Shown: one piece after another, positions 1-64,000 of the stretch
Position numbering within the stretch: the first letter of the stretch is position 1
Layout: every line of letters starts with the position of its first letter
Program-made: the position numbers and the translations under genes
NCBI GenBank assembly: GCA_021774575.1
Contig: JAJFIX010000037.1
Coordinates: forward strand, 62,001-126,000
DNA: 64,000 bases
Direction of reading: 5' to 3'
From: Alphaproteobacteria bacterium
Lineage (GTDB): Bacteria > Pseudomonadota > Alphaproteobacteria > UBA6615
The notes under the pieces: generated by a model
Database searches by the model: none
Told to the model about the DNA's origin: nothing
What the model saw: only the letters and a program-made list of their open reading frames with translations

Positions 1-743
1 CCGTTTGACATCAATTTGATCTCAAACGGCTGGTCACCCTGGGCGGCTTGGGCGATAGTCTGTTTTTCTTCATCGGACCGGGTACTGGAAAATAGTTCGA
101 AATGGACCGTGCCGTCGGGCCAATGGCGCGCCGCCTCGCGGGTTGCATTAAGTAGTCCGCCTGGCCCGCAAATATAGAGATGCTGGCCGTCATCGGGTTG
201 GGCCAATATTTCGTTGAGTTTGATCCCCTTCGACGGGTCGCCGCCGTCGAAATGGAAGGTGACATGCTCGGCAAACAGGGTTTCGATTTCGTCGGCAAAG
301 GCGGTGCCTTGGCGGGCCTTACTGCAGTAATGCAGGTGAAAATCCGCGCCCTGACTTTTTAATGTGTGGCTCATGGCAAGGAGCGGTGTCACGCCAATGC
401 CCCCGGCAATCAGCAGATGTTTTTTCGCCGTTTCGGCTAGGTGAAAATTATTCTGCGGTTGACTTGCGGTCAGTATGTCGCCCACCGCAACGACGTCATG
501 CATATATTTTGACCCGCCTTCACCACCCTCTTCGCGCAATATAGCGGTCAGGTAATGGTCCCGCACCGCCGGGTCGCCGGCCAGGGAATAGGATTTCTTT
601 AACGCGCCATTGAGAGTGAAAACCAGATGAGCGCCCGCCGTCCATTCGGGCAGCAAAGCCCCATCTCCGGACTCAAGCCAAAACGACTTGATACCCGAGG
701 TCAAAGTCTCAATTTTTGTCACACGTAAATTCAGATCAGCCAT
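1..743 (-). CDS. VanB-type flavin oxidoreductase, PDR family (3' part cut by window start)
   Basis: The reading frame opens with ATG at 743 and stays open to base 1, so about 247 N-terminal residues are visible and the end lies outside. Seen: a flavin-binding KKSYSLAG motif around residues 50-57 (the RxYS type), an NAD-binding GGIGVTPLLAM stretch in the middle, and CGPGG further on. This is the FMN/NAD reductase layout of phthalate-dioxygenase-reductase-like proteins such as vanillate O-demethylase reductase VanB. In that family a C-terminal plant-type [2Fe-2S] domain follows; it would lie beyond the window. Known role: passing electrons from NADH to a Rieske oxygenase in aromatic demethylation or hydroxylation. 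No oxygenase subunit is visible here, so the substrate is unknown. The next gene upstream on the same strand encodes a cupredoxin and is probably a separate transcription unit. Confidence 0.85.
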   Translation of the reverse strand, partial: MADLNLRVTKIETLTSGIKSFWLESGDGALLPEWTAGAHLVFTLNGALKKSYSLAGDPAVRDHYLTAILREEGGEGGSKYMHDVVAVGDILTASQPQNNFHLAETAKKHLLIAGGIGVTPLLAMSHTLKSQGADFHLHYCSKARQGTAFADEIETLFAEHVTFHFDGGDPSKGIKLNEILAQPDDGQHLYICGPGGLLNATREAARHWPDGTVHFELFSSTRSDEEKQTIAQAAQGDQPFEIKLMSN

Positions 744-773
744 CAAAAACCCCATCACCAAATCATCCGGGAT

Positions 774-802
774 TAATTGCTCTGATCAATCATTAGTGTC
801 AA
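774..802 (-). promoter_or_regulatory. possible promoter for the VanB-like reductase gene
   Basis: On the minus strand a perfect TTGACA (802-797) is followed about 17 bases later by an AT-rich CAATTA/AATTAA stretch that could serve as a weak -10, upstream of the ATG at 743. Only the -35 is a good match, so this is tentative. Confidence 0.3.
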
Positions 803-844
803 CTATTATCGCCGGTCAGCCGAGAAACAGGTCAGGCCAGGGCC

Positions 845-1363
845 CTAAACGACGACCCTGATACTGCCCACCATGTTCTGTCGCTCGTGGGGGATGCAGA
901 AATACCGATATTCTCCTGGCACGGTAAACTGAAAATTAACCGACTGACCGGGTACGACGTCACCGGTGGTAAACGGTTGGACGCCTCGCGGCAGGATCAC
1001 GTGGCGGCGATCCCGGGCCAATCTCGGATCGAAGGTGACCGTATGGACGACCTGCGAGATATTGCGCCAGACCACGGTTTGGCCGCGATTGATCGTCGCG
1101 TGCTGGGGGTCGAAACGTAGCTGGTTGGTCAAATTGACGAACAGGCCAACCTGTCCATTCTGGATTTGCGACGGATCGCCGAATTGATTGTTAAACTGAT
1201 TTTGGCCAAACTGGTTGCCGAATTGGCCGTTATTTGGCGGCACGCAGCCGGCAAGGCCGACAATTGGCAGCGCCGCGGCGACGGCAGCCGAGCGGGAAAG
1301 AACGGTTCGCCGTGTCAAATTCTGGGCAATAGGGTGGTCGTTATCTGAAGACGATTTGCTCAT
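845..1363 (-). CDS. cupredoxin (plastocyanin-like) Tat lipoprotein
   Basis: 172 residues. The start ATG at 1363 follows an AGGGA ribosome site. The N-terminus carries a twin-arginine TRRT (R18, R19), a hydrophobic Ala-rich segment and a lipobox LAGC with Cys40, so it is probably a Tat-exported, lipid-anchored periplasmic or outer-membrane protein. Residues 43-70 form a low-complexity Asn/Gln/Phe/Gly linker. The C-terminal 100 residues are a single cupredoxin domain with a complete type-1 copper ligand set: His107, Cys156, His159 and Met164 (C-x2-H-x4-M). Family role: a small blue-copper electron carrier. It is divergent from a cytochrome c gene and lies close to a giant multicopper oxidase, so an electron-carrier role in the same chain is reasonable but inferred. 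The exact partner cannot be read from the sequence. Confidence 0.85.
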   Translation of the reverse strand: MSKSSSDNDHPIAQNLTRRTVLSRSAAVAAALPIVGLAGCVPPNNGQFGNQFGQNQFNNQFGDPSQIQNGQVGLFVNLTNQLRFDPQHATINRGQTVVWRNISQVVHTVTFDPRLARDRRHVILPRGVQPFTTGDVVPGQSVNFQFTVPGEYRYFCIPHERQNMVGSIRVVV

Positions 1364-1412
1364 TGCTAATTTCCCTGCGCAATTATCCTAAACCGCTGGT
1401 GACTATCTGGCG

Positions 1413-1418
1413 ATTATA
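1413..1418 (-). promoter_or_regulatory. TATAAT -10 box candidate upstream of the cupredoxin gene
   Basis: A perfect TATAAT on the minus strand lies about 50 bases upstream of the cupredoxin start codon. No good -35 is seen at 16-18 bases. The rest of the 1364-1646 divergent intergenic region shows no convincing operator. Confidence 0.35.
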
Positions 1419-1646
1419 CAATGATTCACACCGATTTGTGCGGCTCGAGTTTGGTTGGCCGCGAACACGTTTGCGTGACGAAAAAACGCAGGTACATATA
1501 GAAATTTGACTGAAATTGTCTCCTATGGAACCTGAATACCCCATGAACGTACTGAAAAAAAAGAACTTGCATGGAACCGCCTAGGTCGAGACAATTTAGG
1601 GGCACGAGGGGTGCGAGGAACCATCGCGACCAAAGGAGTATGTCGT

Positions 1647-2030
1647 ATGAATTTGCCGCAATTTGCCGCGCTGGTGGTTATTGCCGCTGCATCCACTCTA
1701 CCTTTAAAGGCGCAGGCACAAGATGCCGCCGCCGGTGAAGCGTTGTTTGGCAGCAGGTGTACCGCCTGCCACACGGCCGAAGAAGGCGGTATTTCCGGTT
1801 CGGGCCCCAATTTATTTGGGGTCTCCGGTGCCGTGGCGTCTAACCGTGGGATCGAGTTTAACTATTCGGATGCGCTGATCGATAGTGGCGTTATTTGGGA
1901 CGAAGGCAATCTGGATGCCTGGCTGGAATCGCCCGATGATTTCGTGCCCGGCAACAAGATGCCGTTCCCGGGCCTCGCCGCTGCTGGTGAACGCGCCGAT
2001 ATCATCGCCTTTTTGATGACATTGAAGTAG
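1647..2030 (+). CDS. secreted class I cytochrome c
   Basis: 127 residues from ATG 1647, chosen because AAAGGAG lies 10 bases upstream and because the protein then begins directly with a signal peptide (residues 1-25, ending AQA-Q). Further upstream in-frame starts lack these features. Haem c attachment is CTACH (Cys38, Cys41, His42) and the likely axial Met is Met105 in GNKMPFPG, as in mitochondrial or cytochrome c552-type monohaem proteins. Role: soluble periplasmic one-electron carrier. It stands alone between the divergent cupredoxin gene and the large multicopper oxidase gene on the same strand; a hairpin separates it from the latter. Family assignment is firm, the redox partner is unknown. 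Confidence 0.92.
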   Translation: MNLPQFAALVVIAAASTLPLKAQAQDAAAGEALFGSRCTACHTAEEGGISGSGPNLFGVSGAVASNRGIEFNYSDALIDSGVIWDEGNLDAWLESPDDFVPGNKMPFPGLAAAGERADIIAFLMTLK

Positions 2031-2059
2031 GTCCGGCGGCGTAGAGTTTCGACATAACC

Positions 2060-2091
2060 GCGGCGAGCGGTCGCACATGACCGCTCGCCGC
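2060..2091 (+). terminator. strong hairpin after the cytochrome c gene
   Basis: Perfect 13-bp inverted repeat (arms 2060-2072 and 2079-2091, 6-base loop) 30 bases after the cytochrome c stop. It is followed by an A/T-rich stretch rather than a clean T run, so it could be a terminator or a 3' mRNA-stabilising structure that partly insulates the downstream multicopper oxidase gene. Confidence 0.55.
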
Positions 2092-2235
2092 AAAATTAAT
2101 TCGAAACTCAAATTGACCCCGGCTTTCACACAAATACCTGCTGGACAGAAAAGCTGCTACGTGGCCAAATTGGGGCGGGGCTTCGTACGCCTGTTGAGTA
2201 TCGTATGATGAACTGAGCCGAGTTTGGGGGGGGCG

Positions 2236-5200
2236 ATGCTGAACAGGGGATGGGGCCGTTTTGGGGCTGGTGGGCTGGTTGGATCCGTATTGGTTGGATC
2301 AGTGGCGCTGCTTGGGGCTTGGGCTCAAAGTGCAAATGCGCAGACGCCGAACGTCGGGGCGACGGGCAACGGCGTTCTTGCCGACCTATTGCAGGCGCGA
2401 CTGGCAAATATAGTTGCCGGTGCATCCGGATTAGGGTCGGAATTTGAAATGGCCGGGCATGAGGCCGGTGGGGGGCCGATGCTTCGGTCCGACCCAAATA
2501 TTGTTCACGATTTTATGCAGTTTGACGCCGCGCCCTGCCCACAAGGCGCGGAAACTAAGCAATATGAATTCGCCGCGATCCGGTTGCGGATCAATCTCAA
2601 TCGCTGGGGGGATCACGATCCCGAAGGCTTCATGTTTGCGCCGATAGACGCGCTGGATGAGATTGCGACAAGGTCGCGCAAGCAGGCGAACGGCGATTTC
2701 GGACTATCCCTCGGGCTTGCCGGGGACCCGATTCAACCGCTGACGGTCAGGGCGAATGTCGGCGATTGCATTCGCCTGGTCATGTCGAACCTGTTGGAAC
2801 AGCCGACCAGTTTTCATGTCCACGGCGCCGATTTGATTATTGCCGCCACCGGCGAGCCGGCGCTTTCGACCAATCCGGATTCGACCGCTCTGCCGGGTGA
2901 AACCATTGTCTATGAATGGTATGTAAACCCAGAGCATTATCAAGAAAACACCCATTACGCCCATCCCCACGGGCCCGGCGCGCGATTTCAAGTCAGTCAC
3001 GGTTTGTTCGCTGCGGTGATTGTTGAACCCGAGAGATCGGAATATTTTGACCCAAGGACCGCAAGCTCACTGTGTGAGGCGCGCCAAGGTAATGGTGTGC
3101 GGAAATGCCGGAACTCCTGGGATGCAATGATCTCGCCGGGGGAGGGCGAGGATTTTCGTGAATTTGCCATGTTCTATCATGAAATCGGTCACGAAAATTT
3201 TGTGCCGATCAATTCCAGCGGTGGTTTTATACCGCTTTTCGACCCCTTCACCGGCACCTATAAACCGGCGGGTCGCGCGATAAATTATCGCAGTGAATCC
3301 TTCCTCCGCCGGATGCGTGAAATTGAGGCCCAGGTGCCGTTTTACAACGACTGGCATCCCGACGAAGCGCTGGCCTATTCCTCCTATGCCTTTGGTGATC
3401 CGGCGACGCCGGTGCCCCAATCCTATCTCGGTGACCCGGCAAAATACCGTCTTATTCATGGCGGCAGCGAAGTCTTTCACGTGCCGCATTTACATGGCGG
3501 CGGTGTGCAATGGCAGCGCCAGCCCGACGTCGGCCGGGGGGAAGATAATTTTGTGCCGCTGAATGGCGGCCTGACAAAGCAGTTCGCCTCATCCATGCCC
3601 AGTTCGGGCAATGATTCCCAGACCATCGGACCATCGGAAACCTATGAACTTGAAATCGGTTGCGGGTCCGGGGGCTGTCAGCAATCGGTCGGCGATTTCC
3701 TGTTTCACTGTCATATTGCCTCCCACTATATCGCCGGGATGTGGCATTTCTGGCGGGTCTATAACACCCTGCAAGATACCGGCGGCAAGACCGACCAGCT
3801 GGCCACCCTAGCTGAATTGCCCGATCGCCAAGGAGATATCGAGCCGGCAGTGACTTCCCAAGGGTTGATCGGCCGCACCGTCGCGTTTTCCGGCGAGGAA
3901 ATCAATATTGACGCTGGGTCGATGCCTGGACTGGTCGAGGCGCAACTGCCGCCCCAAGGCTTGCCCCGCGACGCGCAAGATGCGCAGGTTTTCGATTGGG
4001 TCCGCGAGGGGGACCTTTACCTCAACGAGCCCGAGAGCCAATTTATCTGGCCGAATTTCCGCTCCCCAAATCCGGGGCAACGCCCCGCCTTTCGTTTCGC
4101 CGCCGACACGGGAAAGCTTGCCTGGCCGTTTTTGCGCCCCCATTTAGGCAAGCGTCCACCGTTTGCGCCACATCACGGTCCAGCCCCCTATCTCGCGCCG
4201 CTCGCCCATGAAAACGATGCGCCACCGGCGCCGGGTGCGAACGGTGAGGCGAGCCTCTGTCCGACCCAGGCGCCACGCCGTGATTTCAATATTCATGCCA
4301 TTCAAACACCGATCCGCATGGCGCCGCGTCGGGTCGAAGAAAACGGCATGTTGTTTGTTTTGCAGGAGCATGAAAACAAAGCCCGCACCCAAGATGAGTT
4401 CAAAGTGCCGCTGGCGATACGGGCCAATCAGGGTGACTGTGTGGACGTCGTTCTGGTCAACGAGCTCGATGGTGTTTCCATTCCGGGGCGCGAGTTACCC
4501 GAACTTCTAAAAACAAATATGCACATCCATTTTGTGCAATTCGACGTGCAGGCGTCCGATGGTGTGCCAACGGGCGCGGCGTATGAACAGGCGCCGCGAT
4601 CTTTTACCCAAGACGGGCTGGCGGTTTCAGTAACCCAAGCCGCGTCACCGGGGGAAACGCGCCTCTCGGTTGGCGACCCGTCGCTCTTTCACATCGGGTC
4701 CGTGGTGGCCGTCGGCATTGACCAGCCGCGTGAGGTTTTTGAAACGGCAACGGTAACTGGATTTGAGGCCAACACGCTGATCCTTGCCGAACCATTGTTG
4801 AATGCGCATCGACAAGGGGAATTGGTCAGCGCCGAGTTTGTTCGCTATCGCTGGTATGTCGCCCGCCAAAACGGGGCGATATACTTTCATGACCATGTCG
4901 ACGCCTTGGTGCGCTGGGGGCGGGGCCTGTTTGGCGCCTTGATTGCCGAGCCCCGCGACGCGACCTATCACGATCCGCGGACCGGCGCCGAAATAACCAG
5001 TGGCCCGATTGCCGATATTCATACCGAGCGCGAAGTCGTGCCCGGTCTCGATGGCAGCTTCCGTGAATATGTTCTCTTCATGACCGACCGAAATCCGCAG
5101 ACCGGTAGCGCAATAAATATGCGTGCTGATCCGCTGTTTGCAGGTGGAAGCCGTCTCTTCGGCACATCGAGCCGTGGAAACTCACCGCCGGATTTGATTA

Positions 5201-6672
5201 TGAGCAGCGGGGTGAATGGCGACCCCGTGACTCCGATCTTGCGGGCCTATGCCGGCGATCCGATTATGCTCCGGCTGCTAACCACCGCAACTGAGGAAAT
5301 CCACCCCTTCACGATTACCGGCCACCAGTTTCGCCAAGAACGTTTTCAGGCGAACTCGCCGCTGATCAATAGTGTTGGTTTGGGGGTCTCTGAACGGTTT
5401 AACGGCTATATCGCGTCTGCTGGTGGGGCGAGTAAGCAGGCTGGTGACTATATTTATTATAATGGCACAGAGCGCCATTTCGAGCGCGGTGTCTGGGGGT
5501 TGATGCGGGTCTATGGGGCGTTGACCGACGCGCTGTTGCCGCTGCCGGGCCGCGATCCGGCTGCGGTACAGGCGCGCCAATCGGGCGATCCATGCCCCAG
5601 TGATGCGCCGGTCAGGGCATTCACGGTCAGCATCATCGGTGTGCCAACGACGATAGATGACGGCAGCGGTTCGCGTTTGGTCAACGGGCGCCGCTACGTT
5701 TTGCGCAACCCTGGCGCCCAAGTCGGGTTTCTATCCGACCGCGACCCGCCAATGGTTCTGCGTGCCAATGCTGGGGATTGCGTTGAAATAGATCTGACTA
5801 ATCGGTCCGGCGGCGTTGCTGGGTTGACCATTGAAGGCGGCAATTTTAATCCCGAAGACGCCTATGGCGCCGAAATTGGGCGCGGCAATCGGCGAGGCAT
5901 TGGGCCCGGAGGAAACAAAGTCTTTCGCACCTATCTGCCCGATGAATTGGGCATTGTTCGTATCCGCGATTTCTCGCGACCTTTTTTCAATGCCTCGTTG
6001 GGCCTCTATGGTGCAATCATCGTCGAGCCGAAAGGCGCGACCTATCATGACCCGGAAACCGACATTGTCCTGGAAAGTGGGGTGGAGGCGGTCATTCGAT
6101 TGCCCGACGGCAGCTATTTCCGGGAATTTGTGACCCTGTTTGCCGACCGGGACCCTGAAATCGGCACCTTCGTCATGCCCTATGATGTGTCGGTCGACGG
6201 TGACGCGAAGGTAAATAATCGCTCCACGCCGCTTGGGCCGCGAATACAGCGGTTGGGGCGCCGGAGGCCGGCTCGCCAAGCCCATCTCTTTACCGATGAA
6301 TTTGCCGGCCCGCCCTTTACCCCGGTTTTTGTCGCGCAAGTGGGCGAGCAAATTCGAATGCGGGTCCTCAGCGTCTTTTCCGAGCAGCCCCAGGTGTTTT
6401 CCGTCGAAGGCCATGATTGGGCGCTGACACCCAGTTTGCCGGGATCCGATATCGTCAGTTCGCGTTTGCTGCAATCGGGCGGGGCGCTAAATCTTGAATT
6501 GCGTCATGCGGGTGGAGCGCAGGGACGTCCCGGCGATTATCTCTGGTCCAACCACCGGATGCCGTTTCTCGAGGCGGGCCAGTGGGGGCTGCTGCGCATA
6601 TTACCCAAGCAACCGGATGCGGCGTTTGGTCCCCGGCGCGATATCCAGCTCTTTACCCAAAGAAGGCTGTAA
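2236..6672 (+). CDS. giant triplicated multicopper oxidase-like protein
   Basis: 1478 residues from ATG 2236 (an in-frame TTG at 2224 is the alternative). A signal peptide ends near residue 36. The protein is three tandem units, each opening with RAN-x-GDC (residues 172-178, 729-735, 1176-1182) and each ending with a GDY/F...W motif. Unit 1 has a full oxidase ligand set: H194-x-H196, H243-x-H245, H415-x2-H418-x-H420 and H491-C492-H493-x3-H497-x4-M502. Unit 2 keeps H763-x-H765 and H885-x-H887, but the HCH is Tyr-Asn-Gly (1075-1077) and the axial Met is Val. Unit 3 has lost nearly all ligands. Size and domain number recall large oxidases such as MnxG and MofA, which are linked to Mn(II) oxidation. 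Likely a periplasmic or extracellular four-copper oxidase of unknown substrate. Oxidase family is firm; manganese specificity is speculation. Confidence 0.85.
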   Translation: MLNRGWGRFGAGGLVGSVLVGSVALLGAWAQSANAQTPNVGATGNGVLADLLQARLANIVAGASGLGSEFEMAGHEAGGGPMLRSDPNIVHDFMQFDAAPCPQGAETKQYEFAAIRLRINLNRWGDHDPEGFMFAPIDALDEIATRSRKQANGDFGLSLGLAGDPIQPLTVRANVGDCIRLVMSNLLEQPTSFHVHGADLIIAATGEPALSTNPDSTALPGETIVYEWYVNPEHYQENTHYAHPHGPGARFQVSHGLFAAVIVEPERSEYFDPRTASSLCEARQGNGVRKCRNSWDAMISPGEGEDFREFAMFYHEIGHENFVPINSSGGFIPLFDPFTGTYKPAGRAINYRSESFLRRMREIEAQVPFYNDWHPDEALAYSSYAFGDPATPVPQSYLGDPAKYRLIHGGSEVFHVPHLHGGGVQWQRQPDVGRGEDNFVPLNGGLTKQFASSMPSSGNDSQTIGPSETYELEIGCGSGGCQQSVGDFLFHCHIASHYIAGMWHFWRVYNTLQDTGGKTDQLATLAELPDRQGDIEPAVTSQGLIGRTVAFSGEEINIDAGSMPGLVEAQLPPQGLPRDAQDAQVFDWVREGDLYLNEPESQFIWPNFRSPNPGQRPAFRFAADTGKLAWPFLRPHLGKRPPFAPHHGPAPYLAPLAHENDAPPAPGANGEASLCPTQAPRRDFNIHAIQTPIRMAPRRVEENGMLFVLQEHENKARTQDEFKVPLAIRANQGDCVDVVLVNELDGVSIPGRELPELLKTNMHIHFVQFDVQASDGVPTGAAYEQAPRSFTQDGLAVSVTQAASPGETRLSVGDPSLFHIGSVVAVGIDQPREVFETATVTGFEANTLILAEPLLNAHRQGELVSAEFVRYRWYVARQNGAIYFHDHVDALVRWGRGLFGALIAEPRDATYHDPRTGAEITSGPIADIHTEREVVPGLDGSFREYVLFMTDRNPQTGSAINMRADPLFAGGSRLFGTSSRGNSPPDLIMSSGVNGDPVTPILRAYAGDPIMLRLLTTATEEIHPFTITGHQFRQERFQANSPLINSVGLGVSERFNGYIASAGGASKQAGDYIYYNGTERHFERGVWGLMRVYGALTDALLPLPGRDPAAVQARQSGDPCPSDAPVRAFTVSIIGVPTTIDDGSGSRLVNGRRYVLRNPGAQVGFLSDRDPPMVLRANAGDCVEIDLTNRSGGVAGLTIEGGNFNPEDAYGAEIGRGNRRGIGPGGNKVFRTYLPDELGIVRIRDFSRPFFNASLGLYGAIIVEPKGATYHDPETDIVLESGVEAVIRLPDGSYFREFVTLFADRDPEIGTFVMPYDVSVDGDAKVNNRSTPLGPRIQRLGRRRPARQAHLFTDEFAGPPFTPVFVAQVGEQIRMRVLSVFSEQPQVFSVEGHDWALTPSLPGSDIVSSRLLQSGGALNLELRHAGGAQGRPGDYLWSNHRMPFLEAGQWGLLRILPKQPDAAFGPRRDIQLFTQRRL

Positions 6673-6681
6673 CCCGGTCGA

Positions 6682-7758
6682 TTAATTTCGTGTGAGTAAG
6701 CGAGGTCCGGCCGGGCCGTTTCGGCGATCCGGAAGAACCTGGGATAGCATCGCCTGTGGGGCCGAGCCGAGCGTGTGATCGACGCAATCAATCAGGCCAT
6801 GGCCAAATACTTGGTCAATTCCAGTCTGACCGAGATCGTGTGCATGGCCTGAGATAATGTCGTGGATCGTCGCGTCGAGCCCACCACCATTGCGGCCACC
6901 GTCACGAATGGCGATTGCCACAGCGGCCGTTAAAAACGGCGCGGCAAACGAAGTGCCGCTTAAGATTTCACCGCCGTCGGACGATGCCATATGCAGTGAA
7001 ACACCGGGTGCGGCAAAATCTACATGGTCGCCCAGGCTCGCATAGTCATAAATCTTGAATTGAGCGTCAACTGCTGTTGCCGCGAGTACGCCGTCATAGG
7101 CACCAGGGAAATCGCGACCACTGACACCGCGATTATTGCCTGCCGCGGCAACCACAATAATACCGTGGGCGCGCGCTTTTTCGATTGCTTGGGCTATGAG
7201 CGGATTGTTTTTACCGGTCAAACTCACATTTATGACGGTAACTTCCATTTCGATAAGCCAGTCGACGGCATCGCCAAAGGCACGTGGATCGCCAAGAATA
7301 CGCCCGTCGCGGGCACGACTGAATATATTGGCTGCAAATAGTTTGGCGTGGGGCAATAAGCCGCTGAAATTGTCGGAATTCTCATCTCCCACGAGCAATG
7401 CGGCGACGGCCGTGCCGTGATCCATCGGGACGGAAAGGTTAGAGCGGGACCTGAAATCTCTGGCCACAATATCCTGGTTGGCCAGGGCTGGGTGGTGAGG
7501 GTTGATGCCGCCATCGATCATGCCGATTTTCAGGCCGGCGCTTAGGGCAACGTTTTCTGCCGGCCAACGGATCATGCGTGCCGCTTCGAGAACAGTCATC
7601 GTCGGTGCATACTGTGGCTGATTATTAGCGGCGAAATTTAGGCCGCCGGATAGCGGGGGCGTGTAATTCGACTCTGCCAAAAAAAAGCAGGTTATGAGTG
7701 ATGCTGCAAATAAGCAGCTTTTTCTAAAATTTATGCCGGTGGCTGAAATCGCTGTCAT
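6682..7758 (-). CDS. secreted subtilisin-like serine protease (S8)
   Basis: 358 residues with an N-terminal hydrophobic export segment (about residues 12-28). The subtilase catalytic triad is complete: Asp82 in IGMIDGGI, His114 in DHGTAVAAL, Ser270 in SGTSFAAP, with the oxyanion Asn208 in AAAGNN. The short region between signal and catalytic domain (about 40 residues) is too small for a full I9 propeptide, which is somewhat unusual. Role: peptide-bond hydrolysis in periplasm or medium. It converges on the multicopper oxidase gene with only 9 bases between the stops and is divergent from a histidine kinase gene. Substrate unknown. Confidence 0.9.
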   Translation of the reverse strand: MTAISATGINFRKSCLFAASLITCFFLAESNYTPPLSGGLNFAANNQPQYAPTMTVLEAARMIRWPAENVALSAGLKIGMIDGGINPHHPALANQDIVARDFRSRSNLSVPMDHGTAVAALLVGDENSDNFSGLLPHAKLFAANIFSRARDGRILGDPRAFGDAVDWLIEMEVTVINVSLTGKNNPLIAQAIEKARAHGIIVVAAAGNNRGVSGRDFPGAYDGVLAATAVDAQFKIYDYASLGDHVDFAAPGVSLHMASSDGGEILSGTSFAAPFLTAAVAIAIRDGGRNGGGLDATIHDIISGHAHDLGQTGIDQVFGHGLIDCVDHTLGSAPQAMLSQVLPDRRNGPAGPRLLTRN

Positions 7759-7916
7759 AACCTGTAATTCCTAATGCATTCGCTAAATCGTCCGATGCTT
7801 AAATCGCACATTTACTGAAGTCACCTATTTGTTTACGCCCAAAAGTACGAAGGAAGTGTAAATATAGTCCATTTTTCACCGGCAGGCGCATTCGCGCCAT
7901 ATCAAATTTAATATAT

Positions 7917-9317
7917 ATGATGCGCAAAATTAACCAAAACTTAAGGTTGTTAGCCGATCTTGAATACTCCTTAAAACCGAGAGTCGAGCTGCGGATGATT
8001 TGGCAATCAATGCTATCAATAGCCATTGTTGATGTCCTTGTTTTGTGTATTGCCGCCTTGGCGCTCGTGTCCATGGTGCGGCATCGCAAATATTTACATG
8101 TCTCGGGGTCCGTGTCGGGGCTGATTTGTATTGTTGCTGGCATCGTTCTCTTTGCATTGTTTTATGGGTCCGATCTCATTTTGGTCGCGGTGGCGCCGCA
8201 TGTCCTCACTCCCGATGCCGCTCTTGAGGTCATTAAAAACCTGCATCCGGATGCTGCGTGGATAACCGGGTCCTATGGTCTTGTACTCATCGTCTGGGGC
8301 TTTTTAATCGTTAACCGGAATGCGGCAAGCCAAATCAAGGAAAGTCAGTCCCTAAATGTGCAATTACAGGCCGAGCTCGAGTCACGAACCCGGGCGGAAA
8401 CCGAGCTAAAAGAGACCCAACGTCAATTGCGTTCAAAGGTTGAAAATTTGGAACGGACGTCTGCGGCCTATGAACGGCGCGGCGCGGAACTTGCGGACGG
8501 GGCGGACGAGTTGCGTGAGGCTCGCGATCAAGCGGAGAATGCTAATCGGAGTAAATCGGAATTTCTTGCGCTGATGAGCCACGAGTTGAGGACGCCACTA
8601 AATGCTGTGATCGGCTTTTCCGAGATGATTAAGGCGGAGACATTTGGTCCCGTCGGTAGCTCAAAATATCGTGATTATGCGACCGACATTCATGCTTCGG
8701 GCTGTCACCTTCTCCAGGTGATCAACGATATTCTTGACCTTTCGAAAGTCGAAGCGGGGGCGGAAGAACTCGTCGAGGAGGCCGTTGGCGCCAGCAGCCT
8801 CGTCAAAGCGGCGATGACTTTGGTTCAAGGTCGAGCCAGCCGGAGTGGAGTCACCCTTGATATCGATTTACCCGATGATCCGGTCACGCTTTTGGCTGAT
8901 GAGCGCAAACTCAAGCAGGTATTGATCAATCTATTGAGTAATGCCGTCAAATATACCGAAGCGGGCGGCACCTGTGCGCTGAAACTTCGCGCCGACACTG
9001 TTGATGGTTTGGTCTTTACCATTTCCGATACGGGTATAGGCATCGCGGCAAATGATATTCCCCAAGTGCTTTCGCAATTTGGTCAAGTGCAAAACCGATT
9101 GAATAGAAAATTGACAGGCAGTGGCCTTGGCCTGCCACTGACAACAGCTTTGGTCAAATTGCATGGTGGAACGATTTCAATTGAGAGCGTTGTTGGGCTC
9201 GGTACGACGGTCACTGTAACGTTGCCTCCCCAGCGTATATTGACGACCAATACTACGGTCGATCCGAAGCAGGCGATAGACCTTCCACCAAAAACTGCCG
9301 GCATGATGCAAGCTTGA
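7917..9317 (+). CDS. orphan membrane sensor histidine kinase
   Basis: 466 residues. Three hydrophobic helices lie in the N-terminal region (about 31-54, 66-95 and 117-134), then a coiled-coil linker (about 140-205), a HisKA domain with phospho-acceptor His222 in SHELRTPLN, and an HATPase domain with N-box Asn342, G1 DTGIGI (371-376) and GSGLGLPL. No PAS or HAMP is apparent, and the helices probably form a membrane-embedded sensor. Start uncertain: ATG 7917 (or 7920) lies in a very AT-rich stretch with no Shine-Dalgarno; an in-frame ATG at 7995 is possible and would remove the first 26 residues. There is no response regulator next to it, so its partner is elsewhere in the genome. Divergent from the subtilase gene. 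Confidence 0.9.
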   Translation: MMRKINQNLRLLADLEYSLKPRVELRMIWQSMLSIAIVDVLVLCIAALALVSMVRHRKYLHVSGSVSGLICIVAGIVLFALFYGSDLILVAVAPHVLTPDAALEVIKNLHPDAAWITGSYGLVLIVWGFLIVNRNAASQIKESQSLNVQLQAELESRTRAETELKETQRQLRSKVENLERTSAAYERRGAELADGADELREARDQAENANRSKSEFLALMSHELRTPLNAVIGFSEMIKAETFGPVGSSKYRDYATDIHASGCHLLQVINDILDLSKVEAGAEELVEEAVGASSLVKAAMTLVQGRASRSGVTLDIDLPDDPVTLLADERKLKQVLINLLSNAVKYTEAGGTCALKLRADTVDGLVFTISDTGIGIAANDIPQVLSQFGQVQNRLNRKLTGSGLGLPLTTALVKLHGGTISIESVVGLGTTVTVTLPPQRILTTNTTVDPKQAIDLPPKTAGMMQA

Positions 9318-9374
9318 GAGCCAACGTGTTCGATATTGGTCGCATCCGCTTGATTTTATCCATAAAATATTCTC

Positions 9375-9578
9375 ATGGAAAAAATCGCATATGCCATTTT
9401 GCTCCTCCTCGCCGGTTTATGGCTGGTCGTTCTGCTCGTCGGACTGGTGGCCGCATTTCCCTTTGGCTTGATCGGGTTTCTAGGGCTTGGCGCCATCGCC
9501 CTGCTTTTTGCAAAAGTTCTTCGAGAGCGGTTGGCCAGCGAGGAAGATGATTATTACGATCACAATATTGATAAATAG
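9375..9578 (+). CDS. small two-helix membrane protein
   Basis: 67 residues. Two closely spaced hydrophobic helices (about residues 5-27 and 29-48) end in a short basic segment and then an acidic tail with SEEDDYYDH. No recognised family. It lies 33 bases before the YbjQ-family gene on the same strand, so the two are probably co-transcribed; small membrane proteins often accompany YbjQ-type genes, which supports its reality. No clear ribosome-binding site precedes the ATG. Function unknown. Confidence 0.65.
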   Translation: MEKIAYAILLLLAGLWLVVLLVGLVAAFPFGLIGFLGLGAIALLFAKVLRERLASEEDDYYDHNIDK

Positions 9579-9611
9579 GGCTTTATATAAGTCGAATTGG
9601 TGGAGTGAGAA

Positions 9612-9944
9612 ATGGTGCTGATTACGACGCAAGATAGGTTTGACGATCATGAAATCGAGGCGACACTGGGTATCGTTCGAGGAAATACGATCAGGGCGCG
9701 CCATGTCGGTAAGGATATTCTTGCCGGATTAAGAAATATAGTCGGTGGCGAAATTACCGAATATACAAAAATGCTTGCCGAGGCGCGCGAACAGGCTCTT
9801 GATCGGATGATTGCCCAAGGAGAAGAGTTGGGCGCCGACGGCATCGTCGGGTTTCGATTTTCTACAGCGGCTGTGATGCAGGGGTCGGCAGAGCTGCTGG
9901 CCTATGGTACGGCTGTGCGTTTCCGTCCTCAGAACAAGGGTTAG
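9612..9944 (+). CDS. YbjQ/UPF0145 family protein (heavy-metal-binding-domain fold)
   Basis: 110 residues, full length for the family (E. coli YbjQ is about 107). Typical features: an N-terminal strand followed by GIVRGNTIRARHVGKD, then GGEITEYTKMLAEAREQA, and a C-terminal GADGIVGFRF. A GGAG ribosome site precedes the ATG. The family is predicted to form small pentameric or decameric rings and is sometimes called a putative heavy-metal-binding domain, but a biochemical role is not established. Probably in a two-gene unit with the preceding small membrane protein. Confidence 0.85.
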   Translation: MVLITTQDRFDDHEIEATLGIVRGNTIRARHVGKDILAGLRNIVGGEITEYTKMLAEAREQALDRMIAQGEELGADGIVGFRFSTAAVMQGSAELLAYGTAVRFRPQNKG

Positions 9945-10013
9945 GGCACGATTATCGGGCCGAATGCGGTGATTTGCATTACTGATCTGTTTCTGGCGCT
10001 AAATATGCTAGGC

Positions 10014-10019
10014 TATACT
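10014..10019 (+). promoter_or_regulatory. possible -10 box for the glycine-zipper protein gene
   Basis: TATACT preceded 17 bases upstream by a poor -35 (TTCTGG). If used, it would start an mRNA with a leader of about 165 bases containing the nested hairpin at 10086-10122. Confidence 0.25.
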
Positions 10020-10085
10020 CAGTCGGCGCCGAGAGCATAGTCGACCGGTTGGGCGGTAAATGCATTCCCGTTCTAGCCTACTGGA

Positions 10086-10122
10086 GAAGCGTCGGTCATA
10101 GACCGAATGCTGGGAGCGCTTC
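10086..10122 (+). other. nested stem-loop in the leader of the glycine-zipper gene
   Basis: Outer arms GAAGCG (10086-10091) and CGCTTC (10117-10122) enclose an adjacent inner hairpin TCGGTC/GACCGA (10092-10097, 10101-10106). It lies about 70 bases before the start codon at 10191. Could be an operator or a structured 5' leader; no known riboswitch class is recognised. Confidence 0.4.
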
Positions 10123-10190
10123 GAAAAGTACATGACGTCAACCATAACGTTCTATGTGAGGGTGACACCCGGGTAAAAGGAGTTTGAACA

Positions 10191-10916
10191 ATGCGAAAAT
10201 TTGTCATCTTAGCAGCTGCACTGCTGGCATTCGGTTCTCTACAGACCCGTTCCGCCACGGCGCAGGTGTTTGAAAGACCAAGTAACTGCAATGATTTTTC
10301 CATGACCGACGAGACTGCCTATAACGGCATCGTGGGGCATGCGCCAATGACCCTGATGGCCTGCCAAAACGGTATGTTCATGGAACATGGCAATCGTTCG
10401 GGCGCATTCTCCGGCCGGATGTTTATGGCGGCAAATTTTGATCTCAATACCAATAGAATTAGCGGCACGGTCGTTGATTATGAGGATGGAACCGGGTGTG
10501 GCCCCAATAGCTATGCGGTCGATGGCGAACTTATCGACGGCCAGTTCCTCGACCTGTCCGGCCTGAGACCCGTGCGGTTGGATAGCGGCTCGTTTAATGC
10601 TTGCATGGTTACTGGCGAGGTCGAGCGGGTTGACCGGCAATTTACCTTGCTCCCGCAGTTGCCGCCAACGCCACCGCAAAGTTCTAATAATACCCAGAAT
10701 TCGAACTCGACGACGGTTACCTCGAGTTCTGGTGGCGTATCGACATCGACAAACACGTCCGGGCGCAGTTGTGGCATCAACGCCGGGACCCTTGTCGGCG
10801 GCGCGCTCGGCGGTTTTGCCGGGTCGCAGATCGGCAGTGGCTCGGGCAACCAGGCTGCTATTGCCGGTGGGGCATTACTTGGCGCCCTGGCGGGAACACA
10901 GGCTGGGTGTCGCTGA
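10191..10916 (+). CDS. secreted protein with C-terminal glycine zipper
   Basis: 241 residues. A perfect AAAAGGAG site lies 9 bases before the ATG. A signal peptide (about 1-24, cleaved after ATA) precedes a Cys-containing globular region (about 30-150; six cysteines could form disulfides), then a Pro, and Ser/Thr/Asn-rich linker (about 152-195). The C-terminus (about 200-240) is a glycine zipper with repeated GG-x3-G/GALLGALAG patterns, like the 17-kDa surface-antigen and glycine-zipper 2TM proteins of Gram-negative envelopes. Such zippers usually pair two helices in or at a membrane. The N-terminal domain is not recognised. Monocistronic: a strong terminator follows. Confidence 0.75.
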   Translation: MRKFVILAAALLAFGSLQTRSATAQVFERPSNCNDFSMTDETAYNGIVGHAPMTLMACQNGMFMEHGNRSGAFSGRMFMAANFDLNTNRISGTVVDYEDGTGCGPNSYAVDGELIDGQFLDLSGLRPVRLDSGSFNACMVTGEVERVDRQFTLLPQLPPTPPQSSNNTQNSNSTTVTSSSGGVSTSTNTSGRSCGINAGTLVGGALGGFAGSQIGSGSGNQAAIAGGALLGALAGTQAGCR

Positions 10917-10953
10917 TCGCTTCGTCATCGACTGATGCTTTTGATCTAGGTTT

Positions 10954-10994
10954 GAGCCCGAGGGCATATATATGTCCTCGGGCTCGGCGATTCT
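10954..10994 (+). terminator. rho-independent terminator of the glycine-zipper gene
   Basis: A 14-bp stem with one G-T pair (arms 10954-10967 and 10972-10985, ATAT loop), followed by TTCTGTTTT a few bases later. It sits 37 bases after the stop codon. Confidence 0.75.
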
Positions 10995-11018
10995 GTTTTA
11001 AGAAAATGGTGCACTCAA

Positions 11019-12119
11019 TTGAGCAACACGGTTAAGCTCGGCTATTTCGCCCAACCAATTCACCCCAAAAACAGAAATTATTTCGACGTCCTCAATGAAA
11101 ATATCGAGGCGGTGATTCTGGCCGACAAGCTCGGGTTTGAAGAGGCGTTCTTTGGCGAGCATTTTACCGATATATGTGAGCCGATCACCTCGGCCCTGCT
11201 GTTTATCGCCCGCCTGATTCCCGAAACAAAGACGATCCGGCTTGGCAGTATGACCACCAATTTGCCGGTCTATCACCCGGTGATGCTGGCCGGTCAGGTG
11301 GCAATGATCGATCAGATGGCCCAGGGCCGCTTCATTTGGGGGATCGGTCCGGGGGGACAGCCTTCGGATATCGAAGTTTTCGGCAATATGGAGATCGACC
11401 GCAACGCCAAGATGCTGGAGGCATTTGAGCAAATTCTCGCGGTATGGAACGAGGCGCCCCCTTATGATCAGGCCGGTGATTTTTGGTCATTTTCGACCGG
11501 CAAAACTTTTCGTCCGGAAATAGGCCAAGGCATAGCGCCAAAACCCTTTCATCTTCCCCATCCACCGGTCGTCGTGACGGTCCTGGCACCGCACAGCCAG
11601 GGTATTGCCCACGCTGCGACGCGAGGATGGACGCCGATTTCGTCGAATTATGTCCAGGCCCATTGGGTGGCCACCCATTTACCTAAACTGCTGGAAGGCC
11701 AGAAGAACGGCGGGCACCCCGAAGACCCTTCGGTTTGGCGGGTAGCAAAGAGTATTTTCGTTGCAGACGATGCCGACACTGCGCGCGCCTACGCAAAATC
11801 CGTCGACGGTCCCTATGGCTTCTATTTCAAAAATATCATGGATAAACTCGCCGGCGGTGGCCGCAAGGGCCTCTTTGCCGCTCATCCTGGCCAGACCGAA
11901 GAAGAAATCACCGTTGAGCAATCTCTCGAGACGCAGGTTATTGCTGGCGCTGTCAACGATGTGGTTGACCAGCTACTCGCATTTCGCGAGGAGGTCGGGC
12001 CGTTTGGAACGCTCATATATACCGCCCATGATTGGGCCGACCCGACCTTGGGGCGGCGATCAATGACCCTGATGGCCGAGCAAGTCATGCCGCGCTTCAA
12101 TGAAGCGCTTAAGACGTAG
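11019..12119 (+). CDS. LLM-class flavin-dependent oxidoreductase (luciferase-like)
   Basis: 366 residues in the bacterial luciferase-like monooxygenase family. Seen: an N-terminal beta strand (KLGYFAQPIHP), a GFEEAFFGEHF motif near residue 50, a TTNLPVYHPV segment and a GRFIWGIGPGG phosphate-binding stretch, all typical of F420- or FMN-dependent alkanal/alkane monooxygenase-type TIM barrels. The start is a TTG at 11019; no ATG fits the reading frame upstream and the conserved strand starts a few residues later. Alone on its strand, it converges on and overlaps by 11 bases the glutamate-synthase-like gene. Substrate unknown; FMN is the more likely cofactor in a proteobacterium. Confidence 0.88.
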   Translation: MSNTVKLGYFAQPIHPKNRNYFDVLNENIEAVILADKLGFEEAFFGEHFTDICEPITSALLFIARLIPETKTIRLGSMTTNLPVYHPVMLAGQVAMIDQMAQGRFIWGIGPGGQPSDIEVFGNMEIDRNAKMLEAFEQILAVWNEAPPYDQAGDFWSFSTGKTFRPEIGQGIAPKPFHLPHPPVVVTVLAPHSQGIAHAATRGWTPISSNYVQAHWVATHLPKLLEGQKNGGHPEDPSVWRVAKSIFVADDADTARAYAKSVDGPYGFYFKNIMDKLAGGGRKGLFAAHPGQTEEEITVEQSLETQVIAGAVNDVVDQLLAFREEVGPFGTLIYTAHDWADPTLGRRSMTLMAEQVMPRFNEALKT

Positions 12120-13605
12120 GGTTGGGATAAATCTCGGCAAAGGATTTGGTGCGGCCGTTCGCCATCACAATATGGCAATGATGGCGCTTTAATTTACTCG
12201 GCTGTGTGACACCGCATGATTGGGCAATCGTACAGACTTCCTTAACCATTGTTTTTGCATAATTTTCGACCTTGGTCGCCTTGTCGCTCGGGTCGAGGCC
12301 TCCCTGCAAGCGCGGGTTATGGGTGGCGACGCCTGTCGGGCATTTGTTGGTATTGCATCTCATAGCCTGAATACAACCGAGTGAGAGCATGAACCCGCGT
12401 GCGCTGTTGATCGCGTCAGCCCCGGCGGCAAGAGCCCAGGCGACCTCGGTGGAGGTGATTAACTTGCCCGCGGCAATCAACTTGATGCGGTCGCGCAGCC
12501 CGTGCTGGGTCAACCGGTCATCGACCAGGGGCAGGGCCTCCTGGATTTGCAATCCGACATTGTCCATCAGGCTTGCCGGGGCAGCGCCCGAACCGCCGTC
12601 GCCACCGTCAATCGTGATGAAGTCGGGTGCGGCGTTGGGGCCGCGTCGGCCGATTTCTTGGCAAAATTCATCGATCCACCCATACGCCCCAATGACCGTT
12701 TTAAATCCTGTCGGCTTGCCAGTGATGCGCCGCACGCGCTCGATGAAATCCAGCAACTCGCCGATATTGTCGATATTGGGAAAACGGTTTGGACTGATCG
12801 AGGCCTTGCCCACGGGAATACCGCGTACCTTCGCAATCTCGTCTGTTACTTTGGCGGCGGGAAGAATGCCGCCTTTGCCTGGTTTCGCCCCTTGTGCGAG
12901 CTTAATTTCGAACATTTTGACTTGGCTATGGGCGGCGATTTCGGTGAGCTTGTCCACGTCAAGGTCCCCGTTTTCATCGCGAACCCCATACATCGCCGTG
13001 CCGATTTGAAAGATGAGATCGCTCCCTCCCTCAAGATGCCAGGGACTTAGTCCCCCTTCACCTGTATTGAGCCAGCATCCGGCCCGGGCTGCTCCGTGAG
13101 ATAAGGCTTGCACTGCGGGTTTTGAAATGGCGCCATAACTCATTGCCGAAATATTATAAAATGCGCCCGCGCTATAAGGGTTGGGGCAATTCGACCCAAA
13201 CAAAATTGGCCCGGGTGCGACACTATCTTCGTCAAGAATTGGAAATGGGCAATTAAGAAAGATCACTGTACCGGCCGGCCGTAGGTCGCGGGTAGACCCG
13301 AAGGCGATTGCCGACCCGTCGCCCCTGGCGGCGCGATAGACCCAGTTTCTCTGCTCCCGGTTGAACGGCATTTCTTCTCGGTCCGCCGAGAAAAAATACT
13401 GCCTAAAAAATACCCCGAAATGGGTGAATATATGACGCAACCGGCCGACAACAGGATAATTGTGGCGGATTGCATCTTTGTGTTGAAGGCTATCTATGGT
13501 GAAGACGATTGCCACAAAAAGAAGTCCGGTCCCAACTGCGAAAATAAACAGTGCCGACAAAAATGTAATGGCATTTTGGGAATAGGCGCTAATATGGTCG
13601 ATCAT
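12109..13605 (-). CDS. membrane-anchored FMN-binding glutamate synthase-like protein
   Basis: 498 residues from ATG 13605 (RBS-like AAGGG upstream). A GTG at 13737 would add 44 residues of weak composition; I prefer 13605. One N-terminal transmembrane helix (about 12-37) is followed by a FMN-binding barrel of the GltB central-domain type: NISAMSYGAISKPA, GEGGLSPWH, ITIDGGDGGSGAAP and the C-x5-C-x4-C iron-sulfur motif CIQAMRCNTNKC. The class-II amidotransferase and GXGXG domains of full glutamate synthase are absent. Proteins of this shape are annotated as FMN-binding glutamate synthase family; physiological activity is not settled. It has no GltD-like partner nearby. Confidence 0.88.
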   Translation of the reverse strand: MIDHISAYSQNAITFLSALFIFAVGTGLLFVAIVFTIDSLQHKDAIRHNYPVVGRLRHIFTHFGVFFRQYFFSADREEMPFNREQRNWVYRAARGDGSAIAFGSTRDLRPAGTVIFLNCPFPILDEDSVAPGPILFGSNCPNPYSAGAFYNISAMSYGAISKPAVQALSHGAARAGCWLNTGEGGLSPWHLEGGSDLIFQIGTAMYGVRDENGDLDVDKLTEIAAHSQVKMFEIKLAQGAKPGKGGILPAAKVTDEIAKVRGIPVGKASISPNRFPNIDNIGELLDFIERVRRITGKPTGFKTVIGAYGWIDEFCQEIGRRGPNAAPDFITIDGGDGGSGAAPASLMDNVGLQIQEALPLVDDRLTQHGLRDRIKLIAAGKLITSTEVAWALAAGADAINSARGFMLSLGCIQAMRCNTNKCPTGVATHNPRLQGGLDPSDKATKVENYAKTMVKEVCTIAQSCGVTQPSKLKRHHCHIVMANGRTKSFAEIYPNPTS

Positions 13606-13648
13606 GGAATGGGAGCCCTTTGCGAGCGTCTGAGTTAGCACTGAGACA

Positions 13649-13677
13649 ATTGGCGATTGGTTAACAATCGCGCCAAT
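13649..13677. promoter_or_regulatory. imperfect dyad upstream of the glutamate-synthase-like gene
   Basis: ATTGGCG-ATTG, then a centre GTTAA, then CAATCGCGCCAAT: 11-bp complementary arms with a two-base bulge. It lies 44 bases upstream of the ATG at 13605, in the divergent region shared with the CAP-domain gene. Operator candidate; regulator unknown. Confidence 0.4.
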
Positions 13678-13828
13678 AGCGTAAAATAGATGGTGCGAAG
13701 TGTGCCGGAGCAGCGCCGGTGGCGAAAGGCCGTTCACTCGAAAGTGATCCTGCGATCAATGTTGTTACCTGACGTTATATTGACCGGGGAACGGTGCGAA
13801 CTCACTTAGAGTCGAGGAGGTGGCAGTC

Positions 13829-14683
13829 ATGCTGTCCATAGGACGTATTGGATTGAATTTTTCTGGGCTGTTTGCGGCGACTTTTGCCGTTGTAGTTTCT
13901 TTGACCTTGCCGGCCTTGGCACAGCTGCCCGACATTCGGTCTCTCGAATCTTATGGCAATTGGGCATATCAGGTGTTGGCTCAACCGCCTACTGGCATTG
14001 GCTTTATGGCGAATGCCGAGGCTGATATTTTAGCTCAAACGAACCAGACACGGGCTCAGAGTGGACTAACTTCGGTCATCGGCTCTGCCCAATTACAAGC
14101 GGTGGCTCGGGTCCACGCCATCGACATGCTGGAACGCGGGTTTTTTAATCACGTCAATCCCGAGGGGCGCGGCCCAGCGGATCGCGTCGGTATTCTCGAC
14201 CGTAGTTTTATTGGCACGACCGGGGAAAATATCGCCAGCAAGAGCGGATTTTTCGAACGAGACGAAGCCGGTCTCGCCCGGCAATTTCATAATAATTGGA
14301 TGGGGAGCGAGGGGCATCGGCAGAATATTTTACGTGGTAATTGGACGGCGTTAGGGGTTGGTGTGGCCTATCGCGATGGCGCCGTCGTTGCCGTTCAGGT
14401 CTTTGGCAATGAAAAGGCGCGGCTCGAGCAACCGGCACCGATTAGTGTCCGGCGGGGCGAAGGGCTTGACCTGCGCGCGCGGGGGGGAAATGCGACGCCG
14501 CAGCTCTTTGACTTGTGGGACCCGGTGCGTATGAGGACTGTTGGCCGCCCTATGCAAATTGGTAGCGGCCTCATTGATGGGGCGCTCGCTGTGGCGGCCG
14601 GGACATATAGCGTTCGATTTTATTTCGCCGAAGGGGCGGGACGATTTCAAATATTCACGGGGCCTCGGTTGATCGTGCGATAG
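13829..14683 (+). CDS. secreted CAP-domain (SCP/PR-1-like) protein
   Basis: 284 residues from ATG 13829, chosen for AGGAGG 8 bases upstream; a GTG at 13820 falls inside that site. Signal peptide about 1-32. The CAP domain (about 60-195) shows NQTRAQSGL, HAIDMLERGFFNH, GENIASKSG and HNNWMGSEGHRQNIL, including the two His and Glu residues of the cavity. The remaining C-terminal 90 residues form an unrecognised beta-rich extension. In the family the domain may bind lipids, Ca2+ or carbohydrates, or cleave peptides; the function in bacteria is generally unknown. Monocistronic, converging on a small membrane protein gene. Confidence 0.88.
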   Translation: MLSIGRIGLNFSGLFAATFAVVVSLTLPALAQLPDIRSLESYGNWAYQVLAQPPTGIGFMANAEADILAQTNQTRAQSGLTSVIGSAQLQAVARVHAIDMLERGFFNHVNPEGRGPADRVGILDRSFIGTTGENIASKSGFFERDEAGLARQFHNNWMGSEGHRQNILRGNWTALGVGVAYRDGAVVAVQVFGNEKARLEQPAPISVRRGEGLDLRARGGNATPQLFDLWDPVRMRTVGRPMQIGSGLIDGALAVAAGTYSVRFYFAEGAGRFQIFTGPRLIVR

Positions 14684-14692
14684 GCGAAAACC

Positions 14693-14974
14693 TTAGAGCA
14701 GCCCATCGTCGCTGAACCGGCGAACCCAGATAAAAATTACCAGCCCTGAAATAAATAGAAACAGACCAAGTTCAATATTGGCGAGCCAAACAACGGCTTC
14801 GTTAAACCCGCCCGAGCCTATGCGCAAATTATGTCCGGCCATTTGCGTATAAAAATCGTTCACGGAAATGGGGCGCCAGCGGCCTGTCGCCGACCAGCTA
14901 AGACCCTCTCGAAGCCAAACGAACGCACCTCCGACCATGAGAGATGCGGCAATTCCAACAAAGAGTATGGGCAT
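14693..14974 (-). CDS. small two-helix membrane protein
   Basis: 93 residues from ATG 14974. An in-frame GTG at 15097 would add 41 residues that run into the intergenic region; the ATG gives a clean hydrophobic N-terminus. Two transmembrane helices (about residues 2-20 and 66-88) flank a soluble loop of about 45 residues with RWRPISVNDFY. The C-terminus is basic then acidic (RRFSDDGLL). No family recognised. Divergent from the lipoprotein gene at 15141 and convergent with the CAP gene. Confidence 0.6.
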   Translation of the reverse strand: MPILFVGIAASLMVGGAFVWLREGLSWSATGRWRPISVNDFYTQMAGHNLRIGSGGFNEAVVWLANIELGLFLFISGLVIFIWVRRFSDDGLL

Positions 14975-15140
14975 AAGCCAACCTCGCTTTTGCACACTGT
15001 TGCGGAAAAGTGTCGATATTTTCTTAAAAAATGCCAAATATAGGGTATATGTGTGCGCTGTGTCGTGCAACCTGACGACCTGGACGAGGGCGCTCACTAG
15101 AAACTTGGACGTATTGCGCTTTTTTTAAGAGGGAAATCTG

Positions 15141-15539
15141 ATGAGGCACAGTGCAACGTCTTTGGTGGTACTGGTACTGTTGAGCGCACTGACCGGCTGT
15201 GCAGTTGCGTCTCAGTTTGATCAATCGCTAAGAGGTTTGGAAGGCCAGTCGGCGATCAGTTTAGGCGATGGCAATACAAACTTTTTCGCCCGCGACCGGT
15301 TTGACGGGTTTGATCTGACAATAAACTATAGGCATCCCCAGCAGGGCGTCAGCGATCAGGTGACGTTGGATAGTTGCCGGCAGAAATTTGATCTCGCCGC
15401 AGTACGGGCGGCTCAAATGCGCGGCCGGTTTATCTCACGGATCGATAATAGATTGATCACCTCCCGGGTCCGCCCGTCCTTCGATGCACCGGGGTTTAGT
15501 GAGTGCACGATGTCGGCGCCGACGCGCTATACCGGTTGA
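15141..15539 (+). CDS. small lipoprotein of unknown function
   Basis: 132 residues. An AGAGGGAAA ribosome site lies before the ATG. The first 20 residues are a lipoprotein signal with lipobox LTGC (Cys20). The mature part (about 112 residues) has two further cysteines, at SCRQKF and SECTM, which may pair. No known family. Its stop codon lies inside a palindrome and the next gene starts 13 bases later, so it may share a transcript with the deacetylase-amidase pair. Confidence 0.65.
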   Translation: MRHSATSLVVLVLLSALTGCAVASQFDQSLRGLEGQSAISLGDGNTNFFARDRFDGFDLTINYRHPQQGVSDQVTLDSCRQKFDLAAVRAAQMRGRFISRIDNRLITSRVRPSFDAPGFSECTMSAPTRYTG

Positions 15540-15545
15540 CCGGTA
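15530..15545 (+). other. intercistronic palindrome between lipoprotein and deacetylase genes
   Basis: TACCGGT-TG-ACCGGTA, perfect 7-bp arms. The lipoprotein stop codon (15537-15539) lies at its centre and the next start is 7 bases downstream. Could be an operator for the downstream pair or an mRNA hairpin affecting translation of the GTG start. Confidence 0.5.
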
Positions 15546-15552
15546 GGATAGT

Positions 15553-16458
15553 GTGAGCGGGGATAGTGCACTAACTCCTGAACAACGTATTGCCTTCTCG
15601 CCCATTGAGGGACGGGCACCATTGCACCTGCCCGACGGTGCGCGGTTGGCAATTTGGCCAGTGCTGGCCCTTGAACGCTGGGACATTGCAACGGCAATGC
15701 CACGGACTGTGCTTCCACCCCCCCAGGGTCAGGTTTTTTTGCCAGACGTGCCCAATTGGAGTTGGCATGAATATGGAATGCGGGTGGGGTTCTGGCGGAT
15801 AAAGAAGGTTTTCGAACGGTTTGGCGTGCGCCCAACTGTGACGATTAATGCCGCCGTCTGCGAAAGCTACCCCGCCGTTGTCGAGGCCTGCCGGGAAAAC
15901 GGTTGGGAATTTAATGCCCATTCCTACGGCCAGGTTCCGATGCATAAATTGGATAATCAGCAAGAGGTCATTGCAAAGAGTCTCGATATCATAGGTGCGG
16001 CCTGCGGCAAGCGGCCTCGCGGCTGGTTTGGTCCCGGCTTGACCCAAACTCTGGATACTATGGATTTACTGGCCCAAGCGGGGGTCGAATATGTTGGCGA
16101 TCTGGTGCTCGACGATCAGCCGGTCACCGTCGAAACCGACCATGGCCCGATCGTCGCGCTCCCCTATAATTTTGAGCTGCATGATATCGCCCAACAGATG
16201 ATCCAGTATCACAGCTCGGAAGTTTATGCGCGACGGGCCATAGACGCCTTTGACTGGCTTTACGAAGAAGCGGGACGCGAGGACGGAGCCGGTGCGCGGG
16301 TGTTGAGTTTTGCCGTTCACCCCTATATCAGCGGCCAGGCCCACAGAATAAGATATGTGCAAGAGGCGATTGAATATATGACCAGCAAGCCGGGTGTGGT
16401 GATTTGGGACGGGGAGCAGATCCTCGATTGGTATTTGGAGGCACGCGACGCCGAATGA
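15553..16458 (+). CDS. polysaccharide deacetylase / PuuE-like family protein
   Basis: 301 residues, GTG start with TAGGA just upstream. It has the NodB-like barrel of the polysaccharide deacetylase superfamily: GARLAIWPVLALERWD near residue 30, RPTVTINAAVCESYP, GWEFNAHSYGQVPMH (His ligands), RGWFGPGLTQTLDTM and a late SFAVHPYISGQ. The first-motif Asp pair of classical deacetylases is not evident, matching the divergent allantoinase-like (PuuE) branch that acts on small amides rather than chitin. It overlaps the amidase gene by 4 bases, which suggests a joint role in breaking down an amide or ureide. Cytoplasmic: no signal peptide. Confidence 0.82.
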   Translation: MSGDSALTPEQRIAFSPIEGRAPLHLPDGARLAIWPVLALERWDIATAMPRTVLPPPQGQVFLPDVPNWSWHEYGMRVGFWRIKKVFERFGVRPTVTINAAVCESYPAVVEACRENGWEFNAHSYGQVPMHKLDNQQEVIAKSLDIIGAACGKRPRGWFGPGLTQTLDTMDLLAQAGVEYVGDLVLDDQPVTVETDHGPIVALPYNFELHDIAQQMIQYHSSEVYARRAIDAFDWLYEEAGREDGAGARVLSFAVHPYISGQAHRIRYVQEAIEYMTSKPGVVIWDGEQILDWYLEARDAE

Positions 16459-17648
16459 GTGAATTTCCAGTTGCGCCACGCGATACGGTCGGCGCCTTTG
16501 TCCCCCATGGTCGCGAAACACGGGCCGGAAATCGCAGCGGCCCCCTTTCCGGCTATAGCTTTGCGGTTAAGGATCTCTTCGATATCGAGGGTATGGGCAC
16601 CGGCGGTGGCAGTCCCGATTGGCTTGCCGATCATGGGGCCGCGACGGCGACGGCGCCGGCGGCTGCAGCGTTGCTTGACGCCGGCGCCGACATGGTGGGC
16701 AAGACCGTTTGCGATGAATTTTTCTACAGTCTTACCGGTGCCAATGCCCATTATGGAACGCCGGTGAATGTCCGTGCATCCGGTCGCCTGCCCGGCGGGT
16801 CATCGGCGGGTTCAGTGGCCGCAGTTGCCGCCAAATTATGCGACTTTGCCCTTGGTAGCGATACCGGCGGCTCGGTTCGGGTGCCAGCGGCGTTTTGTGG
16901 CCTTTATGGTTTACGCCCGACACATGGGCGGGTTGACCTCAGCCACGGAATGGCGATGGCGCCACGGTTTGATACCGGCGGGTGGTTTGCCCGTGATGCC
17001 AAACTTTTTCGCCAAGTCGGCGATGCCTTGCTCGTTGGCGATGAGGTCGAGGCCGAGATCAGCACGGTGATGCTGGCGGAAGATGCTTTTGGCCAAGCCG
17101 GTGCGCCTGTCGTTGCTTTACTGCGCGATTATCTCAAGGTGAAATCGGCCATTGTCCCCATGACCGAAAGAGTGGAATTGGCGCCGGGAAAGGATTTTGC
17201 TCGCCGAGCCGAAATATTTCGCATCGTCCAGGCCTATCAGGTCTGGGATACCTACGGCGATTGGATGACGAAAAATAAACCTAACCTGGGGCCGGGGATC
17301 AAAGACCGGATAGCCTTTGCCGCCACCGTGACCGATGACGCCTATGTCAAAGCCTTGGCTGAATGCGATGTACTGCGCGACGAGTTGCGGGCGATGATAA
17401 AGCCCGGCACGGTCATTGCGCTGCCGACGGCGCCCTGTATTGCGCCGCGCGCCGATGCGAGCGAGGACGAGTTTCTTGCTTTTCGGGTGCGGGGTATGGC
17501 GCTTACGTCGACTGCTGGGATATCGGGGCTACCCCAAATAACCCTGCCCGTGGGTGAGGTCGACGGATGTCCAATAGGATTATCGTTTCTCGGCTGGGCC
17601 GGGGGTGATGAAGCGCTGATGAATTTGGCCGTCCAGCTTTCGAGCTAG
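16455..17648 (+). CDS. amidase signature family hydrolase
   Basis: 397 residues from ATG 16455, which overlaps the preceding stop (ATGA). The Ser-cisSer-Lys triad is visible: Lys in SFAVKDLFD (about residue 37), the cis-Ser in PGGSSAGS and the nucleophile Ser in SDTGGSVRVPA. Length suits the shorter amidases of the family. Known chemistry: hydrolysis of an amide to acid plus ammonia; specificity is not readable. Translational coupling to the deacetylase/PuuE-like gene argues that they act in one pathway, perhaps purine-, pyrimidine- or ureide-type nitrogen salvage. A long imperfect hairpin follows. Confidence 0.88.
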   Translation: MSEFPVAPRDTVGAFVPHGRETRAGNRSGPLSGYSFAVKDLFDIEGMGTGGGSPDWLADHGAATATAPAAAALLDAGADMVGKTVCDEFFYSLTGANAHYGTPVNVRASGRLPGGSSAGSVAAVAAKLCDFALGSDTGGSVRVPAAFCGLYGLRPTHGRVDLSHGMAMAPRFDTGGWFARDAKLFRQVGDALLVGDEVEAEISTVMLAEDAFGQAGAPVVALLRDYLKVKSAIVPMTERVELAPGKDFARRAEIFRIVQAYQVWDTYGDWMTKNKPNLGPGIKDRIAFAATVTDDAYVKALAECDVLRDELRAMIKPGTVIALPTAPCIAPRADASEDEFLAFRVRGMALTSTAGISGLPQITLPVGEVDGCPIGLSFLGWAGGDEALMNLAVQLSS

Positions 17649-17657
17649 GGTCCCATC

Positions 17658-17715
17658 CATCCCGGTTGGTGCGCGATCCTGGGGGAACGATTTCGCGCGG
17701 CACCGAGCCGGGATG
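17658..17715 (+). terminator. long imperfect hairpin between convergent genes
   Basis: Arms starting CATCCCGG (17658-17665) and ending CCGGGATG (17708-17715), with further complementarity inside (GGTG/CACC, CGCGA/TCGCG). No T run. It separates the amidase and EF-hand gene ends and could serve both directions. Confidence 0.5.
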
Positions 17716-17743
17716 GCGGGGAGGATCCTAGAGGTGTCGGGTA

Positions 17744-18271
17744 TTACTGAGCCGGCGGTCCTCCTCGGCCGGGGCCACCCGGTCCACGACGATCTGGGCG
17801 ACCACGACGTTGGGGGCGAAGTTCATCTTCACCGATTATCCCGTCGCCGTCGCGGTCAAGCCTGGCGAATAGTTGATCCGACGGGCCGCCGAACTCATCG
17901 AGAGTGACGACGGCGTTGCCGTCGGCGTCGATCCGCTGAAAACTGTCGACCAACCGTTCACTATTGCGGCTTAGCCACAAGGCTTCATATTCGGCCAGGG
18001 AAATACTGCCGTCGCCATTGGTGTCGAACTCGGCAATTCTTGCCTGCTCGGCGGCGGCAACCTCGGCCAGACTGATGCTGCCGTCGCCGTTGGCGTCGAA
18101 GCGTTCGATTAAGTTCGGGCCACCGGGGCCACCAGGACCGCCGAACCGAGCGCCGCCCGGACCGCCTCGGCCAGGGGCCGCATCAAAATTTTGAGCCAAC
18201 GCGCCTCCGGCGACACCTGCGCTTAGGATGGCAATGCTCGTAACGGCGAGAATTTTTGTTTTCAGTGACAT
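17744..18271 (-). CDS. secreted EF-hand calcium-binding protein
   Basis: 175 residues. Signal peptide 1-26 (cleaved after ALA). Mature protein: a Gly/Pro-rich stretch (about 33-53), then four EF-hand loops at residues 59-70, 83-94, 115-126 and 139-150, each with Asp at position 1 and Glu at position 12; the third (DADGNAVVTLDE) lacks the usual Gly/Asp pattern at positions 5-6 and may bind weakly. The tail (151-175) is Arg/Gly/Pro-rich. Likely a periplasmic Ca2+ buffer or sensor. It is divergent from an OmpR-type two-component system whose kinase has a similar Arg/Pro/Gly-rich periplasmic stretch; regulation by that system is inferred. Confidence 0.9.
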   Translation of the reverse strand: MSLKTKILAVTSIAILSAGVAGGALAQNFDAAPGRGGPGGARFGGPGGPGGPNLIERFDANGDGSISLAEVAAAEQARIAEFDTNGDGSISLAEYEALWLSRNSERLVDSFQRIDADGNAVVTLDEFGGPSDQLFARLDRDGDGIIGEDELRPQRRGRPDRRGPGGPGRGGPPAQ

Positions 18272-18392
18272 CTTGACCTCTTTTCTGTTGTTTGCGTGTT
18301 GTGGAAGTTATTGAGCTATCTGATGTCACCAGTTAGCCGCATAAACGTCGCAAAAGTTTGCCGCCAAAGGGCCAAAATGGTCGCTAAATATG

Positions 18393-18437
18393 TCGAAACG
18401 CCATTTCGATACAGTTTGTTACATATTTCTTGTGACA
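18393..18437. promoter_or_regulatory. repeat elements in the EF-hand / two-component divergent region
   Basis: An inverted repeat TCGAAA-cgcca-TTTCGA (18393-18409) and, just after it, two direct copies of TTGTKACA (18416-18423 and 18430-18437, 14 bases apart). They sit 32 bases before the response-regulator ATG and are candidates for autoregulator binding. No other feature explains this 197-base region. Confidence 0.4.
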
Positions 18438-18468
18438 GGCGTGGGCGCAACCGCTCATACTTTTAGCC

Positions 18469-19200
18469 ATGACAGGCAATAGCGTTACCGAACCACATAT
18501 ATTGATCGTCGATGACCATCGCGAAATTCGCGACCTGGTCGGTCAATATTTGACCCGCAACGGTTATCGCGTGTCGTTGGCCGATGGCGGGCGGGCGATG
18601 GGAAAGATATTGGAACGCGCCTCTATTGATCTCGTCGTGCTCGACGTAATGATGCCCGGTGACGATGGCTTGACCATTTGCCGGGACCTGCGCGCGACGA
18701 CGGATCTTCCGGTTATTCTTCTTACCGCCATGGCCGAGGATACGGACCGCGTGGTCGGGTTGGAAATGGGGGCGGATGATTACCTGACCAAGCCGTTTAA
18801 CCCGCGCGAATTATTGGCGCGCATTAAGGCTGTGTTGCGGCGCACCAACGCCTTGCCCCGTCAAAAAATGGACATGCCAAAAGACGCAATTTGTTTTGAT
18901 CGCTGGCGCCTTGATGCCAGCAAGCGCGAATTGGTCGGATCCGACGGGGTCGCGGTTCCCCTTAGCAGCGCTGAGTTTCGGCTCCTGACCGTCTTCATTC
19001 AGCACCCGAAGATGGTTTTGACCCGAGATCAATTATTGGATTTGACCAAGGGCAAGACGGCATTGGCCTTCGACCGGTCTATCGACAATCAGGTAAGCCG
19101 CTTGCGGCGCAAAATCGAAATTGACGCCAAAAACCCGACATTAATCAAAACGGTTTGGGGGGGCGGCTACATGTTTACCGGCGACGTCGAAATGTCGTGA
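18469..19200 (+). CDS. OmpR-family response regulator
   Basis: 243 residues. Receiver domain (about 8-122) with acidic pocket Asp15/Asp16, phospho-acceptor Asp59 in VVLDVMMPGDDG, Thr86 and Lys108 (TKPF). The winged-helix DNA-binding domain (about 140-238) has FDRWRLDASKRELV, LLTVFIQHPKMVLTRDQLLD and the recognition helix SIDNQVSRLRRKI. Translation of the kinase starts inside its stop codon (GTGA), so the two are a coupled pair. The divergent EF-hand gene is a likely target. Confidence 0.93.
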   Translation: MTGNSVTEPHILIVDDHREIRDLVGQYLTRNGYRVSLADGGRAMGKILERASIDLVVLDVMMPGDDGLTICRDLRATTDLPVILLTAMAEDTDRVVGLEMGADDYLTKPFNPRELLARIKAVLRRTNALPRQKMDMPKDAICFDRWRLDASKRELVGSDGVAVPLSSAEFRLLTVFIQHPKMVLTRDQLLDLTKGKTALAFDRSIDNQVSRLRRKIEIDAKNPTLIKTVWGGGYMFTGDVEMS

Positions 19201-20696
19201 AGGTACAGGCATTCAAACATATCGTGCCGCGCAGCCTTGCCGGGCAAATGATTACCTTGCTGCTGATAACACTCGTCGTGGCACAGGGCGTCAGTATTTT
19301 CGTCTTTGCCGGTGAGCGTGAAGCCGCTTTGGTGCGCGCCAATAATTTTCAAATGGTGACCCGTATCGCGACAACCTATCGGCTCTTGAGGGATGTATCC
19401 ACCGAGCAGCATGCCCAAGTGATACTGGCCGCCAATTCGTCGGACCTACGCCTATGGAAGAGTGAAGAAAGCGCCGTCGATCCGTCAAATTCCGGCAATT
19501 CACCTTTTCGCCGCGCCTTAGAAGATGGGATCATCGCTACCGGCGCCCGCCAAGTTCTCGTTGATGTCTCGGGGGGGCTGGCCTTTCAGGGACGATCGCC
19601 GCGCCCCGGGCCGCAAGTGGGTCGACCCGATCCTCGCCGTCCCCGAGGGGGATTTCGACCCCGCCAGGATTTGCCTCCTTTGCCCCCTTTGGACCGGGTG
19701 GAACTCGCCATCTCCATCCAATTTGACGATGGCAGTTGGTTGAATGCGGCGACCCGGCACGATGAACCTGTATCGGGTTGGGCGACAGCCAGTTTGGTTT
19801 CGATGGCCCTAACCGCGATCGCCCTGATCGCCATGGTCATTTTTATGGTGCGACGTATCACCCGTCCAATGCGGACCCTGGCGATTGCCACCGAAGGCGT
19901 CGGCCGCGGAGAGGAAATTGCCGATCTTCCCGAAAAGGGACCTGAAGATATCCGGCGCGTGACCCGCGCCTTTAACCGAATGCAAGAACGACTTGAACGT
20001 TTCGTTCGGGACCGCACGCAGATGCTGGCGGCAATTTCTCACGATCTACGCTCGCCGATCACCGTATTGCGATTGCGCGCTGAAATGATTGAAGACGTAG
20101 AGATCCGCGAAAAAATGTTGGGTACGCTACAAGAAATGTCGGAAATGACCGAGGCGACCCTCACCTTTGCGCGCCAGGAGGCCGATCATGAGCAAACCCG
20201 CACCGTCGATTTGTCGGCGCTTATTGGTGCCGTTTGCGATGATATCGCGGAGTCGCACGGTGAACTATCTCACTGTGAAACATCTCTGGGCGAAATGGGA
20301 GGGAAACAAGTGGTGACCTTCGAACCCCAGGATGGTTTGGCTGTTCGGGGACGCTCGGTTAGCTTAAAGAGGGCGATGCGAAATCTAATCGAAAACGCGA
20401 TTGCCTATGGGACATGCGCGCGAGTTCGGCTGAGAATTGCTGATCGAATTGTGACGATTTTCGTCGATGATGATGGACCCGGCATTGACCAAGCGTCCCG
20501 CGAAGACGTGTTTGCGCCGTTTTATCGCCTGGAGGGGTCGCGCAATCGCGATACTGGCGGGGTTGGGCTCGGCCTATCGATTGCCCGAACGATTATTCGC
20601 AGTCACGGCGGCGATATCGAGCTGGAGAACCGCGACAGCGCATCCGGCGCTGTCGCTGGTCTGCGCGTGACAATAACTTTGCCGACGCTCCTGTAA
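19197..20696 (+). CDS. sensor histidine kinase paired with the OmpR-type regulator
   Basis: 499 residues from the GTG at 19197, chosen because it overlaps the regulator stop by 4 bases and gives a short basic N-terminus before the first helix. TM1 about 14-38, periplasmic domain about 39-195, TM2 about 197-218, HAMP about 219-270, HisKA with His282 in SHDLRSP, HATPase with NLIENAIAYG, DDDGPGI and GVGLGLSIA. The periplasmic domain contains an Arg/Pro-rich stretch at residues 133-165, unusual for such sensors and similar in composition to the tail of the divergent EF-hand protein. Signal unknown; Ca2+ or a cationic or metal stress is a guess. Confidence 0.92.
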   Translation: MKVQAFKHIVPRSLAGQMITLLLITLVVAQGVSIFVFAGEREAALVRANNFQMVTRIATTYRLLRDVSTEQHAQVILAANSSDLRLWKSEESAVDPSNSGNSPFRRALEDGIIATGARQVLVDVSGGLAFQGRSPRPGPQVGRPDPRRPRGGFRPRQDLPPLPPLDRVELAISIQFDDGSWLNAATRHDEPVSGWATASLVSMALTAIALIAMVIFMVRRITRPMRTLAIATEGVGRGEEIADLPEKGPEDIRRVTRAFNRMQERLERFVRDRTQMLAAISHDLRSPITVLRLRAEMIEDVEIREKMLGTLQEMSEMTEATLTFARQEADHEQTRTVDLSALIGAVCDDIAESHGELSHCETSLGEMGGKQVVTFEPQDGLAVRGRSVSLKRAMRNLIENAIAYGTCARVRLRIADRIVTIFVDDDGPGIDQASREDVFAPFYRLEGSRNRDTGGVGLGLSIARTIIRSHGGDIELENRDSASGAVAGLRVTITLPTLL

Positions 20697-20706
20697 TATT
20701 TTCCGG

Positions 20707-21405
20707 TCAGATATAGCTCCACTGGTCCATGCGCGCTAAATGCTCCTCGACGCCGTGTACGCCGGGCAATGTTTCGGCGGCAACCCGTAGGGCTTCGCGC
20801 TCTTCTTCCGAATAGATCCGACCCCAAATCTGGACAATGCCGTCGTTGACAAAGATGCTGAGATCGCTCGGTCGCAGCCATTTATTTTCGTCCAGCCGTT
20901 CCAGCAATTTTACGCGGATCGCTTCGTCTCCTTCGGCAACGGTGTTTTCGAGATTGCCCTCGAAATTGGCCAGCGCCTGCACCAGGTCGGCTCGACTGAC
21001 AATACCGACCAGGATTTTCCCATCGAGCACCGGGACGCGCTTTATGTTGCGCTTGGCAAACAGCTTGGCAATCTCGGTGAGCGGCATTTCTCGTGTGGCG
21101 CAAACGACGTCGGTGACCATTAAATCGGCGGCTTTCACCGCGTGGGATTTAACATAGTCACGGGCAACTTGGCGCGGTTCGGAGAAGAACCCAAGCAGGC
21201 CTGTTTCAGGTTTTTGATCGGTTTCAATCTCAAACCTGCGGATCAGGTCGCCTTCACTGATCAGGCCGGCTAGATAACCGCTCTTGTCGATGACGGGCAC
21301 GGCGCTAATTCTATTTTCAACCAAAATAGCAGCGATATCGCGGATATTTGTGTCTACGCCAACCGTAATGACTTTTGAGGTCATTACATCTCTTGCTTTT
21401 AGCAT
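20707..21405 (-). CDS. CBS-pair plus BON domain protein
   Basis: 232 residues, ATG preceded by AGGAGG. Two CBS motifs fill the first 150 residues (MTSKVITVGVDTNIRDIA... and VTDVVCATREMPLTEIA...), each with the expected hydrophobic core and the GLISEGDLIRR / GIVSRADLVQA ends. A BON domain (about 165-225) ends at GVHGVEEHL. CBS pairs bind adenosyl nucleotides and sense energy state; BON domains often contact membranes or partner proteins. Soluble, function unspecific. Ends 10 bases from the convergent kinase gene. Confidence 0.9.
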   Translation of the reverse strand: MLKARDVMTSKVITVGVDTNIRDIAAILVENRISAVPVIDKSGYLAGLISEGDLIRRFEIETDQKPETGLLGFFSEPRQVARDYVKSHAVKAADLMVTDVVCATREMPLTEIAKLFAKRNIKRVPVLDGKILVGIVSRADLVQALANFEGNLENTVAEGDEAIRVKLLERLDENKWLRPSDLSIFVNDGIVQIWGRIYSEEEREALRVAAETLPGVHGVEEHLARMDQWSYI

Positions 21406-21500
21406 CGCACCCTCCTGCCAAAATTGTTGGTATAGGGTATTTTGGGCCTAGGGCGGGGGGCGTGTATTTGACCCAAATCAACTCTGATAGGGCAAAAAGT

Positions 21501-21533
21501 AAAAAAAAATGGGAGGAGCCGAGGCTCCTCCCA
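21501..21533 (-). terminator. rho-independent terminator of the parvulin gene
   Basis: On the minus strand an 11-bp perfect GC-rich stem (arms 21510-21520 and 21523-21533) is followed directly by a run of nine T (A at 21501-21509). It lies 24 bases after the stop at 21557. Confidence 0.9.
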
Positions 21534-21556
21534 CATTCTCACAAGCCTATCGGAGG

Positions 21557-22459
21557 CTATTCTTCAGCGTGGTCATCTTCCGCCGGTTCTTCGGCATGGT
21601 CGTCTTCCGCCGGTTCTTCGGTGGTTTCATATTTCAGCTCGATCGTTGCGCCCGACCGCAACCCTTCGATATGGTCTTCCATTGCTTTTTGGCGTAGCTC
21701 GGGCTCTAGCTGGACGCGCATTGACTGGAAGGGGGGGGCATCGACTTCTTGGACATCGTCAACTTTGATCACATGCCAGCCGAATTGGGTCTGCACCGGG
21801 GTCGCGCTGAATGCGCCGACTTCCATTGCAAAGGCGGCGATGGCGAAGGGCTCGACCATGGCGTTTTTCTTAAAAAATCCGAGACTGCCACCGGACTCGC
21901 TCGAAGGGCCAATTGACCTTTCCTGGGCCAAGGTAGCAAAATCAGCGCCGCCTTGAAGTTCGGCGATGACCGCAAGAGCTTCTTCTTCGGTGTCGAGCAG
22001 AATGTGACTGGCACTGACTTCTTTTGTCAACTCGTCGGCCTGGACCTGTTCGTCATAGGCTGCCTGAAGGGCTGCGTCCGTGACCGCTTCATCTTGCACG
22101 CGAGCAACATTCGCCTCACGCAACGAGAACACTTTGAAACGTTCGATGCTGTGCAAGAAATCTTGGGAATCGCCAAGCCCTTGGGTCCGGCCTTCGGCGG
22201 CGAGGAGTTCGGTTTCAATGAGCGTGTTCATCAACGGTTCGCGCAGCTGGTCGATGGGCATCGCCTGAACATTAGGCGGCAGTTGGGAAACGGCCGAGTC
22301 CAAATCTTTCTGCGTGATATTAACGCCATTGACGATGGCCAATACCGGCGAATTGTCCTCAACTTTTACCTCAGTATCGGACTGCAAAAAATCACAGCCG
22401 CCGATCAAGAGGGTTCCGGACAGCGCGACAACGCTGAGAGGTAAAACTAGTCTTTTCAT
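21557..22459 (-). CDS. parvulin-type peptidyl-prolyl isomerase lipoprotein
   Basis: 300 residues from ATG 22459, chosen because it opens a lipoprotein signal with lipobox LIGGC (Cys22); upstream starts would bury it. A SurA/PrsA-like N-terminal helical region (about 38-145) is followed by a rotamase domain (about 150-245) with ASHILLDTEEEA, GADFATLAQERS, GGSLGFF and FGWHVIKVDD. Envelope role: folding of exported or outer-membrane proteins. The C-terminus is an acidic tail made of two copies of a 9-residue EEPAEDDHA unit encoded by 27-base tandem repeats. Monocistronic, with its own terminator. Confidence 0.9.
   Translation of the reverse strand: MKRLVLPLSVVALSGTLLIGGCDFLQSDTEVKVEDNSPVLAIVNGVNITQKDLDSAVSQLPPNVQAMPIDQLREPLMNTLIETELLAAEGRTQGLGDSQDFLHSIERFKVFSLREANVARVQDEAVTDAALQAAYDEQVQADELTKEVSASHILLDTEEEALAVIAELQGGADFATLAQERSIGPSSESGGSLGFFKKNAMVEPFAIAAFAMEVGAFSATPVQTQFGWHVIKVDDVQEVDAPPFQSMRVQLEPELRQKAMEDHIEGLRSGATIELKYETTEEPAEDDHAEEPAEDDHAEE
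21563..21616 (-). repeat. 27-bp tandem repeat in the parvulin gene 3' end
   Basis: Units 21563-21589 and 21590-21616, differing at four bases. They encode two EEPAEDDHA units at the protein C-terminus. Confidence 0.8.
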
Positions 22460-22628
22460 AATACTGATCCGTTCTATGTGGTGTTGCCGCCAGCAGGCAA
22501 AACATGTGCTCAGCCGGTTTGAATCCAATTTTAGCGTGAAGTTATTACCCCATATTCTATGCCTAGGGCAATGATTCGTGCCGATAATCGGGCAAATACA
22601 GTTTGGACGTTAAACATGAAGGACTCTT

Positions 22629-23387
22629 TTAGGGAAGGCGAATAGCCCCATCGAGCCGTACGACTTCGCCGTTCATCAACCGGTTTTCGATCATATGTTG
22701 GGCGAGGGCGGCAAATTCCTGCGGCGTACCCAATCGATTAGGAAAAGGTGCGAGTTTTGCAAGTCCGTCAATTACCTTTTCCGGCAGCCCAGCGGCCATG
22801 GGAGTATCCATAATGCCCGGCGCAATTGTCAGTACACGAATGCCAAACCGGGAGAGTTCCCGCGCGGCTGGCAGTGTGAGCGCGGCTATACCCCCTTTTG
22901 ACGCCGAATAGGCGGCTTGGCCGATTTGGCCGTCAAATGCCGCCACCGAGGCGGTTGAGATAATCACCCCGCGTTCACCCTCTTCCAGGGGCGGCGTTTG
23001 GGCGATTGCTGCCGACCCGGCGCGCATCGCATTGAAGCTACCGATAAGGTTGATATTGATAACTTTGGCAAAATCATCGAGGGGCATCGGGCCGTCACGC
23101 CCTACTATTCGTTTCGCCGGTCCAATACCGGCGCAATTCATTACAATTCGAAAAGCCATGCTCGACCGGTCTTGCAGTTCGGCAATTGCCGCGTCCATTG
23201 CATGCTCGTTGGTGACATCGCAAGAAAGAGCGATGCCGCCCAGTCGCTCGGCGACCTCGCGCGCTGCCGGCTCGTTGATATCGAGAATACCGACCAAGCC
23301 GCCGGCGTCGGCAATCATCTCGGCGACAGCCAACCCCAGCCCCGATGCGCCGCCGGTTATGAGCGCTGCCGCTCCTTCGATCTTCAT
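22629..23387 (-). CDS. 3-hydroxyacyl-CoA dehydrogenase-type SDR
   Basis: 252 residues. NAD-binding TGGASGLG near residue 11, LDIN acidic end of the second strand favouring NAD, NCAG (about 83-86), Ser of STASVAAFDGQ and catalytic YSASK. Sequence style matches HSD17B10-like type-2 3-hydroxyacyl-CoA dehydrogenases. It is the last gene of a minus-strand run with thiolase (15 bases upstream), acyl-CoA ligase and enoyl-CoA hydratase, so it likely oxidises the 3-hydroxyacyl-CoA made by the hydratase before thiolysis. Confidence 0.88.
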   Translation of the reverse strand: MKIEGAAALITGGASGLGLAVAEMIADAGGLVGILDINEPAAREVAERLGGIALSCDVTNEHAMDAAIAELQDRSSMAFRIVMNCAGIGPAKRIVGRDGPMPLDDFAKVININLIGSFNAMRAGSAAIAQTPPLEEGERGVIISTASVAAFDGQIGQAAYSASKGGIAALTLPAARELSRFGIRVLTIAPGIMDTPMAAGLPEKVIDGLAKLAPFPNRLGTPQEFAALAQHMIENRLMNGEVVRLDGAIRLP

Positions 23388-23402
23388 GAAATTGGGTGCT
23401 CC

Positions 23403-24647
23403 TTAAACAAGGTTTTCTATTAATACAGCCATGCCTTGCCCGCCGCCAATACAGGCAGCGGCGATCCCCAAGCGTCCCCCATTTTCGGCAAGTTGGCGCG
23501 CCAATGTGAGGGTGCAGCGCAATCCGGTTGCCGCCAACGGATGGCCAAGAGCGATGGCGCCACCATTCACATTCACCCTTCCTTGATCAAGGTCGAGTTC
23601 GGCGAGGCAAGCCAGGACCTGGGCACCGAACGCCTCGTTGATTTCAAATAAATCAATATCGTCGAGGCCAAGTTCGGTTGCGGCGAGCAGTTTAGCGATT
23701 GCCGTTGCCGGGCCGATACCCATGATATGGGGGGGCACGCCGACCGTCGCCGATGCCAGGAAGCGGGTGCTGGGTGCGGTTTCAAGGTCTTGACGGGTCC
23801 GACCGGATACAACCGTCATGGCCGCCGCCCCGTCGACAATCGCCGAGCTGTTGCCCGCCGTCTGCACGCCACCGAAAACCGGCCGGAGTTTGGCCAGCGC
23901 TTGGGCGTCCGTCGGCCGGATATGATTGTCGGCATCAAAACGCTTTTGGCCACCGGTCAAACGCAATTTGCGTGGTGAGTAGCCGTCAACCTCGTAGCTG
24001 CAATTCTCCAGCGGTGTAATTTCTCCGGCAAAAAATCCGCGTGCCTGGGCGGCGGCGGCCTTGGCAAAACTTGCTGCGGCTAAACTGTCGGTCGCCTCTC
24101 GGTCGATTTGGTAATCGCGCGCCAGATTTTCCGCCGTTCCGCCCATCTGCAGGTCCGGCGCCGTGTCGTGCAGGCTTTCCCAGAGGAAATCTCGAAAATC
24201 GGGGCTTTGCCCCAATTTTATGCCGGTTCGGCTGGAATAGGATGCGATTGGATTGCGTGACATCGATTCCGCTCCGACGCACAATACCCTGTCACCCCGG
24301 TTCAGCGTCAGGGCGTCGGCAGCTTGGGTCAGTAATTCAAATCCGGATCCACATAGCCGGTGGGCAAATAATGCCGGGACGTCATGAGGAATATTTGCAT
24401 AAAGGCCGATATGGCGCGGCAGATATAGGGCGTCAAAGCTCGCTTGAGCCAGAGATGAGGCGACGACCAAATCGACCTCATCGGCGGCGACACCGGCGCG
24501 GTCAAGGCTGTCGCGGGCAACTGCAATTCCTAAGTCGGTTGGCGAGATAGCTGCCAAGACACCGCCGAAATCGGCAAATGCCGTGCGGCAGCCTCCGGTC
24601 AGATAGACGTCTTCATATTGGGTCGCATATCCACGCATGATTGTCAC
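23403..24647 (-). CDS. thiolase (acyl-CoA acetyltransferase)
   Basis: 414 residues. Catalytic triad visible: nucleophile Cys99 in HRLCGSG, His in GGAIALGHPLAATG and the second Cys in CIGGGQG. Start is a GTG at 24647 that overlaps the ligase stop by 4 bases; an ATG three codons later is possible. Family reaction: thiolytic release of acetyl-CoA from a 3-ketoacyl-CoA. With its neighbours it completes one turn of beta-oxidation, so it is probably degradative rather than biosynthetic. Confidence 0.93.
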   Translation of the reverse strand: MTIMRGYATQYEDVYLTGGCRTAFADFGGVLAAISPTDLGIAVARDSLDRAGVAADEVDLVVASSLAQASFDALYLPRHIGLYANIPHDVPALFAHRLCGSGFELLTQAADALTLNRGDRVLCVGAESMSRNPIASYSSRTGIKLGQSPDFRDFLWESLHDTAPDLQMGGTAENLARDYQIDREATDSLAAASFAKAAAAQARGFFAGEITPLENCSYEVDGYSPRKLRLTGGQKRFDADNHIRPTDAQALAKLRPVFGGVQTAGNSSAIVDGAAAMTVVSGRTRQDLETAPSTRFLASATVGVPPHIMGIGPATAIAKLLAATELGLDDIDLFEINEAFGAQVLACLAELDLDQGRVNVNGGAIALGHPLAATGLRCTLTLARQLAENGGRLGIAAACIGGGQGMAVLIENLV

Positions 24648-26410
24648 TCTTCAGGTTTGATGATGTCAGTATCGTCGGGTTCATCGTAAAGTCGCCGAAC
24701 CTCGCCGTCACGCGCGGACAAGACAGCGCGCTGGTTGATATAGCCTTTATCGGTGATTTCGCCTAGGTCGACGGAGGGGGAATCGCTCAAAATCATCGCC
24801 CGGCCGATATGCGTCGTCGCCGCCGGATGGGCTTTATTGTGGGCGCTGAGACCGGCGGCCAAGGTTTTGTAGATGTCGGTATCGAATTGGCGTTGGTGGA
24901 GAAAAAGCAATAGTCCGATTTCGTCGCGATGCTCACCGGTGACAACACAGTCCTGGACGAAAGGGGCGAGGTGCGAAAGCGCGGTCAGCCGAAGGGCGCC
25001 AACATTAACCCAGCTACCTGTTCCGAGTTTGAAATTTTCTGCCAGCCGTCCGTCAAAGTAAATCCCCGCTTCCGGGCGTGCCGGATCGACCAGGCCCCCC
25101 GCGTCGCCGGTGCGAAAAAACCCATCTCGATCAAATGCCGCGGCTGTCAGCTCGGGCGCTCCGAGATAGCCGGGGGTAACATTGGGGCCTTTCACCCGAA
25201 GTTCAAATCGGCCGTTTATTGGCGCGAGCTTGACCGTCGTTCCGGGACAGGGCAGGCCGATATTGGGTGGTTGGGCATCGGCAAAGAATGTCATGGTGGC
25301 CAATGGTGCGGTTTCCGTCGATCCCCAGCCGGTTCCAATGGGAACGGCGTGGCCGAGAATTTTTCTCGCCAACGCGTCGATACGATCATAAAGCGCGTGG
25401 GGCAACCCGGCCCCGGCATAGACGAGGGTGTTCAGTCGAGCAAAGAACCTAGCTGCCAAATCCAGGTCGATCTCCAATTCGGTGATCAGGAGTTCATAAC
25501 CGCGCGGTACGTTAAAATAAACCGTTGGTGAAATGTCTCGTAAATTTTCGAGGGTGACATCGATTGGTCCGGGAGCAGGACGTCCGCCATCTATATAAAG
25601 AGTGCCGCCGGCGCGCAAAATCATATGAAAATTATGATTGCCGCCGAAAGTGTGGCTCCAAGGTAGCCAATCGACAATGATCGGTTTTTCCGCATCCAAG
25701 AAGGGCCAGAGGCCCGCCAACGCCGCTTGGTTCGAGCACAGCATCCGGTGAGTATTGATAATGCCTTTTGGCGATCCGGTTGAGCCCGAGGAAAAAAGTA
25801 TCTTGGCGGTGCTATCGGGACCGACATCGATTTCCCTCTCCGGTCCGGTTCGCGGTTCCAGCTCGCCAATCAACGCGGACAGAGTGGTTAGAGGCGGACC
25901 CGCTTGGCGCAATGTATCGCCTGCCGAACCGAACTTGTCGTCATCACCGAAAAGAACCAGCCCTGGTTCGAGAGTTCGACAGATTTCCTGCAGCCGCCCA
26001 AAATTGCGCCCGGACTCCGCATATCCCGTTGAAATCGGTGAAATTGGTACGCCGCTAAGATAGGCGCCGAGCATAATCATGGCATGTTCGATGCTGTTAT
26101 CGGCAATCACCATTACCGGTTTGTCGGGCCCGAGGCCCCTGGCGGCCAGTTGTTTGCCGATGGCTCGGGCCATGTCATAGGCTTGGCGATAGCTGATGGT
26201 GTGCCAGTGTTTGCTAGGCCCATTGCGGCGCTCTGCCAAAAAAGGTGTGCCGGGGGTTGCCTTGGCCCAACGCTGGAGCCAATCGCCAAGCCGTTTCGGG
26301 TAGGTGCCGAGTTTGGTTTTGTTATCGAGCAAGATCGATCCGTCGTTACCATGACGCATTGAAACTTGTGGCTTGCCCATGCGTTGATAACCGGGGGCGA
26401 TCCCGTTCAT
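24644..26410 (-). CDS. fcs: feruloyl-CoA synthase-like acyl-CoA ligase
   Basis: 588 residues, ANL superfamily. Seen: P-loop FSSGSTGSPKGIINTHRM near residue 215, VDWLPWSHTFGGNHNFHM, GTGWGSTETAP motif and FFRTGDAGGL. The layout, including the N-terminal KTKLGTYPKRLGDWLQRWA and the late GSWVNVGALR, is that of feruloyl-CoA synthases rather than fatty-acid ligases, and length fits. Reaction: ATP-dependent CoA activation of a hydroxycinnamate or similar aryl acid. Overlaps hydratase and thiolase genes by 4 bases each. The exact acid is inferred, not proven. Confidence 0.85.
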   Translation of the reverse strand: MNGIAPGYQRMGKPQVSMRHGNDGSILLDNKTKLGTYPKRLGDWLQRWAKATPGTPFLAERRNGPSKHWHTISYRQAYDMARAIGKQLAARGLGPDKPVMVIADNSIEHAMIMLGAYLSGVPISPISTGYAESGRNFGRLQEICRTLEPGLVLFGDDDKFGSAGDTLRQAGPPLTTLSALIGELEPRTGPEREIDVGPDSTAKILFSSGSTGSPKGIINTHRMLCSNQAALAGLWPFLDAEKPIIVDWLPWSHTFGGNHNFHMILRAGGTLYIDGGRPAPGPIDVTLENLRDISPTVYFNVPRGYELLITELEIDLDLAARFFARLNTLVYAGAGLPHALYDRIDALARKILGHAVPIGTGWGSTETAPLATMTFFADAQPPNIGLPCPGTTVKLAPINGRFELRVKGPNVTPGYLGAPELTAAAFDRDGFFRTGDAGGLVDPARPEAGIYFDGRLAENFKLGTGSWVNVGALRLTALSHLAPFVQDCVVTGEHRDEIGLLLFLHQRQFDTDIYKTLAAGLSAHNKAHPAATTHIGRAMILSDSPSVDLGEITDKGYINQRAVLSARDGEVRRLYDEPDDTDIIKPEE

Positions 26411-27201
26411 TTGGTTTTCGAGCGCCGACGCGGTTTCTTTTTATCGTCGAGGAATTTGCGCATTCGCGTCGTTGCGTCGCGATTGGTTTGGGTCAGGGCG
26501 ACGGCAAGGGATTCAGTAAACAAACCATCCTGGGACCCCATTTCGGAAATATGATCGAGACCGTCGATAATCATCCGGTTGGAAATGGGCGCATTTTCGA
26601 TTACCGATTTCGCCAGTTCCGTTGCCTTGGCCAGAGCGCTGTCGGCAAGATAATGGGAAAGTCCCCAATGATGGCCCTCGCTCGCGCTGAGCGTCCGGCC
26701 GGTCAGCATGATTTCGGTCAATCGGTCGGCGCCGATGACTTTGGCCACCCTGACCGATGCGCCGCCCCCGGTGAATATGCCGTGCCGTCCCTCGGGCATG
26801 CGATAGAATGTTGTCTCGTCGGCGACCCGCACATGGGCGGCCATTGCCAGCTCCAGACCTCCGCCAATTACCGCACCGCTCATTGCGGCGATCACCGGCA
26901 GGCCGCAATGGCGCATTTTTTCAACCAGACTGTGCCAACGCCGCGAATGGTCGAATACTTCGATCGGGCTGCGGTCGAGATGGGTCGATAGATCGAGGCC
27001 GGCGGAAAAATTCTTCGACGTCGAATGCAGCAAGATCGACTTGGCGGCATTCGGCAAATTGTCGAAAACAGCTTCGAGTTCTGCTAGAAGGGCATCGTTA
27101 ACGGCATTATGTTTGGCCGGTCGATCTAATCCAATATTCAAAATCGCGCCCCGCCGCATGACCTTGATCATCGTGTTTTTTCGGGTCGCCTTTTTTGGCA
27201 T
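26407..27201 (-). CDS. enoyl-CoA hydratase/isomerase (crotonase family)
   Basis: 264 residues. Crotonase-fold features: NFSAGLDLS near residue 65, the oxyanion-hole region MSGAVIGGGLELAMAAHVRVAD and a YRMPEGRHGIFTGGGASVRV segment. Both Glu positions used by hydratases appear kept (GGLEL and MPEG). N- and C-termini are Lys/Arg-rich. Overlaps the ligase gene by 4 bases and starts 15 bases after the dppF stop. It could hydrate the CoA-activated side chain, either for beta-oxidation with the thiolase or, as in feruloyl-CoA hydratase/lyase, for direct cleavage; the adjacent dehydrogenase and thiolase favour beta-oxidation. Confidence 0.88.
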   Translation of the reverse strand: MPKKATRKNTMIKVMRRGAILNIGLDRPAKHNAVNDALLAELEAVFDNLPNAAKSILLHSTSKNFSAGLDLSTHLDRSPIEVFDHSRRWHSLVEKMRHCGLPVIAAMSGAVIGGGLELAMAAHVRVADETTFYRMPEGRHGIFTGGGASVRVAKVIGADRLTEIMLTGRTLSASEGHHWGLSHYLADSALAKATELAKSVIENAPISNRMIIDGLDHISEMGSQDGLFTESLAVALTQTNRDATTRMRKFLDDKKKPRRRSKTK

Positions 27202-27216
27202 TATTTGTCGCTCCGG

Positions 27217-28191
27217 TCAGTCGAACTTGCCGGCAAAATGACAGGCAACATTCGTCCCGCCGAATTTGGCAAAAGCGGGTTGCTCTAGGGCGCAAATATC
27301 TCCGGCTTGCGGGCATCGTGTGTGAAAAGCGCACCCGGTGGGCGGCGATAGCGGCGACGGCAATTCGCCCGATAGCACAATGCGTTCCGATCGTGCCTCT
27401 GGATTTATGTGGGGCGTGCTTGCCAGCAAGGCGCGCGTATATGGGTGTTGCGGCGAGGTAAAAATTTCGGCGGCCGGCCCATGCTCAACGGCGCGGCCAA
27501 GATACATGACCATTACATCGTCGGCGATATGACGGACGACACTGAGATCGTGGGAAATAAAGACGTAAGCAAGGCCGAGCTCTTCCTGCAGGTCCATCAG
27601 GAGATTAAGAACTTGAGCCTGAATTGAGACGTCGAGTGCCGAGACCGGTTCGTCGGCGATAATTATTTTTGGGCGCAGAACAAGGGCCCGGGCGATGGCG
27701 ATGCGCTGTCGTTGACCACCCGAAAACATATGGGGATAGCGATCAAAATGCTCCGGCCGGAGGCCAACCTTGGCCATGATGTCGAGCACTTTTTCTCGCC
27801 GTTCAGCCTTGGTTAGCTTGGTATTAACGACCAGGGGCTCGCCAATAATTGTGCCGACTTTTTTGCGCGGGTTGAGCGAACCGAACGGGTCCTGGAAAAT
27901 TATTTGCACCGTTTGGCGCATGACCGGGGTGACATGTTTCGGTGCCCGCTCGATATTTGTACCGGCAATAGACAGCCTGCCGCGCGTTTGGGGCTCGATC
28001 ATGGTGAGCAGCCGCGCCAATGTCGATTTTCCGCAACCGGATTCGCCGACCACCGCCAGCGTGCGCCGCTCGGCCAATTCAAAACTGACCCCGTCGAGGG
28101 CGCGTACAAGAGATGGCTTGGCAAACATGCCGTTGGAAACCGTGTAATGGCGGGCGAGATCGTTGGCTCGCAATATGGGTTCGCCGGTCAT
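27217..28191 (-). CDS. dppF: peptide ABC transporter ATP-binding protein DppF
   Basis: 324 residues from ATG 28191, chosen because it overlaps the dppD stop by 4 bases; an upstream GTG-type start would overlap dppD deeply. Walker [20 protein letters not shown], signature [14 protein letters not shown], Walker [13 protein letters not shown] and switch His in ISHDLS are all present, and the C-terminal oligopeptide-transporter extension has the cysteine-containing [14 protein letters not shown] typical of OppF/DppF, which in some members holds an iron-sulfur cluster. Works with DppD to power uptake. Confidence 0.93.
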
Positions 28192-29177
28192 GCGGCCTTG
28201 CCTTCCGGTAATCCTTCTACGTTGAGCGGTGTGTGACACCTGACCTGACGTCCCGCTGGTCCTCCAAGGGAGGGGTTGGTTGTGTGGCACATTTGGCTGG
28301 CAAAGGCGCATCTTGGGTTAAGCAGGCATCCGCGCGGTCGGTCATACTGGCCCGGTACGACACCGGGGATGGTGCGCAATCGTTCATGCCCGACCGAGCG
28401 CTCGGGTAGGGCGTTTAACAGTGCTGCAGTATAGGGATGGCGCGGATGGTCAAAGATTTCGGGGATCGGTCCGGTCTCGACGATTTGTCCTGCATACATC
28501 ACGATCAGCCGTTGGGCGGCTTCGGCAATCAAGGCAAGGTCGTGGGTGATCAACATCAACGCCATGCGGTGCTTGCGCTGAATATCGAGTAGCAGATCCA
28601 TAATTTGGGCTTGGATGGTGACGTCCAGCGCCGTTGTTGGCTCGTCGGCAATAAGCAGTCGGGGATTACAGGCAATGGCCATGGCGATCATCACCCGCTG
28701 GCTCATACCGCCGGATAATTGGTGCGGGAAACTGCGAGCGCGGGCCGCCGGATCGGGGATGCCAACCAGGCTCAAAAGCTCAATTGTTCGCGCCTTTCGC
28801 TCGGCTCGGCTGCCGCCGATATGTTCCTTAAGCGCCTCTGATATCTGAAAGCCGGCGGTAAAACACGGATTGAGGCTGGTCATCGGCTCCTGGAATATCA
28901 TCGATATTTCCTTGCCGATGATTTTGCGCCGATCCCTGCGAGGAATATTGACCAGGTCATGACCGTCAAACTCGATCTGGTCGGCCTTGACCCGTCCGGG
29001 GAAATCGATCAGTCCCATTTGGGCCAACGCGGTAACGCTTTTGCCTGACCCGGATTCGCCGACAATGCCCACCACCTCGCCCTCATCGATGGTGAGATCA
29101 ACGGAATCGACAGCACGGAAAGCCGCATGTTCCGGGCCAAATTCTACGTTTAAATTTTTGACGTCGAGCAAGGGCAT
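28188..29177 (-). CDS. dppD: peptide ABC transporter ATP-binding protein DppD
   Basis: 329 residues. Walker A GESGSGKS, signature [18 protein letters not shown], Walker [13 protein letters not shown], and C-terminal cysteine motif [15 protein letters not shown]. The first helix and the [11 protein letters not shown] stretch are typical of OppD/DppD. Coupled to dppF by a 4-base overlap and 8 bases after dppC. Confidence 0.93.
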
Positions 29178-29185
29178 CGGCCGTC

Positions 29186-30124
29186 CTATTCTTTCAGGCG
29201 GGGGTCAAGAGCATCCCGCAGCCCGTCGCCCATGAGGTTAAAGGCCAGCACAGTGATCAAAATCGCCATGCCGGGGAAGGTCATCACCCACCAGGCGCGC
29301 CGGATAAATTCCCGTGCCGTCGCCAGCATCGTGCCCCATTCTGGCGTCGGCGGCTGTGCGCCCAGGCCCAAAAACCCAAGGGCGGCGGCATCCAGAATGG
29401 CCGAGGAAAACCCAAGGGTTGCCTGGACGATAATTGGCGCCATTGCATTGGGAAGAATGGTGATGAACATCAGGCGCAGAGTATTGGCGCCGGCGGTCTT
29501 GGAGGCGGTGACATAATCGCGCGCCGCCTCGCCCATGACGGCCGCCCGGGTAATGCGAATATATTGGGGCAGGGCGACAATGGCGATGGCAATGGTCGCG
29601 TTCATCAGGCTCGGACCTAAAATGGCGACAACGGCTAGGGCCAGGAGAAGAGCCGGAAACGCCATGACAATATCGACGGTCCGCATGATGAGATTATCGA
29701 CCCAGCCACGAAAGAACCCAGCAGCGAGGCCCAGGGTGACCCCGAAAAACAAAGCCAGCGTCACCGATATTGCGCCAATCATCAGTGAAAACCGGCTGCC
29801 GTGAATAAGCCGGGAAAGCATGTCCCGCCCGATCGGATCGGTGCCAAAAATAAATTGGCTGTTTCCACCGTCTTGCCACATTGGCGGAATCAGCAAGAAA
29901 TCTCGATATTGCTGGTTGGGATCGTGGGGCGCGATCAAGTCGGCGGAGAAGGCAATGCCGATCATGATGATGATGGTAAACAGGCCGACCACAGCGCCAT
30001 GATTTTCGCGAAAACTGGACCAAAATTGCCGTAGCGGACTCGGCTGTTCGATCTCCGTCGTGGCTTGCGCCGTTTGTTCTGCTTGTTCTTGGTCGGTGAC
30101 TGTCATTGTCTGTCCAAATTTCAC
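29186..30124 (-). CDS. dppC: peptide ABC transporter permease DppC
   Basis: 312 residues, GTG start overlapping the dppB stop by 4 bases (an ATG at residue 7 is possible). N-terminal cytoplasmic extension, then six predicted helices. OppC/DppC features: [18 protein letters not shown] near residue 100 and the EAA loop [15 protein letters not shown]. Forms the channel with DppB. Confidence 0.92.
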
Positions 30125-31128
30125 GCGTGACTGATGCGCGGGTTGATGACCCCGTAAAGGAGATCGACCAGCAAATTGACAACGATAACTGTTGCCGCGA
30201 TCATCAGAACTCCACCCTGGATTACCGGGTAATCACGACGTGAAATCGAGTCGATAATCCACTTGCCGATCCCTGGCCAGGCAAAGATTGTTTCGGTCAA
30301 GATTGCACCACCCAAGGCGACGCTGACCTGCAGGCCGATCACCGTAACCACGGGGATAAGGGCGTTACGCAGGGCGTGGATGTCGATGATCCGCAGCCGC
30401 GACAAACCCTTGGCGCGAGCCGTGCGGATGTAATCGTCGGTCAGCACCTCGACCATGGAGGACCGGGTCATCCGCGCGATCACGGCCAGTGGGATCGTAG
30501 CAAGAACGATCGACGGCAAAATTAGGTGCCGGACCGTCGATTTAAATGCCCCTTCCTGACCTGAGAGCAGTGAATCGATCAGCATGAAACCGGTAACCCG
30601 GTCGAAGAAAAATTTGACGTCAATACGGCCTGAGACCGGCGTCCAGCCGAGATTAACCGAGAATAGGAGGATCAAGAGCAGGGCCCACCAGAAAATCGGC
30701 ATCGAATAGCCGGTCAATGAAACTGCCATTACCGAGTGATCAAATGCCGATTTACGTTTTACGCCAGCCAGAATGCCTGCCGGCAGACCGACAATCACGG
30801 CAAGAAATATGGCAATTACGGAAAGTTCTACGGTGGCTGGAAACCGGGCAAAAAACTCGTGTACGACCGGGCGCCTAGCAACGATCGAATCGCCCAGATC
30901 ACCCTGGAGCATGTGCCCCATATAAATGAGGTATTGCTGATGCAGTGGCTTGTCGAGGCCGAATTTGGCTTCCAATTGGACGCGACGCTCGGCACTCACC
31001 ACCCGCTCACCGGCGATGAGGTCGATCGGATCGCCGGGAATGAGATGAATGAGGGCAAAGGCAAGCAAGGTGACGCCGACGAATGTCGGAATGACCAGGA
31101 ATAGGCGGCGGACTAAAAACGTGAGCAT
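30121..31128 (-). CDS. dppB: peptide ABC transporter permease DppB
   Basis: 335 residues, six predicted helices starting with FLVRRLFLVIPTFVGVTLLAF. Typical DppB marks: HLIPGDPIDLIAGE, GDLGDSIVARRPV, and the EAA loop TDDYIRTARAKGLS. Separated from dppA by 81 bases containing a 30-bp perfect palindrome, so expression relative to DppA is probably stepped down. Confidence 0.93.
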   Translation of the reverse strand: MLTFLVRRLFLVIPTFVGVTLLAFALIHLIPGDPIDLIAGERVVSAERRVQLEAKFGLDKPLHQQYLIYMGHMLQGDLGDSIVARRPVVHEFFARFPATVELSVIAIFLAVIVGLPAGILAGVKRKSAFDHSVMAVSLTGYSMPIFWWALLLILLFSVNLGWTPVSGRIDVKFFFDRVTGFMLIDSLLSGQEGAFKSTVRHLILPSIVLATIPLAVIARMTRSSMVEVLTDDYIRTARAKGLSRLRIIDIHALRNALIPVVTVIGLQVSVALGGAILTETIFAWPGIGKWIIDSISRRDYPVIQGGVLMIAATVIVVNLLVDLLYGVINPRISHA

Positions 31129-31154
31129 AAGAGTGATTTATATCCCGAACGAAA

Positions 31155-31184
31155 GGTGGGCGGAAGTCATGACTTCCGCCCACC
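31155..31184 (-). other. 30-bp perfect palindrome between dppA and dppB
   Basis: 31155-31184 reads the same on both strands, giving a 15-bp-arm hairpin with no spacer. On the minus strand it is followed by TTTCGTTCG, not a proper T run. Location just after the binding-protein gene suits a partial terminator or 3' mRNA stabiliser that raises DppA over the membrane parts. Confidence 0.7.
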
Positions 31185-31209
31185 CCTCAAATGACAGTTT
31201 TCGTGGCGT

Positions 31210-32826
31210 CTACTCTTGAATATCGACACCGTAGAAGACATGTCCGCCAAAGGGGTCGATCCGGAAATCACTGACCCTCGAGCTAATCGGCTCAAACACC
31301 CGCGAATGGGCAATAGTGACCCAAGGCGCTTCTTCCTTCGAGATGACCTGCGCCTGCTCATAGAGGCTGGTGCGTTCGGCCACATCCGCCGTCCGTTTGG
31401 CCGCCTGGATCAGATCCTCGAAAGGCTGATGGCACCAACGGGCCCGGTTCGTGCCGTCTTGGGCCGCAGAACAACCAAGCAGAACTGCAAGGAAGTTGTC
31501 GGGATCGCCATTATCGCCGGTCCAGCCAAGCAGGACCGTGTCATGCTCACCGTCTTTCGAGCGACGCAGATACTCGCCCCATTCGAAACTGACGATTTCA
31601 GCCGTGACGCCGACATCCGCCCAGTCAGCCTGAATGAGTTCGGCCATGCGGGCCGCATTCGGGTTGTAGGGACGTTGAACAGGCATCGCCCAGACATTGG
31701 TCGAGAAGCCATCGGCAAAACCCGCTTCCGCAAGCAACGCTCTGGCCGCGTCCGGATCAAAGGCATAGTCCTCGACCGCATCGTTATAAGACCAGATGGT
31801 CGGCGGAATTGGGTTCTTGGCAATAACGCCGGAGCCCTGGAAAACCGCGTCGATGATCGCTTGTTTGTTGATCGCCATGCTCAGAGCTTGGCGCACACGA
31901 ACATCGGTGAAGGGCGCGCGCTCGGTGTTGAACGCCAAATACCCAGTGTTGAGGCCTTCGGCTTCGAGCAGGTTGATATTGGGGTCGGCGCGCATTGCGT
32001 CGAGGTCGGCCGGGTTGGGAAACGGCATGACGTCACATTCGCCGGCTTGCAGTTTGGCAAATCGTACCGAGCTATCCGGCGTGATCGAGAAGATCAGGTC
32101 GTCGATCGGCGCTTTGCCTCGGAAATAATCCTCATGCGCGGCATAGCGAATGACGGCGTCGGGTTGGAAATCGACGAGACGGAACGGTCCCGTGCCAATC
32201 GGTTCTTGATCAATGATTTCCGGGGTGCCAGCCGCCAACATTTGATCGGCATATTCTGACGACATAATCGAGGCAAAATCCATCGCAAGATTGGCAATGA
32301 ACGGGGCTTCCGGACGCGTCAGATTAAACCGGACCGTCAAATCGTCGATCTTCTCGACGCTTTCAATCAGGCTCGGCATATCCATGCCCTGGAAATACTC
32401 GTAGGTGCCGCCCGAAACGTTGAAGAAGGGGTGGCTATCGACACGCTGACGGTCAAACGAGAAAATTATGTCGTCGGCGTTGAAATCCCGGGAGGGGGTA
32501 AAGCGATCATTGCTCTGCCACTTAATCCCGGACCGTAGGTTGAAGGTATAGGTCGTGCCGTTGTTCGACACTTCCCAGCTATCTGCAAGAGCCGGGACGA
32601 TATTGGTCGTACCCCGGTCGAACTCGACCAAGCGGTTATAAATTTGGCGCGAACTCGCGTCGAAGGTCGTACCGGCGGTAAAGAGTGACGGGTTAAAACC
32701 TTCTGGATTGGCCTCTGAGCAATAGACGAGCGTCTTTGCAGCAGCACTGCTCGTGGGCAGTGCGGCCATGCCAGCTGTAACAGCCACGGCCAAGCTCGTC
32801 AAAATGCAGAGTTTTGCGTTTTTCAT
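31210..32826 (-). CDS. dppA: periplasmic substrate-binding protein DppA
   Basis: 538 residues. Signal peptide about 1-29. The mature protein is very close in pattern to E. coli DppA: KTLVYCSEANPEGFNPSLF, SFDRQR, LTRPEAPFIANLAMDFASI, GTGPFRL, WAMPVQRPYNPNA and GWTGDNGDPDNF. Binds di/tripeptides (in E. coli also haem) and hands them to DppBCDF. First gene of the nine-gene run. Its upstream region holds a palindromic operator candidate. True ligand here could differ given the catabolic genes downstream. Confidence 0.94.
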   Translation of the reverse strand: MKNAKLCILTSLAVAVTAGMAALPTSSAAAKTLVYCSEANPEGFNPSLFTAGTTFDASSRQIYNRLVEFDRGTTNIVPALADSWEVSNNGTTYTFNLRSGIKWQSNDRFTPSRDFNADDIIFSFDRQRVDSHPFFNVSGGTYEYFQGMDMPSLIESVEKIDDLTVRFNLTRPEAPFIANLAMDFASIMSSEYADQMLAAGTPEIIDQEPIGTGPFRLVDFQPDAVIRYAAHEDYFRGKAPIDDLIFSITPDSSVRFAKLQAGECDVMPFPNPADLDAMRADPNINLLEAEGLNTGYLAFNTERAPFTDVRVRQALSMAINKQAIIDAVFQGSGVIAKNPIPPTIWSYNDAVEDYAFDPDAARALLAEAGFADGFSTNVWAMPVQRPYNPNAARMAELIQADWADVGVTAEIVSFEWGEYLRRSKDGEHDTVLLGWTGDNGDPDNFLAVLLGCSAAQDGTNRARWCHQPFEDLIQAAKRTADVAERTSLYEQAQVISKEEAPWVTIAHSRVFEPISSRVSDFRIDPFGGHVFYGVDIQE

Positions 32827-32904
32827 GATCCTTCCCTCTATTGCTATCGCTTATTGTTGTTATGGACCCAGTAAAAATGGGGGCCAATTACTGGTCATAT
32901 AAAC

Positions 32905-32922
32905 TTTGACCAACTGGTCAAA
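32905..32922. promoter_or_regulatory. operator candidate upstream of dppA
   Basis: TTTGACCA-AC-TGGTCAAA: perfect 8-bp arms around 2 bases, typical in size of TetR-family operators, 79 bases before the dppA start codon. A further half-site ACTGGTCAT lies beside it at 32890-32898. No regulator gene is in the window. Confidence 0.6.
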
Positions 32923-32980
32923 TGACTTGGCCCATTCCATCACAGATAGGTTTGAGGATAAAGCGATATTACGCGCATAA

Positions 32981-33002
32981 AATCGGCAGAAATCTGCCGA
33001 TT
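32981..33002 (-). terminator. terminator of the biotin operon
   Basis: Perfect 10-bp arms (32981-32990 and 32993-33002) 50 bases after the bioB stop; on the minus strand the stem ends in TTTT. Confidence 0.7.
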
Positions 33003-33051
33003 AATACGGAAAGGTACGTAGGATGCCGGAAATTGCAGTGATATCCAGTGA

Positions 33052-34002
33052 TTACGCTACGGTTGAAGTCTCCGAATTTTGTCCCTCTGGCGACAAGCCG
33101 AGCTTTGCCATCAGCGCCCGGTCTTTGTCTGCGTCGCGATTATCTGCTGTGAGCAGTTTCTCGCCATAAAAGATCGAATTAGCGCCAGCCAGAAAACACA
33201 GGGCTTGGCCTTCTTCGCTCATTTCAGCACGCCCCGCTGACAGGCGAACATGGGATTTCGGCATCAAAATGCGCGCGACGGCAATGGTGCGAACAAGTTC
33301 AAAAATATCGAGCGGCGGGACATCTGCCAACGGTGTGCCGGGGATCGGCACCAGCATATTGACCGGCACGCTTTCGGGGGGCGGGTCGAGGCGGGCCAGG
33401 GTGCTCAGCATGTCGGATCGGTCTTGCCGCTGCTCGCCCATGCCGACAATGCCACCGCAGCAAACCTTTAATTCAGCATCACGCACCACCGCCAATGTAT
33501 TTAGCCTGTCTTCGAATGTGCGCGTGGTAATGATCTCGGAATAATAGGATTCTGAGGTATCGATATTGTGATTGTAATAATCGAGGCCGGCTGTCTTTAG
33601 CGCTCGCGCTTGTTTTTCATCCAGCATGCCGAGGGTGGCGCAGGTTTCAAGGCCCATTGCCCTAACCTCACCGATCATTTCGCAAAGCTCGGGCAGGTCC
33701 CGGTCTTTCAGGTTCCGCCAGGCAGCCCCCATGCAGAGCCGGGTTGCCCCCGCCGCTTTGGCGTCGCGGGCGGCCCCCAGGACCTCGGCGACATGCATCA
33801 ATTTGGATGCGTCTGTGTCGGTCTCATAGGACGCACTCTGACCGCAATATTTGCAATCTTCCGGGCATCCGCCGGTTTTTACCGAGACAAGATGCGATAA
33901 TTGTACCGTGCCGGTATCCCAGTGTTGCCGATGCACGGTTTGTGCTTGAAACATCAAATCGGCAAATGGCAGGTCAAATAGCTCGGCCGCGCTCATACTC
34001 AT
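33052..34002 (-). CDS. bioB: biotin synthase
   Basis: 316 residues. Radical SAM motif C46-x3-C50-x2-C53 ([12 protein letters not shown]), then [22 protein letters not shown] and a late [10 protein letters not shown]; full length for BioB. Inserts sulfur into dethiobiotin using a [4Fe-4S] cluster and a second auxiliary iron-sulfur cluster. Last gene of the bio operon, 4 bases after bioA; a terminator follows. Confidence 0.97.
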
Positions 34003-34006
34003 ATCT

Positions 34007-35320
34007 TCATCCCGTTACGTTTTTGGCGGCCAATTCAATCGCGTCATAGGCGCGGTCTAGCTGGTCGTTGGTGATGCAATAAGGGGGCAATAAATACACT
34101 ACATTGCCCAAAGGTCTCAGTAACAATTCACGTTCAAAAAAGAATGATTTCAGCTTCGGGCCGATGGCCGATCTATACCCTCCTTGCCCGGCGGCAAAAT
34201 CGAGGGCGGCAATCGTCCCGGTGACGCGGGTTCGCTCAATTCTGGATAGGGTCGCCAGATGGGCGAGGCGGTCGCGATGGCAGTTTTCGATGCGCGCCCA
34301 ATTTTCCGTCGTTCCTGGTTGTTCAAGAAGATCCAGGGAGGCCAAAGCAGCTGCACAGCCGAGAGGGTTGGCGGTAAATGAATGGCCGTGAGCAAAGGCG
34401 CGATCAAATTCGTCACCGAGAAATTCGTTAAATATTTCGCCCCGGCAAACGGTCAGGGATAGCGGCAAAAACCCGCCGGTCAACCCCTTGGAAAGACAGA
34501 TGAGATCGGGGGTGACGCTGCTTTTTTCGCAAGCAAACGTTGCGCCGGTACGGCCAAATCCGACCATCACCTCATCGAAAATCAACAGTATGTCGGCAGC
34601 GGTTAGTTTGGCGCGCAAGGCCCTGAGGAATTCCGGGCGACACATTCGCATGCCGCCGGCTCCCTGGACCAGAGGCTCAATGATCAAGGCGGCAATCTCT
34701 TCGCCATGGGCGTCAATGATTGCGTCTAGGGCGGCCAGACTTGCCGCCTCCTTTGCCTCAACCTGTGCGTCGCCGTCCCAAGTTTCGGGATAAGGCAGTG
34801 CGCCGACGTCGAACATCATGTCTTCAAATGGCGCGAAAAACCCCGACCCCGCACCGGCCGACATGGCGCCAACCGTGTCGCCGTGATATCCCCCATCAAA
34901 TGCGAGAAAACGCCGTCGTGCTGTCTCGCCTCGATTATACCAATATTGCCGAGCGATTTTCAGCGCGACCTCGACGGCGGTCGAGCCGTCGTCGGAGAAA
35001 AACACGCGTTCAAGGTCTCCGGGGAGTTTTGCCGCGATACGTGCCGCCAGTTCGGCTGCGGGCGGGTGGGTAAAACCCGCAAAAATTACTTGTTCGAGCC
35101 GGTGTGCCTGTTCGGCGATAGCCGCCGCAATCTCGGGTTGGGCATGACCGTGTAGGGTCACCCACCACGAAGATATCAAATCGAGAAAAACCCGGCCGTC
35201 TTCGATAAAGAGCTCAGCCCCTTTGGCATGGGTGACCGGGATCGCGGGTTCGGCTGTTTGGGCCTGGGTAAACGGGTGCCAAATATTCGCTTGGTCGAGC
35301 TGGGAAATTGTGCCGGTCAT
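34007..35320 (-). CDS. bioA: adenosylmethionine-8-amino-7-oxononanoate aminotransferase
   Basis: 437 residues. Class III PLP aminotransferase: the N-terminal [64 protein letters not shown] and the PLP lysine in LSKGLTGG. The tryptophan pair SWW is a BioA hallmark. Converts KAPA to DAPA using SAM as amino donor. Start overlaps the bioD stop by 4 bases. Confidence 0.96.
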
Positions 35321-35979
35321 ATCATGGCTTCCAGTTTCTGCCGCAGATCTCCGGCAACTTGGTCAACACCGCTGGGATCGAGCGCGGTCAAGTGGGGCAT
35401 TTGATAGAGCAATCTGGTGCGCCCGAATTGGGCAATCGCCATCCCGTTGCTCGTCATATCACCTTCATTCAGGATAACCCCGAGTATCGGCACCGCGCGG
35501 GCGCGCAAAGCCTCCAAGCTCATCAACGTGTGATTTATCGTGCCGAGGCTGTTTCTCGCCACCAAGATTGTCGGGTAGCCGAGCCGTGCCGCCAAATCGG
35601 CGATATAGACAGGTGCCCCGGGGGCGTCCGGCCCTGGAGAGAGCGGCACCAGAACACCACCGGCCCCCTCGGCGATGAGCGGCCTATCCGTATCGGGTGG
35701 GCGGATTGTGTTGAGGTCGATTTCGACGCCTTCGCGGGCGGCCGCATCGTGGGGCGACAAAGGTGCCTTAAACGAATAACTTGGCCGATGGCATCGATCC
35801 TGCGTCAGCCCGGCCAAGTGCGCTACTGTTTGGGTGTCGTCGGTTCCCTCCGCACTATTCGTGCCCGACTGTACCGGTTTCCAATAATCGGCATTGAGCG
35901 CCCGCACCAAAACGGTGGCAACCACGGTTTTACCGATATCGGTATCGGTGCCGGTTATAAAAAGACGCAAGCCTGTCAT
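35317..35979 (-). CDS. bioD: dethiobiotin synthetase
   Basis: 220 residues from ATG 35979, which overlaps the bioC stop (ATGA); a longer upstream frame would overlap bioC heavily and is rejected. P-loop GTDTDIGKTVV near residue 10, WKPVQSG and EGAGGVLVPL are typical of BioD. ATP-dependent ureido-ring closure of DAPA. Confidence 0.95.
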   Translation of the reverse strand: MTGLRLFITGTDTDIGKTVVATVLVRALNADYWKPVQSGTNSAEGTDDTQTVAHLAGLTQDRCHRPSYSFKAPLSPHDAAAREGVEIDLNTIRPPDTDRPLIAEGAGGVLVPLSPGPDAPGAPVYIADLAARLGYPTILVARNSLGTINHTLMSLEALRARAVPILGVILNEGDMTSNGMAIAQFGRTRLLYQMPHLTALDPSGVDQVAGDLRQKLEAMI

Positions 35980-36755
35980 GCTGTCTCCCTCGTAAATATG
36001 CCGGTGGCGACATGGTATGTCATCGCCGTTTCTCCATCGCGCCGCAAACGTTTTGCGACGCGGCGAAAGGCGCCGGGGCTCAAAGGACGGTGATCGGGCA
36101 ACGGTGTTTGGGCGCCGATTTGCCGTAAATTCAAGGCAAATGTTTCTGCGTTGGCAAAGCTGGCGTTGACCCGGGTCTCTTCGACATATCCGGTGCCGAA
36201 ACGCGGCCACAGGGTTTGGATTTCAGCGCATGTTGGATAGACGGGCGTGCCCGGTTCAAACCCTTCTGCTTCGTGGGCGCGCCGCCACTGGTGGAAAGTC
36301 TCTGCGGCCAATGTGGTGAAAGCAAGAACGCCGCCAGGGGCGAGCAAATTTGTCAGGGCCGAAATCCCACCACCTAGATCCTCAAACCACTGAAAAACCA
36401 TGCTGGCGGTTATCAGGTCGAAGGGGCCGTTGGTTGCCGGGTGTTCTCCATCCATGACCAAATATTGTGCCTGGCGAGCGGGCAAATTGCCCCCTGCACG
36501 GCAGGCCGAAACCATTGCTGGAGAAATGTCGGTGACCGTGATGTGGGCGTCGGCAAGGGTGGCGCCGAGTTTGCGCGTTAGGCCGCCGGGCCCACATCCC
36601 AATTCGAGAACGCGGGGCGTGTCGGGCAAACTTAGGGCGGCGATCCGGCGGGCAAGGGCCTGGGCGATATCGGCCTGCAATGGCGCGCCATCTTCATAGT
36701 CGGTTGCCGCCGCGCCAAAGCGCCCAGCGATAATTTGTTTACGGACCAAGGTCAT
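35976..36755 (-). CDS. bioC: malonyl-ACP O-methyltransferase BioC
   Basis: 259 residues. SAM-binding motif I VLELGCGPGGLTRKL near residue 50, DISPAMV, and the family-typical SMVFQWFEDL ahead of a GGVLAFTTLA strand. Methylates malonyl-ACP to disguise it as a fatty-acid primer for pimeloyl synthesis. Its stop overlaps bioD; 48 bases after the hydrolase gene. Confidence 0.93.
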   Translation of the reverse strand: MTLVRKQIIAGRFGAAATDYEDGAPLQADIAQALARRIAALSLPDTPRVLELGCGPGGLTRKLGATLADAHITVTDISPAMVSACRAGGNLPARQAQYLVMDGEHPATNGPFDLITASMVFQWFEDLGGGISALTNLLAPGGVLAFTTLAAETFHQWRRAHEAEGFEPGTPVYPTCAEIQTLWPRFGTGYVEETRVNASFANAETFALNLRQIGAQTPLPDHRPLSPGAFRRVAKRLRRDGETAMTYHVATGIFTRETA

Positions 36756-36803
36756 TGCCGTCCGTCATCCTCATAAGTTTGCAGACTCGTCAAAACTCAA
36801 TAT

Positions 36804-37460
36804 TTAAAAGAGTTGGACAAATGCTCGAATATGGTCGGCGCACCAATCTGGGTCGGATTGGGGCAGCAGGTGGCCACCTGTTTCGTGCCAGTGCATTTGC
36901 ACGCCCTTTCTACCGTGAAAACAGTCGTTCGTCATCCCGGGTTTAACGATTTTATCGACCGCGCCGGCCAGAACCAGTCCCGGCATGTCGAGCCTTTGAT
37001 ATGCGACGCGAAAGTCCCAATCGCGCAAGCGGATCAACCCCGTCTTCATTCGGGCGTGATCGAAGTCGCCGGGCGGGTCGGCGGCACCGCACCGTCGATG
37101 AAAATCTGCAACAACGTCACGCGGCGATTGGTCGAATTTGGCGATCATTCGATCGAGGATTCGTCCCGCTATTCCATGTCGGAAATCCGGCGCATGAGAA
37201 AATCGCGTAAATCCGTTAATCGCTATATAGGCATCCCAGGCGTGGTTTTTCCGGTTTAGCAGCCACGCAAAACCAAACGAATGACCGATTGCAATTGTCA
37301 CGGTTTCGGATGGTGTTGTCGGCATTGTCGAAGGTCTGCCAGTCAGAAAACCAAGGTCGACGATGTCGGTTTCAAAGGGCTTGAGGCGCGCCCGAAGCGG
37401 ATCCCAAAAGGTTTCGCCAAACCCCCAGCCGGGCACCATTACCAGCCGAACGTCGGTCAC
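36804..37460 (-). CDS. BioH-like pimeloyl-ACP methyl ester esterase candidate
   Basis: 218 residues from the GTG at 37460, which overlaps the bioF stop (GTGA). Alpha/beta hydrolase: oxyanion-hole VPGWGFGETFW, nucleophile Ser61 in GHSFGF, acid Asp in AGAVDKIV and late His in ETGGHLLP. Position between bioF and bioC, and the presence of bioC, point to the esterase that removes the methyl group of pimeloyl-ACP methyl ester, the role of BioH, BioG and related enzymes. Sequence is divergent enough that I do not fix the subfamily. Confidence 0.82.
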   Translation of the reverse strand: MTDVRLVMVPGWGFGETFWDPLRARLKPFETDIVDLGFLTGRPSTMPTTPSETVTIAIGHSFGFAWLLNRKNHAWDAYIAINGFTRFSHAPDFRHGIAGRILDRMIAKFDQSPRDVVADFHRRCGAADPPGDFDHARMKTGLIRLRDWDFRVAYQRLDMPGLVLAGAVDKIVKPGMTNDCFHGRKGVQMHWHETGGHLLPQSDPDWCADHIRAFVQLF

Positions 37461-38629
37461 GACAGATATTGGATCTGGTCTATGAGTTGATCCATCTCCG
37501 CGCGACCATGACGACTGGATAGGGCAAAACGTAATCTGGCGGTCCCTGTGGGCACGGTTGGCGGGCGGATGGCGGTCACCAATAGGCCAGCGTCTTCGAT
37601 CCGCGCGGCGGCTTTTTGTGCGGCTGCGGATGATCCGAGTATTGCCGGAACAATTTGAGTCGACGAGCCGCACGTATCAATTCGTGCGGTGGTGAGGGCA
37701 GAGCGCAGGCGGTCGGCATTGGCTTGCAGGCGCTGACGTTCCGCATCAAGTTGAGGGATTAAATCGAGCGCGGCATCGATTGCACCGAGGACCGGGGGCG
37801 GTAGGGCGGTCGTATAAATAAACCCCGCACATCGATTGACCAGATAGTCGCGGAGCGGTTTTGAACAGGCGATATAGGCGCCAAAGCTGCCCATCGCCTT
37901 GCCAAAGGTTCCCATGACCAAGGGTATGCGTCCGGGCAGCTCCCCGGTCAAGCCCATGCCATTTGGACCGAGGACACCGGTCGCATGGGCGTCATCTACA
38001 TAGAGTAGCGCGCCGTGTCGCTCGGCGATATCGGCGAGCCCGGCGAGGTCCGCCCGGTCACCATCCATACTAAAGACGCTCTCGGTAATGATGATCGGTC
38101 TGCTGCGCTTGTTCTCACGGTTGGTCAGCAACATGTCGAGATGGTGGAGATCGTTGTGCCGGAACCGCGTCTGCCGGAGGCCGCTGGCCCGGATCCCGGC
38201 GTGAATACTGGCATGGATCAGCCGGTCGGCAAAAATATCTGCCGGACCACCGAGCAGCTCTGCATCGTTTAACGCGGGTATCAGGCTCATATTTGCCTGG
38301 TACCCGGAATTAAGTAGCAAAGCGGCCTGGCTGCCTTTTGCTGCCGCGATCTTTTCTTCAATCGCCCGATGGAGTTCGAGAGTGCCGGTGACTAGCCGCG
38401 ATGCGGTGGCGCCGACCCCCCATTTTTCCGTCCATTCAGCTGCCCGCGCGATTAAGGCCGGGTGATGGGAGAGGCCGAGATAATCGTTCGACGAAAAATC
38501 GATCAGCCGCCGACCGCCGCGGTGCACGGCGCCGTCGGGGTCGATCCGGCCCGGGGTCAAAAACCGCCGTAAATTTCTTGCCGCCAGCTTGTCGAGAATT
38601 TTCTCGGCGGCCGTATCGATATCATTCAT
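37457..38629 (-). CDS. bioF: 8-amino-7-oxononanoate synthase
   Basis: 390 residues. Alpha-oxoamine synthase of fold-type I: SSNDYLGLSHHP, ASRLVTGTLELHRAIEE, YVDDAHATGVLGPNG and PLP lysine in TFGKAMGSFG. Joins pimeloyl-ACP with alanine. First bio gene, only 11 bases after the AsmA-family gene, so a promoter must lie within or before that gene. Confidence 0.96.
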   Translation of the reverse strand: MNDIDTAAEKILDKLAARNLRRFLTPGRIDPDGAVHRGGRRLIDFSSNDYLGLSHHPALIARAAEWTEKWGVGATASRLVTGTLELHRAIEEKIAAAKGSQAALLLNSGYQANMSLIPALNDAELLGGPADIFADRLIHASIHAGIRASGLRQTRFRHNDLHHLDMLLTNRENKRSRPIIITESVFSMDGDRADLAGLADIAERHGALLYVDDAHATGVLGPNGMGLTGELPGRIPLVMGTFGKAMGSFGAYIACSKPLRDYLVNRCAGFIYTTALPPPVLGAIDAALDLIPQLDAERQRLQANADRLRSALTTARIDTCGSSTQIVPAILGSSAAAQKAAARIEDAGLLVTAIRPPTVPTGTARLRFALSSRHGRAEMDQLIDQIQYLS

Positions 38630-38640
38630 GACCCGGTCGT

Positions 38641-40818
38641 CTAGCGCCCAAATAGACCTCTTATACCTTCAACCGCGTCCTTGGCAGCGTCTTCGATATT
38701 GCCTGGGTCGCCGGTTTCAATCGCCGTATCAAGGCCTTGGCGAAGCGTGTCGACGGCGCCGTCTACCGCAGTTCCGACAGTATCGGTGACCGCATCAACC
38801 GGGGAAGCCGGGGCCGGTTTGGCGGCTTCCTCGATCGCCCGGGCGCAACTATTCGTGTCACCCGATGAAGGGTCGCCACCGGTAAATACGGAAAGCACAT
38901 TTTGTGGGTTGACCGCACCGCCCAGGGCGCGCGCGATCCCGCTGACGGCTCCGACCACATCGGGTCGAATTTTGGGGTCACTTAAAGTGCCGGTGACATT
39001 AAACGGGGGGACCAAGCTGCTGATTGCGACGGTACTGGTGCCCGAACTAAAACTTAAGTCGAGACTTTCGTCGCGCAAATCAATCAGGCCACCGCCAAAT
39101 AGGGTAAAGACCTCACTATCTAGGGCTAACCCAGAGGCAGTGATGACCCCGTTCTGGGCATGGGCATCAAATAAAATGCAATGGAGGGCAGCGTTTTGCT
39201 GGTTGCCGAAAAGCGGTCCCAGAATATCGGTGATGCCGCCGGTAACCAATTTAAGCCACCGATTATCGATGGTGCCGTTCTCGCCCTTAATCTCGATGGG
39301 GCCGTTTAGGCTGGCGCCGATATCATGCAAAGATGCACCGGCGCCATTCAAATTCGCATCGATGTTTAGGGTGCCGGCAAAACTGTTCTCTTCGCCATAC
39401 ATCGCGAGTAGGCGGCCGTAATCGAGATTGTCTCCGTTAATCGTGACCGCAATGGGTGGCCGCGCGGCGGCGCCGTTAATTGTTGTCTGGAGGTCGATAT
39501 GACCGCCCGAGGATAGGTCAAAACTGAGTGGCGCGATACTTAGATTGCCGTCGGTGATCGTCAAGGTGAGTTCGGCGTTGTCGGCTGTAAGTTGATTATC
39601 CAGGTTCAGCTTTGTAACCGAAAGCGTGATATCGGCATCGGCAGCGGTTAGCGCGTCAAAGGCGATAGGGTCTTGGCTGAGAACATAGGCCCCGTCATTA
39701 GAATTGTTGCCTGAGCTGCCGCTCGTGCCACCGCCCGTTGACCCGCCAGTCTCGTTGGCGCCACCGCTGCCGGTTAATGCGGGGATATCTAGCAGTGACG
39801 ACGTCAAACGGGCGGTTACCGATGGCCGCCCGTCGAGGGAAATTGCCGCGGTCCCGGCGATGTCGCTGCCCGCTAGGGCAAGCGCGAGGGCAGAAATTTG
39901 GTAGATCGGCCCAGATTGGCTCACATGGAAACGTATGTCATAGGCGCCTAAATCAGGAACACCGCCACCAGCCAATTCGTTCAGTTTTTCGAGTTCCGAA
40001 CCCGACAGAGTTATATCGAGATCAATACCCTCGGCGGTCATCAGGTTGGCAATTTCTCCCTTGATCGAGAGGTTGGCTCCACCGGCACTGGCTTCAATAT
40101 CAATTGGAAAAGGCGCACTTGTCATCGTGCTAATGGCGCCGATGGTGCCATTGAGGGAAATTGGTTTGTCGTCGAGGGCCGCGTCAAACGCCAACGTGAT
40201 GGGAGAGCTGAGATCGGGGGCGCTGGCCTCAAGGTTGGTGATCTTGAACTTAGTTTCTTTGCCGGTCACGCCGTCGAGATAGGTAAAGAAGCTGTCGCGA
40301 ATAATCAGGCTGTCAATTCCGATGGCGAGGTCTCGGTCCTCGCCCGGAGTTGCCGGACCGTCGCCTTCAGGTATTCTGACCGGTCCGTCCGAGGGTTCGG
40401 GGTTGCTGGCCGAAGTTTCCGCCGGTTCGAATTCCCAATTGCCAGCACCGTCCGTGCCAGTCTCGATGAGGATATCGGCGCCAATCAATACCAGCTTGGA
40501 AATTTTGACCCGACCGTTAATCAGCGGCAGTAGCTCGGCGGCAAATTCAAGCCGGTCAAAGGAGATCATCTCCGCACGGCTACCCCATTCGGCATTGGCC
40601 AAGATAGCGTCTTCAACCACCAAGGTCGGCGACAGGGAGATTTTGAGGTCCATCGGTCCGGCCAGGGTCAGGGTGCGCCCGGTCGCCTTGAAGGCTTCAG
40701 CCTCAATGCGGTCGCGATATTGCTCGGGGTCAAAAGTGAAGATCAAAAAGGCGCCGACGCTGATCAAGCCAACAATAAGTACGAGTAGGCCGCCAAGTAT
40801 CCATTTGATGATTTTCAT
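38641..40818 (-). CDS. AsmA-family envelope protein
   Basis: 725 residues; ATG preceded by AGGAGGT. One N-terminal transmembrane helix (about 5-30) and a long periplasmic region. N-terminal AsmA domain has FDPEQYRDRIEAEAFKATGRTLTLAGPMDL and the C-terminal AsmA-like part has ITGDILGPLFGN, ALHCILFDAHAQNGV and GLIDLRDESLDLSF. A Gly/Ser/Thr/Asn-rich linker lies near residues 350-370. The family is linked to outer-membrane biogenesis and lipid transport between membranes. The operon link to bio genes is positional, with no evident functional reason. Confidence 0.88.
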   Translation of the reverse strand: MKIIKWILGGLLVLIVGLISVGAFLIFTFDPEQYRDRIEAEAFKATGRTLTLAGPMDLKISLSPTLVVEDAILANAEWGSRAEMISFDRLEFAAELLPLINGRVKISKLVLIGADILIETGTDGAGNWEFEPAETSASNPEPSDGPVRIPEGDGPATPGEDRDLAIGIDSLIIRDSFFTYLDGVTGKETKFKITNLEASAPDLSSPITLAFDAALDDKPISLNGTIGAISTMTSAPFPIDIEASAGGANLSIKGEIANLMTAEGIDLDITLSGSELEKLNELAGGGVPDLGAYDIRFHVSQSGPIYQISALALALAGSDIAGTAAISLDGRPSVTARLTSSLLDIPALTGSGGANETGGSTGGGTSGSSGNNSNDGAYVLSQDPIAFDALTAADADITLSVTKLNLDNQLTADNAELTLTITDGNLSIAPLSFDLSSGGHIDLQTTINGAAARPPIAVTINGDNLDYGRLLAMYGEENSFAGTLNIDANLNGAGASLHDIGASLNGPIEIKGENGTIDNRWLKLVTGGITDILGPLFGNQQNAALHCILFDAHAQNGVITASGLALDSEVFTLFGGGLIDLRDESLDLSFSSGTSTVAISSLVPPFNVTGTLSDPKIRPDVVGAVSGIARALGGAVNPQNVLSVFTGGDPSSGDTNSCARAIEEAAKPAPASPVDAVTDTVGTAVDGAVDTLRQGLDTAIETGDPGNIEDAAKDAVEGIRGLFGR

Positions 40819-40918
40819 GGCTGTCGCACCTCCTGATTTAATGATGGATATAGTCTAGCACATCATCAAATATTTAGGTGGTGTCGTGCGTCGCCGCAAT
40901 AAAGGTAGCGTAAAGTCG

Positions 40919-41398
40919 TTAGAGGCTCAGCTCACTGTCAGCGAGAACGATACCGTCAACATCGCAATAAACCCACTGGCCGGGTCGAAAAGTCAGGCCG
41001 GCAAAGGTCACCAGCACATCGACCTGCCCCTGATCGTCCTGGGTCGGGCGGCGCGGGCAAAGACCCAATGCCTTAACTCCGAGGTCAACAGCGGCAATTT
41101 CTTCGGCATCTCGGATGGCGCCGTGGATGATGATCCCGTGCCAGCCGTTTTCGGCGGCCGCCGAAGCAAGGTTACCGCCCATTAATGCATGGTCCATCGA
41201 CCCAGCCCCATCGACAACAAGCACGCGACCGTCGCCGGGGCTGCGCACATGATCGCGGATATGGGTGTAATCGTGAAAGGTCTTTACCGTGACAATGGGC
41301 CCTGAAAACGTTGTTTTTCCACCAAAATCCTTAAATATCGGTGTGGCAACTGGGATATCCGGGTATTTGTCGCATAGGTCTGCGGTCAGAATTGTCAT
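40919..41398 (-). CDS. rraA: RraA-family protein
   Basis: 159 residues, the normal size for RraA (161 in E. coli). ADLCDKYPDIPVATPIFKDFGG at the N-terminus and GGNLASAAAENGWHGIIIHGAIRD with the anion-binding loop. Two known roles: modulator of RNase E, or HMG/CHA aldolase-type activity in aromatic catabolism; the short form with this N-terminus fits the RNase E regulator annotation, but activity is uncertain. 15 bases after the gene below. Confidence 0.88.
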   Translation of the reverse strand: MTILTADLCDKYPDIPVATPIFKDFGGKTTFSGPIVTVKTFHDYTHIRDHVRSPGDGRVLVVDGAGSMDHALMGGNLASAAAENGWHGIIIHGAIRDAEEIAAVDLGVKALGLCPRRPTQDDQGQVDVLVTFAGLTFRPGQWVYCDVDGIVLADSELSL

Positions 41399-41413
41399 GA
41401 TCGTCGTGCCCCC

Positions 41414-42382
41414 TTAGCCCCGTCCATGGGGAACGTTGAAATCGATATCCGGTCCGACAGGAATTATCCCTAAGGGATTGCGTTCGGGGCTCGAATAATA
41501 GCCGCGCTTATAGGTCTCTAGATGGACCGTTTCAGCCACGCCCGGCTGCTGATAAAGTTCACGCAGATAGGGCCAAAGATTGGCATAATCGACGATCCGC
41601 TTTTTGTTGCAGCGGAATGCGCCAACATAGGCAACGTCGAACCGGACGAGGGTTGGAAAGGCGCGCCAATCGGCCTCCGTCAATTGATTTCCGGCCAGAT
41701 AGCGCCGTTTTTCCAGGAGATCGTCCATCCAATCGAGGGTGTCGAAGATCTGGTTATAGGCCTCCTCATAGGCCTCCTGGCTTCGCGCATAGCCGGCGCG
41801 ATAGACGCCGTTATTTACCGTCGCATAGACGCGCTCATTGATCGTGTCGATTTCCTCGCGCAGCTCGGCGGGGTAAAAATCTACCTCGTTTCCGCCGACG
41901 TCATTAAAGGCGGAATTCAGCATGCGAATGATTTCCGATGATTCGTTGGAAACAATGACGTCTTGTTCCTTGTCGAACAGCACCGGAACGGTGACACGGC
42001 CATTATAATCGGGCGTCGAATGGGAATAGATCTGGTGCAGGCTTTGATTGCCCAGAAGGTCATCGGCGTATTTGGGGTCGTCATTGTCGAAAACCCAGCC
42101 CTGGTCGGTGCGCCGCGGTTTTACCGTGGAAAAAGATATCGCGCCTTCAAGTTCTTTGAGTTTGGAAACAATATGGGTTCGATGGGCCCAGGGGCAGCTG
42201 GTGGCGATATAGAGGTGATAGCGTCCCGGCTCGGCTTTAAAACCGGCGGACCCGCTCGATCCGGCGGCGCCATCCGCCGTCACCCAATTGCGCAATGGCG
42301 AGTCTGGTCGTTGAAAACTGCCATCCTTGCCAAAATAGGTGTCGCCCTCGTCCATCCAGACGCCGTCAATCATTTTGCCCAT
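41414..42382 (-). CDS. glutathionyl-hydroquinone reductase (YqjG/ECM4-type GST)
   Basis: 322 residues. The active-site Cys motif ATSCPWAHR near residue 60 is diagnostic of the Xi-class GSTs. Later NESSEIIRMLNSAF, a GST C-terminal domain and a final YYSSPERNPLGIIPVGP match YqjG. Reaction: reduces glutathionyl-hydroquinones to hydroquinones with GSH. Upstream MFS gene lies 63 bases away; rraA follows. Confidence 0.93.
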   Translation of the reverse strand: MGKMIDGVWMDEGDTYFGKDGSFQRPDSPLRNWVTADGAAGSSGSAGFKAEPGRYHLYIATSCPWAHRTHIVSKLKELEGAISFSTVKPRRTDQGWVFDNDDPKYADDLLGNQSLHQIYSHSTPDYNGRVTVPVLFDKEQDVIVSNESSEIIRMLNSAFNDVGGNEVDFYPAELREEIDTINERVYATVNNGVYRAGYARSQEAYEEAYNQIFDTLDWMDDLLEKRRYLAGNQLTEADWRAFPTLVRFDVAYVGAFRCNKKRIVDYANLWPYLRELYQQPGVAETVHLETYKRGYYSSPERNPLGIIPVGPDIDFNVPHGRG

Positions 42383-42445
42383 AAGCCTGCTCCTGCGTTA
42401 TCCGTGCGGACCGCTATATACATGAGACGCTCGATTATTTGTGGG

Positions 42446-43735
42446 TTATTTTGGCGGTTTTTCCCGGACAAACAACATCAACAGGGCGCCGAGCGCCCAA
42501 AAGCAGAGGATACTGGCCATTCCGGCGCGCTGGCTGTTGAAGGCGGTGGTCAGGATTGAAAAGGCAAAAAGGCCCAAGGGGGCCACCGATTTTCCGGTCA
42601 ACGCGTAGAGCCCGAACATCTCGGTTTCCTTGCCGGCCGGTGCCAGTCGGGCCATCAGGGATCTGCTGGCGGCCTGAGCCGGGCCGACGAAGAGGCCGAG
42701 CGCCAGGGCCAGTCCGATAAACACCGAGGCGTCGGAGATGAATAGGATTGGTATGCCGACTATTATGAGACCTGCCAAGGCAATTAAAATCGTGCGCCTC
42801 GAGCCAATACCGTCATCGAGAAAAGCGAAAACTGTTGCCCCAAGACCGGCGCTGACATTGAGGCCGATGGCAAATAAAATGATCTGGTCGAAATCCATTT
42901 GAAAAGTTCCGGCGGCGTAGAGCCCGCCAACGGCAAATAACGTCGCCAACCCGTCGCGGGTCAGGGTCGACGCGATCAAAAATATAACGATGTTCTTGTG
43001 GTTTCCCATGTCGAGCAGGGTTTGCCAAAGTGTCTTTAGCCCGTCCGATATCGCCCGGCCGAGGGGCTTGCCTTGGCCTTTTGCATCCGGTGTCAGGAAG
43101 AACAGGGGCAGGGCAAACAGTCCGAACCAAATTGCGACCAATGGGCCCGTGGCGCGGATGTTTTCAGCGCCGTCCTGGGAGAGGCCGAACCACGGTGTTT
43201 CGGCTTGCACTAATCCGATCAAAGCAAGTCCGAGGCAAGTCAGGCCGCCGATATAACCGAGGCCCCAACCCCAACCGGAAATGCGCCCGAGATATTTGGG
43301 TGGTGCCAGCCCCGGCAGCATCGCATTGTAAAAGACATTGGCTAGCTCAAATGCAATCGTGCCGACAATGACCAATCCGAGAGCCATGACGATGAAATTA
43401 GGGCTGGGTTCGGCAAACCATAGGAGGCTTGAGGCGATCAGCGTCGTTGCGACAAACAGTCCGAGCCAAGGCTTGCGGCGGCCACCTTGGTCGGCGATGG
43501 CGCCTAAAATGGGGCTCAATATGGCGACTGCTAAGCCGGCCCAGCCGATGGCCGCGCTCCACATCGCGCTGCCGGCAATTTCGTCGCCGTGGATGCCGCG
43601 CTGGAAATAAACAGCGAAAACAAAGGTGCCGATAACGGTGTTGTAGGCCGACATCGCCCAGTCGAACAGACACCAGGCAAAAATACCGCTCTTACCTTCT
43701 GTCTTCCCGCTTCCAATATTTGTATCCTGTGGCAT
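42446..43735 (-). CDS. MFS transporter of the UMF1/Atg22-like family
   Basis: 429 residues, about 11-12 hydrophobic helices. N-terminal FAWCLFDWAMSAYNTVIGTFVFAVYF with W/D/S pattern and SPILGAIADQGGRRKPWL are typical of the UMF1 (vacuole effluxer Atg22-like) branch, as is ANVFYNAMLPGLAPP. Substrate unknown; amino-acid efflux in Atg22 is the only guide. Divergent from deoD with a 40-base gap. Confidence 0.85.
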   Translation of the reverse strand: MPQDTNIGSGKTEGKSGIFAWCLFDWAMSAYNTVIGTFVFAVYFQRGIHGDEIAGSAMWSAAIGWAGLAVAILSPILGAIADQGGRRKPWLGLFVATTLIASSLLWFAEPSPNFIVMALGLVIVGTIAFELANVFYNAMLPGLAPPKYLGRISGWGWGLGYIGGLTCLGLALIGLVQAETPWFGLSQDGAENIRATGPLVAIWFGLFALPLFFLTPDAKGQGKPLGRAISDGLKTLWQTLLDMGNHKNIVIFLIASTLTRDGLATLFAVGGLYAAGTFQMDFDQIILFAIGLNVSAGLGATVFAFLDDGIGSRRTILIALAGLIIVGIPILFISDASVFIGLALALGLFVGPAQAASRSLMARLAPAGKETEMFGLYALTGKSVAPLGLFAFSILTTAFNSQRAGMASILCFWALGALLMLFVREKPPK

Positions 43736-43775
43736 TGTTGCGCCTTAAACGGTTACTCATACTAAGGAAAATAAC

Positions 43776-44510
43776 ATGACGCCACATCTCGAAGCCGACA
43801 AGGGCGCTTATGCCGATATTGTTCTACTGCCGGGCGACCCTCTGCGCGCCGAGTGGTTGGCCGACAATTTTCTTGAAGATGTGGGGTGTGTCAATCGGGT
43901 GCGCAATATGCTGGGCTTTACTGGCACCTATAAGGGGCGTCGGGTCTCAGTCCAGGCGACGGGAATGGGGCTGCCGTCTTCAGCAATCTATGCAACCGAG
44001 CTAATCAAGTTTTATGGGGTGACAACACTTATTCGCATTGGCACCTGCGGCGCGTTGGCTCCACAGGCAAATTTGCGCGACATCGTTCTTGCCGTAGCTG
44101 CATCGACGGATTCAAACATGAATAGGCAAACTTTTGGCGGGCTCGATTATGCGCCGGCGGCCGATTTTGGACTGCTGTGCGATGCGGCATTGAAGGCCGA
44201 AACCCGCGGCTTGGACGTTCATGCGGGAGGTATCTTGAGTTCAGATATATTCTACGCGCCGGATGGCTATTTTGATCCTTGGATTGACCATGGGACCTTG
44301 GCGGTCGAAATGGAGAGCAATATTTTATATACGCTGGCCGCCCGCAATGGGGTGCGTGCCTTGTCGGTCTTAACTGTTTCTGATCATATTGTGCGGGGCG
44401 ACAAACTCTCGTCTGCGGATCGCCAGACTGCCTTGGAAGATATGGCGCGGCTGGCGCTCGATGTCGCCGCCGATCAGCCTAATACGCCGCCGGTAAGCGT
44501 GACAGCATAG
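43776..44510 (+). CDS. deoD: purine-nucleoside phosphorylase DeoD-type
   Basis: 244 residues; AAGGA 7 bases before the ATG. Trimeric/hexameric DeoD marks: VLLPGDPLRAEWLA (phosphate), GTCGAL, AVEMESNILYTLA and catalytic Asp in TVSDHIVRG. Phosphorolysis of purine (deoxy)nucleosides in salvage. Stands alone; a short unconvincing inverted repeat at 44526-44539 follows. Confidence 0.95.
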   Translation: MTPHLEADKGAYADIVLLPGDPLRAEWLADNFLEDVGCVNRVRNMLGFTGTYKGRRVSVQATGMGLPSSAIYATELIKFYGVTTLIRIGTCGALAPQANLRDIVLAVAASTDSNMNRQTFGGLDYAPAADFGLLCDAALKAETRGLDVHAGGILSSDIFYAPDGYFDPWIDHGTLAVEMESNILYTLAARNGVRALSVLTVSDHIVRGDKLSSADRQTALEDMARLALDVAADQPNTPPVSVTA

Positions 44511-44665
44511 AAGTTTGAGACGGCAATTTGTCCACAAATATTTTGAACGAATCGTGCTACTGCGATCCAAGGGTGCTAGGGTCGGGCTCGGATCTTAGTA
44601 GAAAGTCTTAGTCCTTATGCAATTACCCGACTTTTTTCACATGTACCGGGAGGCGCGTATCGACG

Positions 44666-44923
44666 ATGTTAAAGAAAATTAGAGAGAATAATGCGTCGGC
44701 AGCGGTCGTCGCGGCGGCGCTGATAGCCTTTATGACGGTGACCATCACAGCGACGCCAAGTTTTGCCATGGAAGATAATGGCCGTGACCCTAATGGCCTC
44801 TATATTTTGGGCGTCAATCCAATGAATATTATTCTACTTCCGTTCAAGATTTTCGCTTTTGCGGCGACGGCTCGGGTTGCCGTGTTTTCCTCTCTCACGC
44901 GCCAGGGATATGAAGGTGAATAG
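44666..44923 (+). CDS. small secreted or membrane protein of unknown function
   Basis: 85 residues. GGGAGG lies 14 bases before the ATG, a long spacing. N-terminal signal-like helix (about 12-33, ending PSFA-ME) and a second hydrophobic stretch (about 53-76) around LPFKIFAFAATARVAVF. No recognised family. The 155 bases upstream show nothing clear. Converges on the CocE gene with 6 bases between stops. Confidence 0.55.
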   Translation: MLKKIRENNASAAVVAAALIAFMTVTITATPSFAMEDNGRDPNGLYILGVNPMNIILLPFKIFAFAATARVAVFSSLTRQGYEGE

Positions 44924-44929
44924 AGCGCA

Positions 44930-46708
44930 TTAGCGCGCTTTTGCCGGAATTACCGGTAGCAAGACCCACGCCTCGTTGGCGTTGCCGATATGTAATGTGG
45001 TGCGGCCGCCGAAGATTTCCGGCGGTCGGTCAACCGGGTCGTTATGCAGGAACGGTCCACAACCGGTTAGCTCGTTCTTAAAGTTGGAGAGCTTACCGCC
45101 GCTCACCCCAGGATAAACATAGTCAGATCCGCGCACCGTCAGTGCTAGCGTGTAGCCCGCCGGAATGACGATTGAGGTCGGCCAAATTTCAATATCAAGC
45201 TCAACCGGTGCCCCCTCGGGCGTCAGCGGCTGCTTTTCGTCATGACTGTGATAGGGCTGGTGAGGCTTTGACTTTGCCACATCGAGCTTGCGATGGGAGG
45301 CGCGCAGCCACCCTTGGGCAATTGGTGTATGGGGGTCGATAGCCCCCTGGAAAACCACTTCTTCACCCTCGGCATCGAAGACGCGCAAGATCAGAAACAT
45401 GTCAGCGTCTTGGGTTGAGGATGAAACGCAAAGCCGTGCTGCCGACGGTCCGGTAACTTCCATTTCTTGCGATAAAGGCGGCGTGCGAAAGGTCAGTCCA
45501 TCGCCCATTGCGTCATAGGAAATGGTATGGGTTGCGCCAGCCGTCGGGCTGGATGTGAGTTCCATCTCTGTCGGGTCGAGATAAAATTTGGTCCATTGGG
45601 TGCGCGGTATCGGCCAATCGTCCTCGGTCCGTGGTTCGAAGCGATCGACATGGCGAACCAAAAGGCGGACTTTCGGGTCATCGGGCCAATTCGCGTCGTC
45701 GCCTTTTAAATAGCGGGCAAAAAATGCTTTCTGAATTTCGACCCCGTAATCGGTGTAAAATTCAGTCCAATGCTCAATGCCGTGGATTTCAAGAAACCGA
45801 TCTTTGGCCGCGGCAAGCTCGTACCCTTCGAAATTGCCTCTAGGGTGAAGCCCTTGGCCACCCCAGTTTGCGGCAGAAAGCAGGGGTGTTTTCACATTTT
45901 CCCAAATTGATGAGCGGTCACGGTGATATTGATCGTCCATCGGGTGGCTGCGGATTTCACCGCCCAGGTCGCAGCGGTTGGCCAGCATTTCTGTTTCACT
46001 CAGTGTTTCGTCACCACAGACGAGACTGCCGTTGACGACGCTGCGCGGACCATTTTCACCCAATCCGTATTGGACCGTCTTTACCTGCATATCGTACCAG
46101 TTCTCCCAAAATGTTGAGAGAATGCCGCCGTGATGGGTCATGTCTCGGTAAAAATCCGCCGAGCCCTCCCAAATGCACATTGCCGCGAGGTGAGGCGGCT
46201 GCAGTGTGGCCACATGCCATTGGTTCATGCCGAAATAGGATATACCGTTGAGCCCGACCTTGCCATCACACCATTTTTGCTCGGCCGCCCATTCGATACA
46301 GTTATAAAAATCTTTGCTCTCGCGCGGGCTGAAATGATCGACAAATCCCGGTGACCGGCCACAGCCACGGCTATCGACCCGGACGCAAGCATATCCATCC
46401 GGCACCCATTTTTCCGGGTCGACGATTTCCCACGCCTGATATTTGTTGGTTGAACCGGCGGCGACGTCGGGATGTTCTTCGACCATTCGATTCCAAGCGC
46501 TCGGATAGCCCTCTTGAAAAGAAAGCCCCTTGGCATAGGGGCCATAGGTGAGAATTGCCGGGTATTTTTTGTCGTCGTCGGGGCGAAAAATATCACCGCG
46601 CAATACCAGCCCATCTTCCATTTCGATGGCCACGTCCCAGTCAATCCGCATTCCATCCCGAACTTCGCTATTGCGGACTTCGCTCTTACCGTCGGTCATA
46701 TTTGTCAA
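44930..46708 (-). CDS. CocE/NonD-family (X-Pro dipeptidyl peptidase-like) hydrolase
   Basis: 592 residues. Alpha/beta hydrolase with VLRGDIFRPDDDKKYPAIL at the start, CVRVDSRGCGRSPG and nucleophile Ser in GLNGISYFGMNQW (about residue 155); C-terminal jelly-roll with GWLRASHRKLD and a final VIPAGYTLALTVRG. No signal peptide. Family members hydrolyse cocaine-type esters, acyl-amino-acid esters or X-Pro peptides. Downstream by 5 bases of an isochorismatase-fold hydrolase gene; the two may treat one substrate. Confidence 0.9.
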   Translation of the reverse strand: MTNMTDGKSEVRNSEVRDGMRIDWDVAIEMEDGLVLRGDIFRPDDDKKYPAILTYGPYAKGLSFQEGYPSAWNRMVEEHPDVAAGSTNKYQAWEIVDPEKWVPDGYACVRVDSRGCGRSPGFVDHFSPRESKDFYNCIEWAAEQKWCDGKVGLNGISYFGMNQWHVATLQPPHLAAMCIWEGSADFYRDMTHHGGILSTFWENWYDMQVKTVQYGLGENGPRSVVNGSLVCGDETLSETEMLANRCDLGGEIRSHPMDDQYHRDRSSIWENVKTPLLSAANWGGQGLHPRGNFEGYELAAAKDRFLEIHGIEHWTEFYTDYGVEIQKAFFARYLKGDDANWPDDPKVRLLVRHVDRFEPRTEDDWPIPRTQWTKFYLDPTEMELTSSPTAGATHTISYDAMGDGLTFRTPPLSQEMEVTGPSAARLCVSSSTQDADMFLILRVFDAEGEEVVFQGAIDPHTPIAQGWLRASHRKLDVAKSKPHQPYHSHDEKQPLTPEGAPVELDIEIWPTSIVIPAGYTLALTVRGSDYVYPGVSGGKLSNFKNELTGCGPFLHNDPVDRPPEIFGGRTTLHIGNANEAWVLLPVIPAKAR

Positions 46709-46713
46709 AATCC

Positions 46714-47442
46714 CTAATCGTTCAATTTTCGGCCCGCTTCGAGCTTTTCCCTAAACTGTGCATTGTCGGCAACCCAACCGATGCAGCGGAATATATTTTG
46801 CAAGCCCAGCTCATGAAGATCTTCACCATACATGCTGGCCACGCAGTCAGAGAGGACAACGGTGCGAAAATCTTTATTGAAGGCGGTAAAGGCAGTATTG
46901 AGCACGCAGGTATTGGTGTTGATCCCCATCAGCGCAATGTTTTCGACATTCAGTGTGCGCAGTAATTGCTCCAAATCGGTGCCGAGAAAGCAGTCGAGGC
47001 GTTTTTTGTTGTTGATGACATAATCGCCGTCTTGATAGAGCGCCGGAATAATCTCGGTACCCGGACTGCCGACGATATTATGTTCATTGATCGTGCTGGC
47101 GCGACCGGGGCTTAGGCGGTTCTCAGCGTCCTTGATGCCTTGCATCGCCCGCCAGAAGGGATTGAGCATTGCCTCGCTGCCGAGGCCCGGTATTTGGCGC
47201 CAGATCAACACGACATGGATGATTGCGACACCAAGAGCGCGGGCATGATCGAGGTTTTCCGTCGCCGCCGCAATCACCCGCGCCGCATCCTCGGCCTTGG
47301 CAGGCTGGGTGGCGATCTCGGGGTCAAGATGGCCCCGATGCATGTCGACGGTGACAATAGCTGTCGCGCGTGGACGAAGCTCCAACTCCGACAGCATGGT
47401 GGCACGATAATCCTCGCGGTCGACAAGAGTAACTGCGGTCAT
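46714..47442 (-). CDS. isochorismatase-family cysteine hydrolase
   Basis: 242 residues. Catalytic triad Asp (TVDMHRGHLD, about residue 33), Lys (NKKRLDCF) and Cys in GINTNTCVLNTAF. The Cys triad marks amidohydrolases such as N-carbamoylsarcosine amidase or nicotinamidase-type rather than true isochorismatase. Upstream partner of the CocE gene. Confidence 0.88.
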   Translation of the reverse strand: MTAVTLVDREDYRATMLSELELRPRATAIVTVDMHRGHLDPEIATQPAKAEDAARVIAAATENLDHARALGVAIIHVVLIWRQIPGLGSEAMLNPFWRAMQGIKDAENRLSPGRASTINEHNIVGSPGTEIIPALYQDGDYVINNKKRLDCFLGTDLEQLLRTLNVENIALMGINTNTCVLNTAFTAFNKDFRTVVLSDCVASMYGEDLHELGLQNIFRCIGWVADNAQFREKLEAGRKLND

Positions 47443-47484
47443 TTTTGATCCAAATTGGTTTCTTGTTGGTTTAAACGGGCTCGC

Positions 47485-48240
47485 CTAGCGTCTGCCGGAG
47501 CGCTCATAAATCGGCATCACTTCCGGCAAGACGGCGGAGATCTCTCGGGCGCGACGGCCTGGGTTGGGGTGGGTGGACAAGAACTCAAGTGTACCGCCGC
47601 CTTCAGCCTCCATATTCTCCCAAACCTGGACGGCGGCGCGGGGATCATATCCGGCTCGGGCCATCAGATCCAGGCCGATACGGTCGGCTTCCGACTCTTG
47701 GTTGCGACCGAACGGCAAAATAATGCCGAGGGTGGCGGCGGTGGCAAGAAGTTGTGCCGTTCCGTCACTGGCGCCCGAAGCCTGGGTGACCGCTTGCAAT
47801 CCAGTGCCGAGCATAACTTGGCGAGACACGCTCTCGGCGCTATGGCGGGCAATGACATGGCCGACTTCGTGGCCGAGCACCGCAGCGAGCTGGGCATCCG
47901 TCGTGGCGACCTTAAACAGGCCTGTGTGGACGCCGATAAAGCCGCCGGGCAGGGCAAACGCATTCGGGGTATCGTCTTCAAAGAGTTTGAATTGCCAATC
48001 GAGCCCGGCTAGGGAACTCACCGATGCGACGTCGCCGCCAACCCGTTCAACCAGGGCTCTTAGTCGCCGGTCACGGCTTTCGGGCAGGTCTGCCGAGATC
48101 TGTTTAAAGGCGTCGGCGCCCATTTGTGCGGCTTCGCCATCGCTCAAAAGGATAAGCTGGTTGCGGCCGGTCACTGGCGCTGATTGGCAGGCGGCCAACA
48201 GTGCAATGAGGGCGACGGATGCTAAGGTTTTGATTTTCAT
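47485..48240 (-). CDS. M48-family metalloprotease lipoprotein
   Basis: 251 residues from ATG 48240, chosen since it opens a lipoprotein signal with lipobox LAAC (Cys18). Zinc motif HEVGH (124-128) and third-ligand motif ESEAD (182-186). LoiP/YggG-like: an envelope Zn protease of misfolded proteins. Small size with Gly-rich middle. Divergent from the 48423 gene. Confidence 0.9.
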   Translation of the reverse strand: MKIKTLASVALIALLAACQSAPVTGRNQLILLSDGEAAQMGADAFKQISADLPESRDRRLRALVERVGGDVASVSSLAGLDWQFKLFEDDTPNAFALPGGFIGVHTGLFKVATTDAQLAAVLGHEVGHVIARHSAESVSRQVMLGTGLQAVTQASGASDGTAQLLATAATLGIILPFGRNQESEADRIGLDLMARAGYDPRAAVQVWENMEAEGGGTLEFLSTHPNPGRRAREISAVLPEVMPIYERSGRR

Positions 48241-48422
48241 CGAAAAAGCTCCATAATCGGCAAATAACACTGTTGCATGGGGGCCGTACTGCAACCATCC
48301 CATAATTGCCTTATTTCCAGCAAGGGGTTGCCGCATTTGCCTCCTACATTATTCTACAGATACTATTGGTATCGGGGGAAATTCGGTACCTGGGGCGAAC
48401 AAGTGACGAAAGGATGTGGAAC

Positions 48423-48944
48423 ATGACTAAATTCAACACGACCCACCTCAACTTTGTTGTCGCGGCCGTTGCGTCTGTTCTCATTCTTGGCTCGACGACC
48501 ATGATGAGCAGTGCTGCTGCGGCTGAACCGACGCTGGATGGTGCGGAGAAATATTTGACCGACCTGGAAGAGGCACGGGTGGCCGTGCTCGGGGCAGAGG
48601 ACGCTGATATCCGACTGACCGGGTCTGCTATTTGCACATCTGACGGCGGCAGCGGCTGTAAAATTTTGTCGGTCGTTGATAGCGCCATGGCCGACGCCGT
48701 CGATGCGGCGGGGTCCCAGGGCTCGGGTTTGGAGATTGATCAACGGATCGAGAGCATGGAATTGCCGCGCAATATTCGCTCGGGCTTGGAAGCTGCGGTC
48801 AATGAAGACCTCACCGGTGAAGCCTCGGGCGCCAATTCCGTAACCCTATCAATTGAAGACGAAACAGATTTTGTCGCTGTGATGGCAATGCTGGATTTTG
48901 CCATCGAATCGGCAAAAGCCAATGTCGACCGGCTCGCCAATTAG
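48423..48944 (+). CDS. secreted protein of unknown function
   Basis: 173 residues from ATG 48423, with AAAGGA about 9 bases upstream. Signal peptide about 1-34. Mature part is acidic and helical with one disulfide-capable pair in ICTSDGGSGCK. No recognised family. Followed by a good terminator. Confidence 0.6.
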   Translation: MTKFNTTHLNFVVAAVASVLILGSTTMMSSAAAAEPTLDGAEKYLTDLEEARVAVLGAEDADIRLTGSAICTSDGGSGCKILSVVDSAMADAVDAAGSQGSGLEIDQRIESMELPRNIRSGLEAAVNEDLTGEASGANSVTLSIEDETDFVAVMAMLDFAIESAKANVDRLAN

Positions 48945-49001
48945 GCGCGCTTGAAAGAAGGGTCTAGGTCTCTCTTTGATGAGCATAGGACCCCCCACGT
49001 G

Positions 49002-49033
49002 ACGCCCGTCGTTCTTCGGCGGGCGTTCTTTTT
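49002..49033 (+). terminator. rho-independent terminator
   Basis: 10-bp stem with one G-T pair (49002-49011 with 49017-49026, TTCTT loop) followed by TCTTTTT. Confidence 0.85.
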
Positions 49034-49135
49034 CATGAAAAACTCAATAATTGGAAATGGGATGTGGTAGCGTGCGCGCTCTTCAGCTGGGCCGTGGCTT
49101 AGCTGTGAAAACCATTCGAATGAGGAAAATACAAA

Positions 49136-50320
49136 ATGCCTATCCTGGAGCGGGAAGAACAGGACGCGATACTCGACACCGTACGCAGATACTGCGAGGA
49201 ACATGTGACACCGGTTAATGCGGCGCTTGATCAGCAAGTTGATCCGGCCGACAGTTTTTCCTGGGAAATGGTAGAAGCCGCCGACGCGGCCGGCATCCGG
49301 ACACTGACCCTGCCGGAGGAATTTGGCGGCATCGAAGCCGACCATTTGACCACGGCAATGGTGGTTGAAGAGCTGGCACGGGCCGATATGGGGGTTTCGG
49401 TGTTTCTTGCCCAAACGATGAAAATCGGCCGCACGATGTATGAAGCGTGCAATGAGGACCAGCGGTCGCGCTATTTAAAAGAATATGTCGACAATCCGCG
49501 CGGTTTGCTCGCCATCGCCATCACCGAGCCCGACAACGCGTCGAACTATATTATCCCCTATAACGATCCCAGCGCCCCTTATCGCACCCAAGCAACGAAA
49601 GTCGATGGCGGCTGGAAGATTAATGGGATGAAACATTTCATTTCCAATGGCCCGCGCTCCAGCCACTATATGCTGTTTGCCCAAACCGAAAAGGGCAAGA
49701 GCCTGGTCGACGGGGCGACTTGTTTTCTCATCAAGGCGGGGACCGAAGGGTTCACCTTGGGCCAGACCCACAATAAAATGGGCGAACGGCTGACCAATAA
49801 TGCCGAGCTGATCTTTCAAGACTGTTTTGTTCCCGACGCGGATGTGTTGGGCGAGGTCGGCGGCGGCGCGGCATTGATGGCGCAGTTTTTTCCGGCGAGT
49901 AATGCCTATGCCGGTGCCAGCGTACTCGGGGTGGCGGTTGCGGCCTATGAAAAGGCCGTTGAGTGGTGCCGCATCCGTGTCCAAGGCGGCAAGCCATTGA
50001 TCGAACATGATGGCATTGCCCATGATTTGTCGGAAATGCATATGCAAATCGAAGTGGCCCGCGCCTATATCCACAAGGCCTGCTGGACCGCGGATCGCCG
50101 GGACGAACTTGGATGGGATCCGACCCTGGGCGCTTATCCAAAAGTATTTGCCAGTCAAATCGCTTGGAAGATTGTCTATAAATGTTTGGAGCTGCATGGC
50201 GGTACCGGCTATATGCGCGAATCCGGCGTTGAAAAACTGGTCCGGGACGCCGCTGCATTCAGCCATTCCGACGGTGTGAACCGCTCGTTGCTGCTCAAAG
50301 GCGCAAAATATCTGTACTAG
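49136..50320 (+). CDS. acyl-CoA dehydrogenase
   Basis: 394 residues; GAGGA before the ATG. FAD-dependent ACAD fold: LTLPEEFGGIEAD, AIAITEPDNASN, INGMKHFISNG, KMGERLTNNAE and LHGGTGYMRESGVEKLVRDA, with Glu of RESGVEK in the place of the MCAD catalytic base. Chain length not predictable. Followed 15 bases later by an SDR gene, likely co-transcribed. Confidence 0.92.
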   Translation: MPILEREEQDAILDTVRRYCEEHVTPVNAALDQQVDPADSFSWEMVEAADAAGIRTLTLPEEFGGIEADHLTTAMVVEELARADMGVSVFLAQTMKIGRTMYEACNEDQRSRYLKEYVDNPRGLLAIAITEPDNASNYIIPYNDPSAPYRTQATKVDGGWKINGMKHFISNGPRSSHYMLFAQTEKGKSLVDGATCFLIKAGTEGFTLGQTHNKMGERLTNNAELIFQDCFVPDADVLGEVGGGAALMAQFFPASNAYAGASVLGVAVAAYEKAVEWCRIRVQGGKPLIEHDGIAHDLSEMHMQIEVARAYIHKACWTADRRDELGWDPTLGAYPKVFASQIAWKIVYKCLELHGGTGYMRESGVEKLVRDAAAFSHSDGVNRSLLLKGAKYLY

Positions 50321-50335
50321 GGTAGAGCGAGTGGA

Positions 50336-51043
50336 ATGAGCCCGTCGCCCAAAGTTGCACTGATTTCCGGTGGTAATCGCGGGCTCGGCCTGGAAACCGG
50401 CCGCCAGCTCGCAACCTTGGGCGGGTACACTGTAATTTTAGGCAGTCGCGACCAGGCCTTGGGCGACGCAGCATGCGCACGTCTGGCCCAGGCGGGCCTC
50501 ACCGCTGAGACCCTCCAGCTCGACGTCACTGACCCGGCGATGGTGCAGGCGGCAATCGGTGAAATCCTGCATCGCCATGGGGCCTTGCATGTCTTGGTCA
50601 ATAATGCGGGCATCCGGCTTGAGATGGGTAGTTTGCTCGACACGGACCCGGCATTAATGCGCGAAATGTTCGAGGTTAATGTCGTCGCCCAGCTCCGCCT
50701 GGCGCAGCTCGCCGTTCCCCATATGCAGCGCGCCGGTTATGGCCGTATCGTCAATGTCTCCTCGCTGCTCGGCCAGATGTCGACCATGGGGGCGGGGCAG
50801 GGGGCCTACAAAGTATCCAAGGCATCCCTAAATGCCGTCACCGCAGCCCTTGCCGCCGAACTTGGGCTCAGCCCCATCAAGGTCAACTCGGCCTCGCCAG
50901 GATGGACCCGTACCGATATGGGCGGTGCATCGGCGACCCGTTCGGTAACCCAAGGCGCCGACACAATAAGCTGGCTTGCCACACTGCCCGATGACGGCCC
51001 GACAGGCGGGTTTTATCACGATCGTAAATTGGTCGTTTGGTAG
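50336..51043 (+). CDS. SDR-family carbonyl reductase-like oxidoreductase
   Basis: 235 residues. SGGNRGLG (about 11-18), a GSRDQ segment after the second strand suggesting NADP, NNAGI, catalytic Ser and YKVSK. PGWTRTDMGG matches carbonyl-reductase-type SDRs. Second gene after the acyl-CoA dehydrogenase. Confidence 0.88.
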   Translation: MSPSPKVALISGGNRGLGLETGRQLATLGGYTVILGSRDQALGDAACARLAQAGLTAETLQLDVTDPAMVQAAIGEILHRHGALHVLVNNAGIRLEMGSLLDTDPALMREMFEVNVVAQLRLAQLAVPHMQRAGYGRIVNVSSLLGQMSTMGAGQGAYKVSKASLNAVTAALAAELGLSPIKVNSASPGWTRTDMGGASATRSVTQGADTISWLATLPDDGPTGGFYHDRKLVVW

Positions 51044-51062
51044 CGGATCGGATGGTTGCCGA

Positions 51063-51647
51063 TTAGTACCGATTACGTAGGATGGATCTTAGTTTTCGGA
51101 ATTTGGGAATGGACCACATGATCGAGCCGGTAATGCCGAAAACCGCCAGGACCATGCCGACGATGTCCGAGATCCATGTCCCCAATGCTCCACCCAGCCA
51201 GCCGGTAGTATGCAGGTCTTTGAAAATTCCACCCAAATAATATTTGGTGTGAAGCAACTGCCCGTCGGGTGAAAAAGTGCGGCGTGTGTAGCGGGTTTTT
51301 AAATAATAGTGACCGGTCGGGATTGATAGGATCGTTAATCCCCCCTCTTTCTCGACCATTATACTGGGCCTACCATGGTAATCTTCTTCCCAGACGCCGG
51401 TTATTGACCCGCTTTTCCACGCCTCGTCGGCCAGGGACCTTGCCCGGTCTTGCGTGCCTTCCACGGCGTTGGGGCTTTTGTCAAATTGGCTTTCCGAAAA
51501 TTCGGATTGGCCAATGACAGAAAGTATTGGCCTTGAATGGTTCAGATATACGCCGGTCAGCCCAATGATGATGACCCAGGGAAAAACAAAGATCCCGAGC
51601 CAGGAATGTATGGATCGGCATGTTTTCATGACGCCAGGTTTTGCCAC
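51063..51647 (-). CDS. PepSY-associated transmembrane protein
   Basis: 194 residues, GTG start at 51647 with AGGAG 9 bases upstream. N-terminal helix SWLGIFVFPWVIIIGLTGVYLNH, periplasmic loop, then a C-terminal helix DIVGMVLAVFGITGSIMWS with His residues (H14-type HSW, HTTGW) as in PepSY_TM proteins linked to iron or haem reduction at the membrane. Function not certain. Convergent with the SDR gene. Confidence 0.82.
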   Translation of the reverse strand: MAKPGVMKTCRSIHSWLGIFVFPWVIIIGLTGVYLNHSRPILSVIGQSEFSESQFDKSPNAVEGTQDRARSLADEAWKSGSITGVWEEDYHGRPSIMVEKEGGLTILSIPTGHYYLKTRYTRRTFSPDGQLLHTKYYLGGIFKDLHTTGWLGGALGTWISDIVGMVLAVFGITGSIMWSIPKFRKLRSILRNRY

Positions 51648-51709
51648 CGATTTATACTCCTACTTTCCGAGGGGAGATCAAAACGCCACGTACTTGTAAG
51701 GGGTGGTAT

Positions 51710-51769
51710 ATGAAAATTAGAATAATGCATGTTCGCTGTCCTTGGGACATTCATTTGGAGAAGGTCTGA
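51710..51769 (+). CDS. possible 19-residue leader peptide
   Basis: ATG 51710 with AAGGGG nearby upstream, 19 codons, and TGA at 51767-51769 directly abutting the ATG of the enolase gene. Contains a single Cys and a Trp; no run of one amino acid that would mark a classic attenuator. Could couple translation to the next gene; could also be chance. Confidence 0.35.
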   Translation: MKIRIMHVRCPWDIHLEKV

Positions 51770-52885
51770 ATGGCCGCACTAGAGATGATAAAGATAGACG
51801 CGGTTGAGCCGCGCGTCGTTGCCGTGCCCCTTAAGCGGCCATTTCATATGTCGGGTGAGATTGTTACGGCGGCGCACAACCTTGTCGTCAAGATTACCGA
51901 TAGCGACGGTGTCGTTGGCTGGGGGGAGGCCGCCTCGGCGCCGATGATGACTGGCGAGACCGCGCCGGCGCTCCTCGCCGCCGCCAAATTTATGATACCC
52001 GGGCTGATAGGTGCAGAAATCGGTCTTGGCGACCTAACGCAAAAAACCGACGCTCTCATCTATCATAACCATGGAGCCAAAGCGGCTCTTCGGATTGCGG
52101 TCATGGACTTGCTGGGGCGTAAACAGGGGCGTCCGGTCTTTGATTTACTTGGTGGGCGGCGGCGCGATCGAGCTGGCGCGCTAATTTTGCTGGCAAGTGG
52201 TGGTGAGGATGAGCGTGGGCAAGTAAGGCGATTGGTTGACGACGGTGTCTTGGCGCTCAAGATAAAGGTCGGTTCGGCGACCGTTGATCAGGACCTCGAA
52301 CGCGCCCTAATGGTACGCCAGGCAGCGGGGCCGGATATCCGAATTTCGGCTGACGCTAATATGGCCTTCGATCGCGCACAGGGAATACAATTTATGCAAG
52401 GGGCCGATAGCGCCGGATTGGATTTCGTTGAACAGCCGGTGGCTGGTGACGACATCGCGGCGATGCGAGCTTGCGCCGATGCATCACCAGTTCCCCTCTG
52501 CGTCGATGAAGGATTGCATGGCCTGGCCGATATCGAGCGTCATCATGCATCGGGTGCCGCCCACGGCGGAAATTTGAAGTTGATCAAGCTTGGCGGGTTG
52601 ACCCAAGCCGTGACAGCGGCTCAGCTGCTTGATGATTTGGGGATGAAGATCAATATTGCGGGTAAGGTTGCCGAGACCAGTCTGGCCAGTGCGGCGGCGC
52701 TGCATCTTTCCGCCGCAGTGCCAAGCCTGGATTGGGACCTCAGTCTCACTAACCAATATCTTGCCGAAGATATTGTCGGCAATCCATTGGTCCTGGAGGA
52801 CGGTCATTTCAAGCTATCGGATCGGCCCGGATTAGGGGTGGATGTTGACCTAGTAAAGCTCGACCAATTTAGCGTGCTGACGTAA
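51770..52885 (+). CDS. enolase-superfamily enzyme, MLE subgroup
   Basis: 371 residues; GGAGAAGG before ATG. N-terminal capping domain; barrel with KxK (LKIKVG), metal ligands Asp in SADANMAF, Glu in VEQPV and Asp in CVDEGLH, and second Lys in LKLIKLGG. The KxK plus final Lys is the muconate-lactonizing-enzyme subgroup, which includes cycloisomerases, o-succinylbenzoate synthase and dipeptide epimerases. Substrate not resolvable. Convergent with a xanthine-dehydrogenase-type gene. Confidence 0.9.
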   Translation: MAALEMIKIDAVEPRVVAVPLKRPFHMSGEIVTAAHNLVVKITDSDGVVGWGEAASAPMMTGETAPALLAAAKFMIPGLIGAEIGLGDLTQKTDALIYHNHGAKAALRIAVMDLLGRKQGRPVFDLLGGRRRDRAGALILLASGGEDERGQVRRLVDDGVLALKIKVGSATVDQDLERALMVRQAAGPDIRISADANMAFDRAQGIQFMQGADSAGLDFVEQPVAGDDIAAMRACADASPVPLCVDEGLHGLADIERHHASGAAHGGNLKLIKLGGLTQAVTAAQLLDDLGMKINIAGKVAETSLASAAALHLSAAVPSLDWDLSLTNQYLAEDIVGNPLVLEDGHFKLSDRPGLGVDVDLVKLDQFSVLT

Positions 52886-52891
52886 TTCCGA

Positions 52892-55204
52892 TTATTGCAT
52901 TGCCCGCCATAACTTTGCGGAGGTCAATGGCGTATCTAGATGGGTTACGCCAAAGGGTGACAGCGCATCCATGACCGCGTTGACAACGGCCGGCACGGCG
53001 CAAGCGGCGCCGACCTCACCAACGCCCTTTGCTCCAAGCGGATTGGCCGACGTTGGCGTAGGGTTATCGATGACGTCGATATGGCAGAAATCGCTTGCGC
53101 GGGGCATACAATAATCAAGGAACGAACCGCTCAACAATTGCCCATCCGAGGGGTCATAAACCACGGCCTCGAGCAGTGCTTGGCCGACCGATTGGGCGAT
53201 CCCGCCGGTCACCTGTCCGTTGACAAGCAACGGGTTGAGTACGCGCCCAACATCATGGGAGGCAACGTAACGGGTCAAGGCGGCGCGCCCGGTTTCCCGG
53301 TCAATCTCGACCTCGACGGCGTGGCAGCCGTTGGGGAAATTTGCTGCGCTGCCTTTGTATATTCCTTCACCGCTCAAGCCGGGCTCCATGCCTTGCGGCA
53401 CACCGTCCGGTAGGAAGGAGGCGGTCACGACCTCTCGTAGCGATAGAGTGCGATCAGTGCCGCGCACTTGGAACAGCCCGGCGTCAAATGAGATATCGGC
53501 CTCGGCGGTTTCCAGCTGATGCGCGGCGATTTTTGTCGCATTCACAATTGTTACATCGACCGCAGCCATGACTGCACCAGAGCCCATTGCCGAAACGCGG
53601 CTGCCGCCGGTACCCCGGCCATCGGCCAGCAGGTCGGTATCACCTTCCCGCACGACGATCTCTTCCGGATCAATCCCGAGGCGCTCGCTCATAATTTGGC
53701 TGTACAACGTTGCGTGACCTTGACCGTGGTCGGTGGTGCCTGCGGCCAACGTTGCCACACCGTTTTGGTCAAAGGAAATATCGGCAAATTCCATGCCCGG
53801 TGCGCCGGCATTTTCGATGTTGTTGGCGATCCCTAGGCCGAGTAGTTTTCCCTTTTCGGCCGCCGCGGCGCGACGGCTTTCAAATTCGGCAGCATCGATG
53901 CCGGTAAGGGCTGTCTCCATATTTTTTGCGAAGTCCCCGCTGTCATATGTCGGTCCCAGAGCCGTTTTATATGGCATCGCCGAGGCCGGGATGAGATTGC
54001 GCCGCCTGAGTTCCAACCGGTCGATGCCGGTCTCGGCGGCGGCAATATCGATCAGCCGTTCGATGACATAGGACGCGTCGGGGCGCCCGGCGCCGCGATA
54101 CGGCCCGGTGGGTGCAGCGTTCGAGAAATAGCCATTGATCGTGACATAGGCGGTGGCAATGTCATAGACGCCAACCAAGCCGCTCGTCGACAAGGTTGTA
54201 TGCATCATTCCCATCTGGGAGAAATACGCGCCGAGGCTGGCTGTCGTGGTGACCCGCAAACCGAGAAATTTTCCGTTCGCATCCAGGGCCAATTCGGCCT
54301 GGCTGATTTTACCTCTTCCTTGATGATCGCTCAGCAGCGAATCTTGGCGTTCGTTTACCCATTTAACCGGTCGGCCCAGCCGTTTGGCTGCCCATAGGGT
54401 CAGGGCCATTTCCGGAGTGAAACTTTTCAAGCCGAAGCTGCCGCCGATGTCACCGGTGATTATACGGACATCTTCCGGATCCATATCGAAAATACCCTTG
54501 GCCACACCGACCCGGGTGGCAAATGCCCCTTGCACCGGCACGTAAAAAGTTACTTTTCCGGTGGCTTGGTCGAAGTTGGCGATGGCGGTTCGCCCTTCCA
54601 AACTGGCGACTGCAAGTCGCTGCATTTCGATACGAGCCGAGACGATTTTATCGGCGGAGGCGAACGCAGCTTGCGTCGCCTGTGGGTCACCCAAGCTATA
54701 GGTGAAGGCCCGATTATCGGTTTGTCCTTCCCAAACCAATGACGCGCCGGGTTGTGCCGATGCGCCGGTGTCGGTGACGGCATCCAAAAGTTGATATTCA
54801 ATTTCGAGCAGGTCGGCGGCATTTTTGGCTTGGTTGAGGGTTTCGGCAACGATGAAGGCAACACCATCACCGACCATGCGAACCTTGTCGGTGGCCAATG
54901 CCAAACGGGGCGGAATGATCGCCGCATCTTTGTCAAAGCCGGGCGCCGGTGACAACATGACCGGAATTTCTCCGAGACCATCAGCGGCATAATCGGCTCC
55001 GATTAAAACCGTCAGCACCCCCGGCGCGGCGGCGGCGGCGGTGCGATCTATACCGGTGATCCGGGCATGGGCATGGGGGGAGCGCACCGTGTAGCCATAG
55101 ACTTGGCGGTCGAGTGCAATATCGGCGGTATAGCGGCCCTCGCCACGCAAAAGTCGCGGGTCTTCATGGCGCGGCACCGACTGCCCAACAGATACGATCC
55201 CCAT
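52892..55204 (-). CDS. form-II CoxL-like molybdopterin-binding large subunit (orphan)
   Basis: 770 residues from ATG 55204, chosen for AGGAG upstream; an ATG at 55231 would add nine residues. Features: VGQSVPRHEDPRLLRGEGRY at the start, the PYRGAGRPD active-site motif that separates form II (GAGR) from true CO dehydrogenase (CSFR), GTTDHGQGHATLYSQI and catalytic Glu in GKGVGEVG. The usual FAD (medium) and [2Fe-2S] (small) subunit genes are absent on either side, so partners must be encoded elsewhere or this is a lone subunit. MFS gene upstream by about 42 bases. Confidence 0.9.
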   Translation of the reverse strand: MGIVSVGQSVPRHEDPRLLRGEGRYTADIALDRQVYGYTVRSPHAHARITGIDRTAAAAAPGVLTVLIGADYAADGLGEIPVMLSPAPGFDKDAAIIPPRLALATDKVRMVGDGVAFIVAETLNQAKNAADLLEIEYQLLDAVTDTGASAQPGASLVWEGQTDNRAFTYSLGDPQATQAAFASADKIVSARIEMQRLAVASLEGRTAIANFDQATGKVTFYVPVQGAFATRVGVAKGIFDMDPEDVRIITGDIGGSFGLKSFTPEMALTLWAAKRLGRPVKWVNERQDSLLSDHQGRGKISQAELALDANGKFLGLRVTTTASLGAYFSQMGMMHTTLSTSGLVGVYDIATAYVTINGYFSNAAPTGPYRGAGRPDASYVIERLIDIAAAETGIDRLELRRRNLIPASAMPYKTALGPTYDSGDFAKNMETALTGIDAAEFESRRAAAAEKGKLLGLGIANNIENAGAPGMEFADISFDQNGVATLAAGTTDHGQGHATLYSQIMSERLGIDPEEIVVREGDTDLLADGRGTGGSRVSAMGSGAVMAAVDVTIVNATKIAAHQLETAEADISFDAGLFQVRGTDRTLSLREVVTASFLPDGVPQGMEPGLSGEGIYKGSAANFPNGCHAVEVEIDRETGRAALTRYVASHDVGRVLNPLLVNGQVTGGIAQSVGQALLEAVVYDPSDGQLLSGSFLDYCMPRASDFCHIDVIDNPTPTSANPLGAKGVGEVGAACAVPAVVNAVMDALSPFGVTHLDTPLTSAKLWRAMQ

Positions 55205-55246
55205 TTCACTTATTCTCCTGTAGTGGGTCATGTTTAAATATTTGGT

Positions 55247-56509
55247 TCACGCGGTAACCGGCAGAATACCGCTTCGGCGCTGATTTCGATGGCGGATCAA
55301 TAAGGCGACGATTACCAGGTTTATCATCCCGGCGAATGCGGCATTGGCATAGGATGTCGAATAATCGCCTGTTAGGTCGTAGAAATATCCGCCCTGAAAT
55401 CCACCAAGGCCCATCCCCAGCCAAGCCGTCGCCGAGACCAGGGCGGCGGCAAATCCGGCAATTCGAATGGGGGCCGCCTCGCGCACCGAGATCAAAAGGC
55501 TGGTCATCACACCGGCAAAAAAGAAACCAAACAATATGCCAAGGAGGTAAAGCATGGTGGTTGATTGCGTCTGGGTGAACCAGAACACGGTGGCTGTTTG
55601 CCCGGCAGAAGCGCCAAAATAACCGAGTAATCCACCAATTCGGTCAGCAACTAAACCGAAGACAAGACGACCGATCATGCCACTTCCCATCAGGGCGAAT
55701 AATATTCCCGTGGCATTTTGCGGGTTGATATCTAAATCGATTGCCAGCGGCACCAGGTGAACCAGGGGCACCGACATACAAATGCAGCAGAAAACACCGG
55801 CAAGAGCCAGCCAGGGCAATGTCAAGCGGTGGGACAGGCCCCATAAGTTGTCATCGGACCGGTTTTTCGATGTGCTGGCCTGGGCAAGCACCGGCGGTGG
55901 TTTTAACAAAAGAAACATCGGCAATAAGACGACTAGATAGGTCAATCCGAGGGCCGTTGCCGCAACGCGCCAGTCATATTCGGTGATGATAAAGCGCAAT
56001 ACGAACGGCACAGCGCCTTGACCGATCGCGCCACCAGAGGTGACGATCCCGATAACCAAGCCTTTGCGGTTACTAAACCATAGCCCCGATAAGGCGATCA
56101 GCGGAGCAAACAGGCAGGCAAACCCCAAAAAACCAATGATAAAATAGGCTCCATAGATAAACTTTAGCTGGCTCATTTGGGCGAGGGCGATCATCGCTAT
56201 ACCCATTGAGGTGGCGCCAAGAAAGGCGATTTTTTTCGCCCCAATCCGGTCCGATAAAGTGCCAAAAATGACCCCGCCGATGGCCGCGCCGATTGTCGTG
56301 ATTGTATAGGGTAAGGCGGCGCTGGATCGCGACCAGCCGAACTCGGCTTCCCATGGATCAATAAAAATAGAGACGGTCACATTGGCGCCAAACCCCAATG
56401 CCATGGCCAATGTCGCCACGGCAACGATCACCCAACCATAAGGGTGTTCGTCAATTTTGGCCTCGCGCGCCATGGGGTGCGCATGAGGCGCCTGGGGCGC
56501 GTTGGTCAT
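55247..56509 (-). CDS. MFS transporter of the OFA/monocarboxylate-like type
   Basis: 420 residues, about 12 helices, N-terminal His-containing tail. HPYGWVIVAVATLAMALGFG and the FGTLSDRIGAKK loop are typical of the oxalate/formate and monocarboxylate porter branch. Probably imports a small organic acid for the molybdoenzyme that follows; that link is inferred from position. Confidence 0.86.
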   Translation of the reverse strand: MTNAPQAPHAHPMAREAKIDEHPYGWVIVAVATLAMALGFGANVTVSIFIDPWEAEFGWSRSSAALPYTITTIGAAIGGVIFGTLSDRIGAKKIAFLGATSMGIAMIALAQMSQLKFIYGAYFIIGFLGFACLFAPLIALSGLWFSNRKGLVIGIVTSGGAIGQGAVPFVLRFIITEYDWRVAATALGLTYLVVLLPMFLLLKPPPVLAQASTSKNRSDDNLWGLSHRLTLPWLALAGVFCCICMSVPLVHLVPLAIDLDINPQNATGILFALMGSGMIGRLVFGLVADRIGGLLGYFGASAGQTATVFWFTQTQSTTMLYLLGILFGFFFAGVMTSLLISVREAAPIRIAGFAAALVSATAWLGMGLGGFQGGYFYDLTGDYSTSYANAAFAGMINLVIVALLIRHRNQRRSGILPVTA

Positions 56510-56600
56510 AAGTCACTTCCTCGGGCTCGCGCCGGTCAGAGAAGGCGCCTTCGATAATAGTTTATTGTAACCGATGAACGGGGGCTTGCGCCTATTCTAT

Positions 56601-57071
56601 TTAGTCAAGAAACCCGTTGTTACGGTGCCATTCTTCGAGCGAGCAGTCGGGATAGAGGTCGAATAGCTCGTCCCCAGCCTTGGTTTCAACCGGCACCCAG
56701 CTCGCTTTCGACCCGAGCAGCATGTGAAAATGGTTGGGGGCCGGTGGTAACTCGGTATCTATGGCGCTGGCAAAGGGGTGTACGAGGTCGGGCCAATCCG
56801 GCGCCCAGCCCCAAAGTGCGCTACCGCATTTGGCGCAAAAACGCCGCTCGACCGGGCTTTCCTGACCGTCCTTAGTCGCGTGAAAGACGGTGATATGCTC
56901 GCCACCCTCGACTTTTAGGGTGTCAAATTTGGCCCCTAGGTTAACGGCATAGCCGCCACCCCCGCCGGTTTTGCGGCAAATAGAGCAGTAACAACGTAAA
57001 TACGGAACCGGCGCATAGGCTTCGACTGAGAATTTAACCGCGCCGCAATGGCAGGATCCTTCAAGGTGCAT
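56601..57071 (-). CDS. GFA/CENP-V domain protein
   Basis: 156 residues from ATG 57071, AGGGA upstream. Zinc ligands: GSCHCGAV, CYCSICRK and FCAKCGSALW, the Cys pattern of glutathione-dependent formaldehyde-activating-type proteins. Substrate unknown. MFS gene follows on the same strand 91 bases away. Confidence 0.9.
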   Translation of the reverse strand: MHLEGSCHCGAVKFSVEAYAPVPYLRCYCSICRKTGGGGGYAVNLGAKFDTLKVEGGEHITVFHATKDGQESPVERRFCAKCGSALWGWAPDWPDLVHPFASAIDTELPPAPNHFHMLLGSKASWVPVETKAGDELFDLYPDCSLEEWHRNNGFLD

Positions 57072-57172
57072 GCTGAAATTCCCTATCAATGTTCTACATT
57101 ATGTCATTCGAAACCGCGTGCGCAGGCGGAAAGAACGTGAAATTATACAGTGTCGGCTGATAGTGAGTAGAG

Positions 57173-57676
57173 GTGGATTTGAGTTTAGGTAAAATATTTG
57201 CAAGTGTCATCTTGGCGGCGAACGCTCTTTTGTGGGCGCATTCCTCGGCAATAGCTGGCGGGTGCGGGGATCCTATCGACCGGTCGGTAAATATTGGGGA
57301 GCCGGGTGGGTTTCTCTTGGTGGCAAATGGTGGGATGACGCCGGTTCAAAATGGGCCTGTTCAGGGCAGGTGGACGGCGGATGCAGATCCCGATAACGGC
57401 GCAGGAATACATTGTCATACGCTCGAAATTCTATCCCAGGTAGGGCCCGGCCAATATAACGCCGTCGTCGACACAACTTACCGAAATGGACGATCACTTC
57501 AGACCTGTGATGTGTTGGTATCCGGCGTCAATGTCTTGGTGACGTGCAGTGTCATCTTTGCCGACACAGATTATGCGCCGGATAATTTCTCGCTCACTCT
57601 CAATGGAAACAGCCTGACCGGCACCAATCGGGATGATCGAGGCACCTTGAGCCAAACACTTTTCTGCAAGATATAG
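57173..57676 (+). CDS. secreted protein of unknown function
   Basis: 167 residues from GTG 57173; a TTG at 57179, 5 bases after AGAGG, is as plausible. Signal peptide about 7-28. Mature part is beta-rich with Cys at GGCGDP, IHCHTL, LQTCDVL, VTCSVI and a C-terminal FCK, suggesting disulfides. No known family. Its stop abuts the stop of the convergent dehydratase gene with no base between. Confidence 0.6.
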   Translation: MDLSLGKIFASVILAANALLWAHSSAIAGGCGDPIDRSVNIGEPGGFLLVANGGMTPVQNGPVQGRWTADADPDNGAGIHCHTLEILSQVGPGQYNAVVDTTYRNGRSLQTCDVLVSGVNVLVTCSVIFADTDYAPDNFSLTLNGNSLTGTNRDDRGTLSQTLFCKI

Positions 57677-58663
57677 TCAGGCGCTGCCCCGCGCCACGGC
57701 ATCGGAATATATGCCCGGATCGACATTTCCGCCGCTGACGACAATGGCAACGGTTTTGCCGTCGCAGTCGTAATGACCGGCAAGGGCGGCTGCCAGTCCG
57801 ACGGCGCCGCCGGGTTCGGCGACCAGTTTGCAAATCGAAAACAGCGCTGCCATTGCCGTCGATACTTCGGCGTCGCTCACCGCAAGGCCGCCGGTCAATA
57901 ACCGCTGGCAGATGTTAAATGTGACCTCGCCGGGAATAGGTGTGAGCAGCGCGTCACAGATTGAAGTCGGAGCCTCGGCCGAATTTGCCACTCGGGTGCC
58001 GGCCGCCAGGGATTTTGCGTGGTCGTCATAATGTGCCGGCTCTGCGCTCCAAATTTCGGTCCGCGGGCTGCTATCCTTAATTGCCAATGAGCATCCGGCA
58101 GCCAGGCCCCCACCGCCACTGGGAATGATAACCGCATCCAGCGATAACCCCTGTTCTGCTGATTGGGCGGCAATTTCCATTCCGACGGTGCCCTGACCGG
58201 CGATTGTCCACGCGTGGTCATAGGGCGGGACGATGGTGGCGCCACTTTCTGCCGCGATTGTCGCGGCGATTTCCTCACGGATTTCACGTTTGCGGTCATA
58301 AGGAATAATTTCGGCGCCCAGGGCCCGTGTTTTCTCCAGTTTGATTTGCGGTGCATCGCTGGGCATGACGATGGTCGCCGATACGCCAAATGCGCGTGAA
58401 GCTGCGGCGACTCCTTGGGCATGATTGCCCGATGAATAGGCGACAACGCCGCGCCCGCGTTCGACTGCGGAAAGCTGCCCGATAAAATTCGTCGCGCCCC
58501 GAAATTTAAACGAGCCGGTATATTGCAGGTTTTCCGGTTTAATCAGTAACCGCCCTCCGACCCGTTCATTTAATAGGGGCCACTCCAGCAGGGGGGTACG
58601 GCGGACGGTGCCGTTTAAGCGACCGGAGGCGGCGCGCACATCGGCAATTGTGGGCGCGGTCAT
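57677..58663 (-). CDS. threonine/serine dehydratase-like PLP enzyme
   Basis: 328 residues. Fold-type II PLP: lysine in YTGSFKFRGATNF, SSGNHAQGVA, and the PLP phosphate loop PSGGGGLAAG, with VVSGGNVD at the end. No ACT domain, as in catabolic threonine dehydratase, serine racemase or threo-3-hydroxyaspartate dehydratase. Preceded 10 bases upstream by the lytic transglycosylase gene. Confidence 0.92.
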   Translation of the reverse strand: MTAPTIADVRAASGRLNGTVRRTPLLEWPLLNERVGGRLLIKPENLQYTGSFKFRGATNFIGQLSAVERGRGVVAYSSGNHAQGVAAASRAFGVSATIVMPSDAPQIKLEKTRALGAEIIPYDRKREIREEIAATIAAESGATIVPPYDHAWTIAGQGTVGMEIAAQSAEQGLSLDAVIIPSGGGGLAAGCSLAIKDSSPRTEIWSAEPAHYDDHAKSLAAGTRVANSAEAPTSICDALLTPIPGEVTFNICQRLLTGGLAVSDAEVSTAMAALFSICKLVAEPGGAVGLAAALAGHYDCDGKTVAIVVSGGNVDPGIYSDAVARGSA

Positions 58664-58673
58664 ATGGCAAAAA

Positions 58674-60800
58674 TCATCGAACGACTGTTCCTAACTCGGC
58701 AACATTGATTATTGCGCCGCCATTGGCAGCGAGGATGTGCCGATAGACTGTGACGGTTTCGAGAACGCGCTGCACGTAATTTCTGGTCTCGGAAAAGGGA
58801 ATTGACTCTATCCAGTCAATCAAAGCCCTGTTTTCCCCGGGCCGCTCATCGCGCGGATCGCCGATCGATCCGAGCCAGCTATCTACCCGGTGCGGTCCGG
58901 CATTATAGGCCGCCGCCGCCAGCGCATAAGACTCGTCATATTTTTCCAGCAACGTCGCCAAAAGTGAAATGCCGAGGCGCATATTATAAGCCCCGTTGGC
59001 GGTTAGTTGGGCTCGACTATAGGTCATGCCCGACCTTGCTGCGGTTTCGCGCGCGGTTCCAGGCATCAACTGCATCAGGCCTCTTGCCCCAACCGGGCTA
59101 ACGGCGTCTGTGCGAAAGCTGCTCTCCTGGCGGATAATGGACAGGACCAGGGCCAACTCGGGCGTATTGTTACCCGAAATTTCCGGTGGAAGGGCGCGTA
59201 TCGGATAGCCGCTTTCGACGACATCGCCTGTTGCCCGAACCGACTGTTTGGCGATGGTGACGGCAATATGGGGCAGGTTCAGGCGAATTGCGTCACGGGC
59301 GGCTAATATGTGCTGTTGAGGCGTTGTGGCATTCCGGCCCGCGGCGAGGGCGAATGTTGCGGCATAGCCGGGTTCGCCCAAGGCGATCAATGCATCGGCC
59401 AGGCGGCTCATGGAATTTGCTTCAAACGCGATATGATCTGCTCTGTTCGGCTCAGGCGCGGTTGCAATGGGGGAAAAGTCGCGATCAAGTTCGATCAGTG
59501 CCTGCTGACCGTAAAAAACCGATGGATAAGCTGCGGCGATTTCGAACCACCTGTTGGCCAAATCACTTTCACCAGTGGCCACCGCCGCGCGCCCGGCCCA
59601 ATAGGCCCCCCGGGCTCGGCTGATCGGCATGGAGGTGTTGTGATATAGGGATGTGAAGCGTGCTAGCGCTTCGTCGGCCAAATCGAGTCGGGTCAGGGCG
59701 AGCCAGCCGGTGAGAAATTCGAGCTCCGCAAATGACGTGCCGCGATCCAGGCTATGTCCGCCAGCAATCAAATAGGCGTCTTCATACTCACCTTCTCCCA
59801 GAACGTGACGGGCGAAAATTTGGCGCTCCCGTGCCCATTTATCGGGTCGGGTAAGAGCATCGGGAAAGGTGTTTAGGATGTCTGTTGCGCCATCATCTAG
59901 GCCGTTTCTTCGGCGCCAACGCAGTCTTTCATAAAGTAAAGCCGGGCTTTGTCGAAGTTCTTCGGGGACTGCCGCAATCGCCTGATCGGTGCCTCCGCTA
60001 TTACTCGAAAGAGTAAGCCGGGCTTTGGCCAATGCAACATCGGTTGGTGTTACCAAGGAATACATGCGCCGCGCCGCGCCAATTTTGCGTTCCCAAACCA
60101 GCCGGTCGAGACGGTCGATATGGGTCGTTTGATCCAGAAATTGGCCGTAAACAGTCAAAAAATTTGCCTCATCGGCACTTTCGAAATTCGTTCGTACCCA
60201 AGTGGTTCGAATTTCCTCGCGTGTCGGCATCAATTTGATGTCAGCGCTTCGATATTGAAAATCTGCCAATCGTCCGGCCGATGTAAGAGGTGGGTAGCGC
60301 CGGAAATAGTCGGTGACCCAGCGCCCTTGGGCTTCGGGGTGGTCGCTATCCAATGCGTCCTCGGCGTTTCTTCTTAGCCGGTTAATCTGGGGCCAATTGG
60401 GGTGGCTCATTAAAAAGTTTTGGATGTCGGCGAAAGCGACCTCGGTATCGCCGCGGCGATAGTCGAGCCAACGTAAAAATGAGATAAAAAGCGGGTTTTC
60501 GGCATTTGCCAGTATTTCGTGAGCGGCGAGCCAATCATCGGCCCGTGCAAAATCTATTGCCCGGCGAAGCCGGTCCAAATCTGCGGCGCTGGATCTGCCG
60601 AGATGTAATTCCTGGGCGAGAAATCGTGGAGTGGGGTCTTGTCCGGCAACAATGGCGGCAGCTAATTCGGCGATGGCCAGTCCGGGCACTGCGATGAGTT
60701 GATGATGGCGTTGAGCCTGGGCGGTAGATGGGTTCCAGCCAAGCAGCATGATGCTACAGGCTACCGTGCCGACAACTGCCCTTAAGCAAAGCGCCTTCAA
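58674..60800 (-). CDS. soluble lytic murein transglycosylase (Slt-like)
   Basis: 708 residues from TTG 60800, chosen because GGAG lies 10 bases upstream and it gives a clean signal peptide ending AQA. The longer GTG start at 60836 adds 12 charged residues. A long superhelical alpha region precedes a C-terminal SLT domain (about 545-680) with catalytic Glu in IIRQESSF and GARGLMQLMPGTA. Cleaves peptidoglycan glycan strands, making 1,6-anhydro ends. Downstream of dxs. Confidence 0.92.
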   Translation of the reverse strand: MKALCLRAVVGTVACSIMLLGWNPSTAQAQRHHQLIAVPGLAIAELAAAIVAGQDPTPRFLAQELHLGRSSAADLDRLRRAIDFARADDWLAAHEILANAENPLFISFLRWLDYRRGDTEVAFADIQNFLMSHPNWPQINRLRRNAEDALDSDHPEAQGRWVTDYFRRYPPLTSAGRLADFQYRSADIKLMPTREEIRTTWVRTNFESADEANFLTVYGQFLDQTTHIDRLDRLVWERKIGAARRMYSLVTPTDVALAKARLTLSSNSGGTDQAIAAVPEELRQSPALLYERLRWRRRNGLDDGATDILNTFPDALTRPDKWARERQIFARHVLGEGEYEDAYLIAGGHSLDRGTSFAELEFLTGWLALTRLDLADEALARFTSLYHNTSMPISRARGAYWAGRAAVATGESDLANRWFEIAAAYPSVFYGQQALIELDRDFSPIATAPEPNRADHIAFEANSMSRLADALIALGEPGYAATFALAAGRNATTPQQHILAARDAIRLNLPHIAVTIAKQSVRATGDVVESGYPIRALPPEISGNNTPELALVLSIIRQESSFRTDAVSPVGARGLMQLMPGTARETAARSGMTYSRAQLTANGAYNMRLGISLLATLLEKYDESYALAAAAYNAGPHRVDSWLGSIGDPRDERPGENRALIDWIESIPFSETRNYVQRVLETVTVYRHILAANGGAIINVAELGTVVR

Positions 60801-60935
60801 CCGAAAATTTCTCCAATCAGAGCGGACGCGGCCCACCCGCCGGGGCCGTTCGATCCCTCGAAAAGAGAATGCTCGGTTGTTTCACGCCTGCCGTCAAGTA
60901 GACACCTTCATGTACGCTGCCGTTTGACGGTGGGG

Positions 60936-62954
60936 TTAGGCCTTTAGCAGTTCCACAGCCTCGCGCTCGCGACCCAAAACGCACAAGGCTTTCTGCGCGA
61001 TTTGGCTGCCGGTCAGACCAGCGATTTCCAATTGGCGAGCAGGACTGGCATGGTCGATAAAGATATCGGGTATCGTCATCGGCCTGAATTTAAGTCCCTT
61101 GTCGAAATGTCCTGCATTCGAAAGGCAGGTCATAACCTGGGATGCAAAGCCGCCAATCGAGCCTTCTTCGACACTGATCAACACTTCGTGTTCTCGCGCC
61201 ATACGGTTGATTAGATCTTCGTCTAACGGCTTGGCAAATCGTGCGTCGACAACAGTTGTCGTCAAACCACGGGCTTCAAGTTTCGCTGCCGCTTGCAGAC
61301 ATGGTGTCAGGCTAGCACCGTAGGCGATTAAGGCAACCGCCGAGCCTTCGGTGACAATTCTGCCTTTGCCGATTTCTAGAATTTTTCCACGGGCCGGTAG
61401 CTCAACTCCAGTGCCCTCGCCACGAGGATAGCGGAGAACGCTGGGGCGATCATCAATTGCTGCCGCTGTGGCCACCATATGCATTAGCTCGGCTTCGTCG
61501 GAAGCAGCCATCAAAACCATGCCCGGTAAACAGCCGAGATAAGCAATGTCATAGGCGCCCTGATGGGTCGCGCCATCGGCGCCGACCATGCCGGCGCGAT
61601 CAAGGGCAAAGCGAACTGGAAGTTTCTGGAGTGCAACGTCGTGCACGACACTATCATAGGCGCGCTGCAAAAACGTCGAATAGATTACGGCAAAGGGCTT
61701 GTACCCTTCGGTGGCCATGCCGGCGGCAAAGGTGACGCCATGCTGTTCGGCGATACCGACGTCAAAAGTCCGATCAGGGTAAGCGTCGCCAAATTTGTCC
61801 AGGCCGGTGCCCGAAGGCATGGCGGCTGAAATCGCGACAATTTTCTCGTCCGCAGCGGCTTCTTGCATAAGAGCTTTAGCAAATATGGAAGTATAGGAAG
61901 GCGCTTTGGGCTCGGGCTTATCCTGGGCGCCGGTGACGATATCGAATTTAGAAACGCCGTGATATTTGTCGGCGCTTTCTTCGGCCGGGGCATAGCCCTT
62001 GCCTTTTTGCGTCACCACGTGGATCAGCACCGGGCCGTCTTGGCGCGCGTCCCGGATATTGCGCAGGATCGGCAGCATGTGCTCGATATTATGTCCGTCG
62101 ACCGGGCCAATATAGAAAAAGCCCATTTCCTCGAACAATGTGCCACCGGTAATGACGCCTCTTGCATGTTCCTCAACCCGGCGGGCGACGGCTTCAAATC
62201 CCTTGGGAAATTTGCGCGCAACTTTTAGCGCGACCCTGCGCAAGGATTGGTATGATTGCGACGAAAGAAGACGCGACAGATAGGCACTCATCGCGCCGAC
62301 CGGCGGTGCAATCGCCATATCATTGTCATTTAAAATGACGATCAGTCGACTGTCCATGGCGCCGGCATTATTCATTGCCTCGTAGGCCATGCCCGCGCTC
62401 ATCGAACCATCACCGATAACGCAGATCACATTGCGGTCGGGGCCTTCGTCCCGGGCCCGCGAGAGATCCCGTGCGACCGACATGCCAAGGCCAGCGGAAA
62501 TTGATGTTGCGGCGTGGGCCGTGCCGAACGGATCATATTCGCTCTCATCGCGCTTGGTGAAACCAGATAATCCACCTTCCTGGCGCAAGGTGCGGATGCG
62601 ATCACGTCGATTGGTCAAAATCTTATGCGGGTAGGCTTGATGGCCGACATCCCAAATCAGCCGATCTTCCGGCGTATTGAAAACGTGATGCAGGGCAACC
62701 GTCAGTTCCACGACACCCAGACCAGCACCGAGATGGCCACCGGTCCGCGATACGGCGCGGATCATTTCCTGGCGCACTTCGTCGGAAAGCTGCACCAATT
62801 CCTCGGCGCTCAAATCTCTCATGTCTTCAGGAACGTTCACCTGATCAAGGAGCGGAGTTCCTCCAGCCTCATTCGTGATAGCTGCCGTCGACGTTGCCGC
62901 TTTAGAAATTTTGGGGGTGTCTTTATTATCTTCCGCCATCTTTACGTCTTGCAT
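60936..62954 (-). CDS. dxs: 1-deoxy-D-xylulose-5-phosphate synthase
   Basis: 672 residues; GGAG 5 bases before ATG 62954. TPP-binding [55 protein letters not shown] and a transketolase C-terminal domain; a 30-residue Ser/Thr/Ala-rich N-terminal extension is longer than in E. coli. Makes DXP for isoprenoids, thiamine and PLP. Downstream of ispA, as is common in alphaproteobacteria. Confidence 0.97.
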
Positions 62955-63081
62955 GTTGGCTCCTGACCCGGACGGTTTAAATTCTGCGCTCTACCGACAT
63001 ATTGGATCACTTAAATGAGAGGGGGATTAGATCCTGTCGATCGAAAGGGCGAAGCAGCATTTTCCTCTGATTCGCGCTGTT

Positions 63082-63109
63082 GATATAGCCTATTTGGCAT
63101 GGGTATCAA
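63082..63109 (-). promoter_or_regulatory. promoter candidate for dxs
   Basis: On the minus strand TTGATA (63109-63104) and TATATC (63087-63082) with 16 bases between, in the 190-base gap after ispA. This would give dxs its own transcript. Confidence 0.4.
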
Positions 63110-63144
63110 TATGAGGTTGTTAAGTTCCGCGTTGTTATCATTTG

Positions 63145-64000
63145 TTAGTTGCGTCGGTCCAGGACAAAGTCGGTAACTGTCTTTAGCAAATTTGCCGCTT
63201 CGCCGAAGGTTTCAAGGGCGCTGGAAGCCTCTTGTGACAATTTGCGCGCCTCGGCGCGGGCGCCATCGAGCCCCATCAGGCCGACCAACGTTCCTTTGCC
63301 ACGATCAGCATCCTTGCCAACCGCTTTGCCCATTTCCGCCGCACTTCCCTCGACATCAAGCAAATCATCTGTAATCTGAAAGATCAGGCCGAGGGCATGA
63401 CCAAACCGTTTCAACGCCTGCACCTGATCGACACCGGCGTCGGCAAGCAAGGGGCCAGCAATGCATGAAAACTCAATGAGAGCGCCGGTTTTTCGCTCTT
63501 GCAGGGCCAGAATGTCGGCTGCCTGGCTGAGCGGCTCCGCTTCGGCGGCCAGGTCGCGTATTTGGCCTCCAACCATACCATTGGCACCCGCTGCCTGGGC
63601 CAGAGCCGAAATGATCGCGGCGCGAACGCCGCCATCGGCGTGGGTCGCCGGGTCGGCAACAATTTCAAATGCCAGGGTCAACATGGCGTCACCGGCAAGA
63701 ATTGCCGTTGCCTCATCATAGGCGATATGAACAGTCGGCTGGCCCCGACGCAAATCGTCGTCATCCATTGCCGGAAGGTCGTCATGAACCAGCGAATAGC
63801 TGTGGATAAGTTCGATCGCCGCACCGACTCTGAGCGCGCCCTGGCGGTCCGCCCCGCATAACTCCGCACTCATCATGACCAGACCGGGGCGTAGGCGCTT
63901 ACCGCCGGCCATTACCGAGTGGCGCATCGCGCCCCAAAGGCGCTTATCCGCCGCGACGGCATCCGGGGTATCGGTAAGGATTTCGGCTAACAGCGCTTCG
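63145..64000 (-). CDS. ispA: polyprenyl (farnesyl/geranyl) diphosphate synthase, 5' end cut by window
   Basis: The frame runs on through base 64000 without a start, so about 285 residues are visible; an internal ATG at 63927 is not the true start. First aspartate-rich motif HDDLPAMDDDDLRRG, second QITDDLLD, MRHSVMAGGKRLRPGLV and a late GKDADRGKGT. Residues just before the first Asp motif (SYSLVHDD) suit C15 product length. Supplies prenyl diphosphates next to dxs. Confidence 0.92.
   Translation of the reverse strand, partial: EALLAEILTDTPDAVAADKRLWGAMRHSVMAGGKRLRPGLVMMSAELCGADRQGALRVGAAIELIHSYSLVHDDLPAMDDDDLRRGQPTVHIAYDEATAILAGDAMLTLAFEIVADPATHADGGVRAAIISALAQAAGANGMVGGQIRDLAAEAEPLSQAADILALQERKTGALIEFSCIAGPLLADAGVDQVQALKRFGHALGLIFQITDDLLDVEGSAAEMGKAVGKDADRGKGTLVGLMGLDGARAEARKLSQEASSALETFGEAANLLKTVTDFVLDRRN

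Follow-up and report, generated by a model that had tools for sequence, protein, structure and literature searches.

The 64,000-nucleotide stretch of DNA analysed here (the window) carries, on its forward strand at positions 2236–6672, an open reading frame for a six-domain multicopper oxidase of 1478 amino acids, which runs from the ATG at 2236 with zero internal stops; a TTG at 2224 is an alternative start. Residues 1–35 (2236–2340, forward strand; SANA followed by Q at the putative cleavage point) form a probable Sec signal peptide, recognized by sequence pattern only, and this N-terminus fits an exported protein. A small cytochrome c (Pfam Cytochrom_C) is encoded upstream on the same strand at 1647–2030, starting from the ATG at 1647 or a GTG at 1611, and a divergent, plastocyanin-like cupredoxin with a Tat-like, lipoprotein-like N-terminus (Pfam Copper-bind) occupies 845–1363 on the reverse strand. 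The cytochrome c is separated from the oxidase by a strong inverted repeat (2059–2091) with a 13-bp perfect stem, a z-score of -7.7 and no T run, which exists as a single copy within the window. Neither the cytochrome c nor the cupredoxin was conserved at the paralogue or relative loci examined. The cytochrome c was considered as a conserved partner of the oxidase and rejected, because it is missing from the other loci and is separated from the oxidase by the strong hairpin.

The chain is composed of three homologous units, each a pair of cupredoxin domains (D1–D6). The RAN, xY, FRE, GL and GD motifs pointed out in a preliminary description of this DNA each occur three times, in the same order in every unit, whereas the chance expectation per shuffled protein is 0 to 0.03 for each of the five. 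All three pairs of units matched one another in blastp comparisons (units 1 and 2, 5e-19; units 2 and 3, 3e-27; units 1 and 3, 1e-12), while 0 of 600 shuffled units did so, and the tandem triplication proposed in that description is thereby confirmed, as is the stepwise loss of copper ligands across the units when these are inventoried residue by residue. D1 (residues ~98–270; 2527–3045, forward strand) was delimited by a Pfam Cu-oxidase_3 match at residues 170–267 and by comparison of the units. It resembles the first domain of the two-domain (small) laccases; these, however, are trimers of two-domain chains, whereas the oxidase here consists of three fused units, two of which are degraded.

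Unit 1 has every type of ligand. On the forward strand, D1 contains two HxH pairs, H194/H196 (2815–2823) and H243/H245 (2962–2970), and D2 contains an HxxHxH motif (3478–3495), in which H415, H418 and H420 are assigned to type-1, type-2 and type-3 copper, respectively, by the multicopper oxidase rule, followed by HCHxxxHxxxxM (3706–3741; H491, C492, H493, H497 and M502). Unit 2 retains two HxH pairs in D3, H763/H765 (4522–4530) and H885/H887 (4888–4896), which are separated by an insert at residues ~787–866 (4594–4833) recognized in the alignment, whereas D4 has Y1075-N1076-G1077 at the HCH position and V1086 at that of the axial Met. These entries of the preliminary description were exact on re-reading. 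Its ligand list had nevertheless missed H1023 (5302–5304) and H1081 (5476–5478; Lys in relative L035), two type-1 His remnants of D4 whose Cys and Met positions are filled by N1076 and V1086, and also H1440 (6553–6555), which stands in D6 at the third HCH position, a type-3 ligand position. HxxHxH is gone from D6, as are two of the three HCH positions; with H1440 the only trinuclear ligand position left in that domain, a complete, ceruloplasmin-type D1/D6 ligand set is absent.

The sole solved full-length relative found was MnxG, the Bacillus Mn(II) oxidase (PDB 9bxa; E=3e-92). Both proteins have six cupredoxin domains and are collinear over D1–D4 at least: residues 109–538, 664–786 and 865–1123 align with MnxG 4–384, 427–552 and 555–812, respectively. 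They share the same D2 and D3 copper motifs, which in 9bxa read HVFHYH and HCHLYPAFGIGM in D2, and HIHFVKFD and FFHDH, facing pairs 763/765 and 885/887, in D3. MnxG differs in lacking the D3 insert and the D1 HxH pairs, the first of which is replaced by HFQ while the second is missing. Kinship with the MnxG-type oxidases, as anticipated, is therefore sound; the NCBIfam MnxG model (NF041487) also matched, but with 148 bits, far under its equivalog cut-off of 3100. The oxidase is ~30% identical to Priestia homologues. In chain A of 9bxa, the residue that is the second type-1 His of other MnxG proteins is an Ala, at position 340 by alignment count, and the chain is probably an engineered variant.

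An alignment of 21 six-domain proteins was assembled, including three from the source genome and relatives from Chloroflexi, Fraserbacteria and Acidimicrobiia assemblies; its distant members came from plasmids of Streptomyces, haloarchaea, Priestia, Rubrobacter, Pseudonocardia, Microvirga, Hymenobacter and Sphingobium. All 21 proteins have the D2 HxxHxH, and 20 have the D2 HCHxxxH. All four D3 His are found in 19 of the 20 proteins having D3 sequence (H763/H765 in 20, H885/H887 in 19), and the sole exception, from Pseudonocardia, is also without the D2 HCH. In contrast, all four D1 His (H194, H196, H243 and H245) exist in six proteins, and three of the four in a seventh (L016, in which H194 is replaced by Ser). 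These seven proteins, with 45–61% identity, form one clade with 100/100 support, outside which H243 and H245 do not occur together. The D3 insert (~80 residues) occurs in this clade and in its Streptomyces/Chloroflexi sister group, and is not found in MnxG or the haloarchaeal proteins. Two further His are invariant in the clade: H240, where two distant haloarchaeal proteins also have His, and H687, which is not His in any other aligned protein. Two Chloroflexi-class relatives (L036 and L037, genome G1043) form part of fused frames with lengths of 4529 and 2359 residues, and CopC/CopD-like or cytochrome-like genes were seen near them by eye. The viral contigs searched contained no relatives.

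Since nearly all of the proteins have the D2 and D3 ligands whereas the D1 ligands are clade-specific, the trinuclear cluster common to these proteins would be formed by D2 and D3, and not by D1 and D2. The survey of PMC3600357 agrees: every prokaryotic six-domain oxidase that it covers has the trinuclear site between D2 and D3, the bacterial ones have type-1 copper in D2 only, and in six-domain proteins such sites were found only at D2/D3 or D1/D6. The preliminary description had instead taken unit 1 for a self-sufficient oxidase, which implies a D1/D2 cluster, and the HxH pairs of unit 2 for a possible extra metal site. Unit 1 does hold all of the ligand motifs in laccase order; however, the D1 pairs are missing outside the clade, MnxG included, and a D1/D2 cluster would correspond to neither of the two locations on record, so that we consider this arrangement highly improbable. 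Placing the cluster at D2/D3 means that unit 1 does not suffice by itself and that the unit-2 pairs, which align with those of MnxG, would be catalytic rather than additional; as they are taken up by the cluster, the surplus His set belongs to unit 1 and not to unit 2. Nor is the arrangement new, as had been supposed, because the D2/D3 site is already part of that survey and the ligand pattern recurs in close homologues, among them the two other copies in the source genome. The protein is thus very probably an exported, MnxG-like six-domain oxidase with type-1 copper in D2, a trinuclear cluster at D2/D3, and D4–D6 of mostly structural role. This reading builds on the domains, ligands, homology and conservation described above. 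An AlphaFold model of residues 98–1112, made from a four-sequence alignment, reached a pLDDT of 32, the alignment being too shallow; the geometry of the cluster is therefore drawn from MnxG homology, conservation and PMC3600357, and not from coordinates.

In multicopper oxidases, electrons taken up by the type-1 copper travel along a Cys-His bridge to the trinuclear cluster and there reduce O2. The copper loading, electron path and substrate that we infer for the present protein follow this scheme. The type-1 copper of D2 (H415, C492, H497 and M502) would receive single electrons from a reductant that is probably a metal ion, for instance Mn(II), Fe(II) or Cu(I), and these would cross the HCH bridge to the cluster at the D2/D3 interface, where O2 would be reduced to water; the cluster ligands would be H418, H420, H491 and H493 of unit 1 and H763, H765, H885 and H887 of unit 2, and D4–D6 would serve mostly as a scaffold. 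A metal-ion reductant is likely from the kinship to MnxG and ceruloplasmin. The substrate of MnxG itself is not transferable, because the score of 148 bits against 3100 places the protein too far from MnxG. No MnxE- or MnxF-like neighbours were noticed among the open reading frames and family matches inspected beside the three copies.

The two full-length paralogues in the same 3.5-Mb genome (L006:4842–9320 and L007:5873–10396) have ~60% identity. The gene was found in none of 23 other genomes of the source order, and relatives occurred in only a handful of the ~700 genomes sampled from the class and phylum. Near relatives exist in three other phyla, and among the three source copies the one on C37 branches earliest in the tree. 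The tree and the presence in these phyla make it likely that the gene was transferred horizontally and then duplicated twice locally. Near the third copy (at L007:3614–5050) there are a small open reading frame without a family match, which by eye resembles a truncated globin, and a gene for a 2Fe-2S/FAD reductase. A link of the second copy (C31) to iron uptake was considered and rejected, as the adjoining ABC transporter is best matched by 2-aminoethylphosphonate models, well under their cut-off.

Directly 3' of the C37 oxidase copy is a gene for a 720-aa protein, homologues of which (56–64% identity) immediately follow the oxidase in its Chloroflexi, Fraserbacteria and Acidimicrobiia relatives, so that the pair is found in four phyla (partner genes at L006:9334–11496, L014:6811–8412, L015:14397–16574 and L040:530–2689). 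This conserved, probably exported protein of ~720 aa is a candidate partner of the oxidase. The source genome has one partner gene, the window copy and the third copy being without it, and a more distant homologue, from another Chloroflexi-class genome, is without an oxidase gene in its neighbourhood. Sequence and profile searches of the PDB gave nothing credible, and Pfam and NCBIfam gave no family, the one hit being a Tat signal of the Fraserbacteria copy (L015); no homologue was found in the plasmids searched. An AlphaFold model of the L015 protein from a two-sequence alignment had a pLDDT of 30.

The sole unusual feature of the oxidase is the leftover copper-type His set in D1. PMC3600357 describes the six domains as a ring in which D1 packs on D6, an arrangement established for ceruloplasmin, so that the four D1 His and H1440 would face each other. 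The set looks like a remnant of the cluster at ceruloplasmin's D1/D6 position, or possibly a second metal site there. Ceruloplasmin and hephaestin, the animal ferroxidases, share the six-domain plan derived from a triplicated two-domain unit, and ligands of their D1/D6 kind are partly present here; their cluster, however, is at D1/D6 and their type-1 copper in D2, D4 and D6, whereas the present protein has the complete D2/D3 set and has mostly lost its D6 ligands. The proteins of the PMC3600357 set (MofA/MCO-like, Pseudomonas putida MnxG and haloarchaeal oxidases, and also algal Fox) have the trinuclear site at D2/D3, as is probable here, the prokaryotic ones with type-1 copper in D2 only, but the present clade differs from them in retaining four D1 His and one D6 His.

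We lean, without great assurance, to the view that the D1 His are neutral, metal-free relics. According to PMC3600357, the six-domain enzymes would go back to a tripled two-domain oxidase that had three trinuclear sites, of which each case studied retains at most one, at D2/D3 or D1/D6; it also remarks on residual ligands at D1/D6 in prokaryotic six-domain oxidases, and D4 likewise holds relic type-1 His. The relics would, on the other hand, have been kept at a clade identity of 45–61%, which is above neutral expectation, though weakly so: across the six full clade members the four D1 His and H1440 never vary, whereas invariance holds for 12 of 26 background His (p=0.036) and for 30% of all columns, in a comparison that covers one clade of seven sequences and is phylogenetically confounded. 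These same counts speak, weakly, for a second, functional site at D1/D6 beside the D2/D3 cluster, of a reduced type-3-like copper form or with Fe or Mn. At the H1440 position all seven clade members have His, as does one (L038) of the 13 other proteins with D6 sequence, and the single loss in the clade, H194 to Ser, strikes a type-2 position while the type-3 positions remain. Because D6 has neither HxxHxH nor two of the three HCH positions, such a site seems rather unlikely. The five His offer a suggestive but weak hint of a reduced metal site, and a clade with two inter-domain metal sites, namely a full MnxG-type D2/D3 cluster and a reduced, functional site at the ceruloplasmin position, is accordingly a doubtful proposal.

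For the claim originally made for this gene, the outcome is mainly corrective, in that the arrangement had been described already. Having a complete D2/D3 set and, of the D1/D6 set, nearly all of the D1 half, the clade helps to connect both known arrangements and offers a concrete target for mutagenesis. If it does have two sites, it would represent a living intermediate between these arrangements, and two-site oxidases in several phyla would be accompanied by an exported protein of no recognized family.
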